DNA of 27,137 nucleotides, taken from a virus. The position numbers were made by a program, and so were the translations under genes. The stretch spans positions 1 through 27,137 of IMG/VR virus record IMGVR_UViG_3300010413_000161; one strand, 5' to 3'. Of the stretch, positions 1-27,137 are shown piece by piece. How positions within the stretch are numbered: the stretch's first letter is position 1; each line of letters starts with the position of its first letter. A model generated the notes under the pieces. It ran no database searches, was not told the origin of the DNA, and saw nothing but the letters and a program-made list of their open reading frames with translations.

Positions 1-792
1 CGGTGACCAGACTTCTATAACCGCAAACTCTGCATTTGCTGGTGGAGTGTCACCACTGAAATCTATATCTGCATAGCTACCTATGCTGCCTGGATCACTT
101 ATCTGAACTGAGGTAGTTTTGACTTCACTTGCCGTAGTTATTTCACCGAGTAGGTAGTGAACGACAGAAGTATTTTCTACATATACCTCAACCCATCTAT
201 CAGACCCAGATACCTTTACAGGAGCAAGAACACATCCAAATCCACAGGAGTAAGCATCATTCCTATCTTCAGTAGAATCTGGATGCCTTGCGTTGGTAAA
301 GTAACTTGTGCTCCCATAAACCAGAAGAACCGCAAAAGCAGCATCGGCACTTAATCCTGTTAGGTTCTCTTCTTCCCACCCAGCGGAACTATTAGTCCAG
401 TTCGTATAGCCAGAACCATAAGCAAAGAAATTAGCTTCACCTTCAAAGTAGCCGATTATATGAACTACTGCTGTACTAGGATCTTGAAGGAAAACATCGA
501 TAGTTTTTTCTGCGCCTGAAACATCAATCTTTACATAGAATACCTGCCTGGAATACGGAGATATATATTGTGTCAAATCATCTGCACAATCAACTGCCTG
601 CACTGCACAGTTTCTGGCTGCATTTTTGCCGTTGTAAATATAGACTATTACACCTGTCGCACCATCAGGAAAGGTAGGAGCATTGCCAACGTAAGACGCA
701 TTGTCGGTTAGATCAATATCTCTAGTCCAGGCATTTGTGTTTAGGCCGGTGAGTACCGCACCGCCATTTTCTGCGTAGGTAAAGTATTTCAA
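1..792 (-). CDS. Virion/adhesin-like repeat protein, C-terminus beyond left edge
   Basis: An open frame of 264 codons runs off the window at base 1. I start it at a TTG that overlaps the upstream stop (TTGA), with AGGAG about 10 bases before it; no in-frame ATG lies nearby. The product opens LKYFTYAENGGAVLTG and is rich in Thr, Ser, Asn and aromatic residues, as expected of a beta-sandwich virion protein. Two segments look like copies of one domain: 'VSGAEKTIDVFLQDPSTAVVHIIGY' type at about residues 90-115 and 'VSGSDRWVEVYVENTSVVHYLLGE' type at about 195-220, each followed by a Gly/Ser-rich stretch and a 'FAV.LVYGS' or 'FAVIEVW' strand. It is the last gene of a leftward operon of adhesin-like genes. 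A tail or host-contact role is inferred from context only; I do not recognise the family. Confidence 0.6.
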   Translation of the reverse strand, partial: MKYFTYAENGGAVLTGLNTNAWTRDIDLTDNASYVGNAPTFPDGATGVIVYIYNGKNAARNCAVQAVDCADDLTQYISPYSRQVFYVKIDVSGAEKTIDVFLQDPSTAVVHIIGYFEGEANFFAYGSGYTNWTNSSAGWEEENLTGLSADAAFAVLLVYGSTSYFTNARHPDSTEDRNDAYSCGFGCVLAPVKVSGSDRWVEVYVENTSVVHYLLGEITTASEVKTTSVQISDPGSIGSYADIDFSGDTPPANAEFAVIEVWSP

Positions 793-1133
793 TAGACAAC
801 AGCTCCTGTCTTACCCAAGCATGAGATGACCTTATCCATTGCTATTATGTGCATAGCATCGAAGGCATCTTTGTTTGCCAGATACCATGAAACAAAGGTT
901 TGAGGATCGAGCACAGTATCACCCATCGTTGCCCCATCAGCATCTATGTCTATCTGCTTAATCCTCCTGGTTGGAACTATTTCATCCCCATCAATATATC
1001 CTTCCTCAAAGGTAATTATTGCCATGTTCTTTTGTGGGAGAAAAGACACCTGGTGGATCCTGAATCCCTCCACGCTTAAATTTTCTATCTCGTCATACGG
1101 AGCATCGTAGTCATAAATTTTTGGTCTTGCCAT
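789..1133 (-). CDS. Hypothetical phage protein, 114 aa
   Basis: It starts MARPKIYDYDAPYDEIENLS and ends GKTGAVVY. It is soluble and acidic, with no signal peptide, membrane segment or catalytic motif that I can see. The middle ('FLPQKNMAIITFEEGYIDGDEIVP') looks like beta strands, and the C-terminal half is helical. Its start overlaps the preceding zinc-finger gene by 23 bases and its stop overlaps the next start, so it belongs to the same tightly coupled operon. Small proteins like this between tail-fibre genes are often chaperones or minor virion parts, but nothing in the sequence decides that. Function unknown. Confidence 0.75.
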   Translation of the reverse strand: MARPKIYDYDAPYDEIENLSVEGFRIHQVSFLPQKNMAIITFEEGYIDGDEIVPTRRIKQIDIDADGATMGDTVLDPQTFVSWYLANKDAFDAMHIIAMDKVISCLGKTGAVVY

Positions 1134-1356
1134 AATCTGTTTCCTTTCTTTTGATGCGCTTTACTCCCTGGTTGTCGGCAACAAAATGATGCTTGCCAGC
1201 ACATACATACACAGTCCAATCGCCTTTCTCCATCCATCGGCGAACACACAAATACGAGCAAAACCTTGTCTGACTGTCATATGCCGGAAACTCTCTTCCA
1301 CAGTAATCGCAATGGAATTTCTCATAGTATTTGTTGCCACTATTAGGCCAACTCAT
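1111..1356 (-). CDS. Small zinc-finger-like protein, 81 aa
   Basis: The product (MSWPNSGNKYYEKFHCDYCG...) has a CDYC pair near residue 16 and a second FCSYLC pair near residue 33. This C-x2-C...C-x3-C pattern is typical of a treble-clef or zinc-ribbon knuckle ('CxYCGxxF...RFCSxxC'). The remainder is basic (GVKRIKRKETDYGKTKNL). The ATG overlaps the TGA of the upstream gene as ATGA. Such fingers usually bind nucleic acid or stabilise a small fold. It is odd among virion/adhesin genes and may be a cargo gene or a small regulator. The zinc assignment is by motif only. Confidence 0.75.
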   Translation of the reverse strand: MSWPNSGNKYYEKFHCDYCGREFPAYDSQTRFCSYLCVRRWMEKGDWTVYVCAGKHHFVADNQGVKRIKRKETDYGKTKNL

Positions 1357-1790
1357 TGTGAACTCGGCCCCCCACCTGAAGTAACCGGCTCCGGTACAAC
1401 TACCTCAATCTTCAACTCTGCACCCTCGGGCCAGACAGGCGCAAACCCTTCACCACTGCCTAAATTAACCGATGCTGCTCCGTTCAACAGGGTTTCGTTA
1501 CCCAGAGCGTCAAAAGCACTCAGCCAGAAGTAATGGAAACCAGGCCCGAGGTCGAACAGAAAATTGTCCACCGGAGCCAGCTCACCACCCTGACTAATAA
1601 TCGCAACCGCCAACGTCTGACCTATTACCGGAGTAGTATCGTTAACCGACCGGTATATCTTGTACCCCGCCAGATCACCCTGCGGGTCACTTGCAGCCAC
1701 CCAGCTCAACCTACACTTCCAGGTCTGGGCAAAGACTGACGATACAAGAAACATGGAAAACATAATTATGAGCATCGTAATTCTTTTCAT
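1353..1790 (-). CDS. Secreted fibronectin type III-like protein, 145 aa
   Basis: Residues 1-21 form a classic Sec signal peptide: MKR, then a hydrophobic run, then SSVFAQ with a likely cut after FAQ. The mature part begins WKCRLSWVAASDPQGDLAGYKIYRS, which is the A-to-C strand signature of a fibronectin type III domain ('LSW...DP.GDLAGYKIYRS'), and continues with a 'FHYFWLSAFDALGNET' strand pair. The tail is Pro/Gly/Ser-rich. It is coupled by ATGA overlap to the next gene and lies four bases downstream of the big beta-helix gene. FN3 domains in phage usually sit on virion surface proteins and help attachment to carbohydrate. The signal peptide argues for export instead, which is unusual for a virion protein. 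Confidence 0.8.
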   Translation of the reverse strand: MKRITMLIIMFSMFLVSSVFAQTWKCRLSWVAASDPQGDLAGYKIYRSVNDTTPVIGQTLAVAIISQGGELAPVDNFLFDLGPGFHYFWLSAFDALGNETLLNGAASVNLGSGEGFAPVWPEGAELKIEVVVPEPVTSGGGPSSQ

Positions 1791-1794
1791 TCAC

Positions 1795-4700
1795 TTATCC
1801 TCCTGTGCCTACTTTTCCTCCAATGGTTGTTGAGCCACCTATATCTACCCCTGTATGCGGAGCAGGTGGAGATCCTAAGGTTTCAAAGTTTACCGCTGTT
1901 GACCAGGCTCCATAGTAATATGTCCTGTCAGATAGTAGAACACCGTACCTTACCCTGCCGCAGTATTTAGTAGATGGAATTAAGTTAACCGCAAAAGTAT
2001 CATTGGATTCTAGGTCGGTAATGCTTATATCTTCAAAAAGAGGACTAGCCCAGGACTCATCTGTGCAAAGATAGTCGCTATCCGAATCCAGAACTATCTG
2101 CCAATGAGAGACATAATGGTCGCAGCCACCAGCGGCAACAAAGTTTGAGGAAGTAGTGGTAGGGTTAATGGAACAACCAGAACCTCCGCAATTATCTGTG
2201 GGTGCTGTCCAAGTCGGGGCCACAGGGGCACAAATGGTAAAATCGACGAATGTTCCTTTCCTGTAAAGACCCATTGCCTGTACGCCAGTTAAAATATAGT
2301 CGGTGCCCGGGTTATCTTCTTCAAATTGCCTGTCCGTTATTTGATACTGCGGATACATCTGTACGCCAAGAATGTCATCCGATGCCCCTGGAGTTGTAGA
2401 GATAACCTTTGCAAATGGTCCATAGCCAGTACAAGGTGACCCATACGAACACGGTGACCCATACGAACACCCTAAATCAGTCGCTGGTGGGTTCTGGCCT
2501 TCGTAGCCCATAAGTGCAATATTGGTGCTGTCAATGATGTGTATCCACTGGGCGCACCAATGCTCGTCTTTTGTTCCATATAACATCACATTCGAGGCAC
2601 TTTGTATTAACGTGTCGCCCCATTCATCATCGGAACTCCAGCAGTCTCTATCTTCTGGGTTGTGATCGTAGAAGAGTAATGGCTGGCTTGTGCCGTATAT
2701 TTTTAAATGATGATAATCCTGATTGAGGGTACTATGACCTTCGTTCGAGTGCCAGCCATATATTCTCCCGCCAGCATTGTCGCTGTAAAGGTATCGTACA
2801 TGAGCGTTTGTAACATCTAAATCCTCATAGAGCGTTTCGTAGTCAGAAGTGTTTTTGATGATTGATCTACGCCCAGACTTGTGGTTGTATAAACCAAACC
2901 AATCATAAGCTAAAGTGTTATGTCGAAATCGTAGCTGCATATCACCAAGAAAAATGAAAGCATCCGCATCGTTAGGTGTGGTTATCAGAAATACCTGGCT
3001 TGTTGGGTGCCAGCTTATATCTGGAAATACAATAGTATTTGCATTGTTTAAGCCAAACAGATAGTTGCCATCATTCATTGTGATCCCAGATCCCAGATTC
3101 CACCAGCCCCTTGGTAGAAACACCTTTGAGTAGGAGTTCAGAGCATTCTGTAAGGCCGAAGAAATGTCAGTATATCCGGTGTTGTCCATCCCAAGATCAT
3201 TTAGCGCGTCATAGACATCTACATCTTCAAAGTCGGGAAGGCCGCTTATTCCATGTTTAGTAAACAAATCAGTGGGAGGGCTTCCGGCATTTAAGGTTTT
3301 ACTGTTAGCTGGCTCGGCAGTAGAATTTTTGTCACCATCTATAATGTTTCGGCTATCCCATCCTCCATCACCACCAGCGCCTTGTACTGTATAGGCGTAC
3401 TCGTTTATACGATGCCAGTTTCCAGTGCTATCTAGGGCTACAGCGGATTCAGCACCACTTTGAATCGCATTCAAGGCTTGCCCAGCCGGGCCTTGCATGT
3501 AGACATTTTTGAGGTAAATGCCAGCGCCAGAAGAGTTGTCAATCACAGTACCCCCAGAAGCTCCGGTAATGTCTATGCGTCCATCCTGAATTATCAAGGC
3601 ACTTTCTGCTTCAAGATATGATCGACCTGTCTCTATTGCCGGAGCGTCATCTATCTCTATCTTCAGTCCGGTAAATATGGATACCTTTGGGTCTTCAAAG
3701 TAAATTGCTCTTGACCCCTGCCCTGTCAACTCCACATTGGCAAAGGTTCCTGGCCTGCCAGTTTGAGTTTGATATATTCCGTATTCACCGTTAGTGACTT
3801 TGAAATTAGTAGTGCCTCCACCAGCAGTTGTTCTGGAATTATATAAACCACAGTATCCTCCTGTGGCATCAATCTCAACATCTTGTATATATGATCCCTG
3901 TGGGCCGTTAAAGAATAGACCGCAAGCTCCTGCATTCGTTCCTGTGACGATCTTTATGTTACGGATGCTTGAGTTAAAGAGGTTGCCTTGGTTGGTCGAG
4001 CAGGGTTCGGCGTTAGTACAGGCAAGTTCGTCATGCCAAATCCACACTACTGGATTCGGAGTAGATGCACTGTTATACGTAATCGTCTTATTAAATACAA
4101 CTTCGCTGCCAGCGGAATTATCCAGAACGATTGTCGGCTTTGCTCCCGCATAACTACCAAGCAAGTTGACTGTCCTTGTCCTGGTGTGTGCATTTCCATA
4201 AATAGATAACCTTCCCTGGATGAGCCCTGTAGTGCGATAAGTACCAGTGGGAAAGAACACGGTCATTGCAAAAGCCTGAGCTTCGGTAATGACATGGTTG
4301 ATAACATTTTTGCAATCTTCTACTCCGTCGTTAGTGCATTTATCAGAGCCGTTCCAGTTGTGATAAAGAGTGACGGGAAGTAATCCTTTTGCAACGTACT
4401 CATTATGCTGGTAGCCATTTAGAAGAATATATGGAGGCAGTCCCGTAACAATATTCCCAAGTTTATAGTTATCGACGGTAAACTCCACCTCAGTCCATGC
4501 AGAGTCACCAGCACTGTTGGTGTGCCTGTGCCTAATGTATCTCGTCCACCAATAGCCACTTTTATACAGAGATAGAAAAGAGCTACTTATTGTCCATTGC
4601 GTTAGGTTGACCGCATCATCGTAGGAGTAAGTGACAAGCGTTCCACCACCACCAGATGCGGTTCTGAGTTCCCAATCGCTAGACAGATGCGTTCCATCCC

Positions 4701-4863
4701 CGACATAGCCAACATCATCACTCTGCACTACCAGATCGTAGTCGTAAGCAGGAAACCAGTCGTGGGAACGTGGGTGGTCGATAACTGGTGCATCTGGAAC
4801 ATCCGCATGAACTGGGGCTGTTATGTATAAAATTGCAAATAGTATTATAAATAGCTTCTTCAT
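1795..4863 (-). CDS. Large exported double beta-helix (pectate-lyase-like) protein, 1022 aa
   Basis: The N-terminus (MKKLFIILFAILYITAPVHA, likely cut after VHA) is a Sec signal peptide. Two separate pectate-lyase-type right-handed beta-helix entry motifs are visible: 'VINHVITEAQAF..TVFFPTGTYRTTG' at about residues 187-212 and 'DISSALQNALNSYSKVFLPRGWWNLGSG' at about 565-595. Each is followed by long Gly/Asn/Ile-rich repeats. FN3-like segments with an 'SSDWELRT' or 'SHWQIVLDSD' strand flank both ends (residues 23-130 and about 905-1010). A Cys-bearing tandem repeat (SYGSPC twice) sits near residue 800. In phages this fold is used by tailspikes that bind or cut surface polysaccharide. No catalytic residues can be assigned by eye, so binding and hydrolysis remain equally possible. 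Confidence 0.8.
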   Translation of the reverse strand: MKKLFIILFAILYITAPVHADVPDAPVIDHPRSHDWFPAYDYDLVVQSDDVGYVGDGTHLSSDWELRTASGGGGTLVTYSYDDAVNLTQWTISSSFLSLYKSGYWWTRYIRHRHTNSAGDSAWTEVEFTVDNYKLGNIVTGLPPYILLNGYQHNEYVAKGLLPVTLYHNWNGSDKCTNDGVEDCKNVINHVITEAQAFAMTVFFPTGTYRTTGLIQGRLSIYGNAHTRTRTVNLLGSYAGAKPTIVLDNSAGSEVVFNKTITYNSASTPNPVVWIWHDELACTNAEPCSTNQGNLFNSSIRNIKIVTGTNAGACGLFFNGPQGSYIQDVEIDATGGYCGLYNSRTTAGGGTTNFKVTNGEYGIYQTQTGRPGTFANVELTGQGSRAIYFEDPKVSIFTGLKIEIDDAPAIETGRSYLEAESALIIQDGRIDITGASGGTVIDNSSGAGIYLKNVYMQGPAGQALNAIQSGAESAVALDSTGNWHRINEYAYTVQGAGGDGGWDSRNIIDGDKNSTAEPANSKTLNAGSPPTDLFTKHGISGLPDFEDVDVYDALNDLGMDNTGYTDISSALQNALNSYSKVFLPRGWWNLGSGITMNDGNYLFGLNNANTIVFPDISWHPTSQVFLITTPNDADAFIFLGDMQLRFRHNTLAYDWFGLYNHKSGRRSIIKNTSDYETLYEDLDVTNAHVRYLYSDNAGGRIYGWHSNEGHSTLNQDYHHLKIYGTSQPLLFYDHNPEDRDCWSSDDEWGDTLIQSASNVMLYGTKDEHWCAQWIHIIDSTNIALMGYEGQNPPATDLGCSYGSPCSYGSPCTGYGPFAKVISTTPGASDDILGVQMYPQYQITDRQFEEDNPGTDYILTGVQAMGLYRKGTFVDFTICAPVAPTWTAPTDNCGGSGCSINPTTTSSNFVAAGGCDHYVSHWQIVLDSDSDYLCTDESWASPLFEDISITDLESNDTFAVNLIPSTKYCGRVRYGVLLSDRTYYYGAWSTAVNFETLGSPPAPHTGVDIGGSTTIGGKVGTGG
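2435..2470 (-). repeat. Perfect 18-bp tandem duplication inside the beta-helix gene
   Basis: GGTGACCCATACGAACAC occurs twice back to back. It adds a second SYGSPC hexapeptide to the product without changing frame. It looks like a recent slippage duplication in a loop of the beta-helix protein. Confidence 0.9.
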
Positions 4864-5705
4864 GGACTTATCCCTGGTAAAGTCGTGTCAGCGGCAAGAA
4901 TATCCATTTGATAAGTTGCAGTCTCTCCTGTCTTCAAATATGAGGTGTCCCAGCCTAACCCTGTTTGTTCCGATCCCCAATAAACAGTTTTAATATCCTT
5001 ATCGGCCACACCATCGGCGTCATGGCTAATTTCGGTAGACTCATAAACTCCGTCGCAGGCGGCATCTAATTTTACATAGTAAGCTGTTGAATTTTGCCAT
5101 TCTACCTGGACACAGAAAGGATCGTTGAGTGAAAGGCTTGTAGTGCCAGTTTTGTTTTCGGTTCCGTAAAGGCTATTCCAGAATTTACTAGACAATCTGT
5201 AACTGCTTCCATTCCATATAACATACAGCGAGAAGAGCGTGTTGAGGGGCGGCCCGCCAGTGGCCTCGGTTACTCCAATCAGGCCGATATACGAGCTGGT
5301 GGTCAAGCTCATGCTTGTCATATCCACGGCGACTTCATAATAAACGTGGCTCTGAGCAGAGGAGTAGGTCTGAAGCAAAGAAGCTTCTTCATCACCATCT
5401 TCTATGTAAATCTCCAGCGCATAGGAACCCTTTCCACTAGGCCAACCTGAGTTTTCATGTGCCGTATTAGTCATCGTTGCACTGGCAGATACGTTTGCAG
5501 TCCAACTGGAACCTTGCGCCGTGACAATACTTGTGCCTGAAACACTGTTGCTGCCTTCCAAGTCCTCACAAGTAATAGAGGCAGGATCAGTGAATGTATT
5601 ACAAAATCCGCCACTACTTCTTGTTTTGGCAACCTTCATGTGCCAATGCTGGATGCTGGCACCAAGCAAGAAAGGAACGAACAATAGTAGTAACCATTTA
5701 CGCAT
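4860..5705 (-). CDS. Exported beta-sandwich-like protein, 281 aa
   Basis: I start at the ATG giving MRKWLLLLFVPFLLGASIQ, because it overlaps the upstream stop as TAATG and puts the basic residues just before the hydrophobic run. An ATG 18 bases upstream is possible. The N-terminus is a Sec-type signal sequence or membrane anchor. The mature part is Ser/Thr/Tyr-rich with alternating strands ('SYALEIYIEDGD', 'HVYYEVAVDMTSMSL', 'FCVQVEWQNSTAYYVKLDAACDG'), the look of a concanavalin/LamG-type jelly roll, a carbohydrate-binding fold. That fold call is inference from pattern. The ATGA overlap with the beta-helix gene suggests coupled expression. Probably part of a host-contact apparatus. Confidence 0.75.
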   Translation of the reverse strand: MRKWLLLLFVPFLLGASIQHWHMKVAKTRSSGGFCNTFTDPASITCEDLEGSNSVSGTSIVTAQGSSWTANVSASATMTNTAHENSGWPSGKGSYALEIYIEDGDEEASLLQTYSSAQSHVYYEVAVDMTSMSLTTSSYIGLIGVTEATGGPPLNTLFSLYVIWNGSSYRLSSKFWNSLYGTENKTGTTSLSLNDPFCVQVEWQNSTAYYVKLDAACDGVYESTEISHDADGVADKDIKTVYWGSEQTGLGWDTSYLKTGETATYQMDILAADTTLPGISP

Positions 5706-7045
5706 TAGCTTCCATCCGTCCAAAGATCACCGTCGTTGCTACCTGAAGCACAACACCATCCATCTGTGGAGTAATAGGTGCAGACGATTATATCGCCAGA
5801 GGTAGAAGTGTTAGCTGCCTTGTCTCCATCGTCCAGAGTAGTACCGTCCAAAATCATTTTGTCGTCAGACTGTACGTCAAGATCTACCTGAACTGCACCA
5901 ATGGTAATCACTGTAAAGGCCATGTTTGCGGCCAGATCGTCACAGGCAGTAATGTCAATTCCATCACCAGTAGCGTAGATAACTCCACCATAGCACTCTC
6001 TGGGGTCTGTGGTGCCGATGGTGTAGTTTGTAGCAGTGGTCTTAGTAGTTACTCCAGCTCCACCATTAGCTGTAGGCAAAGCTCCATTTGACCCCCACGT
6101 TACGGTCTTATTCGCAGACCAATCGCCGGAAATGGTCAGTCTAAGGTAATTATCTCCAGCGGAATCGTATATGTCTACTGTCCCAACTCCGGCTGCGCTA
6201 GTTGCCAATCCCCCAGGAACAGTTAACAGGTCTGAGTCGTTGATAGTTAGGCCGCTTGCTTGTACTCCCTTCCCTGTCCCATCTGACCTAACAACCACAT
6301 TGTCAGTTCCAAATCCCACCGCCGCCGTCACATCACCAGATCCCCCCGCTGCGGACGTAGTCAACCTCCACTGGTCCTGGTCTGTATAGACAAAACACGC
6401 GATGTCGGTTGCGCCTATATTGGTCCAATCCGCCCCGCCGTTCCCCTCCAACCCCGAGGACGTAAAGTCAAGATCAAAGTAGGCGTCCAAAAAGTAAACA
6501 CAAAAGCGGTATCCCTCTGGAATAGAACTCCCCCCAAAGTCAAAGTCGTTGATAACCGTGTTAGTCGTATCAGTATCGACGGCCTTGAAGAGAGATCCAC
6601 CGGATACATCCGGAGTAATGTCTCCATCGGTAATCGCCACGACGTCCGAAATAAGAGAGTTCCCATTTAAATCTAAATTACCGCCCAACTGTGGAGTATA
6701 ATAGCCGGCCAGATACTCTACCAGATTCCACTGTCCTGTTCCCCCACAGTCGGCTCGATCATCTGGGGTGATCACCAAATAGGGGGCTGCCCCAGTCTCG
6801 GAACTCGTGCCGGTCACATCAAAGACATATAACGCGAGCGAGCTGGCTCCAAGGACTAAGGCCCGGTCACCGGTAGCGATACGTCGATTAGTATTGTTCC
6901 CTTGGATGTCGTCACATTCAACCGCATCCAATGCCCCAGAAACCCCTCCGACGTAGGAAGTGCGCAGGATGACCCCAACGTCGGCGGCTTGTAACTTGAC
7001 GGGCAACAAGAGAAGTAATAGGATCAAGAGTAAACGCAGAATCAT
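5705..7045 (-). CDS. Tail-fibre-like protein with N-terminal signal sequence, 446 aa
   Basis: The N-terminus (MILRLLLILLLLLLPVKLQA, likely cut after LQA) is strongly hydrophobic and ends like a Sec signal peptide. The body carries phrases I know from phage tail fibres: 'TPQLGGNLDLNGNSLIS' (about residues 117-133) and 'DNVVVRSDGTGKGVQASGLTINDSD' (about 248-272), then 'LATSAAGVGTVDIYDSAGDNYLRL'. These mark fibrous beta-rich repeats followed by a C-terminal head domain. It directly follows the portal gene (ATGA overlap) and precedes three more exported adhesin-like genes. A tail-fibre or adhesin role is well supported by composition, but the signal sequence is unexpected because fibres normally assemble in the cytoplasm. 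Confidence 0.8.
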   Translation of the reverse strand: MILRLLLILLLLLLPVKLQAADVGVILRTSYVGGVSGALDAVECDDIQGNNTNRRIATGDRALVLGASSLALYVFDVTGTSSETGAAPYLVITPDDRADCGGTGQWNLVEYLAGYYTPQLGGNLDLNGNSLISDVVAITDGDITPDVSGGSLFKAVDTDTTNTVINDFDFGGSSIPEGYRFCVYFLDAYFDLDFTSSGLEGNGGADWTNIGATDIACFVYTDQDQWRLTTSAAGGSGDVTAAVGFGTDNVVVRSDGTGKGVQASGLTINDSDLLTVPGGLATSAAGVGTVDIYDSAGDNYLRLTISGDWSANKTVTWGSNGALPTANGGAGVTTKTTATNYTIGTTDPRECYGGVIYATGDGIDITACDDLAANMAFTVITIGAVQVDLDVQSDDKMILDGTTLDDGDKAANTSTSGDIIVCTYYSTDGWCCASGSNDGDLWTDGS

Positions 7046-8787
7046 TGTGGCATCCCCATTCCCGGAGCCGGAAGAGCCATGGCCATCTGCTCAATAATCT
7101 TGGCTTCCTCTGGACTGATTATGACCTTGAGATCTCCAAGCTCCAACTTGTCAACGATCGTGGAAAGCAAGTTATACATTTGTATGTAAGGCTTCCATTC
7201 TGGTATCAGTGATAATTCTGTCAAGAACTGAAGCCGTTGTAACACTTCCTGCTGCCGCATTACCGAGCTGATTCCCCCCATCTTCATGTGGGCCTTACGC
7301 TGCATAGGACTCATTTGCTTTGAGGCCTGGAGGAATTGCATAATCTGGATTGGATGGTAATCTCCTTCGAAAAGTGATAAAGGACTAGGATCATCATAAA
7401 GATCCCACTGTAAGCTTATGATCTCAAGGGAGGCCCACAACGCCCTAGTCGCCCCATCCTCAAGATCATTCATCATTGAATCAAACACTCCCATCGCCTG
7501 CCTGGTTTTGATCTCTACCTCTCCACGAGTAATCTTGCTTCGGTGCCCAGGGAGGCCCTCAATAAACTCGGACACAAACGTTGAATTCTGCCAGATCTTT
7601 TCAAACAGCTGCATCATAGGAAGCATGGTATCGCCAACCCGACTTTTCTTCTCTATATAACTAACCGCCTGTCCCATCCCATGCGTCCCGGTCTTTCGAA
7701 GGAAGGTCTTGCCTGGATAAGCTTCATAGTCGATTTCATCATCAAGCATGTCTGGGTCAAGTTCAAGCATGGCATTGACAACCCAATTAAGATCATCAAT
7801 AGAAAGGTTAAAGAAGTTGTTAATCAACTTCCACAACTTTATTACCCCCTCAAGCAGCCCACGCCCTTCATAACGCAACAAGTGGGGGATAGAGGTAAAA
7901 GACACTCCCGGCCATCGCATAGTCTGGAAGGGAGACGGAGCTGGAGGTCGAATAACGAATTTCCCGCCCGCAATGGTATATCTGGCATTCGGCAAAAGCA
8001 AGTTCCCGTTTCTGTCCAGAACAACGCCCCAGAACTCCCGAACCCGCACAGACTTTCTAAACTTGCTTCTCTCCCTGAACTGCTGTCTCCTTCGAGCTTC
8101 TTCTTCCTCATTCTCGGCCTTTCCACCCATGGTATCAGGAATCCGATCGATCCCCACATAAAGCCCTTCCTGTTCTCCTTGTTTGAGTCTCCACAAGTCA
8201 ACCCACTCTTCATGGATCCAATAGTTGCCGGAGAAAGGACGCCTTGGCATTGCGTCTGGATCCCGCCTGACCTTCCATGGCTCAACAAGTACCCACTCCA
8301 ATCCACCTTCATCCTTCCAGACCGGAATCATCTCCATGCTCAGGCCCAGAACAAATGTCATTTCACTGGCATCTGAGAAGGCCATTGGAAAGTTTGCATT
8401 CTGTGGATTGTTATGGAACCTGAGGGCCTTCTCCCAAAAAGCAGCTTCGTCTGCCGCTATCCCAGGGTTGGGTTCAAGAGAGAAGTAATTGGGGGTGGAA
8501 TTAAGAGAACGCCTAATAACAGCTTTGGCCTGCTGTACTGTACTGAACGCCTTTGGTAAAGCCACCTGGTTCTGCCAATCTTCTTTATCGGAAAAGTCCA
8601 TCTCGTTGTTATAAATGTCCCAGGCCGTGTCCCACATCTCATAGATTTCTTTGTTGGCATCCTCGGCCTCTTTCCAACACGCCTCGGCGTAATCCACAAG
8701 ATGGGTCTCATCGAGTTGTTCGGCTTCTTCCGTCCGCTCTTCTAATTCTTGTTGGTCAAAGGTTGGCATCTGAATAACGTCTGGCAT
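7042..8787 (-). CDS. Portal (head-to-tail connector) protein, 581 aa
   Basis: The product forms the dodecameric ring at one capsid vertex through which DNA is packaged. Support comes from a long acidic N-terminal helix region ('EACWKEAEDANKEIYEMWDTAWDIYNNEMDF'), a 'DWQNQVALPKAFSTVQQAKAVIRRSL' segment, a central 'VEPWKVRRDPDAMPR' beta wing, a helical stretch ('GLLEGVIKLWKLINNFFNLSIDDLNW') and a late 'SEFIEGLPGHRSKITRGEVEIKTRQA' stem/clip-like region. These phrases and the length are typical of portal proteins of tailed phages. The gene lies right after the terminase and a zinc-ribbon gene, as expected for packaging modules. The C-terminus ends in a Met/Pro/Gly-rich tail. No scaffold, protease or major capsid gene follows; fibre-type genes do. 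Confidence 0.85.
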   Translation of the reverse strand: MPDVIQMPTFDQQELEERTEEAEQLDETHLVDYAEACWKEAEDANKEIYEMWDTAWDIYNNEMDFSDKEDWQNQVALPKAFSTVQQAKAVIRRSLNSTPNYFSLEPNPGIAADEAAFWEKALRFHNNPQNANFPMAFSDASEMTFVLGLSMEMIPVWKDEGGLEWVLVEPWKVRRDPDAMPRRPFSGNYWIHEEWVDLWRLKQGEQEGLYVGIDRIPDTMGGKAENEEEEARRRQQFRERSKFRKSVRVREFWGVVLDRNGNLLLPNARYTIAGGKFVIRPPAPSPFQTMRWPGVSFTSIPHLLRYEGRGLLEGVIKLWKLINNFFNLSIDDLNWVVNAMLELDPDMLDDEIDYEAYPGKTFLRKTGTHGMGQAVSYIEKKSRVGDTMLPMMQLFEKIWQNSTFVSEFIEGLPGHRSKITRGEVEIKTRQAMGVFDSMMNDLEDGATRALWASLEIISLQWDLYDDPSPLSLFEGDYHPIQIMQFLQASKQMSPMQRKAHMKMGGISSVMRQQEVLQRLQFLTELSLIPEWKPYIQMYNLLSTIVDKLELGDLKVIISPEEAKIIEQMAMALPAPGMGMPQ

Positions 8788-8795
8788 ATCAACTC

Positions 8796-9050
8796 CTAGT
8801 CATGTCCAAAAGTTGCCTTGTAGTTGTCGCGGTACCTCCGCCCGGCGGATCCAGTAAGCGCCCGGGAACGGACATCACTAAAGCAACCTCCTCTTCCATC
8901 AGGACCAGGACATCTAACATTTCTTGGTCCATCATCCCAAGATTCGACATCATCGATCCTTCCACATTCGGTGCAGGCGAAAGCTTCGTTTCGATATGGG
9001 TTGTCTTCATATGGACTCCCGTGAATTATAGGAAAACGTTTAGGGCTCAT
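8796..9050 (-). CDS. Small zinc-ribbon protein, 84 aa
   Basis: It starts MSPKRFPIIHGSPYEDNPYR and contains ACTECGRIDD near residue 25 and NVRCPGPDGRGGC near residue 45, a C-x2-C...C-x8-C ribbon. The C-terminus is basic (SAGRRYRDNYKATFGHD). The start overlaps the terminase stop as ATGA and the stop lies eight bases before the portal start, so it is co-translated with the packaging genes. Small ribbon proteins between TerL and portal occur in several phage groups without a known role. A second open frame covers the same stretch (8789-9010), but only this one has the ATGA coupling and the paired cysteines. Confidence 0.75.
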   Translation of the reverse strand: MSPKRFPIIHGSPYEDNPYRNEAFACTECGRIDDVESWDDGPRNVRCPGPDGRGGCFSDVRSRALTGSAGRRYRDNYKATFGHD

Positions 9051-10492
9051 TTGGTACCATAGCTCCTTCCCCTCTTACGGAGTTGAACTGTTGACTTTTT
9101 CCGGCCTTTCTTCTTTCCCATGACTGGATAGAGTCTAGCCAGCCCGTTAGCTAAAGCATCCCCAGGATGTGAGTGGATGTCCTTCACCGGCTTCTTCTCA
9201 ATCACTCTTCCTGTTGGCAGCTTCTTGTAATGCCATCCACCAGCAAGAGCCCGGTGTAATATCTGTTCATGTTTGGAAACAAGGACTAATGGTTCACCAG
9301 CCCCCACCATCCTATGGAAGATCTGGTCCAGGGTTTCCTTCATGATATTCCACGAGTTCGGTCCTTTTGGTCCTGGCTCGAACGAAGCCCCAAGTTCCCG
9401 GTTGATCACCATCGCCCCAGATGAATAAATGTTTGCCTGCTCAGGCGTCCGGATCGTATGGTCACCTATATCTCTCCAGGTCTGAATCTTGTACTGATCT
9501 TTCTCATTCTTGTACCTGGGAGAGTTCAGCATCTCCTTTACCCCACCAGCCTTGGTGATAAGCTGCTCCATCCCTTCCTGCTCACCACGGAAGGTATCGA
9601 GAATTTGTAACTGGCCACGCGGAGTTATCTGTCCAATGAGACAGGTTGGATGATGCCCTCCATCCCAGAAACGAACACCCTGGGCTCCCGGGATTGGATC
9701 CAGGCGGAAGGAAGAGCGATGCACCTTGGGATTGTAAGAGGGGGTAACTTTCTCACCTAGCTGCACGGCAGTGGGCCGCCCCTCGACCAGACGGGCCTTG
9801 AGATCTGGACGGTGGCGCAGGGCCCGCTCCATTTGTTTCCGGTAGGTCTCATCGATGAATCTGTTCTCTCCACGGAGAATCTGGTGCAGGCCCGTGTTCT
9901 CGTCGGCAAACTCGTAGAACCGCTGCCAGGTCCAGTGATCCTCCGCCGGATAGTTCATCGTGATCTGGGCCCGCCTCCAGGGAGTGGTCGTGGGGGCCCG
10001 AAGTGAAGTGATGCCGATATTGAAAACGTCTTCCTGGACTCCGGATCCAATGTCCTCTACTGCGGCAGGTGCCGCCTCCTCAAGCCATAGAATGGCGAGT
10101 TGCAACGACTGCAACTTATTCAGGTCTCGCGGCTCATCCGCCCCAAAGAGCCAAAGAAACCAGTATCCAGGAAACTCGATGTACTTTCCGCCCTCTCTGA
10201 TGATAAGATAGTCTCGTATGGAATGAGCAAACGACCCGGGCCTGGGCCGGAGGAAAGACTCCACCGCGGTCCGCTTCAAGTTCTCCCAGGTATCACGAAT
10301 CAACGCCCCAGGCAGCGGGCGGAACTCTTCGGCCTGGAGCGTAGAGAAATACGTGATGGCCATGATACCGGCCTCGGTCTTACCCTCACCACGCGGACCC
10401 ATCAAGCAAACTTCGGGACTCTCATCCATGATGAATTCATACTGGGTCGGGCTTGGGCGGACCTCAAGTTCTTTTTCTGCTGGAAGAGTCAT
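9047..10492 (-). CDS. terL: Terminase large subunit (ATPase and nuclease), 481 aa
   Basis: This is the DNA-packaging motor and headful/cos nuclease. The N-terminal ATPase has Walker A GPRGEGKT (residues 32-39) and Walker B ILWLEEAA (about 134-141, with Glu-Glu as in many TerL proteins). 'ITMNYPAEDHW' around 177-187 fits the coupling motif. The C-terminal RNase H-like nuclease shows RFWDGG (Asp277), WRDIGDHTI (Asp341/Asp344) and DIHSHPGDAL (Asp445), the expected acidic triad. The last 25 residues are strongly basic (GKKKGRKKSTVQLRKRGR), likely a DNA-contacting tail. Length is normal. The gene is coupled by ATGA to the zinc-ribbon gene, and its start lies inside the end of a 30-aa membrane-peptide frame. 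Confidence 0.93.
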   Translation of the reverse strand: MTLPAEKELEVRPSPTQYEFIMDESPEVCLMGPRGEGKTEAGIMAITYFSTLQAEEFRPLPGALIRDTWENLKRTAVESFLRPRPGSFAHSIRDYLIIREGGKYIEFPGYWFLWLFGADEPRDLNKLQSLQLAILWLEEAAPAAVEDIGSGVQEDVFNIGITSLRAPTTTPWRRAQITMNYPAEDHWTWQRFYEFADENTGLHQILRGENRFIDETYRKQMERALRHRPDLKARLVEGRPTAVQLGEKVTPSYNPKVHRSSFRLDPIPGAQGVRFWDGGHHPTCLIGQITPRGQLQILDTFRGEQEGMEQLITKAGGVKEMLNSPRYKNEKDQYKIQTWRDIGDHTIRTPEQANIYSSGAMVINRELGASFEPGPKGPNSWNIMKETLDQIFHRMVGAGEPLVLVSKHEQILHRALAGGWHYKKLPTGRVIEKKPVKDIHSHPGDALANGLARLYPVMGKKKGRKKSTVQLRKRGRSYGTK

Positions 10493-10556
10493 GACTGTGC
10501 CTCAGTGTGGAAGCCAGGTACCAGAAAACAATAAGTCCAATCCAGAAATCTGGCAT
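10464..10556 (-). CDS. Tiny single-pass membrane protein, 30 aa
   Basis: The start overlaps the previous stop as TAATG and has AGGAAAG upstream. The product is MPDFWIGLIVFWYLASTLRH followed by a Ser/Lys/Arg tail: one transmembrane-length hydrophobic segment (residues 4-18) with positive charges on the C-terminal side. It ends 29 bases inside the terminase gene in another frame, so it links translation of the small-subunit-like gene to TerL. It may be a real membrane peptide, for example holin-like or a host-membrane modifier, or simply a leader that passes ribosomes to TerL. It is too short for any family call. Confidence 0.5.
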   Translation of the reverse strand: MPDFWIGLIVFWYLASTLRHSHDSSSRKRT

Positions 10557-10906
10557 TAGTCTTTCCTTTCTGGCGGCCTTACTTTCATTTCAGTCCCACG
10601 AGGCGCCACAAGCTTAATGGTCACCGGCACCGTGTTGGACTCGTCCTCGATCTTCTTCGGAGCATACGACCCCAGGATCTTATTGATCATATCGATGGAC
10701 TGGAGCCGCACCGAATGTGCCTTCATCTTCTTGGAGTAGTAGATCTGTCCGGTCTGAGAATTGCAGAAGACCTTCTGGTTGTTGGCCCTGGCCAAACGCT
10801 TCAGCTTGACGGCCACAAAGGCAAAGTCAACCCCATGTGCGGCCAGCGCCTCAGCCGCCAGCTCGTGTGCCCGCTTTCCCGCGAGATGTCCGTTTGGATC
10901 TGGCAT
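10556..10906 (-). CDS. Packaging-associated protein, possible terminase small subunit, 116 aa
   Basis: I chose the ATG preceded by AGGAGAAAG (MPDPNGHLAGKRAHELAAEAL) rather than an upstream ATG that lacks a ribosome site. The protein is helical and basic at first ('ELAAEALAAHGVDFAFVAVKLKRLARANNQ'), then 'HSVRLQSIDMINKILGSYAPKK' and a strand 'NTVPVTIKLVAPRG'. The 'VRL.A...IL..YG.PK' pattern followed by a 'VPVTIKLV' strand recalls the oligomerisation and C-terminal parts of some small terminases. It lies directly upstream of TerL apart from the 30-aa peptide. It shares 56 bases with the end of an HTH frame just upstream, so the pair may together form the small-terminase function. Assignment is by context and weak pattern. 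Confidence 0.55.
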   Translation of the reverse strand: MPDPNGHLAGKRAHELAAEALAAHGVDFAFVAVKLKRLARANNQKVFCNSQTGQIYYSKKMKAHSVRLQSIDMINKILGSYAPKKIEDESNTVPVTIKLVAPRGTEMKVRPPERKD

Positions 10907-11174
10907 TCTTTCTCCTTGCATTCGGCAGGTTGGACTTAAAGGCATCCCCGCCCTGAAGCTGATCGTACTCCAACAGCCAGGCATAGATCATGGCCGGTAT
11001 GCCGACCTTGCGCCCGCCCGGCCCCTGGACCAGCGGCATGCCCCGCTTGTAGTGCCACTTCTTTGCCGTGGGCACCTTCAGGCCCAGGAACTCGGCGATG
11101 TGCTTCCACCCGGGAAGCAGGCCCTTCGGTCACGGCCAGTCCGGCAGTACGATTTTGGTCTGGTACTTCTTCAT
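10851..11174 (-). pseudogene. HTH DNA-binding protein (small-terminase candidate) with in-frame TGA
   Basis: The frame opens with AGAGGTGTG-ATG and reads MKKYQTKIVLPDWP, then TGA (11132-11130), then continues in the same frame PKGLLPGWKHIAEFLGLKV... for 92 more codons. The downstream part is a clear winged-helix/HTH: 'GWKHIAEFLGLKVPTAKKWHYKRGMP' is the layout of Nu1/excisionase-type domains ('W..IA..LG.S..T...W..RGMP'), followed by 'GIPAMIYAWLLEYDQL'. The tail is Arg/Lys-rich. Being the first gene of the packaging operon fits a small terminase subunit that recognises phage DNA. TGA is used as a true stop elsewhere here (for example at ATGA junctions), so genome-wide recoding is unlikely. It is a nonsense mutation, a sequencing error, or leaky UGA-C readthrough. 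The only downstream restart I see is a GTG inside the HTH (11075). Confidence 0.6.
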
Positions 11175-11330
11175 CACACCTCTTGATTTCTAAAATGCAT
11201 GCTGTGATAATTTACCACCCTTATGCAGAGAGGCAGGGATGGTTAGACCTGTGTGTTTGGCCTATAGCTGGCTGTGCTGTTCTTCTGACGGCTGCGGCTA
11301 TACCTAGGATATCAGATAAAAAGATCACTG

Positions 11331-11356
11331 TAAAGCTTAATCCGTAAAGCTTAATA
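11331..11356. repeat. Tandem 14-bp direct repeat, AAGCTT-centred
   Basis: GTAAAGCTTAAT is present at 11331-11342 and again at 11345-11356, with period 14 and each copy centred on the palindrome AAGCTT. Further AAGCTTA-like sites follow towards the early promoter. Likely a protein-binding site array. Confidence 0.7.
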
Positions 11357-11451
11357 ATTTAAGCCGCTTACAGCTCCTATAAGCCTGCAGCTTAACCGTA
11401 CCCATTTAGTTGGTATCTCTAGTATCCACTTAAACAAGATTTATCTTTACT

Positions 11452-11479
11452 TTTGCAGGCCGCTAAGTTAAGGTAGAAT
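11452..11479 (+). promoter_or_regulatory. Candidate sigma70-type early promoter
   Basis: TTTGCA (11452-11457), a 16-base spacer and TAGAAT (11474-11479) lie about 40 bases upstream of the first rightward gene. The -10 matches TATAAT at four of six positions, the -35 is weaker. An AAGCTTA repeat starts right after the -10, a position where a bound protein could repress initiation. Confidence 0.45.
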
Positions 11480-11519
11480 CAAAGCTTATCCATTAACCCG
11501 TACCACAAGGAGAAAGACG

Positions 11520-11951
11520 ATGGCTAGAAAAAAGATTAGAGGAACGAAGAAGGCGACCGCGAAGGATTTGGCCCCGGGCAAGCACAAGGGCCTGACGCCC
11601 GCTCAGGCGGACGAGGCAAACACCAAGCTGGCCAAGGTCCACAAGGCCGGGGACAGCACCAGCAAGCAAGTCGAGCCCGCCCCCAGGGCGAAGGCGCAGG
11701 TGAAGCGGCCCCGGACCAAGAAGGGCCGGCGGGTGGTGGCCAAGGGCGAGCCGGTGGAGACCAGCCAGAAGCGGGCCACCTACGGCGAGGCAATGGCTTT
11801 CCTGAAGGCGAAGAAGAACCAGAAGGCGTATCCCAACTGGAAGACCATCCTGGGCCACCTGGAGGAGCTGGATAAGGGCCTGGAGGATATGGCCCAGCGC
11901 AAGCTCCGCAAGAAAATACGCAAGCTGGGATTCTACCTCTCCAACTTCTAG
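11520..11951 (+). CDS. Lys-rich basic DNA-binding-like protein, 143 aa
   Basis: First gene of the rightward early region, with AGGAG six bases before the ATG. Residues 1-80 are low-complexity and very rich in Lys, Arg, Ala and Pro (MARKKIRGTKKATAKDLAPG), like histone H1-type tails. Residues 85-143 are helical and end 'QRKLRKKIRKLGFYLSNF'. The same C-terminal layout recurs in the nested Lys-rich protein at 15564-15848, so the two are likely paralogues. The composition suggests DNA coating or a nucleoid-like role on phage or host DNA; there is no catalytic motif. The GC-rich codon use differs from the AT-rich leader just upstream. A GC-rich hairpin follows the stop. Confidence 0.8.
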   Translation: MARKKIRGTKKATAKDLAPGKHKGLTPAQADEANTKLAKVHKAGDSTSKQVEPAPRAKAQVKRPRTKKGRRVVAKGEPVETSQKRATYGEAMAFLKAKKNQKAYPNWKTILGHLEELDKGLEDMAQRKLRKKIRKLGFYLSNF

Positions 11952-11952
11952 C

Positions 11953-11977
11953 AGGGGCGGGGGCGAACCCCGCCTCT
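11953..11977 (+). terminator. GC-rich hairpin after the Lys-rich gene (weak terminator or 3' stabiliser)
   Basis: A 7-bp perfect stem GGCGGGG/CCCCGCC (11956-11962 with 11968-11974), extendable to 10 bp with one G-U pair, closes a GCGAA loop two bases after the stop. No T-run follows, so it probably stabilises or attenuates the transcript rather than ending it. Confidence 0.5.
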
Positions 11978-12000
11978 TCCCTAACCAACGGAGGTGTAAG

Positions 12001-12180
12001 ATGAGCGGGAAGGTTGAGAACTTTAGAAGGGCACTGGAAGAGATGGTTGAAACCTACGGCTGGGATTGGACCATCGGGGAAATTTCTAACCGGGCCGGGG
12101 CAGACGGCTACGACCATACGGAGAAAGCCCTGGGGAAGGCAGTGGAGGTGGCGAACTGGGAAAGCTACCAGCAGACTTAG
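12001..12180 (+). CDS. Hypothetical small protein, 59 aa
   Basis: Strong ribosome site (GGAGGTGTAAG-ATG). The product starts MSGKVENFRRALEEMVETYG and continues with two amphipathic helices around 'WDWTIGEISNRAGADGYDHTEKALGKAV', ending in QQT. It has a mixed charge pattern and no membrane segment or cysteines. It is one of a run of small early genes, a place where phages keep host-takeover proteins, but its function is unknown. A second GC-rich hairpin lies just after its stop. Confidence 0.75.
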   Translation: MSGKVENFRRALEEMVETYGWDWTIGEISNRAGADGYDHTEKALGKAVEVANWESYQQT

Positions 12181-12183
12181 ACA

Positions 12184-12206
12184 GGCGGGGGCCCACGCCC
12201 CTTGCC
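12184..12206 (+). terminator. GC-rich hairpin after the 59-aa gene
   Basis: GGGGC-ccac-GCCCC (12188-12201) with a flanking GGC/GCC pair forms a short hairpin three bases after the stop. It shares GGCGGGGGC with the hairpin after the preceding gene. No T-run follows, so processing or stabilisation is likelier than termination. Confidence 0.35.
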
Positions 12207-12254
12207 CTGGCTGGCCGGGCCTACCGGCTGGCTTGGGGAATGGAGGTGGGACCG

Positions 12255-12347
12255 ATGGAGATATTCCTGGTAGTAAGTTTGGTAGGATTGGTGGTATCCC
12301 TAGCTTGGCTATGGGATTGGTCGAGAACCGCTAGCATTGGAGGGTAA
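12255..12347 (+). CDS. Tiny single-pass membrane protein, 30 aa
   Basis: GGAGGTGG lies six bases before the ATG. The product MEIFLVVSLVGLVVSLAWLW then DWSRTASIGG has one clear transmembrane helix (about residues 3-20) with a short polar tail. The stop is one base before the next start, so it is part of the operon. An in-frame ATG 15 bases upstream is possible but would overlap the ribosome site. Function unknown; candidates are membrane-acting early peptides or a component that docks a phage complex at the membrane. Confidence 0.6.
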   Translation: MEIFLVVSLVGLVVSLAWLWDWSRTASIGG

Positions 12348-12348
12348 G

Positions 12349-12537
12349 ATGCCAGATACCTACGAAGAAATAAAGGCGGTGGTCGAAGAGCTAAAAGACG
12401 ACCATGAGGTGGTAGATGCTTTTATTGAGTTAAACGATTTAATCCGGGAGAAGGTGGAAGAGCGGCTAGATACCATCAAGGCCCGGAAGGTGGCTAGAAA
12501 TAAGATAGTTCGCCATCTCTATATTACTTACTGGTAG
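12349..12537 (+). CDS. Hypothetical acidic helical protein, 62 aa
   Basis: I start at MPDTYEEIKAVVEELKDDHE, which has GGAGG six bases upstream; a TTG twelve bases earlier would swallow the ribosome site. The product is almost all helix, acidic in the first half and basic at the end ('RKVARNKIVRHLYITYW'). It may be a small coiled coil. No family recognised. Confidence 0.7.
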   Translation: MPDTYEEIKAVVEELKDDHEVVDAFIELNDLIREKVEERLDTIKARKVARNKIVRHLYITYW

Positions 12538-12589
12538 GATGGGGGATGTAAATTAAGGCCCGCATAGGGTAAGAGAGGGGGTGAGACCG

Positions 12590-12796
12590 ATGGTAGAAAT
12601 TTGGGAGAATCTTAAAGATCTGGATGGCCTAGCTAAAGTGGTGGTGGATGGGCTAGGTCTGGAAGATGACCACTGGCCGGAGATTCTGGGATTCTTTATA
12701 GTCCGCCTGCTGGTAACACTGGGATGGACTGAGGAAGAAATTCCGGATGCTTTGAAAGAAGTGAAAAAAGGAATAGATGTGGCCTGGCATGGCTAG
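12590..12796 (+). CDS. Hypothetical small protein, 68 aa
   Basis: Start chosen at the ATG after GGGGGTGAGACCG (MVEIWENLKDLDGLAKVVVD); a GTG nine bases upstream lies within the ribosome site. The protein is helical and acidic with a hydrophobic middle ('EILGFFIVRLLVTLGW') that is probably a buried helix rather than a membrane span, as it is flanked by acidic residues. It sits in the run of small early genes. Function unknown. Confidence 0.65.
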   Translation: MVEIWENLKDLDGLAKVVVDGLGLEDDHWPEILGFFIVRLLVTLGWTEEEIPDALKEVKKGIDVAWHG

Positions 12797-12811
12797 AAAG
12801 GTGAGGTAGAC

Positions 12812-13066
12812 ATGAAAAAATCGATCGTTTACTCAGTAGGTGTAAAGCATGGCGACCGGAATACTGGGAAGGTTGGGGGAGAGCTGACTTACGGCGAGGT
12901 AATCGTAAGTTGGCCCTCTGCCCTAACCGACCAGCCAAGTCGGATCCGGTTCGCCCAGGTGGAAATAACTAATCGGAATGGAGAGCGGGTTATCATAGAC
13001 GCCGCGGTCCTGCCTGAGCTGGCCACGGCCATCTTAATGGCGAAGGAGAAGGTGTATGCCGGATAG
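12812..13066 (+). CDS. Hypothetical protein, 84 aa
   Basis: It starts MKKSIVYSVGVKHGDRNTGK after AAAGGTGAGGTAGAC. The first two-thirds look like beta strands ('GELTYGEVIVSWPSAL', 'RIRFAQVEITNRNGERVIID') and the end is a helix ('PELATAILMAKEKVYAG'). Its end overlaps the next gene by 11 bases, so the two are translated together. No catalytic or metal motif is seen and the family is unknown. Confidence 0.7.
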   Translation: MKKSIVYSVGVKHGDRNTGKVGGELTYGEVIVSWPSALTDQPSRIRFAQVEITNRNGERVIIDAAVLPELATAILMAKEKVYAG

Positions 13067-13427
13067 AATCCAGAGTGACCTAAAGGCGGCCTGTAAGGAG
13101 CTGGGCTGGTGGGTTCAGTTTGATAATGGGGAAGATTGCCTGAATGTAATTATGGAATATGGAGATTATGGAATAGCAGCTGTCCCGATCCCAACTGAAA
13201 CCATATTGGGGACTGTAGAGAAGAATGGATGGGAAGTAAGCGGCTTCGTTCGGGTAAGCAATTATCCCCATGCCCCAGATGACTGCGACGAATACTCAAT
13301 TGGGAAGTTCGGTCATGATACTTCCGTGGTAGCGGCTATTTTGAGGGATTCGTTCGAGCGCCGGCTGTCCATAATTATGGAGAACCTGGGCTGGGCCCAG
13401 ATGGCAAAGGAGAAGAGAGAGTGCTAA
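13056..13427 (+). CDS. Hypothetical protein, 123 aa
   Basis: It begins MPDRIQSDLKAACKELGWWV, with the ribosome site AAGGAGAAGG inside the previous gene. The layout is N-terminal helix, a beta-rich middle ('CLNVIMEYGDYGIAAVPIPTETILGTVEKNGWEV'), then 'VAAILRDSFERRLSIIMENLGW' helices. The alpha/beta organisation of about 120 residues resembles small phage proteins of unknown role. The stop overlaps the start of a 41-aa zinc-ribbon gene. No function assigned. Confidence 0.7.
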   Translation: MPDRIQSDLKAACKELGWWVQFDNGEDCLNVIMEYGDYGIAAVPIPTETILGTVEKNGWEVSGFVRVSNYPHAPDDCDEYSIGKFGHDTSVVAAILRDSFERRLSIIMENLGWAQMAKEKREC

Positions 13428-13546
13428 TCTTTATCTGCAAACGCTGCGGCCACCCCGGCTTCTGGTCCGACCGCTTGGGAAGATTCCTATGCTTCAACTT
13501 CATAGGCTGCCGGAGCAGGCGGTGCCGGGTGGTAATTAGGCCCTGA
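13421..13546 (+). CDS. Mini zinc-ribbon protein, 41 aa
   Basis: GTG start overlapping the previous stop, with AAGGAG eight bases upstream. The product (MLIFICKRCGHPGFWSDRLG then RFLCFNFIGCRSRRCRVVIRP) has C-x2-C at residues 6-9 and further cysteines at 24, 30 and 35, enough for one zinc site. The C-terminal half is strongly basic, which suggests RNA or DNA contact. Many phages carry such ribbons among their early genes; the role is unknown. Confidence 0.55.
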   Translation: MLIFICKRCGHPGFWSDRLGRFLCFNFIGCRSRRCRVVIRP

Positions 13547-13573
13547 CTAAGGTAAGGAAGGGAGGTGAAGCCA

Positions 13574-13813
13574 ATGACGCTGGAAGAGGCCAAAGGCTTG
13601 TACCCGGGTCAGATACTCCATCATGCCCATAATAAGAACTCCGATGGGACACCCCAGAGATGGAGAGTCAATGGACAGGTAAAAACATGGAAGCGAGATC
13701 CATCCAGAGTTCGGGTGCCCTTAAAGCATGGGATATGGGCGTATGGTTATCTGGATGAGACATGCTTAGATCTGCTCGAGATTCCAAAAAAAGAAGGAGG
13801 TGAAACCAAATGA
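13574..13813 (+). CDS. Conserved-type small phage protein (MTLEEAK...GQIL), 79 aa
   Basis: Start at the ATG six bases after GGAGGTG; a GTG nine bases upstream overlaps the ribosome site. The product MTLEEAKGLYPGQILHHAHN continues with 'NSDGTPQRWRVNGQVKTWKRDPSRVRVPLKHG', a pattern I associate with short phage proteins of unknown function with a small beta-barrel look ('LK.GQ.LYH..N.NSDGTP.RWRVNG..KTWK'). It is basic in the middle and acidic at the end. Its last codons overlap the next start as ATGA. It could bind nucleic acid, but that is only inferred. Confidence 0.75.
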   Translation: MTLEEAKGLYPGQILHHAHNKNSDGTPQRWRVNGQVKTWKRDPSRVRVPLKHGIWAYGYLDETCLDLLEIPKKEGGETK

Positions 13814-13974
13814 AGTTGATCTTCAAGTTAACCAATCCTGCCAACAGGAGTGGTGGGGATCGGTACGAGGCTGAGATGAAGGGTGAAGAGCGGCCCTTCG
13901 CGATTTATTTCCCACAATCTATCTCGCGGAAGAAGGACAAGCCGCGGGAGACTATCACGGTGGAGGTAAAATAA
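13810..13974 (+). CDS. Hypothetical small beta protein, 54 aa
   Basis: ATGA overlap with the preceding gene, whose end supplies AAGGAGGTG. The product MKLIFKLTNPANRSGGDRYE carries on 'AEMKGEERPFAIYFPQSISRKKDKPRETITVEVK', a few short strands with a basic loop. The two-base gap to the next ATG shows it is part of the same translation chain. Function unknown. Confidence 0.65.
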   Translation: MKLIFKLTNPANRSGGDRYEAEMKGEERPFAIYFPQSISRKKDKPRETITVEVK

Positions 13975-13976
13975 CA

Positions 13977-14471
13977 ATGGCAAGAAGGGAAAGCACGGAA
14001 AAGGCGAATGCCAGGTCCGAGCTGTCCTCTTCCACAAACTACCGCGGGGTGGTGATTGAGTTCCGTCCCATCCTGCGGAGGTATGTCTACAATCTACCCG
14101 GCGTCGGTCGGGAATGGGAAGAGGATTTGGACAGGGTATTCAAGAAGATCGACCGTTACATGCGGAAGAAACGACAGATGTCAATCCCGGTGTACTATGT
14201 ATCCTGGGGAAAGTTCGAAGAGGCCACCATTAACAGCATCGGCCTGGACGGTAAGTTCAACCTGACTATTGGTACCCGCAAGACACGGCAAAAGCTAACC
14301 AGATTTCAGTTCTCCAAAACGGTCTGTGACCCAACGGAGGACAACGCCGACAAACTGGGACAAATTGCACTGCTAAAAGAACAGCAGGCTGGGTTGACCA
14401 AAAAAGTACGGGAGATCGAAGATTCCATTACGTGGATAAACCCAGAGGAGTTAATGTTGGATGAGAGCTAA
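13977..14471 (+). CDS. Hypothetical protein with C-terminal coiled coil, 164 aa
   Basis: It starts MARRESTEKANARSELSSST (GTGGAGGTAAAATAAC upstream). Residues 20-65 are basic and alpha/beta ('NYRGVVIEFRPILRRYVYNL', 'DLDRVFKKIDRYMRKKRQ'). Residues 70-115 form strands ('IPVYYVSWGKFEEATINSIGLDGKFNLTI'), and 120-150 form a helix with heptads ('KLGQIALLKEQQAGLTKKVREIEDSI'). The basic front and coiled-coil end suggest a nucleic-acid-binding oligomer. I do not recognise the family. Its stop lies 8 bases inside the next gene. Confidence 0.7.
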   Translation: MARRESTEKANARSELSSSTNYRGVVIEFRPILRRYVYNLPGVGREWEEDLDRVFKKIDRYMRKKRQMSIPVYYVSWGKFEEATINSIGLDGKFNLTIGTRKTRQKLTRFQFSKTVCDPTEDNADKLGQIALLKEQQAGLTKKVREIEDSITWINPEELMLDES

Positions 14472-14769
14472 GCGTTACTTCATAATCGGGAGCCGGCAGG
14501 GGTCGGCGGCAGAGTGTCCTCATTGTCTGCACTGGCTTCTTACTTACTGGCAGAACGGGATAGACCTATATGAAACTCGCTGCCCCCACTGCCGGCGGGA
14601 GGTGACCGTGGACCCGTATGGAAGGAGAAAGCGTGGAATCCAGAACGGAACGGGTAGGGCCATTGCCTGTAGAATGCAAGATACGCCATACCGAGCTAGG
14701 CCGGCTATGGGTAGCCAGTGGGAAGAGAGTAATGCTGGCCGGAGGTTGAAATGCCCTGGCGACGCATAG
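14461..14769 (+). CDS. Zinc-ribbon protein, 102 aa
   Basis: The product MRAKRYFIIGSRQGSAAECP contains CPHC at about residue 19 and CPHC again at about 42, separated by an aromatic-rich stretch ('LHWLLTYWQNGIDLYETR'). This is a textbook two-knuckle zinc ribbon. The second half is basic and low in hydrophobics ('RRKRGIQNGTGRAIACRMQD') and may be disordered. The gene is coupled by overlap on both sides. Likely a nucleic-acid-binding adaptor; specific function unknown. Confidence 0.7.
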   Translation: MRAKRYFIIGSRQGSAAECPHCLHWLLTYWQNGIDLYETRCPHCRREVTVDPYGRRKRGIQNGTGRAIACRMQDTPYRARPAMGSQWEESNAGRRLKCPGDA

Positions 14770-15848
14770 ACCGAGAAGGTGAACTCTGGGGCCGGCAGCG
14801 ACGTGAAAGGTTCACCCCGGCCCCGTTGGAGAACTCATGCCTGATCTACTGGAATCCGGAGCACCTTGAGTTCACGATGTTCCCTCCACGAGAGGTAAAA
14901 CGGCTCAGAGCCTACAGCCGTGGACGCAGGCGATGCTTCGGGGAGATTATCAAGCGAGCGGCCAAGGCCGGATTTCCCGTGTTATTCCGGGGAGATAGAG
15001 AAAGCTTTACAAAATGGCCGAAGTTTGATAAAATAATATTAACGCTTGACAGTTTAATCAAGGAGGTGAGGCCAATAGCTATCTGGTGCCAAAAGTACGA
15101 GCAAAGGATCTCGCCAGCACTATGTGCCGGACGTATAATCAAGTGGCCAGAGAAACTTTCTGCTGATAGAAAGAGGCGTTTGGAGGCTGCAAGAAAAGAG
15201 GTTCATAGGTTAAAGAAGATTAAACCTGATGACCGGGATGCCGATTACCACACGTACTGGCGAGCGGCCCAGAGGGAGTACAAGGAACTGCTCCCTTACG
15301 ACCCGTATCCACATTGCAGGAGGTGTCAATTGGGAGAAGAAATCAGGTCCAAGACATGTTTAGGATGGAAGTTCGAACCCACTAGCCCAGTCTGTCAAAA
15401 CTGTAGTCTGGTAATGGATTGCACGTCTTTGATGAGATTAAGGTTGGCTGAGGTTTATTTGAGGGAGCAAACAGATGAAGGCGGGAAGTTAGCTCCAATG
15501 CCTGCAAGACCCAGGCGAAAACGAAAAGGCCGCGGAAAGCGGGAACAACAGGAGGATGATAGCATGGCAAAGAAAAGAACCGGAAAGAAGTCAAAGAAAC
15601 AGGATGTCACCGAGGCTAAGCTGGTGAAGAATCCCAAGGCCAAGAAGGAGCGGAAGGGCAAGAAAGCTTCCACCCCCACGGGCAAGGCCGTGAAGTCAGC
15701 GGCAAAGGACAGCACCTTGTCCCAGAAGCAGATCAAGGATCTCATCAACCAGCTGGAGGCAGCTCGAGAGTCTAAGGACGCGGCAGCTGCCAGGAAGATC
15801 CGGGCAACACTACGGAGACACGGTGTCTATGTCTCCCAGCTCGCGTAG
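14751..15848 (+). CDS. Cys-rich basic protein with Lys-rich C-terminal domain, 365 aa
   Basis: GGAGGTTGAA precedes the ATG (MPWRRIDREGELWGRQRRER). Residues 1-180 are basic and alpha/beta without a known motif. Residues 189-225 hold a cysteine cluster (CRRCQLG, SKTC, PVCQNC, VMDC), probably a zinc site. Residues 250-271 are an Arg/Lys/Gln linker ('PARPRRKRKGRGKREQQEDD'), and residues 272-365 are a Lys-rich domain like the first early protein. A strong internal ribosome site and ATG at codon 272 mean that the last domain is probably also made alone. A terminator-like hairpin follows. The protein likely acts on DNA or RNA, given its charge; no enzyme motif is visible. Confidence 0.75.
   Translation: MPWRRIDREGELWGRQRRERFTPAPLENSCLIYWNPEHLEFTMFPPREVKRLRAYSRGRRRCFGEIIKRAAKAGFPVLFRGDRESFTKWPKFDKIILTLDSLIKEVRPIAIWCQKYEQRISPALCAGRIIKWPEKLSADRKRRLEAARKEVHRLKKIKPDDRDADYHTYWRAAQREYKELLPYDPYPHCRRCQLGEEIRSKTCLGWKFEPTSPVCQNCSLVMDCTSLMRLRLAEVYLREQTDEGGKLAPMPARPRRKRKGRGKREQQEDDSMAKKRTGKKSKKQDVTEAKLVKNPKAKKERKGKKASTPTGKAVKSAAKDSTLSQKQIKDLINQLEAARESKDAAAARKIRATLRRHGVYVSQLA
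15564..15848 (+). CDS. Nested in-frame Lys-rich protein, 94 aa (paralogue of 143-aa early protein)
   Basis: CAGGAGGATGATAGC-ATG is one of the best ribosome sites in the window and begins a 94-aa product in the same frame as the 365-aa gene: MAKKRTGKKSKKQDVTEAKL, a Lys/Ala/Pro-rich middle, then helices ending 'AARKIRATLRRHGVYVSQLA'. The end lines up without gaps with 'AQRKLRKKIRKLGFYLSNF' of the protein at 11520-11951 (shared A, RK, R, R, G, Y, S), and both begin MA(R/K)KK. The simplest reading is a separate histone-like protein whose upstream stop was lost, giving both a fusion and a free form. Two products are inferred from the ribosome site only. Confidence 0.6.
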   Translation: MAKKRTGKKSKKQDVTEAKLVKNPKAKKERKGKKASTPTGKAVKSAAKDSTLSQKQIKDLINQLEAARESKDAAAARKIRATLRRHGVYVSQLA

Positions 15849-15853
15849 ACCTA

Positions 15854-15899
15854 CAAGCCTGGCCCCTCTCCCCGCCGGGGGGTCGGGCTTGTTTTGTTT
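15854..15899 (+). terminator. Rho-independent terminator-like hairpin
   Basis: CAAGCC (15854-15859) pairs with GGCTTG (15886-15891), with an inner CCCC/GGGG stem, and is followed by TTTTGTTT. It stands between the Lys-rich gene and the primase gene, which begins 13 bases later with no room for a promoter, so partial readthrough is expected. Confidence 0.7.
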
Positions 15900-15911
15900 G
15901 GAGGATAAGGG

Positions 15912-16733
15912 ATGAGCCAGGAAAGAATTAACTGTCCATGGTGTTATGATGGGCGATATCCTTTGAGTCTTAGCATTAACCGAGAAAAAGGCGTGTTCTA
16001 TTGCTGGCGTAGATCATGCGGCAAAAAAGGTCCAGTATCACTACTACAAAACGGGGCCTTTAGAGAAGAGATTTCTGAAATACTAGAGAAAGTTACCCCT
16101 GAAGGAAGATCTCCTATTCTGGAAGCAATTTGGAGGCATTCTGAGGGGGTTTTGAAGGATAATTCTACCCCTTTGCTCGAGTTTCCCCCAGGAATCCTAA
16201 AAATTAAACCAAAAATGACGGCATGGAAATACCTCAAGAGCCGGAGGATTGACCCCGTTCCCCTCCAACCTTTTGTCCTACAGAATAACAACTACCTCAT
16301 GTTCCCAATCTACAAGGGATCCAATCTAGTTTACTACGTGCAGAGAAAGATGTACGGGGCTGGACCTAGATACAAGAATGCCAAGACCCCAGGTCGATAC
16401 ATTTTTGTTCCATATCAAATGGCCAAGAAGGAATATTCCCATTTGATAATTGTCGAAGGAGTGTTTGATGCCATCAACATCTGGCAGAAATTAAAAATAC
16501 CAGTGATAGCTGTACTGGGGGCTACTTATGGAAGTTGGAAGGTGACCAGCATTCTGGAGTACATTGCACCAGGTTGTAAGGCAATAGTATGGGCTGATCC
16601 CAATTCGTTTAAGGAACCAATCCAATTCGCCCGTGCACTTGAACCCTTTTGTAAAAGCGTAAAGGTAATTTACCCAAGGAAAAAGGATCCAGGTGAAATG
16701 AATCTAGGTGAACTAAGGAAAGCTTATGAATGA
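15912..16733 (+). CDS. TOPRIM DNA primase (DnaG-like), 273 aa
   Basis: Makes RNA primers for the lagging strand. The N-terminal zinc ribbon has C8, C11, C31 and C36 (CPWC...YCWRRSC), the counterpart of the DnaG zinc domain. A linker to about residue 100 leads to the catalytic core. TOPRIM motifs are LIIVEGVFDA (Glu182), IVWADPN (Asp229, with Asn231 where Asp is usual) and KKDPGEM (258-263). At 273 residues it is shorter than bacterial DnaG and lacks its helicase-binding C-terminal domain, as in several phages that pair a short primase with a separate helicase. GGAGGATAAGGG precedes the start, and the stop overlaps the helicase start by 8 bases. This region is noticeably AT-richer than its neighbours. 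Confidence 0.85.
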   Translation: MSQERINCPWCYDGRYPLSLSINREKGVFYCWRRSCGKKGPVSLLQNGAFREEISEILEKVTPEGRSPILEAIWRHSEGVLKDNSTPLLEFPPGILKIKPKMTAWKYLKSRRIDPVPLQPFVLQNNNYLMFPIYKGSNLVYYVQRKMYGAGPRYKNAKTPGRYIFVPYQMAKKEYSHLIIVEGVFDAINIWQKLKIPVIAVLGATYGSWKVTSILEYIAPGCKAIVWADPNSFKEPIQFARALEPFCKSVKVIYPRKKDPGEMNLGELRKAYE

Positions 16734-17970
16734 AAGTAAGATTGTAGGTCTGTTAAGAACAGCTTCTTACTTTAGAAGATTTGGCTTTCAAATAGACGAA
16801 AGCTTCTTTACTTTAGCTGAAGCAGGTAAGCTGTTTACTTATGTAAAGGAGTATTTTGACAAGTACCCAGACAAAGATTTCATATCGCTTAAAAACTTAC
16901 GCCTTTTAGTAAAGGAGAAAGGTGAAGAGCGTAAGCTGATTTTAAAGCTTATCCCTAAGTTAAAGGTAAAAGGCTACGATGAACAAGTCATCATTGAGGA
17001 TCTTAAAAGATTCATCCAAGATGGAATTATCAGATCCTCACTTATGGATAACCTAGCAGCCATCGAGGGACGCTGTGACTTTGATATTGACGGACTCCGC
17101 AAGGCACTTGACAAAGCTGAAGAACTGGATATCAGTGAAGATATATACAACTATGGGGAAGAGACTATATCATTTCACTACGATGAGGCCAGGATTGCGG
17201 GCGAGCCTATCAAGACGGGAGTTGCGAGACTTGATGATATACTACCTTGGGCCCCCACCAGAAAAGAGATGTGGGTTATCCTTGCACCCCCGGGAAGAGG
17301 GAAGACCCAGTGGATGTTAAACATGCTAGCTAACGCGGCTATGGCAGGGCACACTGGATTATATATAACCTGTGGAGATCAAGGGCGGATCGATGTCCAG
17401 CTGAGGATCGATACCATCGTCTCCGAGATCCCCTACTGGAGATTGATCGGGCCAACTAATAATGCCATGGGACTCCTGGCTAAGAGGATAAAGGCCAGGA
17501 TGCTAAAGAAAGGGGGTAACATATTCATAAAGGACTGGAGTGATACTTCGGCTACACCAGGACAGGTGGAGAACCTCGTGAGGTCAATGAATCCAATGCC
17601 GGATATAGTAGCAGTGGACTATCCAGATATCATGAGGCCGGGCCGGGCATTAAGGTACTCGGAGAAGAGACATGAAATCGGAGGGATCTTTGCGGAGCTG
17701 CGTAGGATCGCCCGCCGGAACGACTTCCTGTTATGGTCCGGGAGCCAGGCAAACCGGGACGCTATTAACCGGAAGAATGTAAGCCTGGAGAACTTGGCCG
17801 AAGACATTACCAAGGCATGGACGGCCGATGGAATCATCGGCTATTGTCAGACACCCGAAGAGAAGGAGGAAGGTATGGGACGGGCGTTCCTGGCCAAGGC
17901 TAGAAGGCCGGGGATAAAACTATACGTCGCAGAATTTAGTGTCGACTATGACACGGGGAGGATAGTGTGA
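16726..17970 (+). CDS. Replicative DNA helicase, DnaB/RecA-fold, 414 aa
   Basis: Unwinds the fork as a hexamer. The N-terminal 150 residues are helical, as in DnaB-type N domains. The RecA core has Walker A APPGRGKT (187-194), then 'GLYITCGDQGRIDVQLRIDTI' (motif H1a region), Walker B PDIVAVDYPDIM (292-303) and 'FLLWSGSQANRDA' (about 334-346, the H3-like sensor). A 'KAWTADGIIGY' segment and a final 'KARRPGIKLYVAEFSVDYDTGRI' fit H4 and the core's last strands. In DnaB the Glu after strand 1 is in 'SLEM'; here the position reads 'TCGDQ', a divergence shared by some phage helicases. It overlaps the primase upstream and the TS-like gene downstream (GTGA). Confidence 0.88.
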   Translation: MNESKIVGLLRTASYFRRFGFQIDESFFTLAEAGKLFTYVKEYFDKYPDKDFISLKNLRLLVKEKGEERKLILKLIPKLKVKGYDEQVIIEDLKRFIQDGIIRSSLMDNLAAIEGRCDFDIDGLRKALDKAEELDISEDIYNYGEETISFHYDEARIAGEPIKTGVARLDDILPWAPTRKEMWVILAPPGRGKTQWMLNMLANAAMAGHTGLYITCGDQGRIDVQLRIDTIVSEIPYWRLIGPTNNAMGLLAKRIKARMLKKGGNIFIKDWSDTSATPGQVENLVRSMNPMPDIVAVDYPDIMRPGRALRYSEKRHEIGGIFAELRRIARRNDFLLWSGSQANRDAINRKNVSLENLAEDITKAWTADGIIGYCQTPEEKEEGMGRAFLAKARRPGIKLYVAEFSVDYDTGRIV

Positions 17971-18656
17971 GAATCTATCAGAACTTCACGGAGATGCACT
18001 CCGAGGTTGGTCGGGATCTTGTGGAGCTGGGTACCGAGGTTCCATCCCACTCGGTCCAGGCTTTCAAGGTACGGGAAGATCCAAACTTCGACATGAAGGA
18101 GATCATCGGCTATGCCTACCGTCTAGATGGATGGCATGACACAGCGGACTGCCTCTCATCTGAAGAATGGTGCTACACGGCAAGAGAACATGCACATCGG
18201 ATGTCGAATTCTTGGCTCAACCCTGGCGAGGCATGGCAGTCCAGAATGGATCTATGGGAGCCGATGTTAAACCAGGATGGTGAATTTGACTATACCTACA
18301 ACGAGAGGATCCGCGTCCAGCTGGATCGGATCTACAAGGAACTTCTCCGACGTCCCAATACCAGGCAGGCGGTCTTGACTATCTATGACAAGGAAGATCA
18401 ACGAGGGTTCGGGGGGAAGTTCAGAGTACCATGCTCACTGCACTACCAGTTCCTTGTCCGGAAGAAGCGGCTGCACATGATCTATTCCATGAGGAGCTGT
18501 GACTACTTCGCCCACTTCAAGGTGGATGTAGCCCTGGCTATTGAGTTCCTCTGCTATATGGCAGATATACTGGGGGTTGCGTATGGAACTTTCACCCACT
18601 TCATCGGGAGCCTTCACTGCTTCAGAAAGGACTGGGAGAGTGCTGGTATATTCTAG
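17967..18656 (+). CDS. Thymidylate-synthase-fold enzyme with Asp at the dUMP-selecting position, 229 aa
   Basis: GTG start overlapping the helicase stop, with GGGGAGG upstream. The C-terminal half aligns without gaps to E. coli ThyA at a constant offset of 10: catalytic Cys156 (VPCSLHYQF; ThyA C146), Arg176 and Asp179 (MRSCD; R166, D169), Asp187 (FKVDVA; N177) and His217 (GSLHCF; H207). 'YNERIRVQLDRIYKELLRRPNTRQA' is the expected preceding helix. ThyA has Asn at 177. Asp there is the feature of T4 dCMP hydroxymethylase, and N-to-D mutants of thymidylate synthase prefer dCMP. I therefore infer a deoxycytidylate methylase or hydroxymethylase rather than a plain ThyA. The protein ends soon after the His, lacking about 45 residues of the usual C-terminus. 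Confidence 0.8.
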   Translation: MRIYQNFTEMHSEVGRDLVELGTEVPSHSVQAFKVREDPNFDMKEIIGYAYRLDGWHDTADCLSSEEWCYTAREHAHRMSNSWLNPGEAWQSRMDLWEPMLNQDGEFDYTYNERIRVQLDRIYKELLRRPNTRQAVLTIYDKEDQRGFGGKFRVPCSLHYQFLVRKKRLHMIYSMRSCDYFAHFKVDVALAIEFLCYMADILGVAYGTFTHFIGSLHCFRKDWESAGIF

Positions 18657-19437
18657 CAAGAAGAAGGGCCTGAAGAAGGAGTACATCGCTTTCATCAAGT
18701 GGTTACACTCCAATCGGACCAGCAACATAAGCATCGAGTCCGGGAACAGGAAGGTGTTTGAGAACCTGGTCTGGGATGTCAACGACTTCTTTAGTCCGGG
18801 CCCAACACTAGAGGATCTGGGGTATGCCCCGGTGAAGATGACTCAGCTGAAGAAGATCTATGAAGACCAGGTACTACTGGGAGAGGCGAAGGAGGTGTTA
18901 AAGAAACAATGGGACAAGACAAGGAAGGGCGGCCGAAGGTATGTTTCAGCAAGTCTATCTTTTGTGACTGGGACAAAAGGGAGCGTTATGGGAGGGCGGC
19001 TGAAAAGTTATTGTATGACCTCTGCGGTCTATATGTTGAACGAGACTGGGGGAAAGATGGTGGTGTTCTACAGGACGACGGAGGCGGTAAAGAAATTCGG
19101 GGCAGACTTGTTATTTCTACAGAACACTTTCAGACGGTACATTCCTTCACAGCTACTCCGCCAGATCCGGACTGTCCGGTTCTACTTTACCCAACTTTAC
19201 ATAGCCTCCATCTATTACCCACTGGCCTACACTTTTGGGGTAAGGGTGCCCCGCCAGAAAAGCAAGTGCAGTTCTGGTTTTCACCGGAGGTGTCACCGCG
19301 ACCTAGAAAGGGCAGACGATCCTGCGACTGTAGCCCTCTACGCCCAGACTGAAAGGTCGTACAGGAGGTACAAGGCATGGAAGTTGGAAAAGGAACACGC
19401 TCGTTCTGCAAGAAAGAAACCTACTGGCAGATGCTAG
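18640..19437 (+). CDS. Divergent second thymidylate-synthase-fold protein, 265 aa
   Basis: I use the GTG at 18640 (AAGGACTGGGAGA upstream), which overlaps the previous gene by 17 bases. By eye it is a distant relative of its neighbour: Cys125 (KSYCMTSAVY), Arg145 and Glu148 (YRTTE) and Asp156 (FGADLL) have the same spacings (20, 3 and 8 residues) as Cys156, Arg176, Asp179 and Asp187 there, and both sit in 'strand-strand-RS/TxD/E-helix' context. The His expected later is missing; the stretch reads 'FYFTQLYIASIYYP'. The C-terminal 60 residues are basic (SSGFHRRCHRDLERADDPAT). It could be a catalytic partner, an enzyme on another pyrimidine, or an inactive scaffold subunit. The family is not certain. 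Confidence 0.6.
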   Translation: MLVYSSKKKGLKKEYIAFIKWLHSNRTSNISIESGNRKVFENLVWDVNDFFSPGPTLEDLGYAPVKMTQLKKIYEDQVLLGEAKEVLKKQWDKTRKGGRRYVSASLSFVTGTKGSVMGGRLKSYCMTSAVYMLNETGGKMVVFYRTTEAVKKFGADLLFLQNTFRRYIPSQLLRQIRTVRFYFTQLYIASIYYPLAYTFGVRVPRQKSKCSSGFHRRCHRDLERADDPATVALYAQTERSYRRYKAWKLEKEHARSARKKPTGRC

Positions 19438-19664
19438 GTGATAGTTCATGCCGGGGGTTTGCAGACTGGGAGCTTGGAATAACTGTCCAGCTTATGTTAA
19501 ATCGGTATAAGGGTTGGCAGGTCTTTGTTGGAAATCTAATTAAGAAACACCCGGTCAGGTACTACCAGTCACTGGAGAGGGCCAAGAAGATGGCCCTTCG
19601 GAGTCTGGTATTTAGGCTAAGACTAACTATAGAAAGATTAGAAAGGGAGATAGATGACCTCTGA
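19377..19664 (+). CDS. Hypothetical basic helical protein, 95 aa
   Basis: The ATG follows AGGAGGTACAAGGC and lies inside the end of the second TS-like gene (61-base overlap in another frame). The product opens MEVGKGTRSFCKKETYWQML and continues 'GFADWELGITVQLMLNRYKGWQVFVGNLI', then two helices rich in Arg, Lys and Leu ('SLERAKKMALRSLVFRLRLTIERLEREIDDL'), probably a coiled coil. Two cysteines lie near the start. It is followed by a tiny membrane protein and dCMP deaminase. Function unknown; a small adaptor of the nucleotide module is conceivable. Confidence 0.65.
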   Translation: MEVGKGTRSFCKKETYWQMLGDSSCRGFADWELGITVQLMLNRYKGWQVFVGNLIKKHPVRYYQSLERAKKMALRSLVFRLRLTIERLEREIDDL

Positions 19665-19725
19665 AATCATTGGGTTGACATTGGTAGTCCTGGTCTTAAT
19701 CATCATAGCAGGGGGAAGATCATGA
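19654..19725 (+). CDS. Tiny single-pass membrane peptide, 23 aa
   Basis: AAGGGAGATAG-ATG gives MTSEIIGLTLVVLVLIIIAG and GRS, then TGA overlapping the next ATG as ATGA. Nearly the whole product is one membrane helix (residues 5-19). Its start overlaps the preceding gene by 11 bases. It is either a real membrane microprotein or a coupling leader for dCMP deaminase. A consensus TTGACA lies inside it (19675-19680), but no good -10 follows at the right distance. Confidence 0.5.
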   Translation: MTSEIIGLTLVVLVLIIIAGGRS

Positions 19726-20201
19726 GACTTTCAAGGGAAGAATATTACTTCAAGGTAGTTATGGCCGTGGCCGAACGAAGTACCTGTGACCGCGGTAAAG
19801 TCGGGGCGATCCTGGTAAAGGACGGAAGGATTATCTCAACCGGGTACGCGGGGGCACCGGCAGGAATGCCTCACTGTGACGAGGTGGGCCATGAGTTTCA
19901 GAAGAGGCGGATGGCACATGGCATGAAGTTTGAGTCCAAGCATTGTATTCGTACTGTCCACGCTGAGCTGAACGCCATACTCCAGGCGGCCAAGTTTGGA
20001 GTAGCCGTAAACGGGGCAGACCTCTACTGCAAGGTGTTCCCTTGTTATGACTGTGCTAAAGCTATTGTTAACGTTGGTATAAAGAAAGTTTATGCCTGGT
20101 TTGCCTATCAGCAGATGGATGCCCCGGCTAACCTGTTGGTAGACGCCGGGATAGACTTCAAGGTGATGGATCATGGATCTGTGGAAGAACCTTCGGAATA
20201 G
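19722..20201 (+). CDS. dCMP deaminase, 159 aa
   Basis: Converts dCMP to dUMP, the precursor for thymidylate or hydroxymethyl-dUMP. Zinc and catalytic residues are intact: HAELNAI (His80, Glu82 as proton shuttle) and PCYDC (Cys108, Cys111). The substrate loop 'GYAGAPAGMPHCDEVGHE' matches the 'GYNG.P.G..HCD..G' of phage T4 and Bacillus dCMP deaminases. 'TCDRGKVGAILVKDGRIISTGY' is the standard N-terminal strand pair. Length is typical. It is coupled by ATGA to the membrane peptide upstream and overlaps the polymerase start by 29 bases, so its product is made together with the replication enzymes. T4-type enzymes are allosterically set by dCTP/dTTP; whether that holds here cannot be read. Confidence 0.92.
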   Translation: MRLSREEYYFKVVMAVAERSTCDRGKVGAILVKDGRIISTGYAGAPAGMPHCDEVGHEFQKRRMAHGMKFESKHCIRTVHAELNAILQAAKFGVAVNGADLYCKVFPCYDCAKAIVNVGIKKVYAWFAYQQMDAPANLLVDAGIDFKVMDHGSVEEPSE

Positions 20202-22653
20202 GTATTGCAAGAACTGTAGGCTATCAAAGACGGCCAGGAACCCCTGCCTCATAGGAGATGGGGACATGAACAAGGGGGTTGTGATTATAGGTGAAGCTCC
20301 TGGTGAGAGAGAAGATGACATACGAAAACCATTCGCAGGCCGGGCTGGCAAGATGTTGGATAAAATTATAGCAGCCATTGGATGGGAGCGAGAGGATTTC
20401 TATATTACCAACGCCTGTAAGTGTAGGCCCCCAGATAATGAGACACCCTCTATCCAAGAGATTCGGGCCTGCCGCGAGTATCTAATAGAAGAAATTGAGG
20501 AACTCAACCCCCGAATTGTAATATGTTTGGGGGCTGTCGCAGCTAAAAGCGTAGTTAATTCTAATCAAATGTCAGTTAAAACCGGCCGCAAAACGGAGAT
20601 CCGCTTTCAAGAATTTCCAGACCTACCAGTGTTCGTTACCTATCACACTAGCTACGCCTTACGTACTCCAGCAGCTGAACAAACAATTAGGGAAGATCTG
20701 GAAAGATTTCTAGGTATCAACAAGCCGCGTAAAAGGAAGGCAAGGTACGAGTTGATATTAGATCCCGGTCTTGCGGCTGACATTGCTAGCGATTTTCTAA
20801 AACATGGACGCGGCTCGTTAGACTTTGAGACTTCAGGACTAGATACCTACGACGCAGACTTCTTCATTGTATCTATGGCTTTATCTCGGAGGCCGGGCAG
20901 AGCTTATGCCTTCGATAAAAAGCTATGGCCCGCAGTTCTTGAGGCTATCAATAGGCCAGGGTTCACTGCCCGGATCCAGAATGCTAAGTATGAGCTCCAT
21001 TGTATGAGGGCCTATACCATTAGGTGGAGAGGCGGGCTAGAGGATAACCTGATTGAACTCCACCTTCTGAATGAGAACGAACCCAGCAAGGATCTCCATA
21101 CCCAAAAGAGGAAGCACACGGACCTGGGGGAACGGGAAGAAGAGATCGCCCCTTACAAGGGACAGATGCCATCCCTGCCTATCGAAGTTGTGGCCTCGTA
21201 TAACTGTGAGGATGTGGATGCTACCGAGAGGTTGCGGAAGATATACCGGCCTCAGATCAAGAAGCAAAAGCTGGAGCCACTCCTGGACCTCGAGCTTGCC
21301 TCGACCCGGATGCTGGTAGACGTGGAACAGAACGGGGTGAACCTTGACCGGGAACTCTTGGATCAGAACATAGAATTATTTGGAGCGGCCCTTGAAGCTA
21401 TTGAGTCCATGTTCCCCGGAATAAACCTCAACTCAGGTGACCAGCTGGCAGACTATCTGTACCGAGATCTCGGGATGCGGGTGTTGGAACGGACCCCAAA
21501 GAAGGACATCGGGTCGGTGAAGGCTGAGGTCTTGGACCAGCTGAAGGGAACGGTAAAGGGTTATAATCATAGGCAAAAGCTGGACTGGATCATATGCTAC
21601 AAGAAGATCCGTCACTTCAACTCTCACTTTCTGTCGGGCCTGGAGAGACATATCAAGCAGGACGGACTCTTGCACCCAAGGTATAACCTGATCAAGCATG
21701 AGGATCCAGAGAAGGGGAAAGAGGTCGGTACGGTTACGGGCCGCCTGTCCTGTACGGATCCGAACCTCCAACAGATTCCCAGAGATACTACCGAGCTGGA
21801 CGATGTCTTCAGGAAGGTTGCGGCCGAGTTCCCGGAGGTTGAGGCCCTGCTCCCAGAGTCCGGCGCTCCACAGATCAAGGAGATGTTTGTATCCAGGTGG
21901 AAGGGTGGATGTATAACCCAGGTGGACTATTCCCAGATCGAGCTAAGACTCATGGCCGAGTATTCTGGGGATCGGAATATGCTTCGGGACTTTGACTCGG
22001 GGGTTGATATCCATGACGCCGTCACAAAGAGAATGTATAAGGTTGCAAAGAATCTTTACGTTAGAAGATTTGGCGAGGACTTTGCTGCTGCCAGAAAGTT
22101 TACCAAGTCAGTCAACTTCGGTATCATATATCTTATATCTGCTTGGGCTCTGGGCGAGAGATTGGAGATCGGCACGAAGGCTGCAGAGAATGTTATCAGA
22201 GCATGGTTTAGTATTTACCCCGATGTAAGGAAGTGGATCCGACATAAGCAGGGAATGATATCCAGGACAAAGGAAAGCAAGAGCCTGATTGGTCGGATCC
22301 GTCGGCTGCCCGGCGCTGGTTTTGGGGATTCAACAGGGAGAGAACAACTCAGGCAGGGTGTTAACTCCCCCATCCAGGGGTTGGCCGCGGATCTGACCAA
22401 GATGGCCATGATAGAAACGAACTCAGTGATGGAACAAGAAGGAGCGCAGAGCTTGCTGATCGGAAACGTACACGATGCCTCGCTGTTTGACACGTACCCG
22501 GGTGAAGAGAAATACCTGGCCCAGTCCGTGCGGAGGATCTATGTCAAGCCGGCCCTACTAGATAATCTCTTTGGGGTGAGGTTTCGTGTACCAATTGAGG
22601 TTGATATTTTACAGAATCCCAGCTGGTCGAAAGGAGGTGGAAAAAAGTTGTAG
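20173..22653 (+). CDS. Uracil-DNA glycosylase / DNA polymerase I fusion, 826 aa
   Basis: Three modules. Residues 1-180 are a family 4 (Fe-S) uracil-DNA glycosylase: C12 and C15, GEAPGERED (40-48), PFAGRAGKML, KCRPP (C84), C100 and TYHTSYALR (His158), enough for the 4Fe-4S cluster and active site. Residues 190-370 are a 3'-5' exonuclease: DFE (217-219), NAKYE (270-274, Glu where Asp is usual) and YNCED (343-347). Residues 390-826 are a family A polymerase: motif A DYSQIELR (585-592), O-helix Arg641/Lys645/Phe649/Tyr653 in RKFTKSVNFGIIY, motif C VHDA (766-769, Ala instead of the usual Glu). The 5'-nuclease domain is absent. It can thus polymerise, proofread and excise uracil. SPO1-type polymerases also carry an N-terminal UDG-like domain. 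Confidence 0.9.
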   Translation: MDLWKNLRNRYCKNCRLSKTARNPCLIGDGDMNKGVVIIGEAPGEREDDIRKPFAGRAGKMLDKIIAAIGWEREDFYITNACKCRPPDNETPSIQEIRACREYLIEEIEELNPRIVICLGAVAAKSVVNSNQMSVKTGRKTEIRFQEFPDLPVFVTYHTSYALRTPAAEQTIREDLERFLGINKPRKRKARYELILDPGLAADIASDFLKHGRGSLDFETSGLDTYDADFFIVSMALSRRPGRAYAFDKKLWPAVLEAINRPGFTARIQNAKYELHCMRAYTIRWRGGLEDNLIELHLLNENEPSKDLHTQKRKHTDLGEREEEIAPYKGQMPSLPIEVVASYNCEDVDATERLRKIYRPQIKKQKLEPLLDLELASTRMLVDVEQNGVNLDRELLDQNIELFGAALEAIESMFPGINLNSGDQLADYLYRDLGMRVLERTPKKDIGSVKAEVLDQLKGTVKGYNHRQKLDWIICYKKIRHFNSHFLSGLERHIKQDGLLHPRYNLIKHEDPEKGKEVGTVTGRLSCTDPNLQQIPRDTTELDDVFRKVAAEFPEVEALLPESGAPQIKEMFVSRWKGGCITQVDYSQIELRLMAEYSGDRNMLRDFDSGVDIHDAVTKRMYKVAKNLYVRRFGEDFAAARKFTKSVNFGIIYLISAWALGERLEIGTKAAENVIRAWFSIYPDVRKWIRHKQGMISRTKESKSLIGRIRRLPGAGFGDSTGREQLRQGVNSPIQGLAADLTKMAMIETNSVMEQEGAQSLLIGNVHDASLFDTYPGEEKYLAQSVRRIYVKPALLDNLFGVRFRVPIEVDILQNPSWSKGGGKKL

Positions 22654-22679
22654 ACAAAGTGAAAAATTTGTAGTAAAAT
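22651..22679 (+). promoter_or_regulatory. Sigma70-type promoter for the SSB unit
   Basis: TAGACA (22651-22656, five of six to TTGACA), a 17-base spacer and TAAAAT (22674-22679, five of six to TATAAT). It begins at the polymerase stop codon and sits 62 bases before the SSB start, the best host-type promoter in the window. It allows the SSB and acidic protein to be made at higher level than the upstream genes. Confidence 0.65.
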
Positions 22680-22740
22680 GTATAGAAAGGAGGTGAGATT
22701 CAATCCCCCAGAACACACAACATCAGAAGGAGGAATGTTG

Positions 22741-23505
22741 ATGGCAAAGAAAGGATACCACCCGGCCAGTAAGACTTATGCAAAACAGCTGGCCGAGGAA
22801 TTAGGTGGAGGTGAATGGTGGGATCCAAAGGTAGGAGAAAAGGAACAGTTCAGAGTGTTCCCTGCCTGGGATGAGCGAGGAATCTGTATAATCCGCCGGA
22901 TCTTACACTATGGATTTGAAGTTGACGGCCGGCGCCGAGCATTCCCATGCCTAGAAGACAATGCCACCTGGCTTACCCCTGTCCCATGCCCAACCTGCTA
23001 TGTCGTGGCAAGGCTTTTGGAAGGGGATGAGGACGAAAGAAAGATTGGAAAAGACTTACAAGCTGGGGGGGCAAAGTTTGTTGTCAAAGGTGTCGACTGC
23101 AAGAAGAAACAGGTAGCCAAGTGGGCGGCCCCATTCTCATTTGGGAAATACTTTCTGGCCCTCTTGGAAGACAAAGACATCGATGACCCTACCCACCCAT
23201 TGAAGGGGTTCGACATTTACGTCGAGCGGTCCGGAAAAGGCCGGGGGACCAAGTACGATTATCGGATGCGCCCGAAATCTACGCCGATCCCCATCAAGAA
23301 GTGGGAGAAACACCTGGAGGATCTTACCAAAACCATGGAGGTACTGAGTCCAAAGAAAATGATCTCCCTGCTCGAGGACAACTATGGAAATGTTCTCGAC
23401 CTGGATGGTCTGTTAAAGGGATTCAAAGTCTCCAAGGAAAAAACAAAAACCGGGAAGGCCGGGAAGACGGCCAGACCAAAAAGGAAACGGAGGAAGAAGC
23501 GATGA
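22741..23505 (+). CDS. gp32-like single-stranded DNA-binding protein with basic tail, 254 aa
   Basis: I start at MAKKGYHPASKTYAKQLAEE, preceded by AAGGAGG; an in-frame ATG at 22678 lies on the promoter -10 and cannot be used from that promoter. The core has a metal site in T4 gp32 style: His in ILHYGF, then FPC, then CPTC (H-x13-C-x12-C-x2-C). An OB-like stretch 'KWAAPFSFGKYFLALLEDKD', 'GFDIYVERSGKGRGTKYDYRM' follows. The role is to coat ssDNA at the fork. Oddly, the C-terminus is very basic (GKAGKTARPKRKRRKKR), whereas SSBs normally end acidic. The acidic part seems to be supplied by the next, ATGA-coupled gene. Confidence 0.75.
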   Translation: MAKKGYHPASKTYAKQLAEELGGGEWWDPKVGEKEQFRVFPAWDERGICIIRRILHYGFEVDGRRRAFPCLEDNATWLTPVPCPTCYVVARLLEGDEDERKIGKDLQAGGAKFVVKGVDCKKKQVAKWAAPFSFGKYFLALLEDKDIDDPTHPLKGFDIYVERSGKGRGTKYDYRMRPKSTPIPIKKWEKHLEDLTKTMEVLSPKKMISLLEDNYGNVLDLDGLLKGFKVSKEKTKTGKAGKTARPKRKRRKKR

Positions 23506-24017
23506 CAATTGATTTCAATGAACTAAGTGTGCCGACCTTGATGGGAATCGTGGAGGATCTGGAGTTGGAAATTGACCCCTTTGAGTGTGAGGATGATGAT
23601 GACCTTACTAACAAAGTCATCGAGGCACTCGGAGGGAAAGCTGAGGGGGAAGAAGAAGAAGAGGAAGCCGGTGATCTTCCCACAGCAGAAGAGATCAATG
23701 CCATGAAGTCCAAGGAACTCCGTGAGTTGATCGAGGACCACGAGCTGGATCTCGAAGTCGACGACAAAGTCAAGGTCAAGAAGCTTCGCAAGTTGGTGAT
23801 CGAAGCCATCGAAGCCATGGGCGGCGAAGAAGAGGAAGAGGAAGAGGAAGAGGAAGCCGCCTACACCTTGGACCAGATCAATGAGATGAAGAAGAAACAG
23901 CTGCTCGCCCTCATCGAAGAAGAAGAACTGGAGATTGACGATGAGGACTGGGACAACGTGAAAGAACTCCGTCAGCTGGTCATCGAAGAACTTGATCTGG
24001 ATGAAGAGGACGACTAA
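23502..24017 (+). CDS. Acidic protein with three HeH/SAP-like helical repeats, 171 aa
   Basis: ATGA overlap with the SSB gene fixes the start (MTIDFNELSVPTLMGIVEDL). Three repeats of about 40-45 residues are visible at 4-44, 60-107 and 121-164, with the pattern 'IN.MK.K.L..LIE..EL.(I/L).....LR.LVIE.I', which resembles helix-extension-helix or SAP-type small nucleic-acid-binding domains. They are joined by Glu runs (up to ten in a row), and the end is DLDEEDD. The net charge is very negative. I infer that it pairs with the basic tail of the SSB, acting like a detached acidic SSB tail that recruits replication proteins. The repeat fold call is by eye. Confidence 0.7.
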   Translation: MTIDFNELSVPTLMGIVEDLELEIDPFECEDDDDLTNKVIEALGGKAEGEEEEEEAGDLPTAEEINAMKSKELRELIEDHELDLEVDDKVKVKKLRKLVIEAIEAMGGEEEEEEEEEEAAYTLDQINEMKKKQLLALIEEEELEIDDEDWDNVKELRQLVIEELDLDEEDD

Positions 24018-24023
24018 CCCATT

Positions 24024-24103
24024 GGCCCAGCCTCCGTCCCAAGGGTCTCACCTCCGATTCCCACCGGACAAGCCTACCAGCAGGGGGCTGGGCCTTCCTT
24101 TTT
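24024..24103 (+). terminator. Terminator with long loop after the SSB/acidic unit
   Basis: GGCCCAGCC (24024-24032) and GGCTGGGCC (24086-24094) form a perfect 9-bp stem, followed by TTCCTTTTT. The 53-base loop contains a small TCCG/CGGA hairpin. The next gene's ribosome site begins three bases after the T-run, so downstream genes need readthrough or antitermination. Confidence 0.6.
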
Positions 24104-24116
24104 AAAGGAGGATGTG

Positions 24117-25061
24117 ATGGCATATGACTCGGAATTAAGAGAAGGGAGATTCACCGGCTCCAAACTTGGATGCCCAAGAATGATGGCCTTAGCTTATCAA
24201 GGTGTTGAGGCAGTCATAAGTAAGAAACTTCAGGCCGCCTTTGATGAAGGACAGGAGCACGACGAAGTCATGAAGACGGAAGCCCAAGAGGAATGGGGAG
24301 ACAACTTTAAATCCCCAGAGCCGGCAATGGTGGTACTAAGCAGGGGGAACGTTAAGGCGGAAGTAATCATTACTCCGGATGGTCTCCTTCCAAAAGAGCT
24401 GGTAGAGTTCAAGAGCCTCTCATCTTATAATTACAACCTACTAAGAACCGAAGAAGATCTGAGGAATGGAAGTGACCTCTTCCGGAAATACTGGGACCAG
24501 GTACAATTCTACGCCGGGGCTTATGGAAAGAGAGTAATCAGATTCAGGGTACGGAACAAGACCAACAGAAAGACCAAGGACATCGTATTCAAAGCCAGGC
24601 TGAAAGAGTACAAGCGGATCGAAAAGAAGATCCTGGATGTAAAGGAGTTACTAGACAAGGGGCAGCTCCCACCTATGGGATGCCAGAACCCTAAGTGGTG
24701 TATGTATGGAACTTCCTGCAAACAGATCGGGATCGAAAAGTTCGAGAACGCCAAGACTAAACCCCTCACAAAACCCCTCAAATCGGCCCTAGAATTAGCC
24801 GCTGAATACTACTATGAGTTAGGACAGAGAATCAAAGAACTAACTTCAGAGAGGGCCGTGCACCGCCAGACTATCGCCGAAACCTTTGCGTCTCACGGCC
24901 AGCGAGAAATCCAGCTTGGGAAGTACCTAGCCAAATACGGAGTGAGATACAAGAATCTCAAGAACAAGGAGGACATCGAGAAACTTGTGGATGAAGGAAA
25001 GATCCGAGTCGAAGAGGTACCAGAGGACTACGTAACAGTGGAGGTGATAGATGAGCAGTAA
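24117..25061 (+). CDS. Cas4/RecB-like PD-(D/E)XK nuclease with probable Fe-S cluster, 314 aa
   Basis: AAAGGAGGATGTG precedes the ATG (MAYDSELREGRFTGSKLGCP). The nuclease core shows ITPDG (Asp88), 'LVEFKS' (Glu97, Lys99) and 'YWDQVQFYAGAYG' (Gln/Tyr motif IV), the layout of RecB-family exonucleases. Cysteines at 19 and at 189, 195 and 201 (GCQNPKWCMYGTSC) match the split 4Fe-4S cluster of Cas4 and AddB. The C-terminal 90 residues are helical, basic then acidic, and unassigned. No CRISPR array or other cas gene is present, so a role in end resection, recombination or host-DNA degradation is more likely than spacer capture. It lies next to dUTPase-like and RuvC-like genes. Confidence 0.8.
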   Translation: MAYDSELREGRFTGSKLGCPRMMALAYQGVEAVISKKLQAAFDEGQEHDEVMKTEAQEEWGDNFKSPEPAMVVLSRGNVKAEVIITPDGLLPKELVEFKSLSSYNYNLLRTEEDLRNGSDLFRKYWDQVQFYAGAYGKRVIRFRVRNKTNRKTKDIVFKARLKEYKRIEKKILDVKELLDKGQLPPMGCQNPKWCMYGTSCKQIGIEKFENAKTKPLTKPLKSALELAAEYYYELGQRIKELTSERAVHRQTIAETFASHGQREIQLGKYLAKYGVRYKNLKNKEDIEKLVDEGKIRVEEVPEDYVTVEVIDEQ

Positions 25062-25596
25062 GAAGAAGGGAAAGAAAAGGACTGGAGCCCTGTCTCCAAC
25101 AACGAGGATAAGAATATTTCCCGGGTATAACGTTTTCTGCCGTGACTGCGAAGCTTTTATTCCTTTTACTGAGGACGGAGAGCCGGTAAGAAATGACGAT
25201 GGGAAAATAGTAGGACGGTGTCATGGAGCCTGGCCCATGTGGACGTTTGGAGTTAATGAGATTACGAGAAGGATCTCTGGAGAATGGGCCTGGCCGGCGC
25301 TTCCTGAGGACGGGTTTTGTTGGCAGATAAAGATTTCAAACGTAGCAGTAGATCGGTTACGACAACGACAGGAGGCCATGGATGGTAAACATAAAGGAGA
25401 TGGAGGAAACGATGGATCAGATTCTGGAGGAGGACAGTCTATTCCGGATGATGGATCGCCAGAAGGAGCTGATGGAGAAGTACCACCAGATAGAAAAGGA
25501 GACTCAACCGTGTGTGGTACCGAGCCAGGTTCCAGTGAGCCTGAACAGCCGGGAGGGACAGCACCAGATAAAGCAGAGGATCCATTGGTGCATTGA
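25051..25596 (+). CDS. Zinc-binding protein with overprinted acidic tail, 181 aa
   Basis: GGAGGTGATAG-ATG start, overlapping the nuclease stop. The first 110 residues look genuine: MSSKKKGKKRTGALSPTTRI, then FCRDCEAF, GRCHGAWPM and GFCWQI, four cysteines for one zinc site, as in small phage zinc proteins ending '(D)GFCxQ'. From about residue 111 the product becomes Gly/Asp/Ser/Pro-rich, and these 70 codons lie on top of the dUTPase-like gene in another frame. Either the tail is a true disordered acidic extension, or the authentic protein was once shorter and its stop has been lost. Function unknown; DNA or RNA contact is plausible from the ribbon and basic N-terminus. Confidence 0.65.
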   Translation: MSSKKKGKKRTGALSPTTRIRIFPGYNVFCRDCEAFIPFTEDGEPVRNDDGKIVGRCHGAWPMWTFGVNEITRRISGEWAWPALPEDGFCWQIKISNVAVDRLRQRQEAMDGKHKGDGGNDGSDSGGGQSIPDDGSPEGADGEVPPDRKGDSTVCGTEPGSSEPEQPGGTAPDKAEDPLVH

Positions 25597-25810
25597 GGAA
25601 CTAGCCGAGGCCATGGGAACTTTAAAGAATCGGCCTTGGAAACAAACCATGATGGAGACTGACGAGGACCATTTCAAAGAAGAGATGGCCGATGCTTTAC
25701 ATTTCTTTCTGGAGGCTTGTATCTTGGCTGGGATCTCGGCGTTGGAACTTGCCAACCTTTACTTCCGCAAGTCAGAGGTAAACAGGTTCAGGCAAAGGAG
25801 TAATTACTAA
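25382..25810 (+). CDS. All-alpha NTP pyrophosphatase, dUTPase/dCTPase-like, 142 aa
   Basis: AGGAGG lies before the ATG; a second in-frame ATG ten codons later also has GGAGG. The helical core has the metal-binding acidic pairs 'IEELAEAM' (E-x2-E) and 'FKEEMADALHFF' (E-x2-D), plus 'NRPWKQ' between them and the end 'LYFRKSEVNRFRQRSNY', which matches the 'Y..KNEVNRFRQRSGY' end of type 2 dUTPases and T4 gp56-type dCTPase. It hydrolyses a dNTP to dNMP and pyrophosphate. dUTP or dCTP is the likely substrate, and dCTPase would fit with a dCMP-modifying enzyme. The choice cannot be made from sequence. The 5' part overlaps 215 bases of the zinc protein frame. Confidence 0.8.
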   Translation: MVNIKEMEETMDQILEEDSLFRMMDRQKELMEKYHQIEKETQPCVVPSQVPVSLNSREGQHQIKQRIHWCIEELAEAMGTLKNRPWKQTMMETDEDHFKEEMADALHFFLEACILAGISALELANLYFRKSEVNRFRQRSNY

Positions 25811-26322
25811 TGAACCTGGTGGCAATAGACGCTGGATGGAACGGCGCCGTGGCCTGGATGGTTAGACGTGAAGGGAAACGGACTATCATTCGAGCCCGGC
25901 GCTGTCCAGGAGATGTTCATGAAATGTACCGACTATTACGAAATCTTGTTGATCGGTATCGGGGAGAGTGGCGAGGAATTATTGAGGCAAACCACGCTTC
26001 TCCACAGTTCGGTGCTAGGGGCAACTTTGGGCTTGGCCTCAATATTGGGTCTTGGGAAGGTGCTTTCGCTGCCGTTGATATCCCGTGTGAAGTTATCAAC
26101 CCGCGGACCTGGCAAAAAATCACGTCGAATACCCGTAGCCGATCTAAGAAGGGAACTGCTGCGCGAAAAGAAAAGGCATGGCGATATGCCAGAACCATGT
26201 ATCCAGCCTTTCGGGGACGTCTTGGTGATACACCTCCCTCGAAGACGAACTGGAGACAAGGTATAGCCGATGCGCTCTGCATCTTAGAATATGCAAGGAG
26301 ATTCTATGGGCAAGAAGCTTGA
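25810..26322 (+). CDS. RuvC-like Holliday-junction resolvase, 170 aa
   Basis: TAATG overlap with the previous stop. The RNase H-fold acidic residues are in the right places: AIDAGWNGAVA (Asp7), GIIEANHASPQ (Glu59) and GIADALCILEYARR (Asp154), with 'INPRTWQKI' between them as in phage RuvC proteins. It cuts four-way and branched DNA to free replicating concatemers for packaging and to complete recombination. The basic stretch 'TRSRSKKGTAARKEKAWRYA' probably contacts DNA. Only three of the usual four acidic residues are obvious; the fourth may be one of the residues near 150. It works downstream of polymerase, SSB and nuclease. Confidence 0.85.
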   Translation: MNLVAIDAGWNGAVAWMVRREGKRTIIRARRCPGDVHEMYRLLRNLVDRYRGEWRGIIEANHASPQFGARGNFGLGLNIGSWEGAFAAVDIPCEVINPRTWQKITSNTRSRSKKGTAARKEKAWRYARTMYPAFRGRLGDTPPSKTNWRQGIADALCILEYARRFYGQEA

Positions 26323-26899
26323 TTCAATAAGGCTGTTGTCGGACCTTGGATTCAATACCCCAGAGTTCATAGTGGTCCATGACGAAGATTCATTGTACGT
26401 TTACGAGCAGATGGCGGTCAGCTGGCCCAGGGTATCAATCCGAACAGACACAAAAAATTCTAATCATCCTCTCGTCTTGGGTAAACTTCCCTTCTTCCCC
26501 AACATACTGGCAGCAGAGGCCATGGAAAAGCTGAAGGGCCTATTAAGTGAGGGGCTACTAGGTATAGTCCAGAAGGCCATAGACCCGAAGGACTCTGAGC
26601 TTGGTGGGAAGTATATGCGGGTGGCCAAGGATAGTACGGAGTTTGTAGAATACTTCCTGGGTCCAGGAACTATCCGTCAGATGGAAAGTGATGAGGTCAG
26701 GAGACATGCAGTTCACTGGCTGCACGGAAAGGTGGACTGGGAAACCGTTCCAAAAGGACACGGCGGGTATATCTATATATTCCAAAAGGTCCGAAGACAG
26801 GCCACCATTCTTAGGCCCCCATTCTGTCTGGAGTTTTCAAAGTATCCCTATCGAATCGGACGAATGAAAGAGCAGATAATCTTCTGGGAGGTGTGCTAG
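26306..26899 (+). CDS. Unassigned protein, possible ATP-grasp-like fold, 197 aa
   Basis: Start at MGKKLDSIRLLSDLGFNTPE (AAGGAGATTCT upstream), overlapping RuvC by 17 bases. Visible phrases are 'FNTPEFIVVHDEDSL', 'WPRVSIRTDTKNSNHP', 'LLGIVQKAIDPKDSELGGKYMR' and 'EFVEYFLGPGTIRQM'. A 'P.FIVV...SIRT......GI.Q..ID......G......E...GPGT.R' order recalls the N-terminal nucleotide-binding half of ATP-grasp or PEP-synthase-like enzymes and some phage proteins of that kind. I cannot place a full catalytic set, so this is a weak resemblance. It may modify a small molecule or nucleotide; function open. Confidence 0.6.
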   Translation: MGKKLDSIRLLSDLGFNTPEFIVVHDEDSLYVYEQMAVSWPRVSIRTDTKNSNHPLVLGKLPFFPNILAAEAMEKLKGLLSEGLLGIVQKAIDPKDSELGGKYMRVAKDSTEFVEYFLGPGTIRQMESDEVRRHAVHWLHGKVDWETVPKGHGGYIYIFQKVRRQATILRPPFCLEFSKYPYRIGRMKEQIIFWEVC

Positions 26900-27057
26900 T
26901 GTTTCCCAAGATAAGAATCAGAAAGGTAGTCAAGACCAGGCAGAAAGTGAAAAGGTTCCTTCCGCTGTCGGCCAAAAAAATGCCCCTGAGGAGCCGCCGG
27001 ATTAACTCCCCAGGGGCCGGCCGCAGTGGGAGGAGCGTGGAGGATGACTATTTCTGA
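26899..27057 (+). CDS. Doubtful small basic protein, 52 aa
   Basis: GTG start in a TAGTG overlap with GGGAGGTGTGCTA before it, a convincing ribosome site. The product MFPKIRIRKVVKTRQKVKRF continues basic and low-complexity ('LRSRRINSPGAGRSGRS'). Its DNA also contains a terminator for the opposite strand and the end of a minus-strand gene, so most of the frame may be accidental. Keep as tentative. Confidence 0.35.
   Translation: MFPKIRIRKVVKTRQKVKRFLPLSAKKMPLRSRRINSPGAGRSGRSVEDDYF
26974..27016 (-). terminator. Rho-independent terminator of the right-hand leftward gene
   Basis: On the minus strand CCCCTGGGGAG (27016-27006) pairs with CTCCTCAGGGG (26993-26983), 10 of 11 bp, with a 12-base loop, followed by CA and seven T (26980-26974). 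It comes 32 bases after the minus-strand stop and separates convergent transcription. Confidence 0.8.
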
Positions 27058-27137
27058 GCCGCCATGATTGCAGTTTTGTCTGCCGATCCTTTTGACGACC
27101 CAAAGAAATAAACAACCACCTGGTCGGCTTTCGCCGA
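27048..27137 (-). CDS. C-terminal end of a leftward gene entering from the right edge
   Basis: The minus strand is open from the window edge and ends ...ADQVVVYFFGSSKGSADKTAIMAAQK-stop (29 residues visible, codons in phase from base 27137). A 'VVVYFF' strand and a polar helix look like real protein, and the strong terminator just beyond the stop supports a transcribed gene. It faces the rightward replication operon, so the leftward virion genes may continue on this side of the phage map. Too little is present for a family call. Confidence 0.5.
   Translation of the reverse strand, partial: SAKADQVVVYFFGSSKGSADKTAIMAAQK

Follow-up and report, generated by a model that had tools for sequence, protein, structure and literature searches.

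Phage DNA is protected by modified bases, and enzymes of the thymidylate synthase (TS) family are one of their main sources. The residue at position 177 of ThyA is a known switch between substrates: Asn goes with dUMP and Asp with dCMP. The published signature of the dCMP hydroxymethylases consists of an Asp or Glu three residues before the catalytic Cys (Asp145 in the T4 enzyme) and a Ser or Thr two residues before the catalytic Tyr (Ser94 and Tyr96 in T4) (PMC6400193). TS dimers donate phosphate-binding arginines across their interface, as exemplified by Arg123/124 of T4 dCH (PMC6400193). The 5-hydroxy-dCMP synthases are also known enzymes of the TS superfamily (PMC13390438), and, according to the MetaGPA study, Asp177 is commoner in cytosine-modified viral contigs (PMC8670742).

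The window analyzed here is a stretch of 27,137 nucleotides, i.e., positions 1 to 27,137 of the IMG/VR virus record IMGVR_UViG_3300010413_000161. It contains two adjacent genes, here called TS1 and TS2, among the following features:

15912..16733, + strand: DNA primase-like protein, part of the helicase's replication block (phrog_47, E 3.8e-26)
16726..17970, + strand: DnaB-like replicative helicase, directly upstream of TS1 (PF03796, E 1.4e-10; phrog_19, E 3.7e-54)
17967..18656, + strand: TS1, TS-family protein of 229 aa, GTG start
18640..19437, + strand: TS2, second TS-fold protein, 265 aa, GTG start
19722..20201, + strand: dCMP deaminase of 159 aa (PF00383, E 4.2e-25; phrog_174, E 3.1e-43)
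20173..22653, + strand: family A DNA polymerase of 826 aa with an N-terminal uracil-DNA-glycosylase-superfamily domain (PF03167, E 6.6e-36, residues 28-172; PF00476, E 1.6e-73, residues 415-819)
25382..25810, + strand: MazG/dUTPase-like nucleotide pyrophosphohydrolase of 142 aa (phrog_12184, E 3.6e-34), a candidate enzyme for clearing dCTP and dUTP

TS2 is a shortened, undescribed TS-fold partner of a cytosine-type TS and is present in many bacterial viruses. The original prediction had noticed two tandem TS-fold proteins, both with Asp at the substrate-selecting position, and had read them as a heteromeric or two-step pyrimidine-modifying enzyme. The observation is confirmed, and the interpretation is partly supported.

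The start codon of TS1 lies within a GTGA overlap with the helicase gene. The protein matches PF00303 (E 1.5e-13), and many of its homologues are annotated as thymidylate synthase. In a profile alignment with ThyA and T4 gp42, Cys156 (codon 18432-18434, TGC), Arg176, Asp179 and His217 correspond to Cys146, Arg166, Asp169 and His207, in agreement with the constant offset of 10 noted before, and Asp187 (codon 18525-18527, GAT) takes the place of Asn177. All these residues are invariant in the 51 aligned TS1 proteins, including Asp187, for which not a single homologue has Asn; equally invariant are Arg133 and Arg153, the latter located three residues before the Cys (Cys-3). Position 109, ahead of Tyr111, is His in 42 and Tyr in nine of the aligned proteins. 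Position 74 is Glu in the clade of the window and His in the main clade, position 77 is acidic in most homologues and His in the window, and the alignment gave no placement for an equivalent of Glu58. TS1 ends 12 residues past His217, and the tail that closes the folate site in ThyA is missing.

The TS2 gene overlaps that of TS1 by 17 nt, with the GTG at 18640 as its best start. Cys125 (codon 19012-19014, TGT), Arg145, Glu148 and Asp156 (codon 19105-19107, GAC) are found with the spacing described earlier and are invariant in all 54 aligned TS2 homologues, among which no conserved His equivalent to His207 is present, nor a conserved Glu where the match of Lys66/Leu70 predicts the counterpart of Glu58. 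The Cys/Arg/Asp set is also kept in TS2 proteins of actinophages, of which the overall sequence is very different. No Pfam family was found for TS2 at the cut-off, and searches with its sequence alone in Pfam, NCBIfam and PDB gave nothing useful. It does match phrog_34294, of unknown function, as do 46 of the 54 homologues, and the actinophage versions match PHROG 13667, also of unknown function. The profile-profile comparison of TS2 with TS1 (hhalign) was weak (probability 2%, E 0.021), with Cys, Arg and Asp correctly aligned. Since these comparisons are weak, the homology of TS2 rests on its fold and its conserved residues.

Structures were predicted with homologue rows from contigs only. 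The TS1 model (pLDDT 94.0) matches TS-family structures with Z scores of 20-23, the best being 9iqc (Z 22.9) and 9iqu (Z 22.6), both of the dCMP hydroxylase AfhB of phage HY126, followed by MilA (Z 21.7). The AlphaFold2 model of TS2 was of high confidence (pLDDT 92.9) and was placed in the TS superfamily by Foldseek (E 9e-7), with TS-superfamily chains making up all 22 matches with E < 0.001. Its best solved match is AfhB (VIA Z 14.2 over 189 residues, 4.0 A), ahead of MilA (Z 12.6) and T4 dCH (Z 10.4). In this model, Cys125, Arg145, Glu148 and Asp156 are located on the same strand, strand and helix as their TS1 equivalents. Thus, as predicted originally, both proteins have a TS fold according to their models. 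The Cys-20-Arg-3-acid-8-Asp spacing is weak evidence by itself, but, in view of its invariance in 54 of 54 homologues, the placement in the model and the fold match, it is not due to chance. The label degenerate, previously given to TS2, is misleading for a protein in which the Cys/Arg/Asp set is invariant and the losses concern mainly the folate-side features and the His.

Homologues of TS2 were found in 67 viral contigs, two bacterial contigs and 10 sequenced phages, and phages with the pair are associated with Pseudomonas, Serratia, Yersinia, Brevundimonas, Gordonia, Mycobacterium, Microbacterium, Streptomyces and Curtobacterium. In six actinophages, a divergent TS2, annotated as hypothetical protein, occupies the same slot. 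The adjacency of the two genes proved almost absolute: TS1 is near every TS2 homologue and on the same strand, save where the contig ends, and all 146 TS2-like ORFs lie on the strand of TS1 with a median gap of 0 nt. Both gene orders occur (12 vs. 91). A literature search yielded no published description of the pair, consistent with the earlier view of it as undescribed; no activity, structure or base analysis was found in publications on pair-bearing phages, and those on phages P744 and Polewnik do not report base modification. Across 104 paired loci, the neighbors include PolA in 98, a dNMP kinase cluster in 72 and dCMP deaminase in 62. ThyX is present in 13 of 49 paired records, and in phage Huwbert a canonical ThyA adjoins TS1; therefore, the pair is not the sole source of dTMP.

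Among 163 TS1 loci, 131 contain TS2 and 17 contain a C5-cytosine-methyltransferase-like gene in its slot, whilst none contains both. Five representatives of the latter proteins match PF00145 with E values of 5.7e-18 to 9.7e-31, and a motif IV Cys and a QxxRxR-type motif are visible in their alignment. The mutual exclusion has a hypergeometric probability of 1.2e-14 when relatedness is ignored, and it may in part derive from lineage; the exchange took 3-5 changes on the TS1 tree. The C5-methyltransferase family also operates via a Cys-C6 adduct. This, together with the replacement itself, speaks for a catalytic role of TS2, and the swap suggests that one step is carried out by two unrelated folds. 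The C5-methyltransferase-like gene may, however, encode an ordinary DNA methylase.

From the folds, the residue conservation, the near-obligate adjacency, the neighborhood and the mutual exclusion with the C5-methyltransferase-like gene, we infer a substrate, a cofactor, a catalytic role for TS2 and a product. The probable outcome of the pair's activity is a modified cytosine destined for phage DNA. We tentatively propose, at somewhat less than even probability, that TS1 and TS2 are the two enzymes of a conserved system, in which dCMP is turned into a deoxycytidine nucleotide modified at C5 and meant for that DNA. In TS1, judging from the mechanism of the family, Cys156 would add to C6 of dCMP, Asp187 would read the cytosine, and a one-carbon unit, probably from methylene-tetrahydrofolate, would be transferred to C5. 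Two points count against this scheme: the published dCMP hydroxymethylase signature is absent from TS1, which may therefore have a different product, and FAD figures in the description of AfhB, its nearest relative of solved structure, so that TS1 may not use folate. TS2 would most likely act on the product of TS1, since the residues for the pyrimidine nucleotide (Cys125, Arg145 and Asp156) are retained in it, but the folate-side and His features are lost; its Cys would re-add to C6, thereby activating the C5 substituent, which could then be replaced or react further. Building the modified triphosphate and clearing competing dCTP would fall to the products of the nearby genes for the kinase, the MazG-like pyrophosphatase, the dCMP deaminase and the polymerase. 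A more specific version, possible but doubtful, has TS2 as a folate-free enzyme that forms a Cys-C6 adduct with the C5-modified dCMP and swaps the C5 substituent for another nucleophile, resulting in cytosine hypermodification, a step for which other phages would rely on the C5-methyltransferase-like protein along with an asparagine-synthase-like gene. If two folds indeed perform the same step, bases would be hypermodified by a new route, from which enzymes for altering cytosine nucleotides might be obtained. TS2 also singles out a large number of culturable phages in which modified cytosine is predicted; culturable carriers of the pair include the Gordonia phages Cozz and Gibbous, M. smegmatis phage NoShow, Pseudomonas phage PMBT14 and Serratia phage Serbin.

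The main rival of the favored two-step modification is a single heteromeric dCMP-modifying enzyme, in which a TS2 chain would stand in for one of the two protomers of the usual TS dimer and both proteins would contribute to active sites at their interface. The sharing of interface arginines in TS dimers, seen with Arg123/124 of T4 dCH (PMC6400193), speaks for such an arrangement, and the presence of Arg133 in all 51 TS1 proteins, with no conserved Arg at that site in TS2, is an asymmetry expected of specialized subunits. The genes overlap and always adjoin, and TS2 without TS1 is seen only at contig ends; the overlapping start and constant adjacency suit a complex as well as the two-step scheme. 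However, two or three TS2-like ORFs adjoin one TS1 in 14 loci, TS2 was not detected in 32 TS1 loci, of which searches of the whole record rescued only two, no fused TS1-TS2 ORF was found among the loci surveyed, and, in a 1:1 dimer, the TS1 site that is competent for folate would be deprived of the arginine supplied by its partner. In view of the multiple-TS2 loci, the loci with TS1 alone and the 17 C5-methyltransferase-like replacements, the two-step half of the original proposal accommodates the data better than a strict 1:1 heteromer does, and we regard the heteromer as rather unlikely.

Alternatively, TS2 could be a non-catalytic regulator or nucleotide sensor, and by binding a cytidine nucleotide it would control either TS1 or the enzymes of the nucleotide pool. 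Its lack of an equivalent of His207 and of a conserved candidate for Glu58 and its more distant fold match (Z 14.2 vs. 22.9 for TS1) would suit such a role, but a Cys that is invariant at the nucleophile position in 54 homologues and in the actinophages is needless for a pure sensor, for which a C5-methyltransferase-like protein would also be an odd replacement, making this quite improbable. Somewhat less improbable, though still unlikely, is that TS1 is a variant of the flavin-dependent 5-hydroxy-dCMP synthases of the AfhB type, and that the pair makes a base derived from 5-hydroxycytosine rather than one with a one-carbon addition. Among solved structures, that of AfhB is nearest to TS1 in both sequence (E 4.6e-12; profile E 2.8e-16) and fold, it is also the nearest to TS2, and the superfamily already includes such synthases (PMC13390438). 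Yet, it is only about 23% identical to TS1 (9% to TS2), and the two differ at the pterin-binding Asp169 site (Asn in AfhB, Asp179 in 51 of 51 TS1 proteins) and at Cys-3 (Glu in AfhB, Arg153 in TS1), positions that may or may not define the AfhB family. An ordinary thymidylate synthase with a decayed duplicate, as the annotation of many TS1 homologues might suggest, is very improbable, given the Asp at position 177 in every aligned TS1, the separate ThyX or ThyA in about a quarter of the records, and the invariant active-site residues and constant retention of TS2; ordinary dTMP synthesis by the pair was rejected on the grounds of Asp177 and the presence of ThyX or ThyA.

Compared with known systems, TS1 shares the fold of ThyA and its equivalents of Cys146, Arg166, Asp169, His207 and Arg126, but Asn177 is replaced by Asp and the C-terminal tail is absent; TS2 lacks still more. 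The analogy with the T4 hydroxymethylase, drawn earlier, holds for the Asp at the 177 site, Cys, Arg166 and His207 of gp42, but TS1 has Arg instead of Asp/Glu at Cys-3 and His or Tyr instead of Ser94 and, hence, is not simply an enzyme of the T4 type. T4 also has the accompanying set of dCTPase, dNMP kinase and dCMP deaminase, but no TS2. Phage AXL3 of Stenotrophomonas, the DNA of which resists G/C-cutting enzymes (PMC7504290), was considered as a characterized case of the pair and rejected: its TS has Asp177 but also Asp at Cys-3, and no match to TS2 or the methyltransferase-like protein was found, which makes it a T4-type contrast. As for the cytosine-modifying TS homologues of MetaGPA (PMC8670742), the available part of that study links Asp177 and an altered residue 147 to modified contigs and reports co-occurring PRA-PH/MazG-like and dCMP deaminase genes, as in the pair, but it describes carbamoyltransferase partners and does not mention a second TS-fold protein. 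The two PHROG families matched by TS2, 34294 and 13667, carry no functional annotation. MilA, a CMP 5-hydroxymethylase, has the TS fold and is the next-best match to both proteins, but it acts on CMP in antibiotic biosynthesis, and no TS2-like partner of it was found in these searches. AfhB, for which a TS2-like partner is not mentioned in the titles of the entries 9iqu and 9iqc, acts on dCMP, is the best solved match to TS1 (Z about 22.8) and to TS2, and shares with them the TS fold, the Cys nucleophile and the Asp at the 177 site.

The TS1 and TS2 genes, encoding a thymidylate-synthase (TS)-family protein and a second TS-fold protein, lie in the replication block of the window, a viral contig of 27,137 bases.

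15912-16733, + strand, primase (replication block)
16726-17970, + strand, DnaB-like helicase (replication block)
17967-18656, + strand, TS1 (replication block)
18640-19437, + strand, TS2 (replication block)
between TS2 and dCMP deaminase, + strand, 95-aa ORF (replication block)
19722-20201, + strand, dCMP deaminase (replication block)
20173-22653, + strand, uracil-glycosylase-domain/DNA polymerase A fusion (replication block)
25382-25810, MazG/dUTPase-like pyrophosphohydrolase

The helicase and TS1 genes overlap by 4 nt and the TS1 and TS2 genes by 17 nt, which resembles a translationally coupled operon. The uracil-DNA-glycosylase-superfamily domain at the N terminus of DNA polymerase A (20173-22653) recurs, by sequence, in a relative of the window (L004:2600-5131). 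Elsewhere, 23301-24017 encodes a Glu-rich protein in which units of ~50 residues, with acidic runs at their ends, are repeated, and a 202-aa ORF (26291-26899) downstream of a RuvC-like resolvase matches nothing in Pfam, PHROGs or NCBIfam.

TS1 is a PF00303 member (E 1.5e-13). In a global profile alignment against phage Huwbert ThyA and T4 gp42, its Cys156, Arg176, Asp179, Asp187 and His217 correspond to Cys146, Arg166, Asp169, Asn177 and His207 of ThyA. TS2 has no Pfam family at cut-off and a single weak match, unannotated, in PHROGs. The AlphaFold2 models are confident (TS1, pLDDT 94.0, pTM 0.91; TS2, pLDDT 92.9, pTM 0.89), and all 22 Foldseek matches of the TS2 model with E < 0.001 are TS-superfamily chains. 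Its best VIA match is AfhB (Z 14.2, 189 residues, 4.0 Å), followed by MilA (Z 12.6), T4 dCH (10.4) and ThyA enzymes (~10); the TS1 model matches 9iqc (Z 22.9), AfhB 9iqu (22.6), MilA (21.7) and ThyA enzymes (~20). The models support the two TS folds of the original prediction, whose coordinates and residue numbers are correct.

Arg133 (Arg126 in ThyA), Arg153, Cys156, Arg176, Asp179, His183, Asp187 and His217 are invariant in 51 aligned TS1 sequences, so the Asp claimed at the 177 site holds for every aligned sequence. Position 74, in a helix (window codon 18186-18188, GAA), divides TS1 into two groups: all sequences of one have Glu (9/9) and all of the other His (42/42), which possibly reflects a difference in cofactor or reaction. 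In 54 aligned TS2 sequences, Lys66, Tyr74, Cys125, Arg145, Glu148, Lys152, Phe153, Ala155 and Asp156 are invariant; the actinophage proteins, as read from sequence, keep the Cys, an Arg ~20 residues later and an Asp 11 past that Arg. A conserved Arg at the Arg126 site, His207, whose loss had been noted, and a conserved Glu at the expected place of Glu58 are all absent from the TS2 alignment. TS2 thus retains the pyrimidine-nucleotide side and has lost the folate side, and is not in decay; in view of its invariant nucleotide-side residues, the description of TS2 as degenerate is misleading.

Classically, an Asp at the 177 site shifts the substrate from dUMP to dCMP. In TS homologues of cytosine-modified contigs, the MetaGPA study found Asp at 177 and a changed residue at 147 (PMC8670742); site 147 is Ser or Thr in TS1. 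The work on the T4 ternary complex (PMC6400193) gives as the hydroxymethylase signature Asp/Glu at Cys-3 and, two positions ahead of the catalytic Tyr, Ser/Thr, whereas TS1 has Arg and His/Tyr at these sites in 51/51 aligned sequences, and was therefore not assigned to this class. Its closest solved relative is the dCMP hydroxylase AfhB, the PDB titles of which name FAD; 5-hydroxy-dCMP synthases are included in the TS superfamily (PMC13390438). However, TS1 retains the pterin-site Asp that AfhB lacks, and folate therefore seems the likelier cofactor.

TS2 relatives were found in 18 phage records (tblastn), and a profile scan yielded 67 TS2 loci in viral and 2 in bacterial contigs. TS1 is near TS2 in every locus except L021, L024 and L048, where the contig ends beside TS2. 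The adjacency of the two genes, which had been left to be checked, is conserved: each of the 146 TS2-like ORFs in all collected loci shares the strand of TS1; the median gap is 0 nt, and 142 of the ORFs lie within 1.5 kb of TS1. TS1 precedes TS2 in 12 loci, the window among them, and follows it in 91; adjacency has thus outlived a change of order. In the actinophages Huwbert, Gibbous, NoShow, Zuko, Cozz and Shrew, the 'hypothetical protein' directly upstream of the annotated thymidylate synthase matches the iterated TS2 profile (E 6e-30 to 5e-45). Two or three TS2-like ORFs lie beside a single TS1 in 14 loci; such paralogues occur in gut and Pseudomonas phages (L014:3182-5781, L015:4000-5767, L016:3260-5099, L012:7651-8217 and L097). 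Another locus has a 648-aa ORF with a TS1 match and extra sequence (L140:4001-5947), and a second TS1-like ORF nearby (1941-2873).

Among 163 TS1 loci, 131 contain TS2, 17 a gene resembling C5-cytosine methyltransferases (five representatives match PF00145 at E 6e-18 to 1e-30), mostly in TS2's upstream slot, and none both; 15 have neither within the stretch examined. The chance of zero overlap is 1.2e-14 if relatedness is ignored. Mapped onto the TS1 tree, the presence of the methyltransferase-like gene takes 5 changes, of which well-supported branches force 3; the swap thus happened repeatedly, though nowhere near 17 times. A search of 32 whole TS2-less records recovered TS2 in just 2. An asparagine-synthase/GATase-like gene is present in 14 TS2-less loci, 12 of which have the methyltransferase-like gene, and in no TS2 locus. 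TS2-less loci with the methyltransferase-like gene (L093:571-4693, L095, L098, L101, L109, L120, L147, L155, L157) often have both, possibly a second, alternative cytosine-modification module.

These facts are best fitted by a two-step system, proposed tentatively and at somewhat under even chances, in which TS1 would make a C5-modified dCMP and TS2 would perform a second reaction on this product by its own Cys-C6 adduct. The C5-methyltransferase family works by the same adduct chemistry. That a protein resembling its members takes the place of TS2, and that TS2 copy number varies, favors two steps over a strict heterodimer; a heteromeric TS1-TS2 enzyme is the main alternative, less probable but plausible. 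A literature search found no paper describing the pair, in line with its supposed novelty. The label 'pyrimidine hmase (synthase)' is attached to TS2 or TS1 in Yersinia phage P744 and in two records from metagenomes; hence, some annotators noticed the resemblance.

A role of the pair as dTMP synthase was rejected, as ThyX is also present in 13 of 49 pair-bearing records (11 above the curated cut-off) and Huwbert has a separate, canonical Asn177 ThyA directly behind TS1. In Gordonia phages, an annotated lysin B lies between TS1 and dCMP deaminase (L171:4750-5514, L174:4929-5768), an odd site for a lysis gene. Neighbors of the pair in 104 loci include DNA polymerase (98), a kinase cluster (72) and dCMP deaminase (62). 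This set of pool enzymes resembles, by analogy, the logic of T4, where dCTP is cleared and modified dCTP is built.
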